Shown here: positions 1-64,000 of the stretch, in pieces
Layout of the letters: each line of letters opens with the position of its first letter
Position numbering within the stretch: position 1 is the first letter of the stretch
Assembly (NCBI GenBank): GCA_027489955.1
Contig: JAIXYZ010000005.1
Location: 1-64,000 of the forward strand
DNA: 64,000 nucleotides
From: Hyphomicrobiales bacterium
GTDB lineage: Bacteria; Pseudomonadota; Alphaproteobacteria; Rhizobiales; Beijerinckiaceae
Direction: 5' to 3'
Notes under the pieces: model-generated
Database searches by the model: none
Told to the model about the DNA's origin: nothing
What the model saw: only the letters and a program-made list of their open reading frames with translations
Made by a program: the position numbers and the translations under genes

Positions 1-140
1 AGTAGGCCATCGGCCGGCCTGCGCGAAGGGAAGGGCCCACCCGTCCGGTGCTGCGCACCGGCCACCCTCCCCTTGCGGGGAGGGATCAGGCGCGGCCGCG
101 CCTCCCATCCCGTCGTCCTGGACCGTAGGGCCACCACGCG

Positions 141-240
141 CGTCATGCTCGGCCCTGTGCCGAGCATCCACGCCTTCCTGCGCCGGGCGTGGGGACCGAC
201 AAAGACGTGGATGGTCGGGACAGGCCCGACCATGACGGCC
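141..240. repeat. Dispersed imperfect inverted repeat, copy A
   Basis: The left arm reads CGTCATGCTCGGCCCTGTGC and onward to CGAGCATCCACG; the right arm reads CGTGGATGGTCGGGACAGG and on to CGACCATGACG. The whole unit can fold into a long interrupted stem. A second copy lies at 275-375. This type of CGTCATGCTCGG...GAGCATCCACG word is, to my knowledge, common between genes in alphaproteobacteria; its function is unknown. Confidence 0.7.
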
Positions 241-274
241 AAGGATATGGGGCCACCCTGCGCCACGACGACGC

Positions 275-375
275 TCGTCATGCTCGGCCTTGTGCCGAGC
301 ATCCACGCCTTTGCGCGCTGGGCTTTCCGTGAGTGGGAAACGTGGATGGTCGGGACAGGCCCGACCATGACGGCC
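275..375. repeat. Dispersed imperfect inverted repeat, copy B
   Basis: Near-copy of the unit at 141-240 in the same orientation. The two arms (CGTCATGCTCGG... and ...CGACCATGACGG) are almost identical between copies, while the loop between them differs. The better conservation of arms than loop suggests that the stem, not a coded peptide, is what is kept. Confidence 0.7.
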
Positions 376-477
376 ACCGCCGCCCTACAACCCTCACGGG
401 TCACGAATCCGGACCGCCACCACCCCTGCAAAAATTTCCGCCGCCGGGACCCTTGAATCCGCCCGCACACATCCGCA

Positions 478-500
478 TGTTAATGTTGTTCACTTTAACA
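478..500 (+). promoter_or_regulatory. Inverted repeat TGTTAA-N11-TTAACA upstream of the DUF2852 gene
   Basis: TGTTAA at 478-483 and TTAACA at 495-500 form a perfect 6-base inverted repeat with an 11-base spacer, directly before the GGAGGAG ribosome binding site (503-509). It stands out in a GC-rich background and could be an operator or part of the promoter. The TTAA spacing of 11 does not fit the CtrA consensus (TTAA-N7-TTAA). Confidence 0.35.
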
Positions 501-515
501 TCGGAGGAGTGTTCG

Positions 516-995
516 ATGTCTCATGCGTCCGCTGCCGGGTGGTCCGGCGCGTCGAGCGACTGGCGTAACGGTCCGTTCCCGCGGCGCGGGCTCGAGATCG
601 CGGCCGTCGTCGTCGGCTTCGTTTTCGTCTGGCCGGCATCCGTCGGCTATCTCGTGTGGAAATTCGCCGGATACCCGGTGCCGAAGGCCCTGGAGGGCTA
701 CATGAACCGTCATTTTGACCGCTCGGGCAGCTTCTGGCGCGGCTGCGGCGCGAAGATGCGCGAGAGCGCCCGTGACTTCGCCGACGGCACCTTCGCCCGC
801 GACACCGGCAACCTCGCCTTCGAGGAGTACCGGCAGGCCGAGCTGAAGCGCCTGGACGAGGAGCGCCGTCGCCTCGACGACGAGGCCCGCGAATTCTCCT
901 CCTTCGTGGAGGAGCTGAAGCGCGCCAAGGACCGCGAGGAGTTCGACGCCTTCATGAAGAACCGCCGCGCCGCCGCCCCGCGCGCCGACGCCTGA
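516..995 (+). CDS. DUF2852 family membrane protein
   Basis: Predicted 159-residue protein of the DUF2852 family, found mainly in alphaproteobacteria; its role is not known. One hydrophobic segment (about residues 26-50) should anchor it in the inner membrane. The rest, from about residue 105, is charged and rich in E, R and K with heptad-like spacing (EYRQAELKRLDEERRRLDDE), so a cytoplasmic coiled coil is likely. The start at 516 is chosen because GGAGGAG lies six bases before it; the frame is open further upstream but only through repeat DNA. A strong terminator follows at 1019-1050, so it is probably transcribed alone. Confidence 0.8.
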   Translation: MSHASAAGWSGASSDWRNGPFPRRGLEIAAVVVGFVFVWPASVGYLVWKFAGYPVPKALEGYMNRHFDRSGSFWRGCGAKMRESARDFADGTFARDTGNLAFEEYRQAELKRLDEERRRLDDEAREFSSFVEELKRAKDREEFDAFMKNRRAAAPRADA

Positions 996-1018
996 CCGGT
1001 TCGCCGGCCGGAACACGA

Positions 1019-1050
1019 GCCCTCCCCCGCCCGCGGGGGAGGGCTTTTTC
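1019..1050 (+). terminator. Rho-independent terminator after the DUF2852 gene
   Basis: A GCCCTCCCCC / GGGGGAGGGC stem with a GCCCGC-type loop is followed by TTTTT at 1045-1049. It sits 24 bases after the stop codon and has the classic form of an intrinsic terminator. Confidence 0.85.
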
Positions 1051-1111
1051 ATGGGCGGACGGGTCCTGCCGAACTGCCTTTTCATGGGCGGGCGGGTTCG
1101 GCCGAACTGCC
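1046..1111. repeat. Two tandem 33-base units
   Basis: Units 1046-1078 and 1079-1111 both read TTTTCATGGGCGG... to ...GCCGAACTGCC and differ at only a few positions. The first unit begins inside the T-run of the terminator at 1019-1050. No coding role is seen. Confidence 0.75.
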
Positions 1112-1129
1112 TTGTCGTCCCCCTGCCTT

Positions 1130-1244
1130 GTCATCCCGGCGGCGCGGCACGCGCCGGGAAGGGGATCCAGCAGATGTCCGCCACCAGGTTCGGCGGCTGC
1201 CATTGGCTGGATCCCCTTCCCTCGCTTCGCTCGCCGGGGATGAC
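1130..1244. repeat. GGGGATCCAG palindromic repeat, full copy 1
   Basis: A unit of about 115 bases framed by GTCATCCC and GGGATGAC, with inner inverted arms GGGAAGGGGATCCAG and CTGGATCCCCTTCCC. The right end carries CTCGCTTCGCTCGCCGGGGATGAC-type sequence. This is one of five full and two half copies in the window (the others at 9644, 10144, 10327, 10976, 11269 and 57134). It lies between the terminator at 1050 and rdgB and contains no gene. Confidence 0.8.
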
Positions 1245-1339
1245 AGCGGGTGCCGGGCAAACGCCGCCATGAGTTCGGAAGGTGTGCGGGGCGACGTCCT
1301 TCGCAGGCGCGGGCCGCGTCGCCGGGGATGACTTACGGG

Positions 1340-1972
1340 CTACCCGAACAACGCCGCCGTCAGCTTCGCGAGCGCCCGGGCGCGGTGGGAGAAGCGGTGC
1401 TTTTCCGCCCGCGTCAGCTCGGCGAAGGTGCGGCTCTCGCCGTCGGGCACGAACATCGGGTCGTAGCCGAAGCCGGCTTCGCCCCGTGGCGGCCAGGCGA
1501 GCGTGCCGGGCACCGCCGCCTCGAACAGCGCCTCCGTCCCGTCCGGCCAGGCGACCACGATGGCGGAAACGAACTGGCCGCGCCGCTGCTCCGGCGCCGT
1601 CGCGCCGCGCTTGCGCAGCTCCGCCTCGACGCGGCCCATGGCGCGCGTCCAGTCGCGCGGGCCGTTGCCGTGAGCGTCCAGCGCCCAGTCGGCGGTGAAG
1701 AGCCCCGGCGCGCCGAACAGCGCGTCGACGCACAGGCCGGAATCGTCGGCGATGGCGGGAAGGTTCGAGGCCTGCGCCGCCGCATGCGCCTTGATCGCCG
1801 CGTTCTGGGAGAACATGTGGCCGGTCTCGGCCGGCTCGGGCAGGCCGAGCTCCCCCGCCGAGACCAGCGCGACGCCGTGCGGCTCCAGGAGGTCGCGCAT
1901 CTCGGCGAGCTTGCCCGCATTGTGCGTGGCGATGACCGCCTTGGGCGCCAGCGGCGGAAAGGTCCCGTCCAT
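1340..1972 (-). CDS. rdgB: RdgB/HAM1 non-canonical purine NTP pyrophosphatase
   Basis: Cleaves dITP, XTP and ITP to monophosphates, keeping deaminated purines out of DNA and RNA. The 210-residue protein has the usual length and the family's motifs: ATHNAGKL at residues 15-22 for nucleotide binding, ADDSGL with the acidic pair D76-D77 for metal and catalysis, and GFGYDPMF near residue 166. Its start codon overlaps the stop of rph by one base (TGATG), so the two are translationally coupled and co-transcribed. In many alphaproteobacteria rph-rdgB is followed by hemW; here hemW lies 10.7 kb away on the other strand. Confidence 0.96.
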   Translation of the reverse strand: MDGTFPPLAPKAVIATHNAGKLAEMRDLLEPHGVALVSAGELGLPEPAETGHMFSQNAAIKAHAAAQASNLPAIADDSGLCVDALFGAPGLFTADWALDAHGNGPRDWTRAMGRVEAELRKRGATAPEQRRGQFVSAIVVAWPDGTEALFEAAVPGTLAWPPRGEAGFGYDPMFVPDGESRTFAELTRAEKHRFSHRARALAKLTAALFG

Positions 1973-2685
1973 CAGCCGACCGCGAGCTTCTGCAGGTCCA
2001 CCAGCCTCTGCGTGCCCTGGCGGGCGAGCCGCAGCAGGCTCATCAGCTCCTCCTCGGAGAAGGGCGCGCCCTCGGCCGTGCCCTGCACCTCGACGATGCC
2101 GCCCGAGCCGGTCAACACGAAGTTCGCGTCCGTATGCGCCGAGGAATCCTCGATATAGTCGAGGTCCAGAACCGGGTGGCCCTCATAGATGCCGCAGGAA
2201 ATGGCGGCGACATGGTCCTTGAGGGCCTCGCCCGACAGCATCGAGCGCGCCTTCATCCAGGCGAGCGCGTCGTGCAGCGCGACCCAAGCGCCGGTGATCG
2301 CCGCGGTGCGCGTGCCCCCATCGGCCTGGATCACGTCGCAATCCACGACGATCTGCCGCTCGCCCAGCGCCTTCAGGTCCACCACGGCGCGCAGCGACCG
2401 GCCGATCAGGCGCTGGATCTCCTGCGTGCGCCCCGAAGGCTTGCCGGCGGTCACCTCGCGGCGGGTGCGCTCGCCGGTGGCGCGCGGCAGCATCGCGTAT
2501 TCCGCCGTCACCCAGCCGCGGCCCTGGCCGCGCAGCCACGGCGGGGCCTTCTCCTCGACGGTGGCGCAGCACAGGACATGCGTCTCGCCGAACTTCACCA
2601 GGCACGAGCCCTCCGCATAACGGGCGACGGCGCGCTCCAGGCTCACCTTGCGCAGCTCGTCGGCGGCGCGCTTGGAAGGACGCAT
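1972..2685 (-). CDS. rph: Ribonuclease PH
   Basis: Phosphorolytic 3'-5' exoribonuclease that trims the 3' ends of tRNA precursors. The 237-residue length is typical. Visible family motifs include [37 protein letters not shown] (the phosphate-binding arginine region) and [18 protein letters not shown]. It is first in an rph-rdgB operon (one-base overlap) and divergent from hrcA across a 550-base gap full of repeats. Rph proteins in this class begin [12 protein letters not shown] or similar, which supports the start used. Confidence 0.97.
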
Positions 2686-3235
2686 GGGATTCTCCTTGAG
2701 GTCGCCAGCGTCTTACGAAGGCAGCGTGTGGCGAGCAAGGGGAGGGGGCTGGCAACAGTCAGGCGGGTGACGTCATTGCGAGCGGAGCGAAGCAATCCAG
2801 CGCTCAGGTCGGAAAGCTGGATTGCTTCGTCGCTTCGCTCCTCGCAATGACGGTGGAGGATCGGGCGTTGTCCTTCGAGGCTCGTCGCGCTCACACCTCG
2901 GGATGAGGCTTCCAAGAGACGCAGCCTTCCGCGACGGTCCTCATGCTGAAGCTCCCGGCAAGGCCGAACCTCGAAACACGCAATATGCCTGTGAGCGCAT
3001 CCCCCTTCCCCCCGCGAAGCGGCGGGGAGGGGTCAGGGGTGGGGGGTGCCGGGCGTAGGGCTCGACCTCGCAGGACAGAACCCCGTCGCACTGCCCCCTT
3101 ACCCTTGGCCCTCCCCGCCGCAAGCGGGGGGAGGGGGCAAGCGTCCCAACCGGCTGATCGCCCGACGCAGGCGCTTGCCGCGCGCGCGGCAAGCCCTCAC
3201 ATTACGCGGACCATGAACCGACCCCGCCGCCACGG
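2686..3235. other. rph/hrcA divergent gap filled with palindromic repeats
   Basis: A 550-base gap between divergent rph and hrcA; it must contain both promoters, but I could not pick out convincing boxes. It holds the IR at 2772-2851, a second imperfect pair at roughly 2870-2965 (CCTTCGAGGCTC... CCTCGGGATGAGG and GTCCTCATGC... CCTCGAAACACG), and two G/C hairpins at about 3003-3035 and 3105-3140. I saw no CIRCE element (TTAGCACTC-N9-GAGTGCTAA) although the HrcA gene follows. Confidence 0.6.
2772..2851. repeat. GTCATTGCGAG...CTCGCAATGAC inverted repeat
   Basis: The outer arms GTCATTGCGAGCGGAGCGAA and its near-complement ending CTCGCAATGAC enclose inner arms GCAATCCAG and CTGGATTGC. The whole 80 bases can fold into one long hairpin. 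Words of this kind recur between genes in many alphaproteobacterial genomes; this window has one copy. Confidence 0.75.
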
Positions 3236-4330
3236 ATGAACGAACCGTTCCGCCCCCGGCCGGCCGCGCCGGCCGATACCGGCCTTGCCATCGCCGATCT
3301 CGACCGCCGCTCGCGCGAGATCTTCCGCCGCATCGTCGACAGCTACCTGACGACGGGCGAGCCGGTGGGCTCGCGCAACCTGTCGCGGCTCATCTCGGTC
3401 TCGCTCTCGCCTGCCTCGATCCGCAACGTCATGGCGGACCTGGAGGCGGCCGGCCTCATCTACGCGCCCCATACCAGCGCCGGGCGCCTGCCCACGCAGA
3501 CGGGCCTGCGCTTCTTCGTCGACGCGATGATGCAGGTCGGCGAGATGGCGCAGAGCGAGCGCGAGCAGATCGCCGCGCAGGTCCGCGCTGCCGCCGCCGG
3601 GCGCACCTTCGAGGGCGCGCTGGCGGAAGCGTCGTCTCTCCTGTCGGGCCTGTCGCGCGGCGCCGGCGTCGTCGTCACCAGCAAGCGCGACGCGCCGCTG
3701 AAGCAGATCGAGTTCGTCCGGCTCGATCCCGCCCGCGCCCTCGTCGTGCTGGTCGGGCAGGACGGTTCGGTGGAGAACCGCATCCTCGACCTGCCGCCCG
3801 GCCTGCCCGCCTCGGCGCTGACGGAGGCGGCGAACTACCTCAATGCGCGCCTCGCCGGCCGCACGCTGGCCGGCGCGCGCAGCGAGATCGAGCGCCAGCG
3901 CGAGGCCATGGAGCGGGAGCTCGACAGCCTCACCGCGCGCGTGGTGGAGGACGGGCTCGCCGTCGCCGTGGGCCATGCCGAGACGCGCCAGCTCATCGTG
4001 CGCGGCCAGGCCAACCTCCTCGATGACGTCAAGGCCGCCGAGGACCTGGAGCGCATCCGCCTGCTCTTCGCGGACCTGGAGGCCCAGACCGAGGTCGCCG
4101 ATCTTCTCTCCCGCGCCGAGACGGCCGAAGGCGTACGCATCTTCATCGGCTCGGAAAACAAGCTCTTCTCGCTGTCGGGCTCGTCCATGGTCGCCGCGCC
4201 CTTCCGCGACGCCGACCAGCAGATCGTCGGCGTCGTCGGAGTCATCGGCCCGACGCGGCTGAACTATTCCCGCATCGTGCCGATGGTCGACTACACCGCC
4301 CGCGTCGTGGGCCGCCTGCTGGAGCGGTAG
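3236..4330 (+). CDS. hrcA: Heat-inducible transcription repressor HrcA
   Basis: Represses chaperonin-type heat-shock operons by binding CIRCE operators; its activity needs GroE. The 364-residue protein has an N-terminal winged helix (about residues 15-95, with [15 protein letters not shown] and [13 protein letters not shown]) followed by the HrcA effector domain ([16 protein letters not shown] onward) to the end. The gene usually sits beside grpE in this order; here grpE is 13.4 kb downstream, which is unusual. No CIRCE box was seen near hrcA, grpE or dnaK, so its targets are probably elsewhere (for example groESL). It is convergent with the M20 gene, 5 bases apart. Confidence 0.95.
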
Positions 4331-4335
4331 GGCGC

Positions 4336-5493
4336 TCAGCCCAGGAGGTCGCGCGCCGTGCGCGCGAAGATGCGCACGCCGAGCGGGATGAGATCGTCCG
4401 GGAAATCGTAGTCGGGATTGTGCAGGGCCGGCACGGATTCGCCTGTGCCGATGAACAGCATCGCCGAGCGGGACACCTGCCCGAACCGCCCGAAATCCTC
4501 AGAGGCGCGGATCGTCAGGCCCGGCTCGTGGGCCATGCCCTCCGCATCGAGAGCCGCGCGCAGCCGGGCGGCGGCTTCGGGGTCGTTGCGCGAATGCAGG
4601 AACACGTCGTGGTAGCTCAAGCTCAGGTCGAGCCCGTCGGCGGCCGCCGCCTCCCGCGCCAGCGCCTCGGCGGCCTCAGTCAGCGCCGCCATCGCCTCGT
4701 CGTGGATCGTGCGCAGCGTCACCCAGATCTCGGCCCGCGCCGGTGCGATGCCGAAGGCGGGCTCGCCGACGGCGATATGGGTCACCGTCGCCAGGACGAG
4801 GTCTTCCCCGGCGATCGTGCCCCGGCTCAGCGCCGTGAGGCGGGGCGCCAAGCGGGCGATCGCGGGCACCGGCGAGATTCCGGTCTCCGGCATAGATGCG
4901 TGGGCCGTGCGGCCGTTGAGTACGATCTTCAGCCCCCGCGAGGCGCAATTGGCGATGCCGTCCTTCAGCCAGACATGGCCGAAGGGCAGGCCCGTCATGT
5001 TGTGCAGCGAGAAGCTGAAATCGGGCTTCACGGCGGAAAAGCGCGGATCGGCGATCAAAGCGGCCGCCCCCGCGCCGGTCTCCTCCGCGGGCTGGAACAT
5101 GAGAATGGCGCGCCCGCGCCGGGGGCGCCTGCGTCCCAGAACGCGGCCGAGCCCCGCCAGGATCGCCATGTGCCCGTCATGACCGCACATATGGCTCTTG
5201 CCCGGCACGGTGGAGCGGTGCGCCGCCGTGCCCGTCTCCTCGATCGGCAATCCATCGAGCTCGGCGCGGAAGAGAGCCGTCGGCCCCGGCATCCCGCTGT
5301 CGTAGACGACCGCGACGCCCGTGCCGCCGAGCCCGGAATGGATGGCGTCCGGCCCGGTCTCTCCGAGAAACCGCTCCACCCGCGCGGCGGTGGCCGCCTC
5401 GTCGCCGGAGACGTCCGGCGCGGCGTGGAGCGCCCGGCGCCAGGCGGTCAACGCGGCGATATCTGTCGGCGAAAGGGCGTCGATGTCGGTCAT
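4336..5493 (-). CDS. M20 family amidohydrolase (HipO/AbgA-like)
   Basis: Zinc-dependent amidohydrolase of the M20D group, which removes acyl groups from amino acids or cleaves small amides (hippurate, N-acetyl amino acids, indole-acetyl amino acids). The metal-binding motif MCGHDGHMA is present near residue 98, then FQPAEETGAGA, which carries the catalytic glutamate; the dimerisation lid domain lies in the middle. The length of 385 residues is normal. The substrate cannot be told from sequence. It lies 81 bases downstream of the EamA transporter on the same strand; a weak terminator lies between, so linkage is uncertain. Confidence 0.88.
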   Translation of the reverse strand: MTDIDALSPTDIAALTAWRRALHAAPDVSGDEAATAARVERFLGETGPDAIHSGLGGTGVAVVYDSGMPGPTALFRAELDGLPIEETGTAAHRSTVPGKSHMCGHDGHMAILAGLGRVLGRRRPRRGRAILMFQPAEETGAGAAALIADPRFSAVKPDFSFSLHNMTGLPFGHVWLKDGIANCASRGLKIVLNGRTAHASMPETGISPVPAIARLAPRLTALSRGTIAGEDLVLATVTHIAVGEPAFGIAPARAEIWVTLRTIHDEAMAALTEAAEALAREAAAADGLDLSLSYHDVFLHSRNDPEAAARLRAALDAEGMAHEPGLTIRASEDFGRFGQVSRSAMLFIGTGESVPALHNPDYDFPDDLIPLGVRIFARTARDLLG

Positions 5494-5513
5494 GGTGTGC
5501 CAGGGGTGCGGTC

Positions 5514-5540
5514 AAAAAAACGGCCCGAGAGCCTAGGCCG
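5514..5540 (-). terminator. Possible intrinsic terminator between EamA and M20 genes
   Basis: Read on the minus strand, CGGCC (5536-5540), a 10-base loop and GGCCG (5521-5525) are followed by seven T (5514-5520). The stem is only five pairs, so termination is likely partial. Confidence 0.4.
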
Positions 5541-5574
5541 GCCCGTCGCGGGCGGGCAACAGGCGCAAGGCTCC

Positions 5575-6402
5575 TCATCCCGCCTTGAGCAGGAACAGGC
5601 CTGCGAGGATCAGGAGCCCTGCGGCGATGCGGGCGGGCGTCAGGCGCTCCTTCAGCCAGACGGTTGCCAGGACGAGGCCGAACAGGACTGCCGTCTCGCG
5701 CAGGGCCGAGACCAGGGCGACGGGGGCCTGCGTGGTCGCCCAGAGGATCAGCACGAACGAGACCGTCGCCACCAGCCCGCCGCCGAGGGCCCGCGCCCGC
5801 CTGTCGGTCAGCATCGCCCGTAAAGGCACGCCGCGCCGGTGGAGGATGGCGATCCAGATGAGACCGTTGGGCACGGACGACCAGAAGGCGAAGGACAGGG
5901 CCGAGGACGAGAGCCGCACGCCGCGCGCATTGGCCACCGTGTAGATGGCGGCCAGGAGCGCCGCGAGGCTGGCCAGCCCGATCGTGTGGAACGCGCCCGC
6001 CCCCGCGCCCCGCCCGGCGCGCCAGGCCTCGGCGGCCAGCGCCGAGACGCCGAGCGCGATGGCAGCGATGCCCATCAGCCCCGCCGGCGCCGGCCATTCA
6101 CCGAACAGCGCGAACGCCGCGAGGGTCGTGATGACCGGCGCGAGGCCACGCGTCAGCGGATAGGCGACGCCGAGTTCGCCCGTCTCGTAGGCCCGGGCGA
6201 GAACGAACTGCGTGCCGAAGCTCGCCCCCACCCCCAGGAGAAGCCACGGCCAGGCCGGAGGGGGAGGGAGCGCGACGAAGGGCAGGCCCAGCGCGCAGAT
6301 GCCGGAGGCCGCGATGGAGACCGCCGCCATCCCCGCCATCCGGTCCGGCGAGACCTTCACGCCCGCGTTCCAGGCCGCGTGCAGCAGCGCGCTCGCCAGC
6401 AC
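5575..6402 (-). CDS. EamA/DMT family transporter
   Basis: Inner-membrane protein of the drug/metabolite transporter superfamily: about ten hydrophobic segments arranged as two EamA repeats, with the typical N-terminal LLHAAWNAGVK. Such proteins export amino acids or small metabolites; the substrate is not deducible. The start is uncertain: GTG at 6402 is used, but the frame stays open and hydrophobic upstream (IVFLA precedes it), so the true start may be an unusual codon a little earlier. It sits between the acetyltransferase (upstream) and the M20 hydrolase on the same strand and may belong to one transcription unit with the XRE-cupin regulator. Confidence 0.85.
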   Translation of the reverse strand: MLASALLHAAWNAGVKVSPDRMAGMAAVSIAASGICALGLPFVALPPPPAWPWLLLGVGASFGTQFVLARAYETGELGVAYPLTRGLAPVITTLAAFALFGEWPAPAGLMGIAAIALGVSALAAEAWRAGRGAGAGAFHTIGLASLAALLAAIYTVANARGVRLSSSALSFAFWSSVPNGLIWIAILHRRGVPLRAMLTDRRARALGGGLVATVSFVLILWATTQAPVALVSALRETAVLFGLVLATVWLKERLTPARIAAGLLILAGLFLLKAG

Positions 6403-6460
6403 GGCCAGGAAGACGATAAGGCTCCATTGCGCGCATCCTGCGGCGGGGCGGATGCCCCGG

Positions 6461-6985
6461 TCAGAGGGTCTTGTAGAAGAACGTCGCGGCCTCCGGGCGG
6501 CCGTCCGTCGTCAGCGCGTAGCCGGGCACCGTGCCGAACGCGGTCCAGCCGCAGGCGCGGTACAGCCGGTCCCCCGCCGAGCCGTCGGCGGTGTCGAGGA
6601 CGAGGAGCGTCCGCCCGGCGGCGCGGGCCGCGTCCTCCGCCGCCGCCAGCAGCCGCCGCCCGAGGCCCCGGCCGCGATGGGAGCGCAGCACCAGCATCTT
6701 GCCGATCTCGCCCCGGTGCGGCTGGTTCGGCTGCTGGGCGAAGAACAGGATGACGGTGCCGACGATGCGCCCCGCTTCCTCGGCAACGAACAGCGCGCGG
6801 TCGCCAACTTCCAGCCCCGGCATCTGCCCGCGCCAGAAGCCTTCCGCCTGCTCCGGCGTGAAATCGGCAAGGAAGTTCACCGAGGCCCCGCCCTCCACGC
6901 AATCGTGCAGGACATGGGCGAGCTCGGCCAGGCGGGCGGGCGCCTCGCTCGCGGGCAGGCTGCGGATGGAGACGGTCTCAGGCAC
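6461..6985 (-). CDS. GNAT family N-acetyltransferase
   Basis: Acetyl-CoA dependent acyltransferase of the GNAT fold, 174 residues. The acetyl-CoA pyrophosphate loop is seen as RSHRGRGLGRRLL near residue 98 (the R/Q-x-x-G-x-G/A motif), preceded by the strand GEIGKMLVL. The C-terminal GWTAFGTVPGYAL segment fits acetyltransferases of the amino-acid/antibiotic type. GTG at 6985 is taken as start: it overlaps the end of the XRE-cupin gene by 8 bases, implying coupled translation, and the residues before it are poor in secondary structure. The substrate is unknown; the neighbourhood suggests a small metabolite sensed by the cupin regulator. Confidence 0.85.
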   Translation of the reverse strand: MPETVSIRSLPASEAPARLAELAHVLHDCVEGGASVNFLADFTPEQAEGFWRGQMPGLEVGDRALFVAEEAGRIVGTVILFFAQQPNQPHRGEIGKMLVLRSHRGRGLGRRLLAAAEDAARAAGRTLLVLDTADGSAGDRLYRACGWTAFGTVPGYALTTDGRPEAATFFYKTL

Positions 6986-7652
6986 GGTCGGGCTCCGGGG
7001 CAGGGGCGATGCCGGGCGGGGCCGCCGCCGGCAGCGCGGGTTCGGGCACGATGACGACGGCATAGCGCGTCACCGCGTCGGTGGGGTTGGCAAACAGCGT
7101 CGGTCCGCTGATGCGCGCGGCCAGGCAGTCCCCGGCCTGAAGCCGGTGGGTGACGCCTTCCACCGTGAAGTCGAGCACGCCCTCCAGCACCCAGACCTGC
7201 TGGTCCAGCCGCCGCCATTCCCAGCCCTGGTCGAACGCGACGCGGGCCCGGGGCGGGAAATCGACCTCCACGATGGACACGGCCGAGCGGCCCGGCGGCG
7301 AGACGTTGCGGCGGACATAGCCGCTCATCGGATCGCGCCAGACCGGCTGGTCCGTGCGCCGCGCCACCGGTTCGGCCGCCGGGGCGGCGGGGGCGAACAG
7401 GCTCGCCAGCGGCACGCCGAGGCCCGCGCAGAGGCGCGACAGCAGCACCGCCGTGGCGCTCGCCTCGCCCCGCTCGATCCGCGAGATCATGGCGCGGCTG
7501 ACGCCGGAGCGCGCGGCAAGGCCATCCAGCGTCAGCCCCGCAGCCGCCCGCAGCGCCTTCACCCGCTCCCCGATGAGCCCGTCCATCGCCTCGGGCCGCA
7601 CGTCCTCAAGCTCGGCAGGCGGGGGAGGGGCGGGGCGCCGCGTTGATTCCAT
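6978..7652 (-). CDS. XRE family transcriptional regulator with C-terminal cupin
   Basis: DNA-binding regulator of 224 residues: an XRE/HTH_3 helix-turn-helix at about residues 25-85 (LTLDGLAARSGVSRAMISRI) joined to a cupin_2 barrel (about 120-200; residues GWEWRRLDQQVWVLEG and LQAGDCLAARISG). This architecture senses a small ligand and usually controls its neighbours. It heads a minus-strand group with an overlapping acetyltransferase, then EamA and M20 genes, so it probably regulates that set. A 32-base palindrome covers its own start codon (7649-7680), which points to autoregulation. Confidence 0.9.
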   Translation of the reverse strand: MESTRRPAPPPPAELEDVRPEAMDGLIGERVKALRAAAGLTLDGLAARSGVSRAMISRIERGEASATAVLLSRLCAGLGVPLASLFAPAAPAAEPVARRTDQPVWRDPMSGYVRRNVSPPGRSAVSIVEVDFPPRARVAFDQGWEWRRLDQQVWVLEGVLDFTVEGVTHRLQAGDCLAARISGPTLFANPTDAVTRYAVVIVPEPALPAAAPPGIAPAPEPDRA

Positions 7653-7680
7653 GATAAGAGATTATGGTCTCTCATAATGG
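7649..7680. promoter_or_regulatory. Palindrome over the XRE-cupin start codon: candidate autoregulatory operator
   Basis: The arms CCATGATAAGAGA (7649-7661) and TCTCTCATAATGG (7668-7680) match at 11 of 13 positions with a 6-base spacer. The start codon of the regulator (complement of 7650-7652) lies in the left arm. The site is AT-rich in a GC-rich background and sits between two divergent genes, as expected for an operator; lepA starts 119 bases to the right. Confidence 0.55.
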
Positions 7681-7798
7681 AGTCAAGGCCGCGCTCGTCC
7701 ACCGCGAGCGAGGCGAGGCAAGGGGACGCGCGCGGCGACCAGACCTGCGCGACACCGCTCCCCTCGACGCCATCCTTAACGCCTGCTATGCGCCGCGC

Positions 7799-9602
<1,804 letters not shown>

Positions 9603-9604
<2 letters not shown>

Positions 9605-9623
9605 GGGGGCGCTCCCTCCTTTT
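9603..9623 (+). terminator. Intrinsic terminator at the lepA stop codon
   Basis: GAGGG (9603-9607), a 6-base loop and CCCTC (9614-9618) are followed by CTTTT (9619-9623). The stem starts inside the lepA stop codon. It is short but G/C rich. Confidence 0.5.
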
Positions 9624-9643
9624 CCACGGACATTCATGCTCGA

Positions 9644-9767
9644 CGTCATCCCCGGCCGGAGCGCCGAAGGCGCGTAGGGGAAGGGGATCCAGGGCAACGC
9701 CAACCATCGCGCTCCACGCCCGGCTTTCTCTGGATCCCCTTCCCTCGCTTCGCTCGCCGGGGATGAC
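9644..9767. repeat. GGGGATCCAG palindromic repeat, full copy 2
   Basis: About 124 bases from GTCATCCCCGGCCGGAGCG to CTCGCCGGGGATGAC with inner inverted arms GGGAAGGGGATCCAG / CTGGATCCCCTTCCC. It lies between lepA and the GIY-YIG gene. The centre (CTCCACGCCCGGC) resembles those of copies 3 and 4, so the loop is also related by descent. Confidence 0.85.
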
Positions 9768-9804
9768 AATTGCGCGTATGACGTCGGCGGCATGACGCGC
9801 GCCA

Positions 9805-10095
9805 TCACAACAACGCGTCTGTCAGGTCATTCCACTCCGGATTACTCGCCTCGATCAGCTTGAGCTTCCACGCCCGGTTCCAGCCCTTGATCTGCTTCTC
9901 GCGGGCGATCGCCTCGTTGATGTCCGCGTGGGCCTCGGACCAGACGAGCCGCATCACGCCGTAGCGCTTCGTGAAGCCCGGCACCGCGCCGGTTTGATGT
10001 TCGTGCACGCGCCGCGGCAGATCGTTCGTCACACCGACATACAGCGTGCCGTTGCGGCGGCTGGCGAGCATGTAGACGAAATAGCGGCGCTCCAT
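9805..10095 (-). CDS. GIY-YIG nuclease superfamily protein
   Basis: Small single-domain protein of 96 residues. It shows the GIY-YIG fold as YFVYMLASRRNGTLYVGVT (the two Tyr/Val strands), then DLPRRVHEHQTG, the catalytic arginine region, and EAIAREKQIKGWNR with the conserved glutamate. Members of this YhbQ/UvrC-domain-like group are predicted DNA nucleases, but few have a proven role. It stands alone, convergent with lepA and bordered on both sides by GGGGATCCAG repeats, which is worth noting because such genes often lie in repeat-rich spots. No downstream partner is seen. Confidence 0.88.
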   Translation of the reverse strand: MERRYFVYMLASRRNGTLYVGVTNDLPRRVHEHQTGAVPGFTKRYGVMRLVWSEAHADINEAIAREKQIKGWNRAWKLKLIEASNPEWNDLTDALL

Positions 10096-10143
10096 AACGC
10101 CAAGCGTAACGGCCGTCGTGCCTTTGTCACTTCATCCTCGATT

Positions 10144-10265
10144 GTCATCCCCGGCCGGAGCGCCGAAGGCGCGGAGGGGAAGGGGATCCAGCAAGCGGTT
10201 GCCGCCGATCTCCATGCCAGGCCTCTTCTGGATCCCCTTCCCTCGCTTCGCTCGCCGGGGATGAC
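10144..10265. repeat. GGGGATCCAG palindromic repeat, full copy 3
   Basis: About 122 bases from GTCATCCCCGGCCGGAGCG to CTCGCCGGGGATGAC, with the same inner inverted arms as the other copies. Centre: CGGTTGCCGCCGATCTCCAT. It begins 48 bases upstream of the GIY-YIG start codon. Confidence 0.85.
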
Positions 10266-10326
10266 GCGGGAGGGTGCGGTGCGAGCGTGGCGGCTGTGCG
10301 GCCCCACGGGCGTCCCATCCTCCCTT

Positions 10327-10452
10327 GTCATCCCCGGCCGGAGCGCCGGCGGCGCGTAGGGGAAGGGGATCCAGGAATCGGTTGCCACCGCACTCCATGC
10401 CCGGCGTTTTCTGGATCCCCTTCCCGGCGCGTGCCGCGCCGCCGGGGATGAC
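10327..10452. repeat. GGGGATCCAG palindromic repeat, full copy 4
   Basis: About 126 bases, very similar to copy 3 in its left half and centre (CGGTTGCCACCGCACTCCAT). The right end reads GGCGCGTGCCGCGCCGCCGGGGATGAC-like instead of the CTCGCTTCGCTCG seen in the other copies, matching the left end of copy 1. It ends 31 bases before the promoter at 10483. Confidence 0.85.
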
Positions 10453-10482
10453 ACGGAAGGGTAAGCCGGCCCGCCATCCACC

Positions 10483-10509
10483 TTGACAAACCCACCAACA
10501 GAATATATT
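10483..10509 (+). promoter_or_regulatory. Strong sigma-70-like promoter with no gene behind it
   Basis: A perfect TTGACA (10483-10488) is followed by an AT-rich TATATT (10504-10509; spacing 15, or 16-17 if ATATTC or TATTCC is used). In a GC-rich genome this is a striking match. Downstream there is no open frame with a ribosome binding site, so the likely product is an RNA. Confidence 0.55.
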
Positions 10510-10511
10510 CC

Positions 10512-10900
10512 TAACTCCATCTCGTCCCCGAGGGGTGGCCGTCCGGAGGCATGCCTTGAGGCTGGGGCGGGACGGCGGCGCCTGCGGGCGGAGGTTGCGC
10601 TCCGCTCCCGGGAGGCCCGTGGGGACCCCGCCCGGAGGACACTACGATCCTCCCGCGAGGAGCTCGCTAGGTGGACGGGCCCGGCCCGGATCGTTTCGTC
10701 TCGTCCCGCGACAACCCGATGAGGGGACCTGGCGGGGCGGACGGCGGTCCTGATCGCCAGGTCTCGTCCCGCAAGCGCGGCCCCCGGCCCGAAATCGCCG
10801 CAGGCGGAGCGCCGGGAGGCGTGCGCGGGGACGTTTCTCCCGCGCGCCGTGTCCCGGCTGGACATGGATGGCGTTTCAACCCGCGCCTGCCGGCGCTCCG
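10512..10900 (+). ncRNA. Candidate structured non-coding RNA or unknown element
   Basis: Starts just after the promoter at 10483; the end is not defined. The nine-base word TCTCGTCCC occurs three times (10520, 10699, 10762). Stems are possible: GCCGTCC (10538-10544) with GGACGGC (10570-10576) enclosing the palindrome AGGCATGCCT; and GACCTGGCG (10726-10734) with CGCCAGGTC (10755-10763), nine perfect pairs. No frame has a start with a ribosome binding site. I have the impression that similar promoter-headed sequence occurs in other Hyphomicrobiales, but I cannot check that. Alternatives are a decayed gene or a remnant of a mobile element. Confidence 0.4.
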
Positions 10901-10975
10901 CCACCCCTCGACGGTTCATCCCCCGGCGCGCCAGCGCGGCCGGACGCGGACGTGTGTCTCTGCCAGTCGCCCGCG

Positions 10976-11017
10976 GTCACCTCCGGCCGGAGCGAAGCGG
11001 AGGGGAAGGGGATCCAG
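10976..11017. repeat. GGGGATCCAG repeat, left half only
   Basis: GTCACCTCCGGCCGGAGCG... to GGGAAGGGGATCCAG, then the sequence switches to the C-rich module at 11041. The right arm of the palindrome is missing here; a lone right half lies at 11269-11305, so one unit may have been split by the inserted modules. Confidence 0.7.
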
Positions 11018-11040
11018 GCAGCGTGGGCCATTGCACACCA

Positions 11041-11239
11041 CGCCCGGCGCCCCCTCACCCTGTCCCTCTCCCCCGAAGGGGGCGAGGGGACGGCCGCCAG
11101 AGCGCCCTTTTCCCCTCCCCCTTGCGGGGAGGGGCAGGGGTGGGGGTCAGTGGAGCAGGAGCGCGATGCCAGCCATTGCACTCCACGCCCGGCGCCCCCT
11201 CACCCTGTCCCTCTCCCCCTGAGGGGGCGAGGGGACGGC
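11041..11239. repeat. Duplicated 54-base C-rich module
   Basis: The module from CGCCCGGCGCCCCCTCACCC to GAGGGGACGGC occurs at 11041-11094 and again at 11186-11239, nearly identical. Each contains a CTCTCCCCC / GGGGGCGAG hairpin. Between them lies one copy of a second module (11112-11146). Confidence 0.75.
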
Positions 11240-11383
11240 AGGCACCGGGCTCCATGGCCGGCAATTACTAGATCCCCTTCCCTCGCTTCGCTCGCCGGGG
11301 ATGACCGGGGGGGGGATGGGCGAGGGGACGGCAGCCGCCGCGCCATTTCCCCTCCCCCTTGCGGGGAGGGGCCAGGGGTGGGG
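11112..11383. repeat. Duplicated hairpin module CCCCTCCCCC-TTGC-GGGGAGGGG
   Basis: Copies at 11112-11146 and 11349-11383 read CCCCTCCCCCTTGCGGGGAG and continue GGGC(C)AGGGGTGGGG. Each makes a strong hairpin with a TTGC loop. Related hairpins occur at about 65-85, 3003-3035 and 3105-3140, so this is another dispersed family. Confidence 0.7.
11269..11305. repeat. GGGGATCCAG repeat, right half only
   Basis: TAGATCCCCTTCCCTCGCTT to CTCGCCGGGGATGAC. It matches the right arm of the full copies and pairs in principle with the lone left half at 10976-11017. Confidence 0.7.
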
Positions 11384-11456
11384 TCGGTGCCGGAGGAAAT
11401 CCAACGCCGGCCGCGCCCCACGCCCGGCGCACGTCACGAACGGAAAGGAACCAGCG

Positions 11457-11873
11457 ATGGCGCAATCGGACGGAGAGGGCGGCGATCGGTTCGGCGTGGC
11501 GGACGGGCCGGCCGGCTGGCAGCGGGACCGGGCGCAGGCGGCGGAGGCGGTGCGGCGGCGGGCGCTCGATCCCGCCTCCCGCGGCGTGCCCGCCCCGCCC
11601 GGCACGATGCTGGACACCGAGCCCGGCTCGCCCGGCATGCGCAAGCTCGCCCGGGCGCTGGGCGTCTACCGCATCTGCCGGCCGCGCTGCCGCCGCGCGC
11701 GCCATTGCCCGGCCGTGGACCCCGCCCTGTGCGTGCGCCGCTGGTTCGACGTCCATCCGCCCGGCCTGCGCCAGGCGGTGATGGGCATGATCGCCGAGGC
11801 GGTGCGGCAGGGCGGTGCGCGGGAGGCGCGGCACGCGGGACGCCGGACGCGTCCGGGGCAGGGCGGGTGTTGA
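11457..11873 (+). CDS. Hypothetical protein with a cysteine cluster
   Basis: Predicted 138-residue soluble protein with no family I recognise. Its N-terminal half is acidic and low in hydrophobic residues. A basic patch with clustered cysteines, YRICRPRCRRARHC followed by a fourth Cys in PALCVRRWFD, could bind a metal or nucleic acid. The C-terminus is basic. ATG 11457 has GGAAAGGA 8 bases before it. It is separated from the repeats by about 70 bases and convergent with the TetR gene. A real gene is likely from the start signal and Cys pattern, but there is no homology evidence. Confidence 0.55.
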   Translation: MAQSDGEGGDRFGVADGPAGWQRDRAQAAEAVRRRALDPASRGVPAPPGTMLDTEPGSPGMRKLARALGVYRICRPRCRRARHCPAVDPALCVRRWFDVHPPGLRQAVMGMIAEAVRQGGAREARHAGRRTRPGQGGC

Positions 11874-11947
11874 CCCTGCCGGGGAGGCGGCGACGGCAAG
11901 GGAAGTTCCCGGTTCGGGCCCGGCCGGCGCCGGCGCCCGGCAAGTCC

Positions 11948-12577
11948 CTATTTCTGGACGCCGGTGACGATGGCGAGCACGCCCGCGCGCAGCAATTCGC
12001 GCTTGTCCGGCAGGCCCGGCCCCTTGGGCAGGTGCCCGGCGGCGTCGAGGGTCGCGAGCCCGTGGGACAGGGCCCAGACCTCCAACGCCACGAAGCGCGG
12101 ATCCACCCGGAAGCCGCCGGGAAAGGCGGTGGCGAGGGCATCGACGAGAAGCCGCATGGCCGGGGGCATGCCCACCTCCCCGGCGCCGGACGGCCCGCGC
12201 GGGGTAGCCTCGTCCAGCGTTCGCGGGGCGAACATCGCGCCGTAATAGCCGGGCTCCTTCTCGGCGAAGTCGAGATAGGCCTCGCCCATCCGGGTGAAGC
12301 GCTCCAGCGCGGTGCCGCCGCCCGCCACCGCCGCCGCCAGGCGCTTGCCGAGGTCGTCGAACCCGCGGGAGGCGATGGCCTCGACGAGTTCGCCCCGGCC
12401 GCTGAAATGGCGGTAGAGCGCGGCGGGCGTCACGCCGACGATCTTGGCGGCGTCCGCCAGCGTGAAGCCGCCGATGCCGCGGGTGGCGATGAAGCGCTGC
12501 GCGGCCTGCACCAAGGCCTCCTTGAGGTTGCCGTGGTGATAGCCTTTGCGTTCGGTGTCGGGCCGGAAGGGGCGCAT
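11948..12577 (-). CDS. TetR/AcrR family transcriptional regulator
   Basis: DNA-binding regulator of 209 residues. The N-terminal helix-turn-helix is clear: GYHHGNLKEALVQAA, then FTLADAAKIVGVTPAALYRH (about residues 34-53), followed by a TetR ligand-binding C-terminal domain with the FAEKEPGYYGAMF motif. The start at 12577 is preferred to further upstream codons because of a GAGGTGG ribosome binding site and because it places the HTH at its usual distance from the N-terminus. It is divergent from hemW with 116 bases between; whether it controls hemW or a distant gene is unknown. Confidence 0.9.
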   Translation of the reverse strand: MRPFRPDTERKGYHHGNLKEALVQAAQRFIATRGIGGFTLADAAKIVGVTPAALYRHFSGRGELVEAIASRGFDDLGKRLAAAVAGGGTALERFTRMGEAYLDFAEKEPGYYGAMFAPRTLDEATPRGPSGAGEVGMPPAMRLLVDALATAFPGGFRVDPRFVALEVWALSHGLATLDAAGHLPKGPGLPDKRELLRAGVLAIVTGVQK

Positions 12578-12693
12578 GGGGACCACCTCTAACCCGATGC
12601 GCCGTTTGCGCAAACCGGATCGGCCCTGTGAACGGCGCATGGGCGCCGGGCGGGGCGCGTGACGGCGGGCGCCGAACCTGTCAGAAGAGCGCC

Positions 12694-13869
12694 ATGACGA
12701 GGATTTCCGTGCCCGAATCGCAGGGCGGAGCCGGCTTCGGCGTCTACGTGCACTGGCCGTTCTGCGCGTCGAAGTGCCCGTACTGCGATTTCAACAGCCA
12801 TGTCCGGCAGGCGCCGGTGGACGAGGCGCGCTTCGTCGCGGCCTTCCGCCGGGAACTGGCGCACATGGCGGCCTTGTCCGGCCCGCGCGAGGTCGGCTCG
12901 GTCTTCTTCGGCGGCGGCACGCCCTCGCTGATGCGGCCGGAGACGGTCGGCGCGATCCTGGATGCGATCGCCGGCCTGTGGACGATGGCCCCTGGTGCCG
13001 AGGTGACTCTGGAGGCCAATCCCACCAGCGTCGAGGCGGGGCGCTTCCGGGGCTATCGCGCCGCCGGCGTCAACCGCGTGTCGCTGGGCGTCCAGGCGCT
13101 GAACGACGCGGACCTGCGGCGGCTGGGCCGGCTCCATTCCGCCGCCGAGGCGCTGGAGGCGGTGGCCATCGCCCGCTCGATCTTCGAGCGGTTCTCGTTC
13201 GACCTGATCTATGCCCGCCCGCACCAGACGCATGCGGACTGGGCGGCGGAGCTGGAGACGGCGATCGGCCACGCGGTGGAGCACCTCTCGCTCTACCAGC
13301 TGACGATCGAGCCGGGCACCTGGTTCGAGCGGCTCTGTGCCGCCGGCAAGCTCACGATCCCCGAGCCGGACGCGGCGCGGGCGCTCTACGACACGACACA
13401 GGAGGTCTGCGCCCGTCACGGCCTGCCCGCCTACGAGGTGTCGAACCACGCAAGGCCCGGCGCCGAGAGCCGGCACAACCTCGTCTACTGGCGCTACGGC
13501 GATTATGCCGGCGTCGGGCCGGGCGCCCATTCCCGCCTGACGTCGGGGGCCAAGCGCCTCGGCCTGTCCACCGAGCGGGTGCCCGAGGACTGGCTGCGCC
13601 GGGTCGAGGCGGGCGGCCACGGGGTCGTGGACGAGGAGGCGATCCTGCCGGAGATGCAGGCGGACGAGTTCCTCGTCATGGGCCTGCGGCTCACCGAGGG
13701 CATCGATCCGGCGCGCTACGCCGCCATCGCCGGCCGGCCGCTCGATCCCGCCCGGATCGGCGACCTGGTGCAGCACGGCATGGTGGAGACCCTGGCGGAC
13801 GGGCGCATCCGCGTGACGCCGGGCGGCTTCCCGGTTCTCGACGCGGTGGTGGCCGATCTCGCCGCCTGA
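12694..13869 (+). CDS. hemW: Radical SAM heme chaperone HemW
   Basis: Heme chaperone of the radical SAM superfamily, formerly mistaken for coproporphyrinogen III oxidase HemN. The iron-sulphur motif is CASKCPYCDF (CxxxCxxC) near residue 24; the extra cysteine of true HemN (CxxxCxxCxC) is absent, which supports HemW. FFGGGTPSL, LEANPTS and NRVSLGVQ follow, and the HemN C-terminal domain ends the 391-residue protein. It lies 78 bases before glnD, same strand. In relatives it is often next to rph-rdgB; here that link is broken by about 10 kb. Confidence 0.95.
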   Translation: MTRISVPESQGGAGFGVYVHWPFCASKCPYCDFNSHVRQAPVDEARFVAAFRRELAHMAALSGPREVGSVFFGGGTPSLMRPETVGAILDAIAGLWTMAPGAEVTLEANPTSVEAGRFRGYRAAGVNRVSLGVQALNDADLRRLGRLHSAAEALEAVAIARSIFERFSFDLIYARPHQTHADWAAELETAIGHAVEHLSLYQLTIEPGTWFERLCAAGKLTIPEPDAARALYDTTQEVCARHGLPAYEVSNHARPGAESRHNLVYWRYGDYAGVGPGAHSRLTSGAKRLGLSTERVPEDWLRRVEAGGHGVVDEEAILPEMQADEFLVMGLRLTEGIDPARYAAIAGRPLDPARIGDLVQHGMVETLADGRIRVTPGGFPVLDAVVADLAA

Positions 13870-13947
13870 GGCACGCGCTTCGTGAATCGCGGCGATGTGC
13901 TAGAGCGGGCGGGATCATCCGGCTCGCCTGAAGGCCCCGCGCCCGCC

Positions 13948-16680
13948 ATGTCCGTCAAAGCGCTTCCCGCCGCCACCCGCCTGAAGGCCGAGATGGCGGC
14001 CCTCCACGCCGATCCGCCGGACCGGGACGAGGTGCGGTCCCGGCTCCTCCAGGCCACCCGCCGGGCCCTGGACGAAGGCCACGCCGAGGCGCGGGACCTC
14101 CTGGTCTCGGAGAATGACGGCCATGCCTGCGTCATCCGCCTCTGCGGCCTGATGGACTGCGTCGTCACCGCGATCCACGGCGTCGCGACGCGGCTGATCC
14201 ACCCGGTGGACAATCCCACCTCGAACGAGCGCATCGCCGTCGTCGCCACCGGCGGCTATGGCCGGGGCACCCTGGCGCCCGGCTCCGACGTCGATCTCCT
14301 GTTCCTGTTCCCGTACAAGCAGAACCCGTGGAGCGAGAGCGTCGTCGAGACGATCCTCTACGTCCTGTGGGACCTGAAGCTGAAGGTCGGCCACGCCTCG
14401 CGCTCTGTGGACGAATGCCTGCGCGAGGCCCGCGCCGACATGACGATCCGCACGGCCCTGCTGGAATCCCGGTTCATCACCGGGGAGCGGCCCCTCTTCG
14501 ACGATCTCGTCCTGCGCTTCGACCGGGACCTGATGCAGGGCACCGCCGCCGAGTTCGTGGAGGCCAAGCTTGCCGAACGCGAGACGCGCGTGTCCAGGGC
14601 TGGCAGCTCGCGATACCTGGTGGAGCCCAACGTCAAGGACGGCAAGGGCGGGCTGCGGGACCTGAACACGCTGTTCTGGATCGCCAAGTACGTCTACCGC
14701 GTCCACGATCCGCGGGAGCTCGTGAAATCCGGCCTGTTCAGCGAGGCGGAGCTCAAGCTGTTCAACCGCTGCGAGGAGTTCCTGTGGCGGGTGCGCTGCC
14801 ACATCCACTTCATCACCGGCCGCCCCGAGGAGCGGCTGACCTTCGACCTCCAGAGGCAGATCGCGGGCCTCGTCGGCTATCAGGCCCATGGCGGCCTGTC
14901 GGCGGTCGAGCGGTTCATGAAGCGCTACTTCCTGAACGCGAAGGACGTGGGCGACCTGACGGCCATCGTCTGCGCCGCGCTCGAAGCCCGCCAGCAGAAG
15001 CATCGTCCGGTCCTCGACAGGGTGATGGGCACGTTCCGCCGCAAGCGGCGCTTGACGAGCCATGCGGGCTTCCGCATCGATGCCGAGCGCATCACCATCG
15101 CCGATGACGGCGTCTTCGAGGCGGACCCCGTCAACCTCCTGCGGCTGTTCTGGCTGGCAGATCGTCAGAACCTGGCGATCCATCCGGATGCGACACGGCT
15201 CGCGACCCGCTCGCTCAAGCTGATCAGCCGCACCTTGCGTGACGATCCAGAGGCCAACGCGCTCTTCCTCGACATCCTGACGTCGAAGAACGCACCGGAG
15301 ACCGTGCTGCGGCGGATGAACGAGGCAGGCGTGCTGGGGCGCTTCGTGCCGGAATTCGGCCGCGTCGTCGCGATGATGCAGTTCAACATGTACCACCACT
15401 ACACGGTGGACGAGCATCTGCTGCGGTCCATCGGCGTGCTGGCCGAGATCGACGGCGGCAGGGTCGAGGCCGAGCACCCGCTGGCCAACAAGATCTTCCC
15501 GACGATCCGCAACCGGCGCGCGCTGTATGTCGCCCTGTTCCTCCACGACATCGCGAAGGGCCGGCCGGAGGACCATTCGATCGCCGGTGCTGCCGTCGCG
15601 CGCAAGCTCTGCCCGCGGCTTGGCCTGACGCCGGCCGAGACCGACACGGTGGCCTGGTTGGTCGAGCACCATCTCGACATGTCCACCATCGCTCAGAGTC
15701 GCGACCTGTCCGACCCGAAGACCATCGAGAGCTTCGCGGAAATCGTCCAGTCGCTGGAGCGCCTGAAGCTGCTCCTCGTCCTGACCGTCTGCGACATCAA
15801 GGCAGTCGGGCCCGGCGTTTGGAACGGGTGGAAGGGCGAACTCCTGCGCACGCTCTACTATGAGACCGAGATCGTTCTGGCCGGCGGTCATTCCGGGATC
15901 GAGCGCAAGGTGCGGGTCGCCAATGCTCAGTCCGCCCTGCGCGAGACGCTGCCCGGGTGGGACGATACCCGCTTCGAGGCCTATGCCTCGCGGCACTATC
16001 CCGCCTACTGGCTCAAGGTCGATCTCGCCCGCAAGGAACGCCATGCCACGCTGATCGACGAGGCGGAGGCCTCAGGCGAGACCATGGCGACGCGCGTCGA
16101 CACCGACAATTTCCGGGGCGTCACCGAAATCACGGTCGTCGCGCCGGACCATCCGCGGCTCCTGGCCATCCTCACCGGCGCCTGCGCGGCCGCAGGCGGC
16201 AACATCGTCGACGCCTTCGTTTTCACGACCGCCGACGGGCTGGCGCTGGATACCCTGTTCCTGTCCCGCGCCTTCGACCGGGACGAGGACGAGTTGCGCC
16301 GCGGTGAGCGCATTGCGCGCGCGGTCAAGCAGGCGTTGAAAGGCGAGGTCCGCATCGCCGATCTGGTGGAGGCGCGAAAGCCGGCCGCGCGGTCCGGGCG
16401 GGCCGAAGCCTTCACGCTGGCGCCGGACGTCACCATCGACAACTCGCTCTCGGGCCGTCACACCGTGATCGAGGTCTCAGGGTTGGATCGTCCCGGCCTC
16501 CTGTACGAGCTCACGACCGCGCTCGGAAAGCTCAACCTGAACATCGCGTCAGCCCATATCGCGACGTTCGGGGAGAAGGCGGTTGACGTGTTCTATGTGA
16601 CCGACCTGACGGGCGCGAAGATCGCGTCCGTCCAGCGCCACAATGCCATCCGCAAGACGCTCCTCGAGGTCTTTGACTGA
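13948..16680 (+). CDS. glnD: PII uridylyltransferase / uridylyl-removing enzyme GlnD
   Basis: Senses glutamine and adds or removes UMP on PII proteins (GlnB, GlnK), so setting nitrogen assimilation. The 910-residue protein has a nucleotidyltransferase domain with GGYGRGTLAPGSDVDLLF (about residues 97-114), an HD domain with LHDIAKGRPEDHS that removes UMP, and two ACT domains at the C-terminus (VVAPDHPRLLAILTG and EVSGLDRPGLLYELT) that bind glutamine. ATG 13948 gives MSVKALPAATRL; the frame extends 22 codons upstream without a better start. RpoN and PtsN, other nitrogen-control parts, are also in this window. Confidence 0.97.
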   Translation: MSVKALPAATRLKAEMAALHADPPDRDEVRSRLLQATRRALDEGHAEARDLLVSENDGHACVIRLCGLMDCVVTAIHGVATRLIHPVDNPTSNERIAVVATGGYGRGTLAPGSDVDLLFLFPYKQNPWSESVVETILYVLWDLKLKVGHASRSVDECLREARADMTIRTALLESRFITGERPLFDDLVLRFDRDLMQGTAAEFVEAKLAERETRVSRAGSSRYLVEPNVKDGKGGLRDLNTLFWIAKYVYRVHDPRELVKSGLFSEAELKLFNRCEEFLWRVRCHIHFITGRPEERLTFDLQRQIAGLVGYQAHGGLSAVERFMKRYFLNAKDVGDLTAIVCAALEARQQKHRPVLDRVMGTFRRKRRLTSHAGFRIDAERITIADDGVFEADPVNLLRLFWLADRQNLAIHPDATRLATRSLKLISRTLRDDPEANALFLDILTSKNAPETVLRRMNEAGVLGRFVPEFGRVVAMMQFNMYHHYTVDEHLLRSIGVLAEIDGGRVEAEHPLANKIFPTIRNRRALYVALFLHDIAKGRPEDHSIAGAAVARKLCPRLGLTPAETDTVAWLVEHHLDMSTIAQSRDLSDPKTIESFAEIVQSLERLKLLLVLTVCDIKAVGPGVWNGWKGELLRTLYYETEIVLAGGHSGIERKVRVANAQSALRETLPGWDDTRFEAYASRHYPAYWLKVDLARKERHATLIDEAEASGETMATRVDTDNFRGVTEITVVAPDHPRLLAILTGACAAAGGNIVDAFVFTTADGLALDTLFLSRAFDRDEDELRRGERIARAVKQALKGEVRIADLVEARKPAARSGRAEAFTLAPDVTIDNSLSGRHTVIEVSGLDRPGLLYELTTALGKLNLNIASAHIATFGEKAVDVFYVTDLTGAKIASVQRHNAIRKTLLEVFD

Positions 16681-16688
16681 GGCGGCGC

Positions 16689-16720
16689 AGAAAAATGGGC
16701 CGGAGCTTGCGCCCCGGCCC
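16689..16720 (-). terminator. Intrinsic terminator for the OmpW-like gene
   Basis: On the minus strand GGGCCGG, a short GC loop and CCGGCCC are followed by ATTTTT (complement of 16690-16696). It lies between convergent glnD and the porin gene and faces the porin. Confidence 0.65.
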
Positions 16721-16754
16721 TCTGGCCGCATCCCGCAGGGGATGATCCGCCGGC

Positions 16755-17432
16755 TCAGAACTTGTAGGCGACGCCGAACCCGAACAGCCACGGGTCGATC
16801 TTGACCTTGCCGGTCACCAGCCCGTTGTTCACGTTCACCTTCGGCTCGAGGAAGAGCTTCTTGACGTCCAAGTTGATGCCCCAGTGGCGGTCCAGCATGA
16901 TGTCCATGCCGGCCTGCAGGGCGAAGCCGAACTGGTCCTGGAGATCGAAGGAGGTGAAGCCTCCCTTCCATTTCTCGTTGAAGAACACCGTGTAGTTGAT
17001 GCCCGCACCGACATACGGCTTGAACGTGCCAAGCTCGGTGAAATGGTACTGGAGCGTCAGGGTCGGCGGCAGGAGCCAGGCCTCGCCGATATCCACGCCG
17101 GCCAGCGTACCGGCGCCCTTCACCTTGTGGGGCGTGACGCCCAGGATCAGCTCGGCCGCGATGTTCTTGGTGAAGAAGTAGGTGATATCGAGTTCCGGCA
17201 CCACGGAGGTCGAGATCGATACGTCCGCACCCGGCGCGCGAACGCCGCCGATGTCGAGTTTCGCGCTCTCCTGAGGATGCACCACGAGCACCCGGCCTCG
17301 GATCATCCAGGGGCTGAAGGACTCGAACGCCTCGACGGGGATGGCCTTGCGCTGAGGGATGTCGGCGGCCATGGCGGGAACGGCCGCGAGTGCGGCCAGC
17401 CCGGCGGCAAGCACCGTCTTGGTGAACATCAT
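16755..17432 (-). CDS. OmpW family outer membrane protein
   Basis: Eight-stranded outer-membrane beta-barrel protein of 225 residues. A Sec signal peptide is clear (MMFTKTVLAAGLAALAAVPAMAA, about residues 1-23). The mature part shows alternating strands, the family's PELDITYFFTKNIAAELI and YVGAGINYTVFF segments, and ends in aromatic F (GFGVAYKF), the outer-membrane insertion signal. OmpW proteins allow passage of small hydrophobic molecules. Two adjacent ATG codons (17432, 17429) can serve as start. A terminator follows. It is divergent from grpE across 277 bases, transcribed alone. Confidence 0.92.
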   Translation of the reverse strand: MMFTKTVLAAGLAALAAVPAMAADIPQRKAIPVEAFESFSPWMIRGRVLVVHPQESAKLDIGGVRAPGADVSISTSVVPELDITYFFTKNIAAELILGVTPHKVKGAGTLAGVDIGEAWLLPPTLTLQYHFTELGTFKPYVGAGINYTVFFNEKWKGGFTSFDLQDQFGFALQAGMDIMLDRHWGINLDVKKLFLEPKVNVNNGLVTGKVKIDPWLFGFGVAYKF

Positions 17433-17615
17433 GTCTTCGGTCTCCAGCCCGGGGCATCTTTCGCATCCCACACGGAATTCCTCTTGAAGCGGCCGGGCTG
17501 AGCCGGACTTGATCGGGGTCAAATCCGTTGCTGCCCGAGGTGCGCTGTGCCCCGGCCTGTCGCTTCGCAGCCACACCCTGCTGGCTGGCCAGCAACCTGA
17601 CAGGGCGCGGCAAAG

Positions 17616-17643
17616 CTTGATTTTCCGGCCCCGAGCCCTGATA
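17616..17643 (+). promoter_or_regulatory. Possible heat-shock (sigma-32) promoter upstream of grpE
   Basis: CTTGAT (17616-17621) and CTGATAT (17638-17644) are 16 bases apart and 66 bases before grpE. The first box matches the alphaproteobacterial sigma-32 -35 element CTTGA; the second is a weak -10. This is a pattern match only. Confidence 0.3.
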
Positions 17644-17709
17644 TCCGGCAGGCCGACCCCCGGGGCGGATCGCATTATCCGTCCCGCCGCAAAACCATGG
17701 TCGAGGAAC

Positions 17710-18390
17710 ATGTCCGACAAGCCGACGACGAAAAACTCCCATTCCGGCCGCCCCGCTGATCCGTCCGTGGAGCTCGCCGCCGATATCGCCGAGGCGTCCG
17801 CCGAAGCCGCAAACGAGACTGCGCCTGACGGCTCGCCGGAGGCGGTTGCCCAGGCGCTCGCCGATGCGCTCGCGAAGTCCCAGGCGGAAGTCGCCGAGCT
17901 CAAGGACAAGGTGCTGCGCACGCTCGCCGAGATGGAGAATGTCCGCCGCCGTGCGGACAAGGAGGCGGCCGATGCCCGTGCCTACGGCGTGACGAAGTTC
18001 GCCGGAGACATGGTGGGCGTCGCCGACAATTTGCGTCGCGCCTTGGAGGCCGTCCCGCAGGACGCTCTGGGCGAGGGACCGCTCAAGGCGCTCGTCGAAG
18101 GCGTGGAGCTCACCGAGCGCGACCTGACCAACAAGCTGGAGCGTCACGGGGTGAAGCCGATCGACCCGCTCGGCCAGAAGTTCGACCCCAACCTGCATCA
18201 GGCAATGTTCGAGGCGCAGAACCCGGAACTGCCCAACGGTCATGTCATGCAGGTGGTCCAGGTGGGTTACACGATCGGGGACCGGGTTCTGCGCCCTGCG
18301 CTCGTCGGCGTCGCGCGCGGGGGCCCCAAGGCCGGCGCCAGCACCCCCGACACCCCCCCACCGGGGTCCACCGAATCCCGGACCGCCTGA
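17710..18390 (+). CDS. grpE: Nucleotide exchange factor GrpE
   Basis: Releases ADP from DnaK and acts as a thermosensor. The 226-residue protein has a variable acidic N-terminus (1-60), a long coiled coil (about 60-120, with [17 protein letters not shown]), and a beta-rich head with [17 protein letters not shown] and [26 protein letters not shown]. The C-terminal tail is proline rich. It is 9 kb from dnaK-dnaJ and 13 kb from hrcA, all within this window but on separate transcripts. The TRIC-type gene starts 6 bases after its stop, suggesting co-transcription. Confidence 0.96.
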
Positions 18391-18396
18391 TCGGCG

Positions 18397-19041
18397 ATGT
18401 TCGGCGTCGTCGGCCCCTGGCTTGAATGGACCGGCGTCGCCGTCTTCGCCCTGACGGGTGCTCTGGCGGCCGCCCGCCGCGGGCTCGACCCGGTCAGTTT
18501 CGCACTTCTGGCGGTCGCCACCGGCGTCGGCGGCGGCACGCTGCGCGATCTTCTCGTCGGCGCCCGGCCTGTCTTCTGGGTCGCCAATCCCACCGACGTC
18601 GTGATCTGCATCGTCGTTGCGCTCGTCGTGTTCGCGGGCGCGGAGCAGTTTCCGGTAGAGGCCGGGGAGGGTCGCCGCCGCCGGGCCATCGTGTGGGCGG
18701 ACGCAGTCGGGCTGGCCTTGTTCGCCGTGACGGGAACGGAGCGGGCGCTGTCGTTCGGCGCGCCGCCCCTGTCGGCCATCGCGCTCGGCGTCATGACAGC
18801 CACGTTCGGCGGCATCATCCGCGACCTGCTGGCCGGCGAACCACCGCTCGTGATCGTCAGCCGGGAAATCTACGTGACGGCGGCCACGCTCGGTGCGTCC
18901 GCTTTCGTCTTGGCGCTCTCGGCAGGCGTCCCGCTGACATTTGCCGCGCTTTTCGGCGTCGCGGCAGGTTTCGTCCTGCGCGCCCTCGCGCTGGTGTACG
19001 GCTGGCAATTGCCCACGTTCCAGCCGAAAGCGCGCGACTAG
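18397..19041 (+). CDS. Trimeric intracellular cation (TRIC/UPF0126) channel family protein
   Basis: Inner-membrane protein of 214 residues with about seven hydrophobic helices made of two UPF0126 repeats. Each repeat carries the glycine-rich motif: TGVGGGTLRDLL (first) and TFGGIIRDLLAGEPP (second). Bacterial TRIC homologues are monovalent-cation channels; the exact ion here is not known. It follows grpE by 6 bases, a linkage seen as co-transcription only, with no functional link that I can name. It is convergent with alkB, overlapping it by 4 bases. Confidence 0.9.
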   Translation: MFGVVGPWLEWTGVAVFALTGALAAARRGLDPVSFALLAVATGVGGGTLRDLLVGARPVFWVANPTDVVICIVVALVVFAGAEQFPVEAGEGRRRRAIVWADAVGLALFAVTGTERALSFGAPPLSAIALGVMTATFGGIIRDLLAGEPPLVIVSREIYVTAATLGASAFVLALSAGVPLTFAALFGVAAGFVLRALALVYGWQLPTFQPKARD

Positions 19042-19658
19042 GGGGCTGTCACGCGCCGGAGCGTCAGGTTGATGCGACCTTCCTGCGGCAGGAGCGTCGA
19101 CGTGCCGGGATAGACGCGATCGATCCCGTGAAATGCAAGCCTCGCCTCGCCGCCGAATGTCAGCGCGTCGCCTGACTCGAGCCGGATCGAACGGGTCGGA
19201 TCCTTGCGGTTGCGGCCGCCGATGCGGAACAGGGCGGCGTCACCGAGTGAGAGTGAGACGACCGGGGCCTCGAAGGTCTCCTCATCACGATCCTGATGGA
19301 GGCCCATCCGCGCCTTCGGATCGTAGAAATTCACCAGGCACGCTTCCGCGGGCGCTGGGAAGCCGGAAAGCTCGTTCCACAGGCGCTCGAGCACGGCCGG
19401 CATTGGCGGCCAGGGCGCACCTGTTTCCGGATGGGTTCCCTGGTACCGATAGCCGCGTTCCTTGTCCGATACCCAGCCGAGGCGGCCGAGATTGGTCATT
19501 CGGACAGAGAAGGGCTTGCCGGTTCGCGGCATGGTCGGCGTGAACAGAGGCGCAGCGCGCACGGCAGCCCGCAGATCCGCCACGAGCGTCTCCTGCCCGG
19601 CGCGGTCGAGCCAGCCGGGGTGATAGACGACGCCGGGCAAGAGCATGATCGATGACAT
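19038..19658 (-). CDS. alkB: AlkB-type alpha-ketoglutarate-dependent DNA dioxygenase
   Basis: Fe(II)/2-oxoglutarate dioxygenase that repairs 1-methyladenine and 3-methylcytosine by oxidative demethylation. The 206-residue protein shows the iron ligands HxD in GLHQDRDEE and the distal histidine in LAFHGIDRVYPG, and the 2-oxoglutarate-binding arginines in RINLTLRRV. The nucleotide-recognition lid lies in the N-terminal half (NLGRLGWVSDKERGYRYQG). It ends a minus-strand run that follows gpmA by 48 bases. An Ada-like alkyltransferase at 29974-30888 gives a second alkylation-repair activity in the window. Confidence 0.95.
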   Translation of the reverse strand: MSSIMLLPGVVYHPGWLDRAGQETLVADLRAAVRAAPLFTPTMPRTGKPFSVRMTNLGRLGWVSDKERGYRYQGTHPETGAPWPPMPAVLERLWNELSGFPAPAEACLVNFYDPKARMGLHQDRDEETFEAPVVSLSLGDAALFRIGGRNRKDPTRSIRLESGDALTFGGEARLAFHGIDRVYPGTSTLLPQEGRINLTLRRVTAP

Positions 19659-19706
19659 CAGCCTGCTCTACGCAGGTCGACGCGAAACGGACGCTTGGCG
19701 AGAGGG

Positions 19707-20330
19707 TTATCCCTTCAGGATTTCCTTCGACGCGACCGTGGAATCGGGGTTGAGACGGTAGACGAGCGGCTCGCCTGTGTTCAGCTCGGTGGTCATGATG
19801 CCATCCCGGTCGAGCCCGTCGAGAACCATCACAAGCGCGCGAAGCGAGTTGCCGTGGGCGGCGACCAGCACCTTCTCGCCGCGCAGCACGCGCGGGAGGA
19901 TGTGCTGGCAGTAATATGGGAGCGCGCGGGCGACAGTGTCCTTCAGGCTCTCGCCGCCGGGAGGCGCGATGTCGTAGGACCGCCGCCAGATGTGGACCTG
20001 CTCCTCGCCCCATTTGGCACGGGCGTCGTCCTTGTTGAGGCCCGACAGGTCACCGTAGTCGCGCTCGTTCAACGCCTCGTCGCGGATCGTCGTCAGCGAC
20101 GACTGGCCGAGCTGGTCGAGGATGAGCGTGCAGGTGCGCTGGGCGCGGCCGAGATTGGACGTGAAGGCGATGTCAAACGACAAACCGAGTTCTTTAAGCC
20201 GGCGCCCGGCGGCCTTCGCCTCATCCACACCCTGCGGCGTCAGGTCCGGATCCTTCCAGCCCGTGAAGAGATTCTTGAGGTTCCACTCACTCTGGCCGTG
20301 ACGGACGAGGACGAGAACGCGATCGGACAT
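19707..20330 (-). CDS. gpmA: 2,3-bisphosphoglycerate-dependent phosphoglycerate mutase
   Basis: Interconverts 3- and 2-phosphoglycerate in glycolysis and gluconeogenesis. The phosphohistidine motif [11 protein letters not shown] is at residues 6-16; [12 protein letters not shown] and the second histidine in [10 protein letters not shown] are present. At 207 residues it is the short alphaproteobacterial form. It lies 36 bases downstream of dapB, an order conserved in Hyphomicrobiales as far as I know. Confidence 0.95.
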
Positions 20331-20366
20331 GGGTCGATGGACCTTCCTGCTGGTGTCGTGGAGCGG

Positions 20367-21182
20367 TCAGACGTCGGCGATGCCGAGCACGTCCGCCATG
20401 GAGTAGAAGCCGGGTCGGCGACCGCGCGACCACAGGGCTGCTCGGACCGCCCCATGAGCGAAGATGCCCCGGTCTTCCGCGTGATGAGACAGGACAAGAC
20501 GTTCCGCGGCGCCCGCGAACATAACGCTATGCTCGCCGACGACGGACCCGCCGCGAAGCGTGGCGAACCCGATATCGCCAACTCGCCGCACACCGGTATG
20601 GCCTTCGCGGCTCATGACCGCGCGCTGATCGAGCTGAACGCCGCGACCGTCCGCAACCGCTTCGCCGAGGAGCAAGGCGGTTCCGGAGGGAGCGTCCACC
20701 TTGTTGCGATGATGCATTTCCAGGATTTCGACATCGAACCCGTCGTCCAGGGTCGCGGCAACGCGGCGTACGAGCGCAGCCAGCAGATTGACCCCCAGGC
20801 TCATATTGCCGGACTGTACGACGACCGTCTCCGACGCGGACTGCTTCAAGAGCGCGATGTCTTCAGCGCCGAGCCCGGTCGTCCCGACGATATGGGGGAT
20901 GCCCGCTTTTGCCGTGAGCCGGGCGAATGCGGCCGTGGCGGCAGGGGTGGTGAAGTCGATCACCCCGTCGGCATTGCCCAGGCCCGCGTGGAGATCGCCC
21001 GAAAGCGCGACGCCGACCGGTGCAAGGCCCGCAATCGTTCCGGCATCGGCGCCCAGATGCGGGGAATGCGCGTTGACGACGGCGGCGGCGAGCGTGATCT
21101 CCGGATGCTCGATGACCGCCTTCAGCAGGGCGCGGCCCATACGGCCTGCGGCGCCGACGACGACGAGACGCATTTCCGTCAT
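20367..21182 (-). CDS. dapB: 4-hydroxy-tetrahydrodipicolinate reductase
   Basis: NAD(P)H-dependent reductase of the lysine/diaminopimelate pathway. The Rossmann motif [13 protein letters not shown] opens the 271-residue protein; the catalytic/substrate motif [19 protein letters not shown] is in the middle. ATG 21182 is taken because GAGGAG precedes it; a GTG seven codons earlier would place that site inside the gene. dapD and dapE of the same pathway lie at 33-35.7 kb, so three of the pathway's steps are coded in this window. Confidence 0.96.
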
Positions 21183-21263
21183 GACCAGCTCCTCTGCTGC
21201 CACGCGGTATAGCGGCAGGCTGACGCCCGCCGCAAGCGCGCCGAGCCTGGCGCCAATACGCGA

Positions 21264-21569
21264 TCAGGCAGGCTGCGGCCCGTCATACCCCTCGACGACG
21301 AGGATATCGGCCACGCAATGGCCGTCGCGGAGCGCCTTCACGCGCTGATATTCCGGGTCGTTCCAGCAGGCGAGCGCGATGTCGTAACTGTCGAATTCGA
21401 TGACCACGTTGCGGGCGCGCGCCTCGCCTTCGACAGCCTTCAGGCTGCCGCCGCGCACGAGGAACTTCGCGCCATACCGTGCGAAGACCGGGCCGTTGCC
21501 CTTGACGTAGGCCTGGTACGCATCCGCGTTCGTGACGTCGACCCGTCCGATCCAATACCCCTTCGGCAT
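21264..21569 (-). CDS. DUF1330 domain protein (second of a tandem pair)
   Basis: Small soluble protein of 101 residues with the DUF1330 ferredoxin-like (dimeric alpha-beta barrel) fold: PKGYWIGRVDVTNADAYQAY at the start, FLVRGGSLKAVEGEARARNV and VIEFDSYDIALACWNDPEYQ. Function unknown; members are thought to form dimers and some sit near oxidoreductases. It is clearly a paralogue of the next gene upstream (same residue pattern throughout), separated by only 15 bases. Both sit in the pyrF-dapB run. Confidence 0.88.
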   Translation of the reverse strand: MPKGYWIGRVDVTNADAYQAYVKGNGPVFARYGAKFLVRGGSLKAVEGEARARNVVIEFDSYDIALACWNDPEYQRVKALRDGHCVADILVVEGYDGPQPA

Positions 21570-21584
21570 CCCGGTACTCCCGCC

Positions 21585-21872
21585 TCAAGCCCCTTCGACG
21601 GCCACGAACTCGCCGGTACCCGCGCCCTCGCGATGTGCCTTCGCCGCCTGATATTCGGCGGACTTGTAGTAGGCCACGGCCTGCTCGAAGGAGTCGAACT
21701 CGATGATCACGTTGCGCGCCCTGGCTTCGCCCTCCAGCTGCTCGAAGCGGCCTCCGCGTGCCAGCGGACGGCCCCCGTGCTTGGCGATCGCCTCGCTCGC
21801 CGCCTTGGCGTAGACCGCATACTTGTCCGGGTCCGTCACGGTAACACGGGCGATCACGTAGCCCTTGGGCAT
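21585..21872 (-). CDS. DUF1330 domain protein (first of a tandem pair)
   Basis: Paralogue of the gene directly downstream, 95 residues: MPKGYVIARVTVTDPDKYAV, LARGGRFEQLEGEARARNV, IIEFDSFEQAVAYYKSAEYQ. The DUF1330 fold is a ferredoxin-like barrel that dimerises; the pair may form a heterodimer (inference). It starts 27 bases after pyrF on the same strand. The function is unknown. Confidence 0.88.
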   Translation of the reverse strand: MPKGYVIARVTVTDPDKYAVYAKAASEAIAKHGGRPLARGGRFEQLEGEARARNVIIEFDSFEQAVAYYKSAEYQAAKAHREGAGTGEFVAVEGA

Positions 21873-21899
21873 GCTCGTCTCCTTCGGTTGAATTCGTCT

Positions 21900-22619
21900 T
21901 CAGCCTCGCGCGGCGGCGATCTCGTCGAGAATGGCGAGGGCGGCCGCCCTAGGGTCGCGGGCCTGGATGATCGGACGGGCCACGACCAGATGGTCGGAAC
22001 CCGCGAGAATGGCTTCGCGCGGCGTGAGGGTGCGCTTCTGGCCGCCTGCATCGGCCCCGGCGGGCCGGATGCCTGGTGTGACGATGGCCAGCGCTCCGCC
22101 CGCCACGTCGCGGACGAGCCCGGTCTCGGCCGCGGAGCACACGATACCATCGATGCCGATGGCCCGTGCTTGTTCGGCCCTCAGGCGCACGAGGTCGCGG
22201 ACGGCAAGGCCGTAACCGGCCTCAGCGGCGTCGTGGTCGTCGTAGGATGTCAGCGCCGTCACGGCGAGAATGCGCAGTCCGCTGTCGCCCCGGCCCTCGA
22301 CGGCGGCGCGCATCGTCTGCGGGTAGGCATGAACGGTGAGGAAGGTGGCGCCGAGCGCAGCGATGCTCTCCACGCCTTCCTTAACCGTATTGCCAATGTC
22401 GTGCAGCTTGAGGTCGATGAAGACCTTCTTGCCTTCCTTCGCCAGTCGTTCTGCGAGCGGCAATCCACCGGCGAAGGCAAGCCGGTAGCCGATCTTGTAG
22501 AAGGAAACGGCATCACCCAGCATCCGCACCATCGCTTCGGCCTCCGACAGGGAGGCGATGTCCAGTCCGACGATAAGCGCATCGCGCGGATCGGGCCGGG
22601 ATGAGGCAGGAGATTGCAT
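21900..22619 (-). CDS. pyrF: Orotidine 5'-phosphate decarboxylase
   Basis: Last step of UMP synthesis. The 239-residue protein has the catalytic DxKxxD array as [13 protein letters not shown], preceded by VGLDIAS and KIGYRLAF, and the phosphate-binding [14 protein letters not shown] loop near the end. It lies 48 bases after the methyltransferase gene and 27 before the DUF1330 pair in the same minus-strand run. Confidence 0.96.
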
Positions 22620-22667
22620 CAGGCGACTCCGGTGACCGGCAGTGAATGCCAGCTGGCCGGGATTACG

Positions 22668-23297
22668 TCAGGCGCGCCGGTAGGTCCAGACCCGCGCCGG
22701 CGGGATGTTCAGCCAGATGCGCTGGGAACCGTGCGCCGTTGCCCCTGCCGCTCGCGTCGGGATCGGCGGCGCGACGCCGTAGGTGAACTGTACGAACGGG
22801 GCCCCGGGCGCCATGAGGTCGAGCGCGTCGGCGAAAAGGTTCAGTCTGACCGGAAGCGGGCGGGTCAACAGGGGCAGAGAAGATACGACTGCGTCCGCCT
22901 TCCGATCCAGAACGCCCGCCAGCGTCCTGGCCAGGCCATAGGCATCGCCCTGCACGATCGTTGCGAGCGGATACTTGGTGCGCAGCAAGGCGCAGAAGTC
23001 AGCATTGTACTCCACCAGCACCAGCCGCGTTTCCGCGACTCCATGCTGGATCAGGGCATCCGTCACCGGTCCGGTGCCGGGACCGAGCTCGATAACCGGG
23101 CCAGTCCCCGTCGGATCGACCGGCTGCGCCATCGCCCGTGCCAGGAACCGTCCCGACGGCATGACTGCACCGGTTTGCAGCGGCCTTTCCAGCCAGGACC
23201 GGAGGAACGTCGCCTCATCGTCCAGCCTGTCGCGCCGGAGGATCGGGCGGCGACGGGTGAGGGAGGGATTGGGTTCGCGACGGCTGATGTCGAACAA
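22668..23297 (-). CDS. pmtA: SAM-dependent methyltransferase, PmtA-like (phospholipid N-methyltransferase)
   Basis: Class I methyltransferase of 209 residues. The SAM-binding motif I is VIELGPGTGPVTDALI (about residues 68-83), preceded by TGAVMPSGRFLARAM, a combination seen in rhizobial phosphatidylethanolamine N-methyltransferases; these make phosphatidylcholine. Motif II, LVLVEYNADFC, and the VVSSLPLL segment fit the same group. The position next to dnaJ and pyrF agrees with the order seen in related genomes. The substrate is inferred from family resemblance only; an rRNA or other small-molecule methyltransferase is not excluded. Confidence 0.7.
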   Translation of the reverse strand: MFDISRREPNPSLTRRRPILRRDRLDDEATFLRSWLERPLQTGAVMPSGRFLARAMAQPVDPTGTGPVIELGPGTGPVTDALIQHGVAETRLVLVEYNADFCALLRTKYPLATIVQGDAYGLARTLAGVLDRKADAVVSSLPLLTRPLPVRLNLFADALDLMAPGAPFVQFTYGVAPPIPTRAAGATAHGSQRIWLNIPPARVWTYRRA

Positions 23298-23417
23298 GGT
23301 GGGACCCGACTGACCCTAACGGCGCGTAAGGCTTAAACGACGTGCACGCAGGGTCAAGCGCCACGGCACATGAATGCGAAGCCCGCGTGACAGGAAAAGT
23401 TCCGTGCCCATCGCCGA

Positions 23418-24557
23418 TCAGTTACCCAGCCCGTCGAAGAACTCCTTCACCCGGGCGAAGAAACCCGAGCTCTCCGGGTGCGTGTCCTTGGACGATTCCC
23501 GCTCGAACTCGGCCAGCAATTCGCGTTGACGGCGCGTCAGGTTCTGCGGGGTTTCGACCGCGACCTGGATGTAAAGGTCCCCGACCTCGCGCGACCGCAA
23601 GACCGGCATGCCCTTGTCCTTCAGGCGGAACTGCTTGCCGGTCTGCGTACCCTCGGGAACCTTGACCTTGGCCTGTCCGCCTCCGAGCACGGGGACCGTG
23701 ATCTCCCCACCCAGGGCGGCGGTCACCAGCGAGATTGGAACCCGGCAGAACAGGTCGGCCCCGTCGCGCTGGAAGAAGGCGTGAGGCTTCACCGACAGGA
23801 AGATGTACAGGTCCCCCGAGGGGCCGCCGCGCATGCCCGCCTCGCCTTCGCCGGCCAGCCGGATGCGTGTGCCGTCCTCAACGCCAGCGGGAATGTTGAC
23901 CGAGAGGGTCCTCTCCCGCGTGACGCGCCCCGCCCCGCCGCAGCTCGCGCAAGGGTCGTCGATCACCTCCCCGCGGCCGTGGCAATTGGGGCAGGTCCGC
24001 TCGATGGAGAAGAAACCCTGGCTTGCCCGCACGCGGCCGATGCCGCCGCAGGTCGGGCAGGCGCGCGGCTTGGAGCCCGGCTTGGCACCGGAGCCCGAAC
24101 AGGCTTCGCAGGTCACCGATGTCGGGATCTTCAGCGAGGCCGCCTTGCCGGAAAATGCCTCCTCGAGCGTGATCTCGAGATTATAGCGCAGATCCGCACC
24201 ACGCTCCCGACCGCCGGTTCGCCCGCGACCTCCGCCCCTGCCGACGAAATCGCCGAAAAGGTCGTCGAAGATGTCGGCCATGGAGGAAGCGAAGCCGTCC
24301 CCGAAGCCTTGGCCGCCGCCGCCCATGCCGTTCTCGAACGCGGCATGGCCGAAGCGGTCATAGGCCGCCTTCTTCTGGGGGTCCGACAGGACTTGGTAGG
24401 CCTCGTTAAGTTCCTTGAAACGGGCTTCCGCCTGCGGGTCCCCGGGATGCCGGTCGGGATGACAGGCCATGGCCGCCTTCCGGAAGGCGGACTTCATCTC
24501 CGCCTCGGACGCGGTCCGGCCTACGCCCAGGATTTCGTAATAATCGCGCTTGGACAT
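23418..24557 (-). CDS. dnaJ: Chaperone protein DnaJ
   Basis: Hsp40 co-chaperone that delivers substrates to DnaK and stimulates its ATPase. The 379-residue protein has the J domain with HPD at residues 33-35, a Gly/Phe-rich linker ([14 protein letters not shown]), the zinc domain with four CxxCxGxG repeats ([32 protein letters not shown]), and the C-terminal substrate-binding barrels. It is 171 bases downstream of dnaK, and that gap can form strong hairpins (24568-24703). Confidence 0.97.
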
Positions 24558-24567
24558 GGCTCAGATA

Positions 24568-24647
24568 CGGCAACCGGCACTCGGCGACATACAGCCGGGG
24601 GCAGGCGGCGATCTCCGCCCGCTGCCCGCGACGACTGCCGGTTGCCG
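24568..24647 (-). promoter_or_regulatory. Twelve-base inverted repeat upstream of dnaJ
   Basis: CGGCAACCGGCA (24568-24579) and TGCCGGTTGCCG (24636-24647) are perfect complements 56 bases apart, ending 11 bases before the dnaJ start codon. In the dnaK-dnaJ transcript this long-range stem would sit over the dnaJ ribosome-loading region, so it could limit dnaJ translation. This is a reading of the sequence only. Confidence 0.45.
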
Positions 24648-24680
24648 ACTGCCCATTGCCAACCCCTCGATGATGCGGAA

Positions 24681-24703
24681 GCGGCCGGGCGTGGCCCGGC
24701 CGC
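24681..24703 (-). promoter_or_regulatory. Perfect 10-base hairpin after dnaK
   Basis: GCGGCCGGGC-GTG-GCCCGGCCGC: ten perfect G/C pairs with a 3-base loop, 25 bases after the dnaK stop. There is no T-run, so it is not a classic terminator; it may act as an RNA-stability or partial termination element that makes dnaK more abundant than dnaJ. Confidence 0.5.
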
Positions 24704-24728
24704 TCATGACGTCTGCCTAAAGCGTACC

Positions 24729-26651
24729 TTAGGACGCCTTCTTCTTGTCGTCGCCATCGACCTCGCGGAAGTCGGCGTCGATCACGTCGTCATCCTTCTT
24801 GGCCTCCGACGCCCCTTCGGCCGGAGCCGAATCGCCGCCGGCGGCCTGGGCGGCCTCATACATCGCCTGGCCGATCTTCATCGAAGCCTGGACCAGATCC
24901 GTGGTGCGGGCCTTGATGACCTCGACGTCCTCGCCGGCGATCGCCGTCTTGAGCGCGTCGATGGCCACGGTCGCGCCGTCCTTGTCGGCCGCGGCGATCT
25001 TGTCGCCGTTCTCGGCGATCGTCTTCTCGGTCGTGTGGATCAGGGCTTCCGCCTGGTTCCGGGCCTCGACCAGCTCGCGACGCTTCTTGTCTTCCTCGGC
25101 ATGGGCCTCGGCGTCCTTCACCATCTTGTCGATGTCGGATTCCGAGAGGCCGCCGGAGGCCTGGATGCGGATGGCCTGCTCCTTGCCCGTCGCCTTGTCC
25201 TTGGCCTGGACGTTGACGATGCCGTTGGCATCGATGTCGAACGTCACCTCGATCTGCGGCGTGCCGCGCGGGGCCGCCGGAATGCCGACAAGGTCGAACT
25301 GGCCGAGCAGCTTGTTGTCGGCCGCCATCTCGCGCTCACCCTGGAAGACCCGGATGGTCACGGCGTTCTGATTGTCCTCCGCCGTGGAGAAGACCTGGCT
25401 CTTCTTGGTGGGGATCGTGGTGTTGCGGTCGATGAGGCGCGTGAAGACGCCGCCCAGCGTCTCGATACCGAGCGAGAGCGGGGTCACATCGAGCAGCAGG
25501 ACGTCCTTCACGTCGCCCTGGAGCACGCCGGCCTGAATGGCCGCACCGATGGCGACCACCTCGTCCGGGTTGACACCCTTGTGCGGCTCCTTGCCGAAGA
25601 ACTGCTTCACGACCTCCTGCACCTTCGGCATGCGCGTCATGCCGCCGACAAGGACCACCTCGGAAATCTCGCCGGCCGAAAGCCCGGCATCCTTCAGCGC
25701 CTTCCTGCACGGCTCGATCGTGCGCTGGATGAGGTCATCCACCAGAGCCTCGAACTTGGAGCGGGTGAGCTTGAGCGTCAGATGCTTGGGACCGGAGGCG
25801 TCGGCCGTGATGTACGGCAGGTTGATCTCGGTCTGCGCCGTGGAGGACAGCTCGATCTTCGCCTTCTCAGCGGCCTCCTTGAGGCGCTGGAGCGCGAGCT
25901 TGTCTTTCTTCAGGTCGATGCCGTTCTCTTTCTTGAATTCTTCGGCGAGGTACTCAACGAGGCGCATGTCGAAATCCTCGCCGCCGAGGAACGTGTCGCC
26001 ATTGGTCGACTTCACCTCGAAGACGCCGTCACCGATCTCGAGGATCGACACGTCGAACGTGCCGCCGCCCAGGTCATAGACCGCGATGGTGCCGGTGGAC
26101 TTCTTGTCGAGGCCGTAGGCGAGCGCCGCCGCCGTCGGCTCGTTGATGATGCGCAGCACCTCGAGGCCGGCGATCTTGCCGGCATCCTTGGTGGCCTGGC
26201 GCTGGGCGTCGTTGAAGTAGGCGGGGACCGTGATGACCGCCTGGTCGACCTTCTGGCCGAGATAAGCCTCGGCGGTCTCCTTCATCTTCTGCAGCGTGAA
26301 TGCGGAGATCTGGGAAGGCGAATAATCCTTGCCATCCGCCTGGACCCAGGCATCGCCGTTCTTCGCCTTGGCGATCTTGTACGGGACGAGGCCGATGTCT
26401 TTCTGGGTCATCGGATCCTCGAACGTGCGGCCGATCAGGCGCTTGATCGCGAAGAAGGTACGCTCAGGGTTCGTGACCGCCTGGCGCTTGGCCGGCTGGC
26501 CGACCAGCCGCTCGCCCTCGTCGGTGAAGGCGACGATTGACGGCGTGGTGCGTGCGCCTTCCGCGTTCTCGATGACCTTCGGCGTCGTGCCTTCCATGAC
26601 GGCAACGCAGGAATTGGTGGTACCGAGGTCGATACCGATGACCTTACCCAT
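24729..26651 (-). CDS. dnaK: Chaperone protein DnaK (Hsp70)
   Basis: ATP-dependent chaperone of 640 residues, the normal length. The ATPase domain opens [20 protein letters not shown]; phosphate-binding motifs [15 protein letters not shown] and [15 protein letters not shown] follow; then the linker [16 protein letters not shown], the substrate-binding domain and a C-terminal lid ending in acidic [20 protein letters not shown] 26651 has AGGAG upstream; open frame further upstream is not part of the protein. It heads the minus-strand run dnaK-dnaJ and onward; grpE is on a separate transcript 9 kb away. Confidence 0.98.
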
Positions 26652-26972
26652 CTTGATCTCCTGATCCTTCTCTAGCGAGACCGCCGGACCCATGAGGCAT
26701 CCGGCCATGTGGAATAACCCAGAGGTGGTGGGCGCAACGACGGCTTGCAAGACGTGAGGCGGCCGAATGACCCCGCGAAGGGTTGCTTCCGCCGTATGGG
26801 CAGCCGGGACCGCCAGTGCGTCCGTTGCGCGGCTATATAGGAGGGGGCACGGAGAGCCGCAAGCGAGGCGCAGACCGGTCGTCTGGCACGATCGCTCGGT
26901 CGGCAAGGGCGGTGCCGGCCCCCCGATTCTGTCGTATGCTGGGTGATGACATCCGATGTCGGGGAGTGCCCC
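26652..26972. other. dnaK/exported-protein divergent gap
   Basis: A 321-base control region between dnaK and the exported-protein gene. On the dnaK side a CTTGCA box with a downstream CCACCTC box is present (listed separately). On the other side a TATATA (26834-26839) is followed by GGAGGGGG but lies 134 bases before the start codon. No small gene or CIRCE element was seen. Confidence 0.5.
26722..26751 (-). promoter_or_regulatory. Possible heat-shock promoter of dnaK
   Basis: On the minus strand CTTGCA (26751-26746) is followed after 17 bases by CCACCTC (26728-26722), about 70 bases before the dnaK start. The first box resembles the sigma-32 -35 element used upstream of alphaproteobacterial dnaK genes; the second box is a weak match. 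Confidence 0.35.
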
Positions 26973-27959
26973 ATGTTTGCAAGGTTGCGCGCTGGCATCG
27001 CGGTTGGCTTGCTCTTGCTGGCGCCGTCCATGGCCCTCGGCCAGAGCAGCCCTCCGGATCCCGGTCTGGGCCTGCCCCCTCCGCCCTCGGATGCTCCCCT
27101 CGCCACCGAGCGCGTCTTCCCCCGCGGCTCTTCCTGGGGCGTGGTGCCACCCCCGGGATTCTCTCTGGTCATGGAACCGATCGTCCGGTTCCAGCATCCC
27201 AGCGGCGTGACGATTTTCATCCAGGAAGCGCCGAAGGCGCCGGTGTCCCGGGTAGAGATCGAGAAGGAGCGTAACGCCGACATGCAGGTCATAAGTGTTG
27301 AGGACATGCAGGCCGGCGATCGCAAGGGCGTCTATTTCGAAGCGCTGCACATCCCGCGGAAGGCGCGCGTCCATTCCCTCGTGCTGGAAGGGGAGGCCGG
27401 AAATGCCATGGTGATGGCCGTAGTGCCGGACGCCGCGAGAGATGCGGTGCCTCGACAAGTCCTGCTGGCGTCGCTGACCTCGGCTCTGGAACGACCGAGG
27501 ACGGAGGAGGAGAAGCTGGCCTCGCTTCCCTTCCAGATCGGCGACCGTGCGGGCATGCGTGTCTCGACGATCGGCCTCGGTACAGTGGCGGTCCTGACCG
27601 ACGGCTCTTCCGACGACACCGACGCCCCGTACCAGTCGTTCGCGACGATCGTTGCCATCCGGCTGCCTGCCGGCCAGACGCTGGACTTCGATCGCGATAT
27701 CCACGCCATGGCGGCGCGCGTTCAGAAGCAGTTCCCCGGCGCGTCAATCATCTCCCGGCGCGTGATCGAGGTAGGCGGCAGCAAGGTCGCCGAGATCGTC
27801 TATGAGCGGTCGGTCAAGACTGGCGCCAGGGTTGCCGGCATCGCCTGGGCGAAGGTAACCGGCGGCGCGCTGGCGCTGGTCATGGGCCAGTATCCCATGG
27901 GCAACGCCAACGCCCGCGCGCGGTTGGTGAAGGTGAGGGACGGCCTGACCGTCCGCTGA
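26973..27959 (+). CDS. Exported protein of unknown function
   Basis: Predicted 328-residue protein with a clear Sec signal peptide ([20 protein letters not shown], cleavage near ALG-QS, residue 23), then a Pro-rich linker ([14 protein letters not shown]) and a globular part of mixed alpha/beta type with no motif I know. Repeating words such as [20 protein letters not shown] and [13 protein letters not shown] suggest a compact periplasmic domain of about 280 residues. The start at 26973 has GGGGAG before it. It is divergent from dnaK, so it may share stress control, and convergent with the chemoreceptor gene (2 bases between stops). No family assignment is made. Confidence 0.7.
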
Positions 27960-27961
27960 CA

Positions 27962-30888
<2,927 letters not shown>

Positions 30889-30961
30889 GGCGATCTCCGG
30901 ATGATGCAGGCCGACGATAGGATGGCGGATCCAGGACGCCCACCCGTTTCCTGCCGGCCCG

Positions 30962-31477
30962 TCAGCCGCGGCGCACCTGCGCCAGAGCCCGAGACAGCGC
31001 TTCGGCGAACGTCGCGCGCTCGGGCGGTGACAGCCATGCGCCAACCGTCACCCGCTGCCCGCGGGACACCAGCGCGAGTTGCTCGACGCCGAATTCGGCG
31101 GTCTCCTTGCGCTCCAGCCGGGTCCATAGCGGATTGAACCGCCATTCCTTTCGCATGCCGGGGGTGATCCGCCGCAGCATCAACTCGATGGGTGTGACGA
31201 CGACTTCCTCGACGCCGCGACCTGCCCGGAAGTTGACCTTGAACGCGATGTAGAGCGCCAGCACGTCCAGGCCGCCGAAGCCGAGGACCGGCCAGGCGCC
31301 CAGCGCCATGAAAGGCACGGTCGCGGCGACCATCACCAAACATATGAGTGTCATCGTCAGCCGGAAGCCGGCAGGGGTCAGGGACCGGTGCGGGGTGATC
31401 GTGGCCGCGAAGACCGGCTGCGGCCGGTCCCCTTGGGACACCGCTTCGCCTTCCGGTTTCGGGTTGCTGGCGATCAT
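30962..31477 (-). CDS. DUF2244 family membrane protein
   Basis: Inner-membrane protein of 171 residues, family DUF2244, common in alphaproteobacteria and of unknown function. After VFAATITPHRSLTPAGFRL come two hydrophobic segments (about residues 45-65 and 68-88, split by GAWPVLGFGG), then a cytoplasmic domain with WRFNPLWTRLERK. It is divergent from nth (20 bases between starts), a pairing that I recall as typical for the family, and upstream of the Ada-like gene on the same strand. Confidence 0.88.
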   Translation of the reverse strand: MIASNPKPEGEAVSQGDRPQPVFAATITPHRSLTPAGFRLTMTLICLVMVAATVPFMALGAWPVLGFGGLDVLALYIAFKVNFRAGRGVEEVVVTPIELMLRRITPGMRKEWRFNPLWTRLERKETAEFGVEQLALVSRGQRVTVGAWLSPPERATFAEALSRALAQVRRG

Positions 31478-31497
31478 GCTCCCTTTATAAGGCGGCC

Positions 31498-32283
31498 ATG
31501 GCCGAGATGAAGATCAAACCCGCATCGGGAGCCGCCGGGAGACGAAAGGCCGCGCCCGCGCGCGGCGGTCGCCTGCGCGCGCCAAAGCCGGTCGACGATA
31601 CGACCGTCGCGGAAATCTTCGCGCGCTTCCATGCGGCCGAACCCGAGCCGAAAGGGGAGCTGGAATACGTCAATCCCTTCACGTTGCTCGTTGCCGTGGT
31701 GCTCTCCGCCCAGGCCACCGACGCCGGCGTCAACAAGGCGACGCGCGCGCTGTTTGCCGTCGCGGATACGCCTGCCAGAATGCTGGCACTCGGTGAGGAT
31801 GCGGTTCGCGAGCACATCCGCACCATCGGCCTGTTCCGCAACAAGGCGAAGAACGTCATCGCCCTCTCGCAGATGCTCGTCGACCGTCACGGCGGCGAGG
31901 TACCGCGCTCCCGCGAAGCCCTGGAAGCACTGCCCGGCGTCGGCCGGAAAACGGCAAACGTCGTTCTGAACATCGCGTTCGGCGAGCCGACCATCGCCGT
32001 GGACACGCACCTGTTCCGGGTGTCCAACCGCATTCCCATCGCGCCCGGCGCCAACCCGCTCGCCGTCGAACTCGGTCTTCTCAAGCGCGTACCTGCGCAA
32101 TACGGCCTGCACGCGCATCATTGGCTGATCCTGCACGGCCGGTACGTGTGCAAGGCGCTGAAGCCCGACTGCCCGCGCTGCCTCATCGCCGACCTCTGCC
32201 GCTACCCCGCCAAGACCGGCGCAGCGACGCCGGCAAGGGCCGGCTCGTCCCGCTCCCCGGCATTCGGGACAGACCGTCGATGA
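31498..32283 (+). CDS. nth: Endonuclease III
   Basis: Bifunctional DNA glycosylase/AP lyase for oxidised pyrimidines. The helix-hairpin-helix LPGVGRKTANVVL carries the catalytic lysine, the aspartate lies in VDTHLFRVSNR, and the C-terminal [4Fe-4S] ligands appear as C-x6-C-x2-C-x5-C (CKALKPDCPRCLIADLC). The 261 residues include a basic N-terminal extension (KAAPARGGRLRAPK) of about 35 residues. The stop codon overlaps the truA start (ATGA), so the two are coupled. Confidence 0.96.
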   Translation: MAEMKIKPASGAAGRRKAAPARGGRLRAPKPVDDTTVAEIFARFHAAEPEPKGELEYVNPFTLLVAVVLSAQATDAGVNKATRALFAVADTPARMLALGEDAVREHIRTIGLFRNKAKNVIALSQMLVDRHGGEVPRSREALEALPGVGRKTANVVLNIAFGEPTIAVDTHLFRVSNRIPIAPGANPLAVELGLLKRVPAQYGLHAHHWLILHGRYVCKALKPDCPRCLIADLCRYPAKTGAATPARAGSSRSPAFGTDRR

Positions 32284-33023
32284 CCCGCTTCAAGCTCGTC
32301 GTCGAGTATGACGGGACGCCCTTTCACGGTTGGCAGCGCCAGGACGGCCTGGCGACGGTCCAGCAGGTGCTGGAGGAGGCGATCGAGATCTTCGCCGGTC
32401 ACCCCGTCCGTCTCCATTGCGCCGGGCGCACGGACGCGGGGGTGCACGCGCTGCATCAGGTCGCCCACGTCGATATCCAGAAGGATATTCGCGCCGATCG
32501 GGTGCGGGACGCCTGCAATGCGCATCTCAGACCGCATCCGATCGCGGTCGTGTCGGCCGAGACGGTGGATGCGCAGTTCGACGCGCGGCGCTCCGCCACC
32601 GGGCGCGCCTATCTGTATCGCATCGTCGATCGCCGTCCTCCGCCCGCGCTCGAACTGACGCGTGTCTGGCACGTGCCATGGCGCCTGGACGAAATGCGGA
32701 TGAACGAGGCGGCACAGATCCTGGTTGGCCATCACGACTTCACGACGTTCCGCGCCGCGGAGTGCCAGGCTTCCAGCCCGGTCAAGACCCTGGACCGGCT
32801 GGACGTGGAGCGCATCGGCCAGGAAATCCGCATTCACGCGGCGTCCCGGTCTTTCCTGCATCACCAGGTCCGCTCGATGGTGGGTGCGTTGATGCAGGTC
32901 GGCGGCGGACGCTGGCCGGTGGCCCGGATGCGAACGGCTCTGGAGGCGAGGGACCGCAAGGCGTGTCCCGGCATGGCTCCGGCGCATGGGCTCTACCTGA
33001 CGGATGTCAGATACGGCCGCTAG
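32280..33023 (+). CDS. truA: tRNA pseudouridine(38-40) synthase TruA
   Basis: Makes pseudouridine at positions 38-40 of the tRNA anticodon arm. The 247-residue protein has the catalytic aspartate in CAGRTDAGVHALHQ and the FLHHQVRSMVGALMQVG motif near the C-terminus. The N-terminus MTRFKLVVEYDGTPFHGWQRQ begins exactly at the ATG overlapping the nth stop, confirming the start. It is convergent with dapE, 3 bases apart. Confidence 0.96.
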   Translation: MTRFKLVVEYDGTPFHGWQRQDGLATVQQVLEEAIEIFAGHPVRLHCAGRTDAGVHALHQVAHVDIQKDIRADRVRDACNAHLRPHPIAVVSAETVDAQFDARRSATGRAYLYRIVDRRPPPALELTRVWHVPWRLDEMRMNEAAQILVGHHDFTTFRAAECQASSPVKTLDRLDVERIGQEIRIHAASRSFLHHQVRSMVGALMQVGGGRWPVARMRTALEARDRKACPGMAPAHGLYLTDVRYGR

Positions 33024-33026
33024 GCG

Positions 33027-34220
33027 TCAGGCGTCGGGATAGAAATATGCCGACAGGACCCGCTCGTAGATCGCCGCGAGGGCGTTGACGTCGTCAGCGC
33101 GCACCCGTTCGTCGATCTGGTGCATCGTCTGCCCGACCAGTCCGAACTCCACCACCGGGCAGTAGTTCTTGATGAACCGCGCATCCGATGTCCCGCCCGT
33201 CGTGGACAGGGCCGGACGCCTGCCCGTTTCCATCTCGATCGCACCGGCGACGAGGTTAGTGAACGGCCCAGGCGCCGTCAGGAACGACACGGCGTTGGTG
33301 GGATCGAAGGCGAGCGTATAGCGAACCGAATTGCCCGCGGCGGCGTCCAGCCGTCGGCGGATTTCGGCTTCCAGGGTCTGGGGCGACCAGAGGTCGTTGA
33401 ACCGGATGTTGAACACCGCCTTCGCGTCCGCCGGGATCACGTTGGTCGCGGCGTTTCCGACATCGACGGTCGTGGGCTCGAGGTTCGAGGCGTCGAAATG
33501 GGTCGTTCCGGCGTCCAGCGGCGTCGCGGTCAGGGCTGCCAGCAGGCGGACCATGCCGGGGATCGGGTTGTCCGCCAGATGGGGATAGCCGACATGGCCC
33601 TGCGTGCCGTGGACCGTCAGCCGTCCTGTCAGGGACCCGCGCCGGCCGATCTTAATCATGTCGCCGAGCGCGTTCGGGTTCGTGGGCTCCCCCAGGATGC
33701 AATGGTCGAAGCGCTCGCCGCGATCGCGCGCCCAATCCAGCAGCTTCACAGTGCCGTTGACCGCCGGCCCTTCCTCGTCGCCGGTGATCAGGAATGCGAT
33801 CGATCCGGGCCAGTCCGGATGGCGCCGCACGAAGGCGATGGCCGCCGCGGCCATCGCCGCGACGCCGCCCTTCATGTCCGCCGCGCCGCGACCCCACAGA
33901 TACCCATCGGCCAGTGCGCCGGAAAAAGGCGGGTGCGTCCAGCTTTCTGCATTGCCCGGCGGCACGACGTCGGTATGGCCCGCAAACACGAGACAGGGCG
34001 AGGCCGATCCGAAGCGGGCATAGAGGTTTTCGATGTCCGGCGTGCCGGGCTCGGAGAAGATCGGACGTTCGACCTGAAACCCCTCGGCTGCGAGCACCGA
34101 ATCCAACAGCGCCAGCGCGCCGCCGTCCTCCGGCGTCACCGACGGGCACCGGATCAGCGCCTGCGCAAGCGAAAGGGCGTCTGTCGGGTCTTCGATGACC
34201 GCTGGGGAATTCAGATCCAT
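33027..34220 (-). CDS. dapE: Succinyl-diaminopimelate desuccinylase
   Basis: Zinc-dependent M20 hydrolase that releases succinate to give LL-diaminopimelate for lysine and peptidoglycan. In the 397 residues the metal ligands are seen in [24 protein letters not shown], and the catalytic glutamate in [23 protein letters not shown] near the end is typical for DapE. It closes the dapD-DUF805-dapE group on the minus strand (32 bases after the DUF805 gene). Confidence 0.96.
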
Positions 34221-34252
34221 GCCAGCCGCTTACGCGCCGACCGGCTCGGCCG

Positions 34253-34720
34253 TCAACGCCGGGTCGCCATCTTCTTGCGCCGCCGCTTTTCCTCGGCCTT
34301 GCGCGCCCGCTCCTGGAGCGGATCCTTGCCGAACTGGTTAGGACCGCGCGTGCCGAGCCGGAAACCCATCAGCAGAATGCCGACGCTCAGGCTGAGCAGG
34401 CCGAAGAAGCCCAGCGCGACCGAGGTGCCGTCCAGCATCGTGCGGTCTTCCTGGATGGCGAGAATCGCCATGAAGAAGATGACCGGAAGCACGTAGAAGA
34501 GGACGATCCACCAACCGGTAATGTTGGAGTCGTGCAGCCTCTTGGCGCCCACCGCCACCGACATGTACAGGGCGGCCGCCATGATGCCGAGCATCACGGT
34601 CAGGTTGCCGTAGAGGCGGGCGGCGTAGAGGGCCAGCGCGGTAGCAACGACGACGGCGACCGTCGCCCGCCAGTAGACGTCGCGGGGAATGCGCCCCGAA
34701 AATCCGAAAAGAAGCCCCAT
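34253..34720 (-). CDS. DUF805 family membrane protein
   Basis: Inner-membrane protein of 155 residues with four hydrophobic segments: FGFSGRIPRDVYWRATVAVV near the N-terminus, then AALYMSVAVGAKRLHDSNITG carrying the family's KRLHD word, and two further helices (WWIVLFYVLPVIFF; LSVGILLMGF). The tail is basic (EEKRRRKKMATRR). The function is unknown. It sits between dapD and dapE as part of the same transcription unit. Confidence 0.9.
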   Translation of the reverse strand: MGLLFGFSGRIPRDVYWRATVAVVVATALALYAARLYGNLTVMLGIMAAALYMSVAVGAKRLHDSNITGWWIVLFYVLPVIFFMAILAIQEDRTMLDGTSVALGFFGLLSLSVGILLMGFRLGTRGPNQFGKDPLQERARKAEEKRRRKKMATRR

Positions 34721-34814
34721 ATCCCCCGCGAATCCCCACTTCTCGCCATCCGTGTGGCGAATTGCGGATACGCGAAACGGATATGTGCGCGATTGTCAAT
34801 CGCGCCGCGGCGTC

Positions 34815-35657
34815 TCAGTCGCGCAGAAGCTCATTTATCGACGTCTTTGAGCGGGTTTGTTCGTCGACACGCTTCACGATGACCGCGCAGTAAAGGGAAG
34901 GGCCGGGGCTGCCGTCGGGCAGCGGCTTGCCCGGAAGCGAGCCCGACACCACCACGGAGTAGGGGGGGACGCGGCCGATGAACACTTCGCCGGTCGCCCG
35001 GTCGACGATCTTCGTCGAGGCGCCGATGAAGACGCCCATCGAGATCACCGAGCCCTCGCCGACGATGACGCCCTCGACCACTTCCGAGCGCGCCCCCACG
35101 AAGCAATTGTCCTCGATGATGACCGGCCCGGCCTGAAGCGGCTCGAGCACGCCGCCGATTCCGACACCGCCGGAGAGATGGACGTTCTTCCCGATCTGCG
35201 CGCAGGAGCCGACGGTCGCCCACGTGTCGACCATCGTCCCCTCGCCCACATGGGCCCCGAGGTTCACGAAGGAGGGCATCAGCACCACGTTCGGCGCGAT
35301 ATAGGCCGACCGGCGGACGACGGCGCCGGGCACCACGCGGAAGCCGCCCGCCTTGAACCGGTCTTCGGTCCAGCCGGCGAACTTGGACGGCACCTTGTCC
35401 CACGCGGGCGTGCCGGCCGAGCCGGACGGCACGACGGCCATGTCGTTCAGGCGGAAGGACAGCAGGACTGCCTTCTTCAGCCACTGGTTCACGCTCCAGC
35501 CGCCGCCGGTCTTCTCGGCGACGCGGGCCTTCCCGGAATCGAGCAGTTCAAGCGCGGTCTCCACCGCATCGCGGACGGGGCCCCTCGTGCCGCTGCCAAT
35601 GGAGGCGCGATCCTCCCAGGCGGCGTCGATGATCTGGGCGAGGTCCTGGTGCGACAT
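34815..35657 (-). CDS. dapD: Tetrahydrodipicolinate N-succinyltransferase
   Basis: Transfers succinyl from succinyl-CoA to tetrahydrodipicolinate, the step before DapC/DapE in lysine and DAP synthesis. The 280-residue protein has a left-handed beta-helix of hexapeptide repeats (from about residue 110: [35 protein letters not shown]). Start 35657 ([17 protein letters not shown]) is at the expected N-terminus; the frame runs on 20 codons upstream without support. It is divergent from lptC across 176 bases. Confidence 0.97.
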
Positions 35658-35833
35658 GGGCTTCCGGCTCCGTCGATGATGTGGCCCGCCTTGTATGGGC
35701 GCGACACGGCGAGTCAAGCGAGGCCCGTGTCTCCCCGCGGTTCATCGCCGCGAGGGCGCCTCGGGGCCACAACTTCGCCATCGCGGCGAAGCAGAGGCTG
35801 CACCGCGGCACAAAGGAGTGTTAGAACAGCGCC

Positions 35834-36565
35834 ATGACCGACGCGACGATGCTCAATCCAGGCGCCAGCCTTTCCGGCGCGGCGCGCCCCTGGCGGGCCT
35901 CGTTCGAGGCTGCGCGACGGCACAGCACGCGCGTGCGGCTGCTCAAGCGCGCCATCCCGCTCGGTTCCGGGATCGCGGTCCTCCTGGTGGCACTCATCGG
36001 CATCTTCGATCCCTTCCGCTCCATCGGCGCTGTCTCGATCGGGCCGATCAACCTGTCGGGCACCCGGATCACCATGGACCAGCCCCGGCTGACCGGTTTC
36101 CGCGTCAAGGATTCCAAGCCGTACGAGGTCACCGCCGAGAGCGCGACGCAGGACGTGCGGCGCCCCACCGTGGTGGAAATGAAGAAGCTCGTCGCGCGGG
36201 TCGAACTGGAGAACCAGGAGAATGTCCGCCTCGTGGCCGATCTGGGCGTCTACGACACGTCCAAGGAACAGATCGAGCTGACGGACAACGTGCGCGTCCA
36301 GTCGGCGCGAGGCTACGATGCCCGTCTCGCCGCTGCGTTCGTCGACTTCAAGGCGGGCTCCGTCCGTTCCGACAAGCCCGTCGAGGTGAAGTTCACCGAC
36401 GGCTCGGTCCGCTCCGACCGGCTTCACATCACCGACGGCGGCAAGCGCCTGGCCTTCGAGGGCCGGGTGAAGGCCGTCTTCGACGCTCCTGAAAATGGGG
36501 CCCAGCCCCGCACCCGCAGCCCGGCGACGCCGCCGGCCAGCCCGCAAGGACAGACCGCGCAATGA
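35834..36565 (+). CDS. lptC: LPS export protein LptC
   Basis: Single-pass inner-membrane protein that passes lipopolysaccharide from the LptB2FG exporter to LptA. In 243 residues there is one transmembrane helix (about 38-58, IPLGSGIAVLLVALIGIFDP), then the periplasmic jelly-roll domain with PRLTGFRVKDSKPYEV and YDARLAAAFVDFKAGSVRSD. The C-terminal 35 residues are Pro/Ala-rich. Its stop overlaps the lptA start (ATGA), so they are coupled. First gene of the lptC-lptA-lptB-rpoN-hpf-ptsN run. Confidence 0.9.
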   Translation: MTDATMLNPGASLSGAARPWRASFEAARRHSTRVRLLKRAIPLGSGIAVLLVALIGIFDPFRSIGAVSIGPINLSGTRITMDQPRLTGFRVKDSKPYEVTAESATQDVRRPTVVEMKKLVARVELENQENVRLVADLGVYDTSKEQIELTDNVRVQSARGYDARLAAAFVDFKAGSVRSDKPVEVKFTDGSVRSDRLHITDGGKRLAFEGRVKAVFDAPENGAQPRTRSPATPPASPQGQTAQ

Positions 36566-37251
36566 CAGTCCGCCCTTCCTCCCGCCGCCCGCTCGCGCTC
36601 GCCGCATGCCTGGGCGCGGCCGTCCTGGCCGCAGCGATCCTTCCAGCCGCCGCCCAGCAGCCGGCCCGTTCCGCCCAGGGAGCCCAGCGGCCGACGGGCC
36701 TCAATGCTCTGGGCGGAGGGTCCAAGGAGCCGATCGCCATCGATGCCGACCGGCTCGACGTGTTCGACAAGGATCGCAAGGCGATTTTCGCGGGCAATGT
36801 CGTCGCCGTGCAGGCCGAGACGACGATCAAGTGCAGCGAGATGACCGTTTTCTACGAGGCGGGCGCCGGCGGCCTTGGCGGCGGGCGCGCCCAACCGGCC
36901 GCGAATGCGCCGGCGGCACAGCCTGCCGCGCCGGGCGGCAGCACGACGGAGAACGCCATCCGCCGGGTGGAGTGCAAGGGCCCCGTCACCGTGTCGTCCA
37001 AGGACCAGGTCGCCACCGGCGAGCGCGCCGTGTTCGACCGGGTCGCCAACCTCGTGACGCTGTCGGGGAACGCCGCGCTGAGCCAGGGCGAGAACGTCAC
37101 CCGCGGCGAGCGCATCGTCTACAACGTCACCACCGGGATCGCGAATGTCGAGGGCGGCGGCGGACGCGTGCGCGCTTTGCTCGTGCCCGGCCAGGACGAC
37201 GCCAAGCCCGGCGAGCAAAAGCCCAAGGCCGGCGAAGCCAAGCCGCGCTGA
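36562..37251 (+). CDS. lptA: LPS periplasmic bridge protein LptA
   Basis: Periplasmic OstA/LptA-fold protein that forms the bridge carrying LPS to the outer membrane. The 229 residues start with a signal peptide (about 1-32, ending PAAAQQ), then the OstA jelly-roll (IDADRLDVFDKDRKAIFAG, ECKGPVTVSSKDQVATGERA, NLVTLSGNAALSQGENVTRG). A Gly/Ala-rich insert at about 95-130 (GGLGGGRAQPAANAP) and a charged tail are unlike E. coli LptA but usual in alphaproteobacteria. It starts within the end of lptC. Confidence 0.92.
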   Translation: MTVRPSSRRPLALAACLGAAVLAAAILPAAAQQPARSAQGAQRPTGLNALGGGSKEPIAIDADRLDVFDKDRKAIFAGNVVAVQAETTIKCSEMTVFYEAGAGGLGGGRAQPAANAPAAQPAAPGGSTTENAIRRVECKGPVTVSSKDQVATGERAVFDRVANLVTLSGNAALSQGENVTRGERIVYNVTTGIANVEGGGGRVRALLVPGQDDAKPGEQKPKAGEAKPR

Positions 37252-37380
37252 TCGCTTCGCCTTCACCGACGGCCGGCCGCGGACGATTGCCCGCCGCTCC
37301 GGCCTCGGCTACCACCGCGACGGCCCGTCCGGCCGCTGACCCGTTCCGCCACCGACCCGACGAGCCTTCGGACCCCGCCC

Positions 37381-38187
37381 TTGAAGTTCTTCTCCCGCAG
37401 CCGCAATCCCGCCCTCGGCGACGAGCCGCACGATGCGCGCCCGACATTCTCCGGTCTCGGCGGGCCGGGCGTGCTGGCCGTGTCGGGCCTGCAGAAGAGC
37501 TATCGCGGCCGCACCGTCGTCCAGGACGCGTCGCTGACGGTGCGCAACGGCGAGGCCGTGGGCCTCCTGGGCCCCAACGGCGCGGGCAAGACCACGATCT
37601 TCTACATGATCACCGGACTGGTCGGCGCCGACCGCGGCATGATCACGCTCGACGGTCACGACGTCACCCACCTGCCCATGTACCGGCGGGCGCGCCTCGG
37701 CATCGGCTATCTGCCGCAGGAAGCCTCGATCTTCCGCGGCCTCAGCGTCGAGGACAATATCCGCGCGGTGCTCGAGGTCGTGGAGCCGGACCGCAAGACC
37801 CGCGAGCGGGAGCTCGATGCGCTGCTGGAGGAGTTCTCCATCACCCGCCTGCGCAAGTCGCCGTCCATCGCCCTGTCGGGCGGCGAGCGCCGCCGCTGCG
37901 AGATCGCGCGCGCCCTGGCGGGCCGGCCGTCCTTCATGCTGCTCGACGAGCCCTTCGCGGGCATCGACCCGATCGCGGTCGGCGACATCCAGAACCTCGT
38001 CCGCCATCTGACGAGCCGCGGCATCGGCGTGCTGATCACCGACCACAACGTCCGCGAGACGCTGGGCCTGATCGACCGCGCCTACATCATCCATTCCGGC
38101 CAGGTCCTCATGGAGGGCCGCGCCGACGAGATCATCGCCAATCCGGACGTGCGCCGGCTCTACCTCGGCGAGGACTTCCGCCTCTGA
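37381..38187 (+). CDS. lptB: LPS export ABC transporter ATPase LptB
   Basis: ATPase of the LptB2FG complex that powers LPS extraction from the inner membrane. The 268-residue protein shows Walker A GPNGAGKTT, the signature LSGGERRRCEIARAL, Walker B SFMLLDEPFAGIDP and the switch histidine in LITDHNVRETL. The best-placed start is TTG at 37381, giving an N-terminal extension of about 25 residues before the usual LptB start (LAVSGLQKSYRGR); an internal GTG is the alternative. The lptF and lptG genes are not in the window. Confidence 0.93.
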   Translation: MKFFSRSRNPALGDEPHDARPTFSGLGGPGVLAVSGLQKSYRGRTVVQDASLTVRNGEAVGLLGPNGAGKTTIFYMITGLVGADRGMITLDGHDVTHLPMYRRARLGIGYLPQEASIFRGLSVEDNIRAVLEVVEPDRKTRERELDALLEEFSITRLRKSPSIALSGGERRRCEIARALAGRPSFMLLDEPFAGIDPIAVGDIQNLVRHLTSRGIGVLITDHNVRETLGLIDRAYIIHSGQVLMEGRADEIIANPDVRRLYLGEDFRL

Positions 38188-38311
38188 CCGCCCGGCCGCC
38201 GTGCCGCTGCGCTTACCCTCGTGATCGCTTTGACGCATCGCGCTGTTGCGGCTAAGAATGAGGCAGACGGAAAAAGCAAGAAACGTGCCGTCGACCTGAC
38301 GGGATGGACGG

Positions 38312-39898
38312 ATGGGAATTTCGCACCGGCTTGAACTGAGGCAGGGCCAGTCCCTGGTGATGACGCCGCAGCTTCTGCAGGCGATCAAGCTGTTGCAGTT
38401 TTCGCATACCGAGCTCTCCGCCTACGTGGACGGGGAGCTGGAACGCAACCCGCTGCTCGAGCGCGCCGACGACCAGGGCGAGGGCGGCGGGGAGCCTGCC
38501 GCCGAGCGCGGAGAGCCCGAGGCGGGCGACGGGGCAGACGGCGCCCGCGACGGAGATGGCGGCTTCGAGGACGGCGCGGAGGGCGAATGGTTCTCCTCCG
38601 AGCTGAAGTCGGGCCGCGAATCCATCGAGGGCGCGCTGGATACGGGCGTCGACAACGTCTTCCCCGACGAGCCGCCGCGCGTGGCCGCGCCGGCGCCTGC
38701 GGAAGCGGACGGTCCCTTCGCCGGCGGGTCGTCGGTCTGGGGCGGCGCGTCCGGCGGATCCTTCGACGACAGCGAAGGGCCCGATCTGGAGGGCACGCTC
38801 GCCGCCGACCTCTCGCTGCACGAGCATCTGATCGCCCAGCTCGACCTGGCGGTGTCCGATCCCGTGGACCGCGTCATCGGACGCCATCTCATCGACGCGG
38901 TCGACGAGGCCGGATACCTCTCGGAGGACGTCGCGGCCGTCGCCGCCCGGCTCGATGCCCCGGTGGAGCGCGTGGAGCGCATCCTGTCCGTCGTCCAGAC
39001 CTTCGAGCCAGCCGGCGTCGCCGCGCGCGACCTGGCCGAATGCCTTGCGATCCAGCTGCGCGAGCGCGACCGGTTCGACCCGTGCATGGCGGCGCTCGTC
39101 TCGCGCCTCGATCTCGTCGCCCGCCGCGACATGGCCGCCCTGCGGCGGCTCTGCGGCGTCGACGACGAGGACATCATGGACATGCTGGCGGAAATCCGCC
39201 GGCTCGATCCCAAGCCCGGCCGGGCCTTCGGCGGCTCGCCGCTGCAGCTCCTCGTGCCGGACGTCTATGTGCGCCCCGCGCCGGACGGAAGCTGGCTGGT
39301 GGAGCTCAACCCCGACACGCTGCCCCGCGTCCTGGTCAACCAGACCTATTTCGCAAGGGTGTCGGGTTCCGCCCGCAACCCCCAGGACAAGAGCTTCCTC
39401 ACCGACTGCCTGCAGAACGCCAACTGGCTGACCCGCTCGCTGGAGCAGCGCGCCCGCACGATCCTGAAGGTCGCGACCGAGATTGTCCGGCAGCAGGACC
39501 TGTTCTTCGCCTGCGGCGTCGAGCATCTCCGGCCGCTGAACCTGAAGACCATCGCCGACGCGATCGGCATGCACGAATCGACCGTGTCCCGCGTCACCGC
39601 CAACAAGTCGATCGGCACGGCGCGCGGCGTGTTCGAGATGAAATACTTCTTCTCGGCCGCCATCTCGGCGGTCGCCGGAGGGGAGTCCCACTCCGCCGAG
39701 GCCGTGCGGTTCCGCATCCGCCAGATGATCGATGCCGAGAGCGCGGAGGACGTCCTGTCCGACGACACGATCGTCAAGCGCCTGCGCGAATCCGGTGTCG
39801 ACATCGCGCGCCGCACCGTCGCCAAATATCGGGAATCGTTGCGAATTCCGTCTTCGGTCGAGCGGCGCAGGGAGAAGTCGGCCGCCCTCGCGCGTTGA
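38312..39898 (+). CDS. rpoN: RNA polymerase sigma-54 factor
   Basis: Sigma-54, which directs RNA polymerase to -24/-12 promoters in nitrogen, carbon and motility genes with enhancer-binding activators. Region I is at the N-terminus (LELRQGQSLVMTPQLLQAIK, residues 6-25), then an acidic region II (about 55-140, rich in E, D and G), the core-binding domain, the HTH (LKTIADAIGMHESTVSR) and the RpoN box ARRTVAKYRESL near the C-terminus. Length 528, typical. hpf and ptsN follow, as in most proteobacteria. Confidence 0.97.
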   Translation: MGISHRLELRQGQSLVMTPQLLQAIKLLQFSHTELSAYVDGELERNPLLERADDQGEGGGEPAAERGEPEAGDGADGARDGDGGFEDGAEGEWFSSELKSGRESIEGALDTGVDNVFPDEPPRVAAPAPAEADGPFAGGSSVWGGASGGSFDDSEGPDLEGTLAADLSLHEHLIAQLDLAVSDPVDRVIGRHLIDAVDEAGYLSEDVAAVAARLDAPVERVERILSVVQTFEPAGVAARDLAECLAIQLRERDRFDPCMAALVSRLDLVARRDMAALRRLCGVDDEDIMDMLAEIRRLDPKPGRAFGGSPLQLLVPDVYVRPAPDGSWLVELNPDTLPRVLVNQTYFARVSGSARNPQDKSFLTDCLQNANWLTRSLEQRARTILKVATEIVRQQDLFFACGVEHLRPLNLKTIADAIGMHESTVSRVTANKSIGTARGVFEMKYFFSAAISAVAGGESHSAEAVRFRIRQMIDAESAEDVLSDDTIVKRLRESGVDIARRTVAKYRESLRIPSSVERRREKSAALAR

Positions 39899-39992
39899 CT
39901 TCACGCAACGCGCTGGCTTACGACTCGGGGGATCAGAAGCCCCGGCCGGCCCCTTGCGCGCCGGCCAGGAACAAGGCTCGAGGGGACGCCCA

Positions 39993-40580
39993 ATGGCGCT
40001 GAGAATCTCCGGAAAGAACATGGACATCGGCGAGGCCCTGCGCGGCCAGGTCGAGGCGCGCGTGGCCAGCGCGCTGTCGAAATACCTCGACGGCGCGGGC
40101 TATTCCGGCCACGTCACGGTCTCCAAGGACGGCGCCGGGTTCCGGACCGATTGCATCCTCCACCTGTCGTCCGGCGTGACGATCGAGGCCCACGGCAACG
40201 CCCACGACGCCTATGCCTCGTTCTCCGAGACCGCCGACCGCATCGAGAAGCGCCTGCGCCGGTACAAGACGCGGCTGCGCGGTCATGCCAACGGCACGAT
40301 CAAGCGCGCCGACGCCATCGAGATGCCGGCCTACGTGCTCGAAGCCCCGGCCGACGAGGCGGACGAGCCGGCTGATTTCCATCCCGTCGTGGTGGCCGAG
40401 CAGACGGCCCAGCTTCATCGCCTGTCGGTGAGCGAGGCCGTCGTCGAGCTCGACATGACCGGCGTCCCGGTCGTCGTTTTCCGCCACGCTGGCAACGGGC
40501 GCGTCAATATCGTATATCGCCGCCGCGACGGAACGATCGGCTGGGTGGATCCACCGGCCGTTGCCGGTCCGCAGGCGTGA
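39993..40580 (+). CDS. hpf: Ribosome hibernation-promoting factor, long form
   Basis: Binds the 30S subunit and dimerises ribosomes into inactive 100S particles. The 195 residues comprise the N-terminal S30AE domain (MALRISGKNMDIGEALRGQV to about 105) and the C-terminal dimerisation domain (VLEAPADEADEPADFHPVVV to the end, with FRHAGNGRVNIVYRRRDGTI), i.e. the long form. It follows rpoN by 94 bases, and GAGGGG lies ahead of ATG 39993. Confidence 0.95.
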   Translation: MALRISGKNMDIGEALRGQVEARVASALSKYLDGAGYSGHVTVSKDGAGFRTDCILHLSSGVTIEAHGNAHDAYASFSETADRIEKRLRRYKTRLRGHANGTIKRADAIEMPAYVLEAPADEADEPADFHPVVVAEQTAQLHRLSVSEAVVELDMTGVPVVVFRHAGNGRVNIVYRRRDGTIGWVDPPAVAGPQA

Positions 40581-40653
40581 CATTTTTGACAGGACGGGTG
40601 GGGGGATCCGGCGCCTTCAAGGGCGACGGGAGGTCCGCTCGCGGCATGACATC

Positions 40654-41121
40654 ATGGTATTGACGGATCTGATCGGGCCGGACGCCATCGTCCCGGCCCT
40701 CAAGGCGAACGGCAAGAAGCAGGTCCTCCAGGAGCTGAGCCATCACGCGGCCCGGCTGACGGGCCTCGACGAGCGCGCCATTTTCGACACGCTGCTCCAG
40801 CGCGAGCGCCTCGGCTCGACCGGGATCGGCGACGGCATCGCCATTCCCCACGGCAAGCCTGCCGGCATCGACCGCATGTATGCGGTCTTCGCGCGCTGCG
40901 ACCGCCCGGTGGATTTCGAGGCCCTCGATGGCCAGCCGGTGGACCTCTTCGTGCTGCTCCTCGCGCCGGAAGGGGCGGGCGCCGACCATCTCAAGGCGCT
41001 CGCCAAGGTCGCGCGCGTGCTGCGCACGCCCGGGCTCGTGGAAACCCTGCGCGCGACGCGCGACGCGGAAGCCATCTACGCGGTCCTGACCGGAAGCGAC
41101 GCGGCCGAAGCCGCCGCGTGA
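40654..41121 (+). CDS. ptsN: PTS IIA-like nitrogen regulatory protein PtsN
   Basis: EIIA-Ntr of the nitrogen phosphotransferase system: accepts phosphate from NPr and regulates potassium, nitrogen and carbon genes. In 155 residues the phosphorylated histidine is in [14 protein letters not shown] (about residue 65), with [13 protein letters not shown] before it and [20 protein letters not shown] after. It is the last gene of the lptC to ptsN run. The start at 40654 ([13 protein letters not shown]) is at the conserved N-terminus. Confidence 0.95.
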
Positions 41122-41131
41122 TTGCAGGGCG

Positions 41132-42127
41132 TCAGCGCCAGAGCCGCCGCTCGTAGTCCAGCAGGTAATAGTCGGAATTGGCGGCAAGGCCCGCCAGCGC
41201 GTGCAGCGCGGCGTCCGTGTCGGTGACGATGGCCGTCGGGATCGTGGCGGCGAGGTCCGCCATCGGCGCCTTGTCGGCGAAGACCCGGCGGAACGCCCGC
41301 TCGTCCAGAAGCGGAAGCAGCCGCGGCGCGACGCCGCCCATCAGGCACACCCCGCCGCGCGCCATGAAGGCGATGGCCATGTCCCCGGAAAAGCGCGCGA
41401 TCAGCCGCCAGAATGCCGCGATGGTGTCCCTCGCGTCGTCCGACTGGCCGTCGAGTGCCGCATCGCTGACGGCCTGCGGCGAATCCAGGCGATCCTCCCG
41501 GCCGGCGGCCTGCATGCGCGCCCGGTGAACGCGCAGGAGCCCCGAGCCCGAGATCACGGATTCGGCGGTGATGCGTCCGTCCACCCGTTCCAGATGGGGC
41601 CAGAACGCCTCTTCGTCCGGGCCGTCCGGGCCGAAGCCCACATGGCCCGCCTCCGTCGCGAAGGGCAGCATCCGCCCTTCCACCGGCACGAGCGCGGCAA
41701 CGCCGAGCCCGGTCCCCGGCCCCAGCGCCAGCCGCGTCCCGGTCGTTCCGGCGCGCACCTCGCCGATCGGCTCGAAGTCCACGGGGTCGAGGACCGTGAG
41801 CGCCAGGGCCTGGGCCTCGAAATCGTTCAGGATGATGCCCTGCTCGAAGCCAAGCGCAGCGGCGATTGCCGGGCCGTTCAGCGTCCAGCCGGCATTGGTC
41901 AGGTGCAGCGAGCGGCCTTCGAGCGGGCCCGCCCCCGCCAGCAGGATCGAGCGCGGACGGATAGGCCCGGCCTGATCGAGCGCGTATCTCAAGGCGGTTA
42001 CGGCGTCGGGATAGTCGCCCGTGCCGATTCGCGCGATCTGCCGCGGCGCGGCGCCCCTCGCCTCGACGAGCGCGAACCGGGCATTGGTCCCGCCGATATC
42101 GCCGACGAGCGCAGGAAACGAGAACAT
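41132..42127 (-). CDS. glk: Glucokinase
   Basis: Phosphorylates glucose to glucose 6-phosphate with ATP. The 331-residue protein shows the phosphate motif [16 protein letters not shown] at the N-terminus, [15 protein letters not shown] for the adenosine side, and EAGHVGFGP with the substrate-binding Glu/His. This is the proteobacterial Glk family, not ROK (no ROK zinc motif). Convergent with ptsN and divergent from the class I fumarase gene across 180 bases. Confidence 0.93.
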
Positions 42128-42307
42128 GGTCACGCCATCACAACCGAAGCGACGGCATGGATGTTCCCTGCCGTGTCCGCCGTCAAGAACGGGCCGCGAC
42201 GCCATCGCGGCGCATGCCCGGAAAGGCTGATCGCGCAGGCGCTTGGCCTTGCCGGAAAGACGCCCTACAACGCCGCTACCCGATCGGACCACGCCCCGGA
42301 AATCCCC

Positions 42308-43936
42308 ATGTCCTATGCCCATGCCGACCTGTTTCCCCTCGGACCGGACCAGACGCCGTATCGCAAGCTGGCGACGGAGGGCGTGGGGGTGGAGCGTCTG
42401 GGCGGACGCGAGGTGCTGACCGTCTCCCGCGAGGCGATGCGGCTCCTGGCCGAGCAGGCCTTCATGGACATCAACCACCTGCTGCGGCCGGGCCATCTGA
42501 GGCAGCTCGCCTCGATCCTCGACGATCCGGAGGCGACCTCCAACGACAAGTTCGTGGCCTACGACCTTCTGAAGAACGCCAACATCGCTGCCGGCGGCAT
42601 CCTGCCCATGTGCCAGGACACCGGAACCGCCATCGTCATGGGCAAGAAGGGCCTGCGCGTCTGGACGGAGGGGGAAGACGAATCCGCCATCGCCGAGGGC
42701 ATCCGCGACGCCTACCTCAAGCGCAACCTGCGCTATTCGCAGCTCGCTCCGGTCTCGATGTTCGAGGAGCGCAACACCAGGTCCAACCTCCCGGCGCAAA
42801 TCGAATTGTATGCGCAGGGCAGGGGCCATGAGGAGGAGGCCTACAAGTTCCTCTTCGTCGCCAAGGGCGGCGGCTCGGCGAACAAGACCTTCCTCTATCA
42901 GGGCACGCCTTCGCTCCTTACGCGCGAGCGGATGATCGCCTTCCTGAAGGAGAAGATCCTGACGCTCGGCACGGCGGCCTGCCCGCCGTATCACCTGGCG
43001 GTCGTGATCGGCGGCACCTCGGCCGAGCAGACGCTCAAGACGGTGAAGCTCGCCTCCACGCGCTATCTCGACGGCCTGCCCGTTGCGGGTTCCGAGACCG
43101 GCCATGCCTTCCGCGACCTGGAGATGGAGGCCGCGATCCATCGCCTGACGCAGTCGCTCGGCGTCGGCGCGCAGTTCGGCGGCAAGTATTTCTGCCACGA
43201 CGTGCGCGTCATCCGCCTGCCGCGGCATGGCGCGTCGCTGCCGATCGGGCTCGGCGTGTCCTGCTCCGCCGACCGGCAGGCGCTCGGCAAGATCACGCGG
43301 GACGGGATCTATCTGGAGCAGCTCGAGACCAACCCGGCGCAATATCTGCCGGAGATCGACGAGACCGCCCTGGGCGGGGACGTGGTCCGGATCGACCTGA
43401 CGCGCCCGATGAGCGAGATCCTCGGCACGCTGACCCGTCACCCGATCCGCACGCGCCTGTCGCTCACCGGCCCGGTCATCGTCGCCCGCGACCTTGCCCA
43501 CGCCAAGATCCGCGAGCGGCTGGAGCGGGGCGAGCCGATGCCCGACTATTTCCGCAACCACCCCATCTATTATGCCGGTCCCGCCAAGACCCCCGAGGGC
43601 ATGGCGTCGGGCTCGTTCGGCCCCACCACGGCCGGACGCATGGATTCGTATGTCGACCAGTTCCAGGCCGCCGGCGGATCGATGATCACGCTCGCCAAGG
43701 GCAACCGCTCCGCGCAGGTGCGGGAAGCCTGCCAGAAGCATGGCGGCTTCTATCTGGGCTCCATCGGCGGCCCCGCCGCCCGGCTCGCACAGGACTGCAT
43801 CCGGAAGGTCGAGGTCGTCGAATATCCCGAGCTCGGCATGGAGGCGATCTGGCGCATCGAGGTCGAGGACTTCCCGGCCTTCATCGTGGTGGACGACAAG
43901 GGGAACGACTTCTTCCGCGAGCTGAACCTCGGCTGA
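42308..43936 (+). CDS. Fumarate hydratase, class I (iron-sulphur)
   Basis: Class I [4Fe-4S] fumarase interconverting fumarate and malate in the TCA cycle. At 542 residues it is a full-length single-chain enzyme: N-terminal alpha domain with [17 protein letters not shown] (a cluster cysteine), then [13 protein letters not shown], and the C-terminal beta domain with [20 protein letters not shown]. The third cluster cysteine lies in [17 protein letters not shown] support for ATG 42308 is weak but the N-terminus fits. A small exported protein follows 59 bases later. Confidence 0.94.
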
Positions 43937-43995
43937 TCTTCGCCGCATTGTCGTGGTGTGCCGTCCGTCGAGGCGGCATGCCTGAGGAGGATGAT

Positions 43996-44370
43996 ATGGG
44001 TCGCAAGCCCGCTTCCGTGCTGGTCCTGGCGTTGCTTGCGGCAGCAGCCGCGGTCTCGCCGGCCCTGCCGCAAGGCTCCCCGCAATGCCAGCGCGACCTG
44101 TTCTTCGCCGAGGGCGCGATGCGCGCCAGCCGCTACAAGCTCAACGATGCGGCGTCCGGCGACCAGGCCACGCGATGCGCGGCGTGGCGGGGCCACGAGG
44201 ACGCCATGCGCAAGGCCGGCGCCACGTTCCGCCGCTGCCTGACCGGTCCTGAGCGGGCGGAGAAGGTGGCCATCGCGGACCGGGAGGCCGAGGGCATGAC
44301 GTCGGCCATCAGGGCCCAGTGCGGCGGCACGCGGCCCGGCCCGGTTGAGCGCCTGCGCCCGCAGGGCTAG
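43996..44370 (+). CDS. Small exported protein with four cysteines
   Basis: Predicted periplasmic protein of 124 residues, family unknown. A Sec signal peptide is clear (MGRKPASVLVLALLAAAAAV, cleaved near residue 25). The mature part has four Cys (SPQCQRDL, TRCAAWRG, FRRCLTGP, RAQCGGTR), which could form two disulphides, and is otherwise helical and charged. GAGGAGG lies 5 bases before ATG 43996; frames from further upstream would lose the signal peptide. It is between the fumarase gene and the M20/AllC gene on the same strand; no functional link is evident. Confidence 0.65.
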   Translation: MGRKPASVLVLALLAAAAAVSPALPQGSPQCQRDLFFAEGAMRASRYKLNDAASGDQATRCAAWRGHEDAMRKAGATFRRCLTGPERAEKVAIADREAEGMTSAIRAQCGGTRPGPVERLRPQG

Positions 44371-44419
44371 GGTCTCCCGGCGCCACCTTGCGCCCTTCCC
44401 TCGACCGGACCGATCCGCC

Positions 44420-45661
44420 ATGGCCTCCAACGACATCGCCGCCCTCGGTGCCCGCGCCATGGCGCATGTGGAGGCCATCGCCCGCCACACGGACGTCCCC
44501 GGGCAGATCACGCGGCTCTATTTGTCCCCCGCGCACCGCGCGGCCGCCCGGACCGTGCGCGGCATGATGGAAGCCGCCGGCATGAAGGCGGCCGTCGATG
44601 CCGCCGGTTCGGTGCAGGGGCGGTTCGAGGGCGCGGATCCGGCCGCGCCGTCCATCCTCATCGGATCGCATATCGACAGCGTCGTCGATGCCGGCCGCTT
44701 CGACGGCGTCCTGGGCGTCGTCGCCGGCATCGTCGTGGTCGAGGAACTGGCGCGCGCCCGCAGGCGCCTTCCCTGCGCCGTGGAGGTCGTGGCCTTCGGC
44801 GACGAGGAGAATGTCCGTTTCCCGACGACGCTGTCGACCGCCCATGCCCTCACCGGCACCTACGAGCCGCGCTGGCTGGACGGGACCGACCGGGACGGCA
44901 TCGTGCTCAAGGACGCCCTCGCTGCGTTCGGCGGCGATGCCGCCGCCATTCCCGGCCTTGCCCGGCCTTCCGGCTCGGTCCGCGCCTATCTGGAGGCCCA
45001 TATCGAGCAGGGGCCGGTCCTGGAGGCGGAGGGGCTCCCGCTCGGCGTCGTCTCGGCCATCGCGGGCGTGACCCGGGCGCGGATCGCGATCGGCGGCGAG
45101 GCCGGCCATGCGGGCACTGTGCCGATGCCGATGCGCCGCGATGCGCTGGCCGCCGCCGCGGAGATGATCGCGCTGGTCGAGCGGATCGGCGCGCGCCGCG
45201 ACGATACGGTGGCGACGGTCGGCGTCTGCGAGGTTCGTCCCGGCGCGGTCAACGTCATCGCGGGCGGGGTCGACCTGACCCTCGATGCCCGCTCGCCGGA
45301 CGATGCCGTCCGCCGTGCCATGGTCGCCGAGATCCGCACCGTGATGGACGCGATCGCCGCCCGCCGCGGCGTGTCGCTCGCCTGGCAGACGACGATGGAT
45401 TCGCCCGCGACGCCGATGGCCCCGCTGGTGGCGGATGCGTTCGGCGCGTCCATCGCGTCGCTCGGCCTGCCTGTCCGGCGGCTGTTGTCGGGCGCGGGAC
45501 ACGATGCGGTGGCGATGGCGCCTTTCGCGCCGGTCGGAATGCTGTTCGTGCGCTGCGCCGGCGGCATCAGCCACAACCCGGCGGAATCCATCACGGCCGA
45601 GGATGCGGGCTATTGCGTGCGCGCGATGCTGGACGCCGTGCTGAACCTCGCCGGAGCCTAG
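44420..45661 (+). CDS. Allantoate amidohydrolase / N-carbamoyl-amino-acid hydrolase family (M20)
   Basis: Zinc-dependent hydrolase of the AllC / N-carbamoyl-L-amino acid hydrolase group, which releases ammonia and CO2 from allantoate or N-carbamoyl amino acids. In 413 residues the metal ligands are in IGSHIDSVVDAGRFDG (H, D), VVAFGDEENVRF (E, E) and EAHIEQGPVLE (H); GEAGHAGTVPM, SGAGHDAVAMA and GGISHNPAES are typical of the group. No other purine-breakdown gene is nearby, so the true substrate is open. ATG 44420 gives MASNDIAALGARAMA. It ends 3 bases into the convergent SNase-fold gene. Confidence 0.9.
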   Translation: MASNDIAALGARAMAHVEAIARHTDVPGQITRLYLSPAHRAAARTVRGMMEAAGMKAAVDAAGSVQGRFEGADPAAPSILIGSHIDSVVDAGRFDGVLGVVAGIVVVEELARARRRLPCAVEVVAFGDEENVRFPTTLSTAHALTGTYEPRWLDGTDRDGIVLKDALAAFGGDAAAIPGLARPSGSVRAYLEAHIEQGPVLEAEGLPLGVVSAIAGVTRARIAIGGEAGHAGTVPMPMRRDALAAAAEMIALVERIGARRDDTVATVGVCEVRPGAVNVIAGGVDLTLDARSPDDAVRRAMVAEIRTVMDAIAARRGVSLAWQTTMDSPATPMAPLVADAFGASIASLGLPVRRLLSGAGHDAVAMAPFAPVGMLFVRCAGGISHNPAESITAEDAGYCVRAMLDAVLNLAGA

Positions 45662-46101
45662 CCGGACGGCCGGACGCACCAGGGATTGCCCCTGGCCTGC
45701 GAGGACGGCAGCACGATCTTCGTCCGCAGGAGCAGGGTGCGCAGGCTGCGCCCGTCGACCCGGACATTGACGAGGCGGTTGCCCCGGCCCGAGACGCCGC
45801 CCGTCGGCACGATCTCGATCGTTCCGCGCCGCAGGAGGCGCTGCAGCGTCTTGCGGGCCTCGCGTCCTTTCAGGCGTTCGAAGGTGCAGCCGGCCGACGT
45901 CACCCGCGGCGCGCGGACGCCCGAAACCTGGAAGCGCTCGCCCTTGAGCGTGAAGACGCTCCCGCTGCGGACAGAGATGTCGGCGGCCGCCGCGCGGATG
46001 GTGGCGGCCGGCGAGGCGCCCTGCGCCAAGGCCGGGCCTGCGATCGATACGATTGCGACAGCCGCCATGACCAGCGGGCGGGCGAAGGAAAGGCGATGCA
46101 T
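45658..46101 (-). CDS. Exported SNase-fold protein, probably catalytically dead
   Basis: Predicted periplasmic protein of 147 residues: signal peptide MHRLSFARPLVMAAVAIVSI ending near ALAQ (residue 26), then about 110 residues with the outline of a thermonuclease (SNase) barrel: FTLKGERFQVSGVRAPR, GREARKTLQRLLRRGTIEIV, GRGNRLVNVRVDGRSLRTLL. The usual GIDAPE motif is replaced by GVRAPR and the catalytic Asp/Arg/Glu are not evident, so it probably binds rather than cuts, or is something else with the same fold. Two Cys could form a disulphide. It follows the MIO-lyase gene by 79 bases on the same strand. Confidence 0.6.
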   Translation of the reverse strand: MHRLSFARPLVMAAVAIVSIAGPALAQGASPAATIRAAAADISVRSGSVFTLKGERFQVSGVRAPRVTSAGCTFERLKGREARKTLQRLLRRGTIEIVPTGGVSGRGNRLVNVRVDGRSLRTLLLRTKIVLPSSQARGNPWCVRPSG

Positions 46102-46180
46102 GGAGAAACCTGGAGCAGACCCGGCGGGCCAGGGGGCGAGAGCGCGTATATCCGCGCCTGAATGCGGCGCCGTTATGACG

Positions 46181-47812
46181 CTATTCGAGCGTGCCGACCG
46201 CATCCTCCACGGCGGCGACGAGCGCGCCTGACCGGACCAGCTCGAGCGCCTGCGCCATCTCGGTCGCGTACCAGCGGTCGCCGTCGAGGGCGGGCGGGAT
46301 CACCTGCCTGACGGCCGCGAGCGCCGCCGCCGTCCCGCGCCCGAGCGGATGGTCCCCCGCGACCGGCTCCACGAGCGTGAGGGCCTGCGCCGCCATGAGG
46401 ATTTCGCCGGCCACGATCTGCTCCACGTTCTCCACGATCGTCCTCGCCTTGCGGCCGCACCAGGTGGAGTTGGACACGTGGTCCTCGGCGTTGCTCTTGC
46501 CGGGGATCGAGTCGACCGAGCCGGGAGTGGCCAGCCCGCGATTTTCCATCACGAGCGCGGACATGGAGCATTGCACCGTGGCGAAGCCCGTGTTCAGCCC
46601 GCGCTTGCCCGCCAGCAGGTTGCGCGGAAGGCCGTAGCTCAGCGTCGGATCGATGAGACGCGCCAGGCGCCGCTCGCTGATCGCTCCTAGGTCCGCCATG
46701 GCGATGCCCAGCACGTCCATCGCCTGGGCGAGGTACTGGCCGTGGAAATGCCCGCCGGAAATGGACACGTACCCGTCGGCGCCATCGGGGAAGATCAGCG
46801 GGTTGTCGGTCGCGGCGTTGAGCTCGGTCGTGACGATCCCGTCCACATAATCGATGGCCTCGAAGACGGGCCCGTGGACCTGCGGCGCGCAGCGCAGGGA
46901 ATAGACGTCCTGCACCCGCGGCGGCGGGTTCTCGCCCGGCGCGCGCCGCTCGTCGGGGAACACGACCCGGCGCGCCTCCTCCGAGCAGCGCCGCGTGCCC
47001 TCCGTCAGCCGCAGCACGTTGCGCGCGGTGCGGGCCTGGCCGGGATGCGGCCTGGCCCTGTGCACGCGCGGATCGAAGGCGGCCAGCTCGCCGCGCATTG
47101 CCTCCAGCGACAGCGACAGCCCGATATCGACGGCCTTCATCAGGCGGCGCGCGTCGTGGACGGCCAGCGCCGCCAGGGCCAGCGACACGGTGGAGCCGTT
47201 GATGAGCGCCGATGCGTCCTTGGCGCCGAGCGGGAATTCGGGATCGAGCTTCGCCTTTCCGATGGCGTCGCGCGCGGGCATGCGCCTGCCCCTCCAGACG
47301 ATCTCCGCCTCGGGGAAGCCGCACAGGGCCCCCGCCAGATGGGCGAGGGGCGCCAGGTCGCCGGACGCGCCGACGGACCCCTTGGCGGGGATGACCGGAT
47401 GCAGCTCCCTGTTGAGGAACGTCAGGAGCCGCTCCACCACCTCGATGCGCGGGCCGGAATAGTTGGACGCGAAGGCGTTGGCGCGCAGCAGCATGGTGGC
47501 CCGCGTCACGTCCTCCGGCAGCGGTTCACCGATCCCGGTGGCGTGGGCGTAGATCGTCTTCGTCTGGTAGCTCGCCATATCGGCGATCGCCACGCGCTGG
47601 TCCTTGAACAGGCCGACGCCGGTGTTGAACGCATACATGAGCGGCGCGTCGTCGCGCATCCAGTTGGCGTCGATATAGGCGCGCGTCGCGGCGATCGCCG
47701 CCGCCGCCTTCGGATGCAGGGCCGCCTTGCGGAAGCGACCGTTCGCACCGCGCCGCGCGACCTCCGCGACCTTGCCGATGGTGAGCCGGGCGCCGTCGAT
47801 CCTGACCGTCAT
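46181..47812 (-). CDS. Histidine ammonia-lyase-like MIO enzyme
   Basis: Aromatic amino acid lyase of the HAL/PAL family: removes ammonia to give urocanate (or cinnamate/coumarate). The self-made MIO cofactor would come from A149-S150-G151 in KGSVGASGDLAPLAH. The residue facing the ring is in AHATGIG (His90, as in HAL, not the HL/FL of tyrosine or phenylalanine lyases), and SNAEDHVSNST keeps the Glu of HAL. So histidine is the best guess for substrate. The 543-residue length is longer than usual HAL (about 510). There is no hutU, hutI or hutG next to it, so the role may lie outside the usual histidine pathway. Confidence 0.85.
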   Translation of the reverse strand: MTVRIDGARLTIGKVAEVARRGANGRFRKAALHPKAAAAIAATRAYIDANWMRDDAPLMYAFNTGVGLFKDQRVAIADMASYQTKTIYAHATGIGEPLPEDVTRATMLLRANAFASNYSGPRIEVVERLLTFLNRELHPVIPAKGSVGASGDLAPLAHLAGALCGFPEAEIVWRGRRMPARDAIGKAKLDPEFPLGAKDASALINGSTVSLALAALAVHDARRLMKAVDIGLSLSLEAMRGELAAFDPRVHRARPHPGQARTARNVLRLTEGTRRCSEEARRVVFPDERRAPGENPPPRVQDVYSLRCAPQVHGPVFEAIDYVDGIVTTELNAATDNPLIFPDGADGYVSISGGHFHGQYLAQAMDVLGIAMADLGAISERRLARLIDPTLSYGLPRNLLAGKRGLNTGFATVQCSMSALVMENRGLATPGSVDSIPGKSNAEDHVSNSTWCGRKARTIVENVEQIVAGEILMAAQALTLVEPVAGDHPLGRGTAAALAAVRQVIPPALDGDRWYATEMAQALELVRSGALVAAVEDAVGTLE

Positions 47813-48054
47813 GGAAATTGTCCTGCCGTGGAAACCGTCCTGCGAGGGGCGTGCGCCATCACACATAGCCGAGGCGGGCGGGCGCGTCCTCCCCGGCATT
47901 GGCCGCAATTGCGCCATAGCGGACGGGCACGAGGGCGATGGTCCGGCGCCAGGCATGCTTAACCCGCGCTTCACGCGCACTCCCTTAAGGTGCCCCGGCG
48001 ACGGACCGGGCCGATGCGCCGGCCCCTTCGCGCATGGGGGCGTATAGAGGACAG

Positions 48055-50229
48055 ATGGCGGACCGGGGACGAACGCGGCGGGAGCCGACCTTCGAGCGTC
48101 CGCAGGGCGGAGGCGACCTGCGCGTGACGCGGGACGACCGTCCCGTCGCCGGCAGCTATCGCCCCGACCCCAAGCCCCGGCGCGAGCGCCGGCGCGACGA
48201 CGACATCCAGGATTTCGACCGTGGCGGCCGCGGCCGCAAGGGCGGCTCCGGCGGCAGCTCCGGCGGCGGCAGGCGCCGCGGCGGGCGGCGGCGGCGCTCG
48301 TTCCTCGGGACGCTGGTGTACTGGAGCCTCGTGCTCGGCCTGTGGGCCTTCATCGCGCTGGGCGGGCTCATCGCCTATCACGCGACCAAGCTGCCCCCGA
48401 TCGACCAGCTCGCCGTTCCCAAGCGCCCGCCCAATATCGCGATCCTGGCCGCCGACGGCTCGCTGCTCGCCAATCGCGGCGACACGGGCGGTCGCGCGGT
48501 CTCGCTCGCGGAATTGCCGCCGCACCTGCCGAACGCGTTCATCGCCATCGAGGACAAGAGGTTTCGCCACCATTTCGGCATCGATCCCATCGGCATCGTG
48601 CGCGCGATGGTGCGCAACATGGCCTCCCGCGGCGTCGCGCAGGGCGGGTCGACGCTCACCCAGCAGCTCGCCAAGAACCTGTTCCTGACGCAGGAGCGCA
48701 CCGCCTCCCGCAAGGCGCAGGAGGCGATCCTGGCCGTGTGGCTGGAGCGCAATTTCTCGAAGGACCAGATCCTCGAACTGTACCTCAACCGGGTCTATTT
48801 CGGCTCCGGCGCCTACGGCGTGGAGGCGGCGGCGCAGCGCTATTTCGGCAAGTCGGCGCGGGCGGTGACGGTCGCCGAGGCGGCGACGCTTGCGGGTCTC
48901 GTCCAGGCTCCCTCCCGGCTCGCCCCCAACCGCAACCCCGAGGCGGCCCGCGCCCGGTCCGAGCTCGTCCTGTCCGCCATGGTGGAGAACGGCTTCATCA
49001 CGGACAAGGCCGCGAAGGATGCGCTGATGGCGCCGGCGGAAGCCGTGCGCACCGCCGGTGCCGGCTCGGTCAACTACGCCGCCGACTACGTCATGGACGT
49101 CATCGACGACGTCGTCGGCACGATCGAGAAGGACATCGTGGTCCAGACGACGGTGGATTCCCGCCTCCAGGCGGCGGCCGAACGCGCCCTCGTCGAGGAG
49201 CTCGACGCCAAGGGCGGCAAGTTCGGCGTCGGCCAGGGCGCCGTCGTCGCCATGACGCCGGAGGGCGCCGTCCGGGCGCTCGTCGGCGGGCGCAACTACA
49301 CCGAAAGCCAGTTCAACCGGGCGACGGCCGCGCGCCGCCAGCCGGGTTCCGCCTTCAAGCCCTTCGTCTATCTCGCCGCGCTGGAACGCGGGCTGACGCC
49401 GTCCACCATCCGCGAGGACGGCCCCGTCTCCGTGAAGGGCTGGCGGCCGGAGAATTTCTCCCGCGACTATCGTGGGCCGGTCACGCTGCGCGAGGCGCTG
49501 GCCTCCTCGCTGAACACGGTGTCGGTCAAGCTCGCCCTCGAGGTCGGGCCGAAGACGGTGGCGCAGACGGCGCAGCGCCTGGGCATCAACTCGGCCCTGC
49601 AGCCCAATGCGTCGATCGCCCTCGGCACGTCCGAGGTCGCGCCGATCGAGATCGTGGGCGCCTATGCCGCCTTCGCCAATGGCGGCGACGGCGTCGTGCC
49701 CTACGTCATCCGCAAGATCAGCACCGTGGATGGCGCGACCCTGTTCGAGCGCAAGGCGACCGGCCTCGGCCAGGTCATCCGCCCGGAGGTCGCCGTGACG
49801 ATGAACTCCATGCTGCGCGAGACCCTGGTGACGGGCACGGCGCGCAAGGCGGACTTCCCCGGCTGGGAAGCGGCCGGCAAGACCGGCACGAGCCAGGATT
49901 TCCGCGACGCCTGGTTCATCGGCTATACCAGCCACCTCGTCACCGGCGTCTGGCTCGGCAACGACGATTCCTCGCCCACCAAGCGCGCCTCCGGCTCCAA
50001 CCTGCCGGTGGAGGTCTGGAGCCGCTTCATGAAGGCGGCCCACGAGAACGTGCCGCCGACGCCCCTGATCGGGGGTCCCTTCCAGGGCCAGCGCGAGGTG
50101 CCCATGGCGTCGGGCGATCCGCGTCTCCAGCCGGTGCGCGGGCCGCAGCAGCCGCGCTCGTCCGACAATGCATGGGTGCCCCCGCCGCCCAACCAGAAGG
50201 GCCTGCTGGAGCGCCTGTTCGGCGGCTGA
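48055..50229 (+). CDS. Class A penicillin-binding protein, PBP1A family
   Basis: Bifunctional peptidoglycan glycosyltransferase/transpeptidase of 724 residues. A very basic Gly-rich cytoplasmic tail (about 1-80, GRKGGSGGSSGGGRRRGGRR) comes first, then one TM helix (about 85-108), the GT51 domain with AIEDKRFRHHFGID and GGSTLTQQLAKNLFL, and the transpeptidase with SAFK (RQPGSAFKPFVYL), SSLN, and KTG (GKTGTSQDF). The glycosyltransferase glutamate is in AIEDKRF. AGAGGA precedes ATG 48055. It is divergent from the MIO lyase gene; a LpoA-like lipoprotein that could activate such enzymes is coded at 58802. Confidence 0.94.
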   Translation: MADRGRTRREPTFERPQGGGDLRVTRDDRPVAGSYRPDPKPRRERRRDDDIQDFDRGGRGRKGGSGGSSGGGRRRGGRRRRSFLGTLVYWSLVLGLWAFIALGGLIAYHATKLPPIDQLAVPKRPPNIAILAADGSLLANRGDTGGRAVSLAELPPHLPNAFIAIEDKRFRHHFGIDPIGIVRAMVRNMASRGVAQGGSTLTQQLAKNLFLTQERTASRKAQEAILAVWLERNFSKDQILELYLNRVYFGSGAYGVEAAAQRYFGKSARAVTVAEAATLAGLVQAPSRLAPNRNPEAARARSELVLSAMVENGFITDKAAKDALMAPAEAVRTAGAGSVNYAADYVMDVIDDVVGTIEKDIVVQTTVDSRLQAAAERALVEELDAKGGKFGVGQGAVVAMTPEGAVRALVGGRNYTESQFNRATAARRQPGSAFKPFVYLAALERGLTPSTIREDGPVSVKGWRPENFSRDYRGPVTLREALASSLNTVSVKLALEVGPKTVAQTAQRLGINSALQPNASIALGTSEVAPIEIVGAYAAFANGGDGVVPYVIRKISTVDGATLFERKATGLGQVIRPEVAVTMNSMLRETLVTGTARKADFPGWEAAGKTGTSQDFRDAWFIGYTSHLVTGVWLGNDDSSPTKRASGSNLPVEVWSRFMKAAHENVPPTPLIGGPFQGQREVPMASGDPRLQPVRGPQQPRSSDNAWVPPPPNQKGLLERLFGG

Positions 50230-50232
50230 GGC

Positions 50233-51423
50233 CTAGAGCGCGCGCCGCCTGCGCGTGAGCGCGAACAGCGTCGCCGCGCCAAGGCCGGTCGCGGTGATGA
50301 TGGCCGGCAGCGGCAGGGCCGACCCGCCGAGCGAATGGCCGACCAGGATCCCCACCAGCGCGGCCCCGGTCATCTGGCAGATCCCCAGCAGCGAAGACGC
50401 GGCCCCCGCATGGCTGGGGAAGGGCTGCATCGCGCTCGCCATCGATTGCGGCATGACGAGCCCGACGCCCACCGCATACAGCGCCATGGGCAGGACGATG
50501 CCGAGCGGGGAGGCCGCTCCGCCCGCCACCGCGACGAGCATCACGAGGCCGCCCAGCGCCAGGCACGTCACGCCCGCGCCGATCGTGCCGTCCAGCCCGA
50601 GCCGGTCGACCAGCCGCTGCGCCAGCACCGTGCCGCCGACATAGCCCGCGACCATGGCGGTGAAAGATAGGGCGAAGGCCATTTCCGAGAGGCCGTAGAT
50701 CCCCTGCAGGACGAAGGACGAGCCGGAGATGAAGGCGAAGAGCCCGCCGAAGGTCAGCGTCGAGAGCGCGACATAGACCCGGTAGGTCGGGTGGGCGAGC
50801 AGCGTGCCGAAATCCCGCAGCACGGCCTTCAGGGAGAAGCGGTCCGTGAGCCGCGAGCGGATCGTCTCCGGCAGCGCGAGCGCCACGACGATGCCGACGA
50901 CGAGCGTCACCATCGCGATGGTCCAGAAGACCGAGCGCCAGCCGAACAGCGTATGGAGCGCGCCGCCGGCGATGGGCGCCAGCGCCGGCACGACGCCCAT
51001 GATCATCGCCATGCGCGACAGCTCGCGCGCGGCGCGGCGGCCCTCGTAGAGATCGCGCACGATGGTGCGGGCGAGCACGATGGGGCCGGAGGCGCCGAAG
51101 GCCTGCATGAACCGCCCCGCCGTCAGCCAGCCGATGTCCGGGGCGAAGGCGCACAGGACCGTGGCCACGAGGAAGATGACCAGCCCGGTCATCAGGACGC
51201 GCTTGCGGCCCAGCCGGTCCGAGAGCGGGCCGTAGAAGACCTGCCCGCTGGCGAACCCGAAGAGGAACGACGAGAGCGTGAGCTGCACGCTGGCGACCGG
51301 GACCGCGAAGTCCCGCCCGATCGCCGGGAGCGAGGGCAGGTACATGTCGGTCGCCAGCGGCCCGAGCGAGGTCAGGACGGCGAGCGTGGCGGTGAGGGCG
51401 AGCGTTTCGGGGCGAAGGCGCAT
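50233..51423 (-). CDS. Bcr/CflA family multidrug efflux MFS transporter
   Basis: Proton-driven inner-membrane exporter of the major facilitator superfamily, about twelve helices in 396 residues. The loop 2-3 motif is seen as YGPLSDRLGRKRVLMTG (about residues 61-77) and the Bcr/CflA group's DMYLPSLPAIGRDF at the N-terminus is clear. Members give resistance to bicyclomycin, chloramphenicol or export sulphonamides and amino acids; substrate unknown here. It is convergent with the PBP gene (3 bases) and lies 141 bases downstream of regA. Confidence 0.92.
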   Translation of the reverse strand: MRLRPETLALTATLAVLTSLGPLATDMYLPSLPAIGRDFAVPVASVQLTLSSFLFGFASGQVFYGPLSDRLGRKRVLMTGLVIFLVATVLCAFAPDIGWLTAGRFMQAFGASGPIVLARTIVRDLYEGRRAARELSRMAMIMGVVPALAPIAGGALHTLFGWRSVFWTIAMVTLVVGIVVALALPETIRSRLTDRFSLKAVLRDFGTLLAHPTYRVYVALSTLTFGGLFAFISGSSFVLQGIYGLSEMAFALSFTAMVAGYVGGTVLAQRLVDRLGLDGTIGAGVTCLALGGLVMLVAVAGGAASPLGIVLPMALYAVGVGLVMPQSMASAMQPFPSHAGAASSLLGICQMTGAALVGILVGHSLGGSALPLPAIITATGLGAATLFALTRRRRAL

Positions 51424-51564
51424 GGCGCTCGCTTAACCCGGAGCCGCCCGCTTGTCCCGTGCGCCTTTCGAGAGGCGGCGAAGCGTTCCCTCCCGCCATG
51501 CCAAGGCGAGGAGGCCCGCAGCCGATCCGTCCCCGCGAGGGGAGGGATCGGAGCGGGGCTGGAT

Positions 51565-52155
51565 TTACCGGGGCGCGCGCTTGGCGAGGATGCGCTGCAG
51601 CGTCCGGCGATGCATGTTCAGGCGGCGCGCGGTCTCCGACACGTTGCGCCCGCACAGCTCGTAGACGCGCTGGATATGCTCCCACCGCACGCGGTCGGCC
51701 GACATCGGGTTGTCGGGCGGCGCCGGGCGGTGATCGGGCTGGGCCATCAGCGCGGCATGGATCTCGTCGGCATCGGCGGGCTTGGCGAGATAGTCGTAGG
51801 CGCCGAGCTTCACCGCCGTGACCGCCGTCGCGATGTTGCCGTAGCCGGTGAGCACGACGCCGCGCGCGTCGGGCCGGCGCTCCTTCAGGCGGGTGATGAC
51901 CTCCAGGCCGTTGCCGTCGTTCAGCCGCATATCGATCACGGCGAAGGCGGGCGGTTCGCTCATGACGGCGGCGATGCCGTCCGCGACCGTGTCGGCGGTG
52001 CGCACCAGGTAGCCGCGCGTCTCCATCGCCCGCGCCAGGCGCGTGAGGAAGGGCTTGTCGTCGTCGACGATGAGGAGAGACCGGTCCGCCGGCAGGGCGG
52101 CCGCGTCCGCGGCACCGGCCGGCTGGGTGGAGCCGGCATGTGTCTGGGACATCAT
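51565..52155 (-). CDS. regA: Redox response regulator RegA (ActR/PrrA)
   Basis: Response regulator of the global redox system that controls respiration, carbon and nitrogen fixation and (where present) photosynthesis genes. In 196 residues the receiver has DDD (31-33), the phosphorylated D75 in FAVIDMRLNDG, and YDYLAKPAD; then the proline-rich hinge PAPPDNPMSADRVRWEH, highly typical of RegA; and a Fis-type helix-turn-helix (CGRNVSETARRLNMHRRTLQ) at the C-terminus. ATG pairs at 52155/52152; AGGAG lies before them. It is 35 bases downstream of regB and co-transcribed. Confidence 0.95.
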   Translation of the reverse strand: MMSQTHAGSTQPAGAADAAALPADRSLLIVDDDKPFLTRLARAMETRGYLVRTADTVADGIAAVMSEPPAFAVIDMRLNDGNGLEVITRLKERRPDARGVVLTGYGNIATAVTAVKLGAYDYLAKPADADEIHAALMAQPDHRPAPPDNPMSADRVRWEHIQRVYELCGRNVSETARRLNMHRRTLQRILAKRAPR

Positions 52156-52190
52156 GGGAAGGAACTCCTGTGTCGCATGCGTGACGTTAT

Positions 52191-53564
52191 CTAGGTCGCA
52201 TAGGCGGGCGAAACATCCCCCGCTCGCGAATTCGTGGCATCGCCGGGATCGCCGGGCAGCGAGGGCGCGCGCGAGAACGCCTCGCGCGGCCATGTCACGG
52301 TCGCGATGGCGCCCGTGTCCGGCGTCGCCGCGTTGGCGAAGGTCACGCTCGCGCCCGAGCGCTCCAGGAGCGTCTTGGCGATGAACAATCCCAGCCCGAG
52401 CCCGCCGCCGGCCTGTTCCGGCCGCCGGTCCCGGCCGCGGGTCGTGACGTAGGGGTCTCCCAGGCGCAGCAGGACGAGAGGCTGGAAGCCGGGACCGTCG
52501 TCGCGAATGGACAGGCGCACGCTCTCCCCCGTCCACGAGGCCGCGATGGACACTTCCTGCCGCGCGAAGTCGACCGCGTTGTCGATGAGGTTCGCCAGAC
52601 CGTAGAGGACGCCGGGATTGCGCCGGCAGGTCGGCGGTTCGCCGTCTCCCTCCATGCTGATGCGGATCGGCACGCCGAAGGGACGCTGCGGACCGGCCAC
52701 CTCCTCGATGAGGTGGCGCAGGGTGAGCGTGTCCAGCGGGCCCGCGTCCCCGCTCGCCAGCGACGCGAGCTTGCCCAGGATGTCGCGGCAGCGGGCGACC
52801 TGCTCGCGCAGGAGCGCGATGTCCTCCCGCACCGGCCCGTCGTCCTTCACCAGCCCGTCGAGTTCCTTGGCGACGAGGGCGATGGTCGCCAGCGGCGTCC
52901 CCAGTTCGTGGGCGGCGGCCGCCGCGAGCCCGTCGAGCTGGGACAGGTGCTGCTCGCGGGCGAGCACGAGCTCGGTCGCGGTGAGCGCCTCGGCCAGCAT
53001 CCGCGCCTCGTCCGCCACGCGCCAGGCATAGGCGGCGATGAACGCGATGCCGAGCAGGATCGATACCCAGATCCCGGCCACATAGGCGAAGGGCAGGCGG
53101 AAGGCCTCGCCCGGCGTCCAGGGCAGCGGCAGGTGCCAGACCGCCAGGAAGCTGGCGCAGGCGATGGCGAAGGCCCCCAGGATGAGCGTCTTCTGCGGCG
53201 GCAGCGCGGTGGCCGAGATCAGCACCGGCGCCAGGAACAGGATGGCGAAGGGGTTCTGCAGCCCGCCGGTCAGGTAGAGGAGCACGGCCAGCTGCAGGAT
53301 GTCGTAGGCGAGAAGCGACGCCGCCGCCCGGTCCGACATGCGGTGGCTGACCGGATAGCCCACCCGCAACGCCACGTTCAGCAGCGCCGAGACGCCGATC
53401 GCAGCAAAGCACGCGCCGAAGGGCAGGGGGAAGCCGAGGCCGAACTGCACGAGCGCCACCGCGGCGCTCTGACCGATCACGGCCAGCCAGCGCAGCTTGA
53501 CGAGCGTGTCCAGCCTGAGCTGCCGGGCGTTCCGGCCGAGCGCGATGTCGGCAATGTCGAGCAT
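52191..53564 (-). CDS. regB: Redox sensor histidine kinase RegB (ActS/PrrB)
   Basis: Membrane histidine kinase that is active when the quinone pool is reduced or oxygen is low. About six helices fill residues 25-180. The ubiquinone-binding heptad GGLQNPF is at 100-106, the phosphorylated H219 is in AAAHELGTPLATIALV, and the redox-active cysteine is C259 in EQVARCRDILGK. The C-terminal ATPase domain has NLIDNAVDFAR, SIRDDGPGFQ and GGGLGLGLFIAKTLL. All functional residues known for RegB are present, so it should be redox responsive. It is divergent from phaZ across 248 bases. Confidence 0.96.
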   Translation of the reverse strand: MLDIADIALGRNARQLRLDTLVKLRWLAVIGQSAAVALVQFGLGFPLPFGACFAAIGVSALLNVALRVGYPVSHRMSDRAAASLLAYDILQLAVLLYLTGGLQNPFAILFLAPVLISATALPPQKTLILGAFAIACASFLAVWHLPLPWTPGEAFRLPFAYVAGIWVSILLGIAFIAAYAWRVADEARMLAEALTATELVLAREQHLSQLDGLAAAAAHELGTPLATIALVAKELDGLVKDDGPVREDIALLREQVARCRDILGKLASLASGDAGPLDTLTLRHLIEEVAGPQRPFGVPIRISMEGDGEPPTCRRNPGVLYGLANLIDNAVDFARQEVSIAASWTGESVRLSIRDDGPGFQPLVLLRLGDPYVTTRGRDRRPEQAGGGLGLGLFIAKTLLERSGASVTFANAATPDTGAIATVTWPREAFSRAPSLPGDPGDATNSRAGDVSPAYAT

Positions 53565-53812
53565 GGTGGGGAAAACGGTAGGGCGATGGCGCGCGGTTTC
53601 AAAGCCTTAAGGCGCTGCCGTCCCGCTTTTCCTGCCCGTGCACAGGTTGCCGCGGTTGCGAGATTGCCTGTGCGGTGCGGGAAGACTAAGCTTTCCCTTA
53701 GGCTTTCGGTGCATTGTACGCGTGGGTTGCGCCGCTATCCTGCCGAAGGGACGCGTTCCTTTTGAACCGGCGGCCGGCGGATCCGGACGGATCCGATGAT
53801 CGGAGGGCCGCC

Positions 53813-55099
53813 ATGATCGGGGGCTGGATGGGCTTTGCATATTATTGGTACGAGGCCGCCCACGCCGTGGTCGGCCCGGCCCGGATGATGTCCGGCGCCA
53901 CGCACCTCGCCTTCAAGAACCCCGCCAATCCGCTGACCTACACGCCCTACGGGCGCACGGTCGCGGCGGCGTGCGAGCTCTTCGAGCGGACGACGCGGCG
54001 CTATTCCAAGCCCGAGTTTGGCCTGCCGACGACGCTGGTCAACGGCCAGCGCGTGGCGGTCACCGAGGAGATCGTCTGGGAGCGGCCCTTCTGCAAGCTC
54101 CTGCACTTCAAGCGCGAGTTCACCGGCAAGGCGCCGAACCAGCCCATCATGCTGATCGTGGCCCCCATGTCGGGTCACTACGCCACGCTGCTGCGGGGCA
54201 CGGTCGAGGCGTTCCTGCCCACCCACGACGTGTACATCACGGACTGGATCGACGCCCGCATGGTGCCGCTGGCGGTGGCGACCTTCGATCTCGACGACTA
54301 CATCGACTACGTCATCGACATGGTCCACTCCCTGGGACCGGACGTGCACGTGCTCGCCGTCTGCCAGCCGGCCGTGCCGGTCATCGCGGCCGTGGCGCGC
54401 ATGGAGGCGGAGGGCGATCCGCTCGTGCCCGCCTCGATGACGCTCATGGGCGGGCCGATCGACACCCGGCGCTCGCCGACGGCGGTCAACAAGCTTGCGA
54501 ACGAGCGCGGAATCGACTGGTTCCGCCGCAACTGCATCGTCAAGGTGCCGTTCACCTCGCCCGGCTTCATGCGGGACGTCTATCCGGGCTTCCTGCAGCT
54601 GTCCGGCTTCATGGCGATGAACATCGACCGCCACATGATGGCGCATGTGGAGATGTTCAATCACCTCGTGAAGGACGACGGCGACAGCGCCGAGAAGCAC
54701 CGCGAGTTCTACGACGAGTACATGGCGGTGATGGACCTCACGGCCGAGTTCTACCTGCAGACGGTGGACACGGTCTTCGTCCGCCATGCGCTGCCCAAGG
54801 GCGAGATGCTGCACCGGGGCAACCCAGTCGACCTCAGCGCCATCACCCGCTGCGGCCTCCTCACGGTGGAAGGCGAGAAGGACGACATTTCCGGCGTCGG
54901 CCAGACCTATGCCGCCCACGATCTGTGCTCGAACCTGCCGGCGGAGCGCAAGGCGCACCATCTGCAGGCCAAGGTCGGCCATTACGGCGTGTTCAACGGC
55001 TCCCGCTTCCGCGCCGAGATCGCGCCGCGCATCTGCGACTTCATCGCCAGCATCGACTACCTGAACCGCACGAAGGGCAAGGCGCGCGCCTCCGCCTGA
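53813..55099 (+). CDS. phaZ: Intracellular polyhydroxyalkanoate depolymerase
   Basis: Degrades stored PHB/PHA granules in the cytoplasm. The 428-residue protein has the alpha/beta hydrolase nucleophile as a cysteine, C184 in VLAVCQPAVPV, matching the Cys of the R. eutropha PhaZ1 group rather than a GxSxG serine. The histidine is in KVGHYGVFNGSRFR and the N-terminal MGFAYYWYEAAHA is typical. ATG 53813 has CGGAGG before it; 53828 is an alternative. It is divergent from regB, which suggests that the redox system may influence PHA use, though no site was identified. A terminator-like hairpin follows at 55150. Confidence 0.93.
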   Translation: MIGGWMGFAYYWYEAAHAVVGPARMMSGATHLAFKNPANPLTYTPYGRTVAAACELFERTTRRYSKPEFGLPTTLVNGQRVAVTEEIVWERPFCKLLHFKREFTGKAPNQPIMLIVAPMSGHYATLLRGTVEAFLPTHDVYITDWIDARMVPLAVATFDLDDYIDYVIDMVHSLGPDVHVLAVCQPAVPVIAAVARMEAEGDPLVPASMTLMGGPIDTRRSPTAVNKLANERGIDWFRRNCIVKVPFTSPGFMRDVYPGFLQLSGFMAMNIDRHMMAHVEMFNHLVKDDGDSAEKHREFYDEYMAVMDLTAEFYLQTVDTVFVRHALPKGEMLHRGNPVDLSAITRCGLLTVEGEKDDISGVGQTYAAHDLCSNLPAERKAHHLQAKVGHYGVFNGSRFRAEIAPRICDFIASIDYLNRTKGKARASA

Positions 55100-55149
55100 G
55101 GGACGCGCCGCGATCGCCCGATTGTCGCCCCAGATGGGCGGGACAAGAC

Positions 55150-55177
55150 GGGGCCGCTGACAAGCGGCTCCCCCTTT
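55150..55177 (+). terminator. Probable terminator after phaZ
   Basis: GGGGCCGCT, a GACA loop and AGCGGC-T-CCCC form a stem with one bulge, followed by CCTTT. It lies 51 bases after the phaZ stop and 15 before the next gene. Confidence 0.45.
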
Positions 55178-55191
55178 CCCATGATCCTGCC

Positions 55192-55932
55192 ATGCGATTC
55201 GCCTTCTTCCGCGCCGAGCCCGATCCCGACCATATCGAGGTCGCCCACGAGGCATGCGCGTTCCGGGTCGCGGTGAAGCGCCGGCCTGCGGCGCGCCGCT
55301 TCACCCTGCGCGTCTCCAACGCCACCGGCGAGATCGTCCTGACCCTGCCGCAGGGCGCCTCCATGGACGCCGCGCGGCGCTTCGCCGATTCCCATGGCGG
55401 CTGGATCGCCGCCCGGGTCGCGCGCCTGCCCATGCGCGTCGCCTTCGTGCCGGACGCGGAGATTCCCCTGCGCGGCGTGCCGCACAGGATCGTCCACTGG
55501 TCCACAGTGCCCGGTGTGGCGCGGGCGACGACCGACGCCGAAGGCCGGGCGATCCTGGCCGTGGCGGGACAGAAGGCGCACCTGCCGCGCCGCATCCGCG
55601 ACTACCTGCGCCGCGAGGCCTCGCGGGACCTCGACGCCGCGGTCGCGCGCCACACGTCAACGCTCGGCATCCCCGCCCGCAAGATCACGCTGCGGGACAC
55701 GAGGAGCCGCTGGGGCTCCTGCTCGTCCCGGGGGCACCTGTCCTTCTCCTGGCGGCTCATCCTCGCCCCGCCTTTCGTGCTGGACTACCTCGCCGCCCAC
55801 GAGGTCGCCCACCTGAAGGAGATGAACCATTCCCATCGGTTCTGGTCCCTGCTGCACCGCCTGTGCCCGCGCACGGAGGAGGCCGAGCGCTGGCTCAAGC
55901 GCAACGGCACGGACCTTCATCGCTACGGCTGA
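55192..55932 (+). CDS. YgjP-type M48-like metallopeptidase (DUF45)
   Basis: Predicted zinc peptidase of the YgjP/SprT-like group, 246 residues. The zinc motif HEVAH is in LAAHEVAHLKEMNHSHRFW near residue 205, with the third ligand in the following His or Glu; TRSRWGSCSSRGHLSFSWRL is the family's mid motif. Members of this group are linked to DNA-protein crosslink handling or unknown roles. The N-terminus is not hydrophobic, so it is cytoplasmic. ATG 55192 follows the phaZ terminator. Confidence 0.88.
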   Translation: MRFAFFRAEPDPDHIEVAHEACAFRVAVKRRPAARRFTLRVSNATGEIVLTLPQGASMDAARRFADSHGGWIAARVARLPMRVAFVPDAEIPLRGVPHRIVHWSTVPGVARATTDAEGRAILAVAGQKAHLPRRIRDYLRREASRDLDAAVARHTSTLGIPARKITLRDTRSRWGSCSSRGHLSFSWRLILAPPFVLDYLAAHEVAHLKEMNHSHRFWSLLHRLCPRTEEAERWLKRNGTDLHRYG

Positions 55933-55938
55933 CGCCCG

Positions 55939-56427
55939 CTATTCGGGAAAGGCCGCGCCGTCGGGATCGGCGAGCGCATGCAGCCGCAGGGCCGCCGCGC
56001 GGGCAAAGCGCAGCGTCACCGCCTTGCGCCGCGCCCCCGCCAGGGGATGCAGCGGCGCATCGCGCACCATCGCCGCGCCGAACCGGTCCGCGGCGATGAG
56101 GCCGACGCCATCGGGCAGGATCTCGCAGGGAAAGTCCGCGTCCACCGCGAAGAAGAGCCGGTCGCAATAGTCCCGGTAGGTCTCCCATTTCCGGTCGGCC
56201 CGGAAATCGGCGAGGCAGGACTTGATCTCCACGATGGTTATTCCGCCGTCGGGATGCAGCGCCATGACGTCGGCACGCCGCCCGCTCGCGAGCGTGACCT
56301 CCGCCAGCGAGCAGGCACCGAGCCCCGCGAAGAGGCGACGGACCCCGCGCTGGATCGCCAAGGCCGCCGGCGACTGGCGGCCGTCCGCCAGCGCGATCTC
56401 GACGTCAAGGCGGGCGATGACGGCCAT
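55939..56427 (-). CDS. mmcB: MmcB family DNA repair protein
   Basis: Member of the MmcB family (162 residues), a PD-(D/E)xK nuclease-like protein that in Caulobacter takes part in DNA damage tolerance. The nuclease-fold core is seen as GRRADVMALHPDGGITIVEIKSCLADFRAD: the Asp of strand one and ExK of strand two. The N-terminal helix and C-terminal extension fit the family. It is 19 bases downstream of the Yip1 gene on the same strand and convergent with the YgjP gene. Confidence 0.9.
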   Translation of the reverse strand: MAVIARLDVEIALADGRQSPAALAIQRGVRRLFAGLGACSLAEVTLASGRRADVMALHPDGGITIVEIKSCLADFRADRKWETYRDYCDRLFFAVDADFPCEILPDGVGLIAADRFGAAMVRDAPLHPLAGARRKAVTLRFARAAALRLHALADPDGAAFPE

Positions 56428-56445
56428 GTCCGGCTCCGATCCGGG

Positions 56446-57030
56446 TCAGAAGCCCCGCGCCGAGGCGGGGATGAACTGCGCGGCCACCAGGGAGACGAGA
56501 ACGCCGAGCACGACCCCGATGGCGACGATGCAGGCAGTATAGACCAGTCCCTTGTCGGTGCGGCTGCCCATCAGCCGGGGCAGCCCCACATGCAGGACAT
56601 AGATGCCGTAAAGGCCCAGCACCGACAGGATCGACAGCCCCGGCAGCACCTGGAACAGGCCTGCGACCCAGGCGGGCGTATAGGCATAGGCCGCGACCTT
56701 GAACGCCGCCTGCGCGTCGTCGCGGCCGCCGAAATGGGGCGCGATGACACGGATCGCCTGGGCGATGACCCAGACCATCGCAAGGCCGAGCACGAACTGC
56801 GCAATCCCCGCGATCAGCCCGGCGGCGACCGGGATGCGGAACGTCGGCAGGCCCGGCACCGTGTAGCCGATGAGCGAGGTGCCGACGAAGGCGGCCAGGA
56901 TCGACAGCCCCGACAGCGGGACGACATGGTTCGCGTAGATCGCCCTCATGGCGAAGGGCTCCGCCGCGATGGCCTCCCATTCCCGCTTGGGCGAGAGGAT
57001 CAGGTTCTTCACGCGCGTGATCAGGCTCAT
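56446..57030 (-). CDS. Yip1 family membrane protein
   Basis: Inner-membrane protein of 194 residues with five hydrophobic helices, YIP1 domain. N-terminal MSLITRVKNLILSPKREWEA is the typical start; later YTPAWVAGLFQVLPGLSIL matches the family. In bacteria the function is not known. The start at 57030 replaces upstream codons because it gives the conserved N-terminus. It precedes mmcB by 19 bases and is separated from yraN by a full palindromic repeat. Confidence 0.88.
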   Translation of the reverse strand: MSLITRVKNLILSPKREWEAIAAEPFAMRAIYANHVVPLSGLSILAAFVGTSLIGYTVPGLPTFRIPVAAGLIAGIAQFVLGLAMVWVIAQAIRVIAPHFGGRDDAQAAFKVAAYAYTPAWVAGLFQVLPGLSILSVLGLYGIYVLHVGLPRLMGSRTDKGLVYTACIVAIGVVLGVLVSLVAAQFIPASARGF

Positions 57031-57133
57031 CCCATGCCCCCGTCGGTTCGCTTGCGGCGAATCCGGCGCCATGATGCCCGCAGCAGGCAAAGCCTGTCAC
57101 GCGCGGCCATGCGTGGCGGCCATCGCTCGCGCG

Positions 57134-57250
57134 CCATCCCCCGCCGGAGCCGAAGGCGCAAGGGGAAGGGGATCCAGAATGGCCCGCCATCGCGCGCGAT
57201 GCCTCCCATTGTCTGGATCCCCTTCCCTCGCTTCGCTCGCCGGGGATGAC
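57134..57250. repeat. GGGGATCCAG palindromic repeat, full copy 5
   Basis: About 117 bases with the same inverted arms (AGGGGAAGGGGATCCAG / CTGGATCCCCTTCCCTCGCTT) but a different centre (GATGCCTCCCATTG). It sits between the Yip1 and yraN genes, 46 kb from the main cluster, showing that the family is dispersed and not confined to one region. Confidence 0.85.
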
Positions 57251-57301
57251 AGGCGGGGGTGATGCAGCGTGCCGTGGTCGCTCCTCGGACTGTCGGCTCG
57301 G

Positions 57302-57688
57302 TCACGGCTCGAGCGGAAAGGCGTCGGGCACGTGGAGTGGCCAGCGGCGCGGCGCCACGAACACCGTGTCGAAGCGCAGGCTGCGGTTCGCAGCCCAGGG
57401 GTTGCGCGCCAGCCAGGCGCGCGACAGCCGCGAGAACAGCCGCCGCTTCTCCGCCGTGACCGCGATCGCGGCATCGTCCAGCCGGGCGCGGGCCTTCACC
57501 TCGACGAAGGCGACCGTGTCCCCCCGGGCGACGATGAGGTCGATCTCGCCGCCCTTTCCGCCATAGCGCCGCGCGATGGGCCGCCAGCCCTTGAGCATGA
57601 GCGCGAGGAGGGCCAGCCATTCGGCGCGATGCCCGCGCCGATAGGCGCTGCGGCGCGTATCCGGGCCGGCGGCGCCCGCCCGGCTCAC
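57302..57688 (-). CDS. YraN family protein (UPF0102), nuclease-like
   Basis: Small 128-residue protein of the UPF0102/YraN family, a predicted Holliday-junction-resolvase-like PD-(D/E)xK fold. The core is [20 protein letters not shown] (Glu-Ile-Asp and ExK). Family function is unproven; members sit next to rsmI and lpoA in many genomes. Here its start overlaps the end of rsmI by four bases (ATGA-like), so it is translated with rsmI. Confidence 0.9.
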
Positions 57689-58644
57689 GCGTCCCGGGCC
57701 TTGGCGACCGCCAGGGCCCGCGCATAGACGTCGCGGCGGGGCGTCCCGGTCTCGTCGGCGACGATCGCCGCCGCGTCCTTGATCGAATGGTGGCGCAGCG
57801 CCTCGGCGATGCGGGCATCCAGCGACGTGTCGGTGAGGGCGGCCGCCATGCCCTCCTGCGCGGGGCCGATCAGGACGACGATCTCGCCCTTGGGCGGCCC
57901 CTCCGCGGCGAAGGTCGCGGCCAGTTCCGGCAGCGTGCCGCGGCGCACCGTCTCGAACATCTTGGTGAGTTCGCGGGCGACGGCGGCGGGCCGCTCGCCC
58001 AGGGTCGCGGCGGCATCGGCGAGCATCTCCGGCAGTCGTCGCGCCGATTCGAACAGCACGACCGTGCCGGGTATGGCGCCGAGCGTCTGCAGGCGCGCCT
58101 TCCGCGCCGACGATTTCGGCGGCAGGAACCCTTCGAAGAAGAAGCGGTCCGTCGGCAGGCCCGAGACGACGAGCGCGGACAGGACGGCGGACGGGCCCGG
58201 AACGCCCGTCACCGGGATGCCGGCCTCGATCGCCGCCTCCACGAGCTTGTAGCCGGGATCGGACACCAGCGGGGTGCCCGCATCCGACACGAGCGCGAGG
58301 GCCTGCCCGGCCTCCAGCCGGGCGATCATGCGGGGCCGGATCACGGGCGCGGAATGGTCGTTATAGGCCACGAGCGGCGTGGCGATGCCGTAATGGGCGA
58401 GCAGCGTCTTGGTGACGCGCGTGTCCTCGGCAAGGATCGCGTCCGCGGCCGCGAGCACGTTCAGCGCCCGGAACGAGACGTCCTGGAGGTTGCCGATGGG
58501 CGTCGCCACGATGTGCAGCCCCGCCGCGATGGGCGAGGCTTCCGCCGCGAGGCCGAAGGCCGTGAAAACGCCCTGGCCGCGGCCCGCGCCGCCGCCCGAA
58601 GGACCCGCGGGCCTATCCCGCCGCTCGATTATCCGCTTCGTCAT
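57685..58644 (-). CDS. rsmI: 16S rRNA (cytidine(1402)-2'-O)-methyltransferase
   Basis: Methylates the ribose of C1402 in 16S rRNA at the ribosomal P-site. The 319-residue protein has the tetrapyrrole-methylase fold with [18 protein letters not shown] (SAM site), [28 protein letters not shown] and [18 protein letters not shown]. It carries about 35 extra residues before the usual start; an internal start is possible. Overlaps yraN and is divergent from the LpoA-like gene, as in the E. coli rsmI-lpoA-yraN cluster. Confidence 0.95.
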
Positions 58645-58801
58645 TGTTGATTATTCGCATGCCCGAAAGAAAATGTGAATTGAAAGTGACGCGGCTTCCG
58701 TTGCGTCCGGGTTTGGACCCGCGGGACGGACAAGGTAACCTTTACCATTCGTTGAGATCGTTGCATCTCGCCCTTTCCGAACGAAAGCCGGGAGCAGGCA
58801 C

Positions 58802-59998
58802 TTGTCCGACACGTCTTCCCTCACCCGCCGCGACCTGGCCCGCTTCGTGGTCCTGCCTGCGACCGCCTTGGCCCTCGGCGGGTGCCTTGCCGGCTCCGGC
58901 GGCGCGCTGACGGGCGAGGAGCCGGTCGCCCAGGCGCCCGCCGGCGATCCGAACGCGCTGGGACAGGGCAGCGTCAAGGTGGCGCTCATCCTGCCGCTCA
59001 CCGGCGCGGGGCAGGGCGCGGTCGCGGGCGCGGCGCTGCGCAACGCCGCCGATCTCGCCATCGCCGAGTTCCAGAACCCGGACATCCAGCTCCTCGTGAA
59101 GGACGACCAGGGTACTGCCGCTGGCGCGCGGGCCGCCGCGCAGGCCGCCCTCGGCGAAGGCGCCGAGCTCGTCATCGGCCCGCTCTTCGCCCAGGCCGTG
59201 CAGGGCGCCGCGCAGGTCACGCGCGCCGCCAACCGCCCCATGATCGCCTTCTCCACCGATGCCAGCGTCGCGACCCGGGGCGTCTATCTGCTGAGCTTCC
59301 TCGCTGAAAACGAGGTGGAGCGGGTCGTGACCTATGCCGTCTCCCAGAACCGTCGCGGCTTCGCGGCGCTGGTTCCCGAGACGCCCTATGGCCGCGTGAC
59401 CGAGGCCGCCTTCCAGCAGGCCGTCGCCGCCCGTTCGGGGCGTCTGCTCGGGCTCGAGCGCTATCCCGCCGGCGACCGCAACGCCATGACCGAGGCGGCC
59501 CGCCGCCTGGCGCAGACCGCCGCCCAGGCCGATGCGCTGTTCATGCCCGAGGGCGGCGAGCAGATCGCGCTGCTGGCCGGCGCGGCGCAGACCGCCGGCT
59601 TCAACCTCCAGCGCACCAGGCCGCTCGGCACCGGCCTGTGGAACGACGCGCGGGCCTTCCGCGTGCCCCAGCTGGCGGGCGGCTGGTTTGCGGCCCCCGA
59701 CGGGGCCGGCTACGATGCCTTCGCCCAGCGCTACCGGGCGCGGTTCAACGCCGATCCGACCCGGATCGCGACCCTCGCCTACGACGCCGTGTCGCTGGCG
59801 GCCGCCCTGGTGCGCACCCAGGGCGCCCAGCGCTTCACGGAGGCCACGCTGACGAACGCGTCCGGCTTTGCCGGCGTCGACGGCGTCTTCCGGTTCCTGA
59901 GCAACGGCACGAACGAGCGCGCGCTGGCGGTCTACGAAATCCGCGGCGGCGCGTCCGCCGTGGTGAGCGGCGCGCCGACCTCCCTCGCCCGCGCCTGA
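58802..59998 (+). CDS. LpoA-like penicillin-binding protein activator lipoprotein
   Basis: Outer-envelope lipoprotein of 398 residues with a periplasmic-binding (type 1) fold as in LpoA and branched-chain amino acid receptors: VALILPLTGAGQGAVAGAAL and VIGPLFAQAVQGAAQV are typical. The lipobox LGGC has the lipidated Cys at residue 28. Two arginines at R9-R10 (SLTRRDLARF) look like a Tat signal, so it may be a Tat-exported lipoprotein. The start is TTG at 58802, preceded by GGGAG. E. coli LpoA activates PBP1A; a PBP1A-family gene is at 48055 (inference). Confidence 0.85.
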   Translation: MSDTSSLTRRDLARFVVLPATALALGGCLAGSGGALTGEEPVAQAPAGDPNALGQGSVKVALILPLTGAGQGAVAGAALRNAADLAIAEFQNPDIQLLVKDDQGTAAGARAAAQAALGEGAELVIGPLFAQAVQGAAQVTRAANRPMIAFSTDASVATRGVYLLSFLAENEVERVVTYAVSQNRRGFAALVPETPYGRVTEAAFQQAVAARSGRLLGLERYPAGDRNAMTEAARRLAQTAAQADALFMPEGGEQIALLAGAAQTAGFNLQRTRPLGTGLWNDARAFRVPQLAGGWFAAPDGAGYDAFAQRYRARFNADPTRIATLAYDAVSLAAALVRTQGAQRFTEATLTNASGFAGVDGVFRFLSNGTNERALAVYEIRGGASAVVSGAPTSLARA

Positions 59999-60014
59999 TC
60001 CCGGGGGCGGCGGC

Positions 60015-60956
60015 CTAGAGCTTCGCTTCGATCGCGTCCCAGATCGCGACGGCGAGGTCCGGCCCGCCGAGGCGCTTGATCGCGCGGATGCCGGTCGGCG
60101 AGGTCACGTTGATCTCGGTCAGCTTGCCGTCGATCACGTCGATGCCGACGAAGATGAGGCCCATCGCCTTCAGCGCGGGGCCGATCGTCGCGCAGATCTC
60201 GCGCTCGCGCTCGCTGAGCTGGGTGTCCGCGGGCGAACCGCCGCGCACCATGTTGGAGCGGATGTCGTTCTCCGCCGGCACGCGGTTCACCGCGCCCATC
60301 GCCTCGCCATCCACGAGGATGATGCGCTTGTCGCCCTTCGACACCGCCGGCAGGAATTGCTGCACCACCCAGGGCTCCTTCCAGGTGGTGGAGAAGATGT
60401 CGAACATGGACCCGAAATTCGGGTCCTTCTCCGTCACGCGCAGCACCGCCGCGCCGCCATGCCCGTGGAGCGGCTTCATCACGATCTGCCCGAACTCGGC
60501 GCGGAAGGCCTCGATCTCCTCCCGGTCGCGGGTGACGATCGTCGGCGGCATCAGCTCGGGATAGTTGAGGACGAAGATCTTCTCGGGCGCGTTGCGCACG
60601 CTGGCCGGGTCGTTGACGACGAGCGTCTTCGGATGGATGCGCTCCAGCATGTGCGTGGCCGTGATGTAGGCCAGGTCGAAGGGCGGATCCTGGCGCATCA
60701 GCACGACGTCGATGTCGGTCTCCAGGTCCAGCCGCTCGGGCTCGCCCAGCGTCGCGTGGTCGCCCGCCACGTCGCGAACCTGCGTGCGCCGGGCCCGGAC
60801 GGTGACACGCCCGTCCCGCTGGGTCATCCGGTCGGGCGTATAGGTATGGAGCGTATGGCCCCGCGCCTGCGCCTCCAGCATCAGCGCGAAGGTCGAGTCG
60901 CCGGCGATCCGGATGGTTTCGATCGGGTCCATCTGAACGGCGATGCGCAGTCCCAT
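60015..60956 (-). CDS. gshB: Glutathione synthetase
   Basis: Joins gamma-glutamylcysteine and glycine using ATP, an ATP-grasp enzyme. In 313 residues: [20 protein letters not shown] at the N-terminus, [21 protein letters not shown], the ATP-grasp [14 protein letters not shown] and the metal site with [19 protein letters not shown]. GshA is not in the window. It is convergent with the LpoA-like gene and divergent from the chemoreceptor, whose 76-base intergenic contains a GATTGA-N7-TTAATC repeat. Confidence 0.96.
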
Positions 60957-60988
60957 GAGCGTCTCCTGACACGGCCGCCCCGCAGCCG

Positions 60989-61007
60989 GATTGACTGAAA
61001 ATTAATC
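60989..61007. promoter_or_regulatory. GATTGA-N7-TTAATC inverted repeat between gshB and the chemoreceptor
   Basis: GATTGA (60989-60994) and TTAATC (61002-61007) are complementary at 5 of 6 positions in the 76-base divergent region. It could be an operator for either gene; no known regulator is proposed. Confidence 0.3.
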
Positions 61008-61032
61008 ACGTTTCTGCAGCGTGGCCGGGACC

Positions 61033-62730
61033 ATGCGCAAGAACCGCATCCTCAATTCGATCGGCACGAAGATCGCCGCCTGCATCTGCCTGGTCGGGCT
61101 GGCGACGCTGGGCGTGACGTTCTACGTCGCCCGGGCGGCGCTGACCATCGACCAGCAGGTCGAGGGCCTGTCGGGCGCCGGACAGCGCGTGGTCTATGGC
61201 GAGCGCCTCCAGGCCCTGGTGAACGGCGTCGTGATGGAATCGCGCGCCTTGTACATGGCCAGAGATAAGCAGGCCGTGGACCGGTTCAATGCGGGCCTGC
61301 GCCGCCATCTGTCGGAGATGCGGGCGCTCATCCGCGTCTGGGAATCCAGCCTCACCCTGGATGAGCAGCGCAAGTTCGTGGTGCTCCGGGGCCGCGTCGA
61401 GGCCTTCATCGAGACCCGCAACGCCCTCGCCGACGCCGCCGACCGCAGCCCCGGATCGGTCGCGTCCGTCTTCGAGGACGAGATGAACCGCGCCCAGCGG
61501 ATCGCCCTGTCCAACGACATCTCCGCCTTCGCGCGGCTGGATGCCGAGACGCTCGCCGACAATATCGGCGCGATCTCCGGCCAGACCCGCGCCATGCGCA
61601 AGGACCTCGTGGCGGTCGCCGCCATCTGGACCCTGTCCACGATCCTGCTGGCGGTCCTCCTCGGCCAGCGCCTCATCGCCGGCCCCATCCGCCAGCTCAC
61701 GAACGGCATGGCGCGGCTCGCCGCGGGCGACACCGGCATCTCCACCGTCCAGATCGCCCGCCGCGGCGGCGAGATCGGCGCCATGGGGCGGGCGCTCGCC
61801 ATCCTGGTGGCGGCGGTCAAGCGCAACAACGAACTGATGGACGAGATGCGCGAGCGCGACGACCGGGAGGCGCTGCTCAAGCGCGACGCGGCGGTGAAGG
61901 AACGCGCCGCCGCGCTCGACGCCGCGATGACCTCGGTCACTTCCCGCCTGTCCGACACGGCGCGCGCCCTGTCGGCTGCCTCCGACACGCTGATCGGCTC
62001 GGCCAGCCAGGCGACCCATGGCGCGCTCGCCATCACCGGCGCATCCAACGGCACCGCTGAGCGCGTCCGCGATCTCGCCCACGCCGCGGAGGAATTGTCG
62101 AACTCGATCGCCGAGGTCGGCGCCCGTGCGCTCGATTCGGCCAATATCGTGCGCGGCGCCGTCGCCGACGCGGCAGCGACCACCGACGCCGTCGGCAAGC
62201 TGGCGGAGAACGTCGACCGCATCGGCGCCATCGCCCATATCATCGGCCAGATCGCCGAGCAGACGAATCTCCTGGCCCTCAACGCCACCATCGAGGCGGC
62301 GCGCGCGGGCGAGGCCGGCCGCGGGTTTGCCGTCGTCGCCTCCGAGGTGAAGGCGCTCGCCTCCCAGACCGCGCGGGCCACGCAGGACATTTCGGCGCGC
62401 ATCGCCGACGTGCAGGACGCCACGCGCCATTCCATCGGCGTGATCGAGACGATCCGCACCCGCGTAGCCGAGATCGATCACATCGCCGTCTCCATCGCCT
62501 CTGCGGTCGAGGAGCAGAGCGCCTCGACCCACCTCATCGCCGCCAATGTGCGCGCGGCCGCCGAAGGGGCGGCGACCACGTCCGCCTCGGTCGCGACGGT
62601 CGGCGAAGCGACCGCCGAGACCAATGCCGGCGCCGAGAAGGTGGCCGCGCTCGCCCGCGCGCTGGAGGATGACGCCCGCGTCATGCGCGCGGAGATGGAA
62701 GCGTTCTTCGCCAGCCTGCGGGCCGCCTGA
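61033..62730 (+). CDS. Methyl-accepting chemotaxis protein
   Basis: Chemoreceptor of 565 residues: TM1 (about 12-32), a helical periplasmic sensor of about 150 residues rich in charged helix ([18 protein letters not shown]), TM2 (about 190-212), HAMP ([20 protein letters not shown]) and the cytoplasmic coiled coil with the tip [20 protein letters not shown]. The four-helix-bundle-like sensor gives no ligand. ATG 61033 is preferred to a GTG at 61021. No CheB/CheR pentapeptide at the end. The other chemoreceptor (27962) has a different sensor and an extra HAMP. Confidence 0.92.
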
Positions 62731-62939
62731 GCCGCCGGCCGCCGCCCCGTCCCTTGCCAATTTACGCCTGCGAGCGTATATCGGCGTCATTCCGACAGTC
62801 CTGATCGGTTCCTGATGGAGCCTTGATGGAGAGTGGGTCCCCCGGGGCCCGCTCCGAAGGACCTTATGCGCATCTCCATCGCGATGCGCCCTGGTCCGTC
62901 CGGCGGAGTGAATCGACGCGAAGGCCGACCGAAGGACCG

Positions 62940-63545
62940 ATGTCCCAGCACGAGAAGCGCCTGATTACCGAGAACGGCGTCGCCGCCCGCGTGGCCGCGA
63001 TCATCGAGCCCGTGGTCGAGGACCTGGGTTTCCGGCTCGTGCGCGTGCGTGTCACCGGGCAGAACGGCTGCACCGTGCAGATCATGGCCGAGAAGCCGGA
63101 CGGCACGATGGGCGTGGACGAATGCGAGGCGGTGAGCCGCGCGGTGTCCCCCGTCCTCGATCTCGAGGACCCGGTGGACCGGGCCTACTACCTCGAAGTC
63201 TCCTCGCCCGGCATCGACAGGCCGCTGGTGCGCCTGTCCGATTTCGACCGGTGGGCCGGCTTCGAGGCCAAGGTCGAGATGGCCGTGCCGGTGGAAGGGC
63301 GCAAGCGCTTCCGCGGCTTCATCCGCGGCACCGAGGGTGACTGCGCCGTGATCGAGCTGTCGGACGGCAAGGCCGACGAGGACGTCACCGCCAAGCTCGT
63401 CGTCGCGGACATGGGCGAGGCCCGCCTCGTCCTCACCGACGACCTGATCAAGGAATCGCTGCGCCGGGGCAAGGCCGCCCTGGCCGGCGCCGAAGAACCG
63501 GAAGAGGGCACGGAACCCGGCGACGCCGCTCCGACCCGTCACTGA
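62940..63545 (+). CDS. rimP: Ribosome maturation factor RimP
   Basis: Helps mature the 30S subunit. The 201-residue protein has the N-terminal RimP domain ([20 protein letters not shown], then [20 protein letters not shown] and [14 protein letters not shown]) and the SH3-like C-terminal domain ([20 protein letters not shown]). ATG 62940 ([13 protein letters not shown]) matches the alphaproteobacterial N-terminus. It heads the rimP-nusA operon; nusA begins 26 bases after its stop. Confidence 0.95.
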
Positions 63546-63571
63546 ACAGAACCATCCGAGGGAGCACTTCC

Positions 63572-64000
63572 ATGGCCGTCAGCGCCAACCGGCTCGAACT
63601 TCTCCAGATCGCCGACGCGGTCGCGCGGGAGAAGGTCATCGACCGCCAGATCGTCCTCGCCGCCATGGAGGACGCCATCCAGAAGGCGGCCCGCTCGCGC
63701 TACGGCAGCGAGACCGAGGTGCGCGCCGAGATCAACCCGCGCTCCGGCGAGATCCGCCTGTCGCGCCTCCTGCTCGTCGTCGACGAGGTGGAGAACGACG
63801 CGACGCAGATCTCCGTGGTGGATGCCCGCCGCCGCAACCCGGCGGCCCAGTCCGGCGACTACATCGCCGAGACCCTGCCCCCGTTCGACTTCGGGCGCAT
63901 CGCGGCCCAGTCGGCCAAGCAGGTCATCGTGCAGAAGGTGCGCGAGGCCGAGCGCGACCGGCAGTACGACGAGTTCAAGGATCGCATCGGCGAGATCGTC
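63572..64000 (+). CDS. nusA: Transcription termination/antitermination protein NusA (5' part)
   Basis: The first 143 codons are inside the window; the gene runs off its end. The N-terminal domain that binds the RNA polymerase flap is seen: ANRLELLQIADAVAREKVID, MEDAIQKAARSRYGSETEV, and IAAQSAKQVIVQKVREAERD. GAGGGAGC precedes ATG 63572. NusA affects pausing, termination and antitermination; the S1, KH and C-terminal repeats lie outside the window. It follows rimP by 26 bases, the conserved order. Confidence 0.95.
   Translation, partial: MAVSANRLELLQIADAVAREKVIDRQIVLAAMEDAIQKAARSRYGSETEVRAEINPRSGEIRLSRLLLVVDEVENDATQISVVDARRRNPAAQSGDYIAETLPPFDFGRIAAQSAKQVIVQKVREAERDRQYDEFKDRIGEIV

What the first reader, a model, noticed from the sequence alone, without database searches (positions are those of the whole stretch)
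10483..10900. Promoter-headed, structured element with no protein: candidate new non-coding RNA
A perfect TTGACA with an AT-rich -10 stands before about 400 bases that carry no credible start or family. The word TCTCGTCCC appears three times and two clean stems (7 and 9 pairs) can form, one enclosing a palindrome. A strong promoter with no gene is the best sign of an unannotated RNA here. I have a vague memory of similar sequence in other Hyphomicrobiales but cannot verify it.
Basis: partly seen in the sequence, partly recalled or inferred. Interest (0 to 1): 0.6.

Follow-up and report, generated by a model that had tools for sequence, protein, structure and literature searches.

The report
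New self-pairing bacterial RNA gene family
This stretch looks like a gene for a roughly 400-letter RNA that makes no protein; it belongs to an RNA family that we found in no RNA catalogue searched, scattered in one to about a dozen copies through many relatives of rhizobia, and its shape suggests that two copies of the RNA lock together.

Summary
Window 10483-10945 is a free-standing unit: TTGACA promoter, ~400-nt structured RNA, closing GC hairpin. Covariance models find the RNA in Bosea, Tardiphaga, Rhodopseudomonas, Rhodoplanes, Pseudolabrys, Aestuariivirga and others: 40 of 397 order genomes, ten families; in a 385-genome class sample only the own genome and one borderline match. No Rfam 15 family reaches its cut-off over the element. 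In a diverse 80-row alignment 535 cells carry double changes against 169.5 shuffled; G-U outnumber A-C 324:19. One hairpin loop carries a 6-nt palindrome in 74 of 80 rows, of nine kinds; 7 of 11 multi-copy genomes carry several, though 15 of 72 Bosea-type rows keep only the CCGG core. This predicts homodimers through kissing loops. Copies are dispersed, sometimes absent at syntenic sites, without a consistent protein neighbour. Function (self-assembling trans-acting scaffold) is inferred; expression and dimerisation are untested.

The parts
10483..10488 (+). -35 box TTGACA
   Evidence: sequence; TTGAC in the last 72 nt upstream of 46 of 94 copies versus 5.8% of letter shuffles (two of the 94 are duplicates)
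10504..10513 (+). -10 region (TATATTCCTA) overlapping the recurring TTCCTA motif
   Evidence: same motif in G001 copies and copies of other genera; TTCCTA or TAGGAA in 33 of 94 upstream stretches
10517..10945 (+). predicted ~400-430-nt non-coding RNA, P2 to terminator-like hairpin
   Evidence: model match 10516-10672, full-length alignment A2, G-U >> A-C on this strand; start and end are inferred
10520..10572 (+). P2 hairpin, arms 10520-10528 and 10564-10572 (first TCTCGTCCC word is its 5' arm)
   Evidence: 9 of 9 modelled pairs change on both sides in A4, 87.6% of cells paired, the two innermost pairs weak; in A2 87.4% paired, 2 of 9 with double changes
10530..10536 (+). P1 5' strand GAGGGGT, pairs with 10903-10909 across P2 (pseudoknot)
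   Evidence: A2: 95.1% of cells paired, only 1 of 7 pairs with a double change; 68 of 75 copies keep a complement of 6 nt or more versus 638 of 1500 shuffles
10538..10550 (+). P2b hairpin with 6-nt palindromic loop TCCGGA at 10542-10547 (predicted kissing-loop dimer site)
10576..10580 (+). P3 5' strand CGGCG (pairs with CGCCG 10796-10800)
   Evidence: helix 4: 4 of 5 pairs never vary, so no covariation
10581..10612 (+). P3a hairpin
   Evidence: 4 of 10 pairs with double changes in A2, 6 of 11 in A4
10635..10652 (+). P4 hairpin GAGGA/TCCTC with conserved loop AYTACG
   Evidence: 4 of 5 pairs with double changes in A2, 5 of 5 in A4
10655..10667 (+). P5 hairpin GCGAG/CTCGC
   Evidence: invariant in A2; 5 of 5 pairs with double changes in A4, 87.0% of cells paired
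10680..10770 (+). variable central domain, holds TCTCGTCCC copies 2 and 3
   Evidence: shortened in L043, L044, L062, longer in L012
10773..10800 (+). conserved core AAGCGCGGCC...AAATCGCCG (P6 and P3 3' strands)
   Evidence: invariant columns of A2; helices 4, 6 and 7
10803..10902 (+). long P8 arm (10803-10822 x 10883-10902) with two inner hairpins
   Evidence: helices 12-14 (13 of 19 pairs of helix 12 never vary)
10903..10909 (+). P1 3' strand ACCCCTC
10923..10943 (+). GC-rich terminator-like hairpin without a clear T tract
   Evidence: a like hairpin closes the repeat unit in Bosea

Best explanation
10483-10945 is a gene for a trans-acting, ~400-nt structured non-coding RNA. SHOWN by comparison: a recurring promoter, a conserved fold, the strand, no conserved protein, and dispersed copies across Hyphomicrobiales. 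SUPPORTED: the P1/P2 pseudoknot. STRONGLY INFERRED: two molecules join through the palindromic loop of P2b (kissing loop); paralogues often carry different palindromes, so each may join mainly with its own kind. INFERRED: the RNA works as a self-assembling scaffold or sponge, probably with a protein partner, from a regulated promoter (TTCCTA motif, or a CGGGGATA/TTATCCCCG dyad in some Bosea copies). The family has spread by copying of about the whole transcription unit.
For: Homologues and copy number. Structure: RNAalifold 91 pairs, 27 with double changes; A2 97.4% of cells paired (93.5 shuffled), 29 pairs with double changes versus mean 13.5 shuffled and at most 12 slid; A4 93.5% paired (70.4 shuffled), 535 double-change cells versus 169.5 shuffled and at most 110 slid, 28 of 33 pairs versus 24.3 shuffled. 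Strand: G-U 324 versus A-C 19 in A4, 430 versus 32 in A2. Kissing loop: 74 of 80 rows palindromic (19.9% when letters are shuffled), nine hexamers; in 69 loops of 6-7 nt 61 palindromic versus mean 15.7, maximum 26, after dealing out 3' halves 1000 times; more than one palindrome in 7 of 11 multi-copy genomes. The same inference (covariation of adjacent bases = pairing between chains) is made for OLE and GOLLD in PMC12286853 (passages). No consistent protein neighbour. No Rfam family at its cut-off over the element.
Against: No transcript, dimer or phenotype was measured. Six of 80 rows lack a 6-nt palindrome (two of these keep CCGG), and 15 of 72 Bosea-type rows have ACCGGA, a palindrome only in its CCGG core. 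All 72 Bosea-type rows share CCGG, so different codes within a genome are not seen there. A4 is fitted to the model, so its counts lean towards it; copies are related, so cells are not independent. 19 of 94 upstream stretches (some cut short) had neither TTGAC nor the Bosea-type element. P3 and most of P8 hardly vary and so are untested by covariation. In A2, P1 shows one double change only (part of this is misalignment of the ACGGGGC/GCCCCGT copies). L129 shows no P1 complement and six more copies only 5 nt.
Confidence: 0.78

Rival explanations
1. A non-autonomous mobile element: the transcribed unit is copied around the genome and its RNA serves its own spread (for example as a guide or assembly RNA used by a transposase or reverse transcriptase encoded elsewhere), with no benefit to the host.
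For: Several copies per genome, a number of them at contig ends, as near-identical repeats would be; similarity between copies mostly starts at one point and the flanks mostly differ; a copy in G001 without counterpart at the matching site of G000 (C5:401069-401260); filled L053 versus empty L063; truncated copies.
Against: No consistent inverted repeats or target duplications seen by eye; no consistent neighbouring protein; no blastn match of a Bosea copy in 72,556 plasmid or 50,697 phage records; some copies sit at shared sites between species (lepA-TetR in G000 and G001; groups); strong structural constraint.
Confidence: 0.25
2. A cis-acting leader or riboswitch of the downstream gene.
For: It has a promoter and structure and lies in an intergenic region.
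Against: No protein family recurs at a set place downstream across genera; a hairpin closes the unit; in the window other repeats follow before the next likely gene.
Confidence: 0.04
3. A DNA-level palindromic repeat (REP/BIME-like), like the GTCATCCCCGG...GGATCC repeats on both sides.
For: Dispersed intergenic repeats are dense here (79 matches to one query in the own genome, most of them to such a repeat).
Against: G-U pairs are kept and A-C pairs are not (324:19), which points to RNA; long-range pairs; a promoter lies inside the unit.
Confidence: 0.03
4. A decayed protein gene.
For: High G+C gives long open frames by chance.
Against: No Pfam match for four ORFs in the stretch; in each of six frames the longest open stretch varies between 30-48 and 130-139 aa among 47 copies, and lengths show all three remainders modulo 3.
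Confidence: 0.02

Closest known systems
OLE, GOLLD and ROOL ornate large RNAs (PMC12286853: passages seen)
   Same: Large structured bacterial RNAs; homo-oligomers joined partly by kissing loops; a palindromic loop tetranucleotide that switches between variants (OLE GGCC to GAUC or AGCU)
   Different: No Rfam match; found here almost only in Hyphomicrobiales; several dispersed copies per genome, often with different palindromes. Helix order was not compared in detail
HIV-1 dimerisation initiation site (recalled)
   Same: 6-nt palindrome in a short hairpin loop
   Different: Chromosomal bacterial RNA, no relation by descent claimed
BjsR sRNAs and Br-REP repeats of Bradyrhizobium (PMC5082802: abstract and two sections read)
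   Same: Orphan RNAs or repeats of the same order; some in 2-4 copies
   Different: BjsR mostly limited to Bradyrhizobium, shown on blots with 60-160-nt markers; Br-REPs are short palindromes. Their sequences were not compared with this RNA
SmelA075/SmelA099 and other multi-copy Rhizobiales sRNAs (PMC3927594: passages seen)
   Same: Several copies per genome in Rhizobiales, trans-encoded
   Different: Made of three or four consecutive similar hairpins, with SmelA075 copies on every replicon of S. meliloti 1021
Rhizobiales-1 and Rhizobiales-2 motifs (PMC2864571: table passages seen)
   Same: Candidate structured RNAs of the same order
   Different: Rhizobiales-2 (RF01723) did not match; Rhizobiales-1 bears no Rfam accession in that table and could not be compared
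HEARO/IscB omega RNA and IS110 bridge RNA (recalled)
   Same: Structured RNAs in multi-copy elements
   Different: No consistent protein neighbour, no Rfam match

Membership tests
Any Rfam 15 family (that OLE, GOLLD, ROOL, HEARO, 6S, tmRNA and RNase P are among them is recalled) | covariance-model score above the gathering cut-off over the element | tested here: not met
   window, 10 Bosea-genus loci and 15 more loci; the only three matches (serC leader, 6S, tRNA) lie elsewhere in the loci. Weak sub-threshold hits are listed
Rhizobiales-1 motif | match to its published alignment | not testable with these tools
   no Rfam accession in PMC2864571's table
Self-assembling ornate RNAs (as a way of working) | symmetric palindromic loop with covariation of adjacent bases | tested here: met
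   74 of 80 rows, nine hexamers, controls far lower; weaker in part of Bosea
Self-assembling ornate RNAs (as a way of working) | homo-oligomer observed | not testable with these tools
   needs native gel, mass photometry or cryo-EM
MITE or IS-derived repeat | terminal inverted repeats and target-site duplication | tested here: inconclusive
   unit ends compared by eye in Bosea, G533, G617, G625: ATCCCCGCC at both ends in some Bosea copies only; empty sites too diverged to read a duplication
Cis-regulatory RNA | constant class of downstream gene | tested here: not met
   three protein clusters shared by 3-5 genera, at scattered distances and sides
Trans-encoded structured ncRNA gene | own promoter | tested here: met
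   TTGAC in 46 of 94 upstream stretches versus 5.8% shuffled; 29 more with the Bosea-type element, for which no shuffle control was run
Trans-encoded structured ncRNA gene | detected transcript | not testable with these tools
   no expression data held

The most novel reading that the evidence does not exclude
A dispersed gene family of self-dimerising RNAs in which paralogues in one genome often carry different palindromic kissing-loop codes, so that each RNA assembles mainly with its own kind: an RNA self-recognition system that diversifies by double changes in a 6-nt palindrome, possibly coupled to the spread of the transcription unit.
Probability: 0.37. Interest if true: 0.88.

Novelty: new variant of a known kind. 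Interest (0 to 1): 0.72.

Why it matters
It adds a large structured RNA class to a bacterial order that includes Rhodopseudomonas and Bradyrhizobium, where laboratory work is possible. The paper seen here calls RNA-only quaternary assemblies such as OLE, ROOL and GOLLD previously unobserved for natural RNAs; this would be a further candidate, with a dimer contact that takes nine palindromic forms and often differs among paralogues, so self-recognition by RNA can be tested by simple base swaps. It also shows that a dispersed intergenic repeat can be a strongly constrained RNA gene.

Tried and rejected
Rfam at permissive E-values gives only sub-threshold matches, mainly microRNA models on GC hairpins. 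Plasmids and phages: no blastn match of a Bosea copy, nor of a partial Aestuariivirga copy (promoter and first part) in plasmids; blastn would miss distant members. Conserved neighbour: not found (uneven flank lengths); the largest clusters are frames over the element itself. RNAalifold's pairing of columns 20-22/40-42 and 51-53/521-523 was replaced by P1 and P2. A first P1 test with a fixed 6-mer found 41 of 94; the second, scanning sub-words, 68 of 75. Terminal inverted repeats: in some Bosea copies only, dropped.

Rows dropped: L017 and L064 (end marker missing); L014, L063 and L065 left out of A2 by choice; L146, L164 and L187 left out of the list behind, 18 of 94 copies under 430 nt and L173 (no P1 segment). 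Bosea was thinned to four rows in A4 by choice; the recount of 142 rows gives 57 TCCGGA and 15 ACCGGA among 72 Bosea-type rows, and 64 palindromic, 5 not and 1 unreadable among 70 others. That recount made me lower the novel case from 0.40 to 0.37. In one search not every copy of each genome was read (8 in G617, 6 in G533, 4 in G625, 2 in G100), and no Bosea genome was included. Non-members among the 80 pattern loci: L148, L154, L178, L179, L191. The pattern fixes GGCGCCYGCGG, YCGGGVG and AYTACGR, so those motifs are there by construction in the named copies; P1, P2, P2b and P5 are not in it.

Papers: search listings; PMC5082802 abstract and sections 12 and 15; passages of PMC2864571, PMC12286853 and PMC3927594; PMC8632094 searched for six terms, none present. 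That the RNA is not in print rests on these searches of open papers and on Rfam only.

Full report
WHAT IS THERE. The stretch starts with TTGACA (10483-10488) and an AT-rich -10 region, then ~400 GC-rich bases ending in a GC hairpin (10923-10943). The window's own genome (G000, 3.13 Mb, 13 contigs) holds one copy. Four ORFs in it match no Pfam family; neighbours are lepA (7664-9604), a GIY-YIG gene (9805-10095, minus), an unnamed ORF (11301-11873) and a TetR regulator (11948-12640, minus).

HOMOLOGUES. BLAST found matches in 3 of 59 nearby genomes besides the own one (one of the three by a 31-nt match only). With a copy from G012 as query, 78 of 397 family genomes match; the long matches are in genus g12 and the window's genus, the others are short and mostly near the threshold. 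A covariance model of the 5' 150 nt (R1) finds 17 of 159 family genomes and 12 of 249 order genomes, own genome included, with up to 13 and 12 matches per genome, and 33 of 41 genomes of genus g12 with 1-9 matches. A second model from a diverse alignment (R2) finds 40 of 397 order genomes, 19 of 142 genera, in ten families (matches in f35 are mostly borderline), and in a class-wide sample 2 of 385: the own genome and one borderline match. Large searches used stricter filters and scored few candidates per genome, so these are lower bounds.

NAMES. Equal contig lengths show that g12 is Bosea (1,103,878 and 194,839 bases) and G617 an Aestuariivirga genome. Twelve of the 80 loci come from one Rhodoplanes assembly.

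STRUCTURE. On 47 full-length copies (A2: the window and 46 Bosea-genus copies, not fitted to a model) RNAalifold gives 91 pairs, 27 with double changes. The hand-corrected structure with pseudoknot pairs 97.4% of cells (93.5 shuffled), with 29 pairs changed on both sides against a mean of 13.5 in shuffles and 12 at most when slid. Across genera (A4, 80 rows, 78 distinct, fitted to R1), 93.5% of cells pair (70.4 shuffled) and 535 cells carry double changes, against 169.5 in shuffles and at most 110 when slid; by pairs it is 28 of 33 against 24.3 in shuffles. G-U cells outnumber A-C cells 324 to 19 (A4) and 430 to 32 (A2), so the plus strand is the RNA. The 9-pair stem is P2 and the 7-pair stem P1; P1 joins the P2 loop to the 3' end. 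P1 has one double change in A2. In 75 full-length copies 68 keep a complement of at least 6 nt for the P1 strand, against 638 of 1500 shuffled strands, with matched changes such as GAAGGG/CCCTTC (12 copies) and AACGGGGC/GCCCCGTT (2 copies).

THE PALINDROMIC LOOP. The small hairpin between the P1 and P2 strands ends in a short loop that holds a 6-nt palindrome in 74 of 80 rows: TCATGA 26, TCCGGA 13, TCTAGA 10, TCGCGA 10, CTCGAG 8, CTGCAG 3, ACCGGT 2, CTTAAG 1, TGGCCA 1; letter shuffles give 19.9%. Dealing the 3' halves of 69 loops of 6-7 nt out at random leaves a mean of 15.7 palindromes (maximum 26 in 1000 trials) against 61 observed. Other loops do worse: P4 0 of 80, P3a 10 of 80, six of these ten in Aestuariivirga-type copies. 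In a recount of 142 rows, 57 of 72 Bosea-type rows have TCCGGA and 15 ACCGGA, self-complementary only in CCGG; of 70 others 64 have a 6-nt palindrome. Adjacent bases in one loop cannot pair with each other, so such covariation points to pairing between two molecules; PMC12286853 makes the same argument for OLE and GOLLD (passages). Within single genomes, 7 of 11 with at least two copies examined carry more than one palindrome, for example three among six copies read in G533 and three among four in G625; Bosea, not among the 11, shows one core only.

PROMOTERS. Of 94 upstream stretches 46 hold TTGAC (31 of them with TTCCTA or TAGGAA), 29 a Bosea-type element (TTATCCC or close forms) and 19 neither; TTGAC occurs in 5.8% of shuffles. 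Some Bosea copies have a dyad CGGGGATA...TTATCCCCG. The regulator is unknown.

DISPERSAL. In Bosea the similarity between copies mostly begins at one point just upstream of the promoter element (query base 961 or 964) and ends around the closing hairpin, and the flanks mostly differ; a few matches run on into a flank, as at shared sites. The window copy is shared with G001: its contig C13 matches the lepA side at 92% and C16 the TetR side at 82%. Another G001 copy, inferred to join the ends of contigs C11 and C4, has no counterpart in G000, where the two flanks lie 192 bases apart (C5:401069-401260). In Bosea, L053 is filled where L063 is empty. Next to the copies three protein clusters recur in 3-5 genera, but at scattered distances and on either side. 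No blastn match of a Bosea copy was found in the plasmid or phage collection.

HOW IT MOST LIKELY WORKS. A regulated promoter makes a free RNA; the 5' hairpin and the 3' end lock into a pseudoknot; two molecules join by the palindromic loop; the dimer acts in trans, most likely as a scaffold or sponge for a protein. The first steps rest on comparison, the dimer on covariation, the last step on analogy only. The chief rival, a selfish mobile unit, is not exclusive: the family gains or loses copies at sites, by an unknown route.

STANDING. No Rfam 15 family reaches its cut-off over the element in the window, in ten Bosea-genus loci or in fifteen diverse loci. Rhizobiales-1, which bears no Rfam accession in PMC2864571, could not be compared. 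The RNA works like the self-assembling ornate RNAs, on the evidence of its loop, but is a member of none of the families tested.

Noticed in passing
window 9770-10325: A GIY-YIG endonuclease gene (9805-10095) with palindromic repeats lies between lepA and the RNA; the matching G001 contig C13 aligns to window 9301-9769 and 10326-10556 but shows no match to the gene itself.
   Followed up: partly
window 9635-9769, 10125-10265, 10313-10453, 11267-11305: Palindromic repeat GTCATCCCCGG...GGATCC...CCGGGGATGAC; most of 79 matches to one query in the own genome are to this repeat.
   Followed up: partly
window 11050-11245 and 11340-11390: A second intergenic repeat (CCCCTCACCCTGTCCCTCTCCCC...GGGGCGAGGGG and relatives) in several copies, also beside G001 copies of the RNA.
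   Followed up: no
L012, L043, L044, L062, L063, L065: The central domain of the RNA is dispensable or expandable: copies of 323-326 nt and of 468-498 nt beside the usual ~390-407 nt.
   Followed up: partly
L181 7134-7482; G309:C14:403583-404076; G344:C40:71134-71482: Tandem partial duplications of the 5' domain next to another copy.
   Followed up: no
L115, L116, L118, L120, L121, L201: The P3a loop of these copies holds a second palindrome, AACGTT, perhaps a second contact.
   Followed up: no
G533 (L123-L128) and Bosea copies, upstream: Two distant families share the same unusual promoter type, CTTATCCCCGCC...TTACAATG or TATACTC, instead of TTGACA.
   Followed up: no
L047 3400-3800; window 11301-11873: The ORF downstream of one G065 copy has a cysteine pattern that resembles by eye the one downstream of the window copy; no such link was found across genera.
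   Followed up: partly
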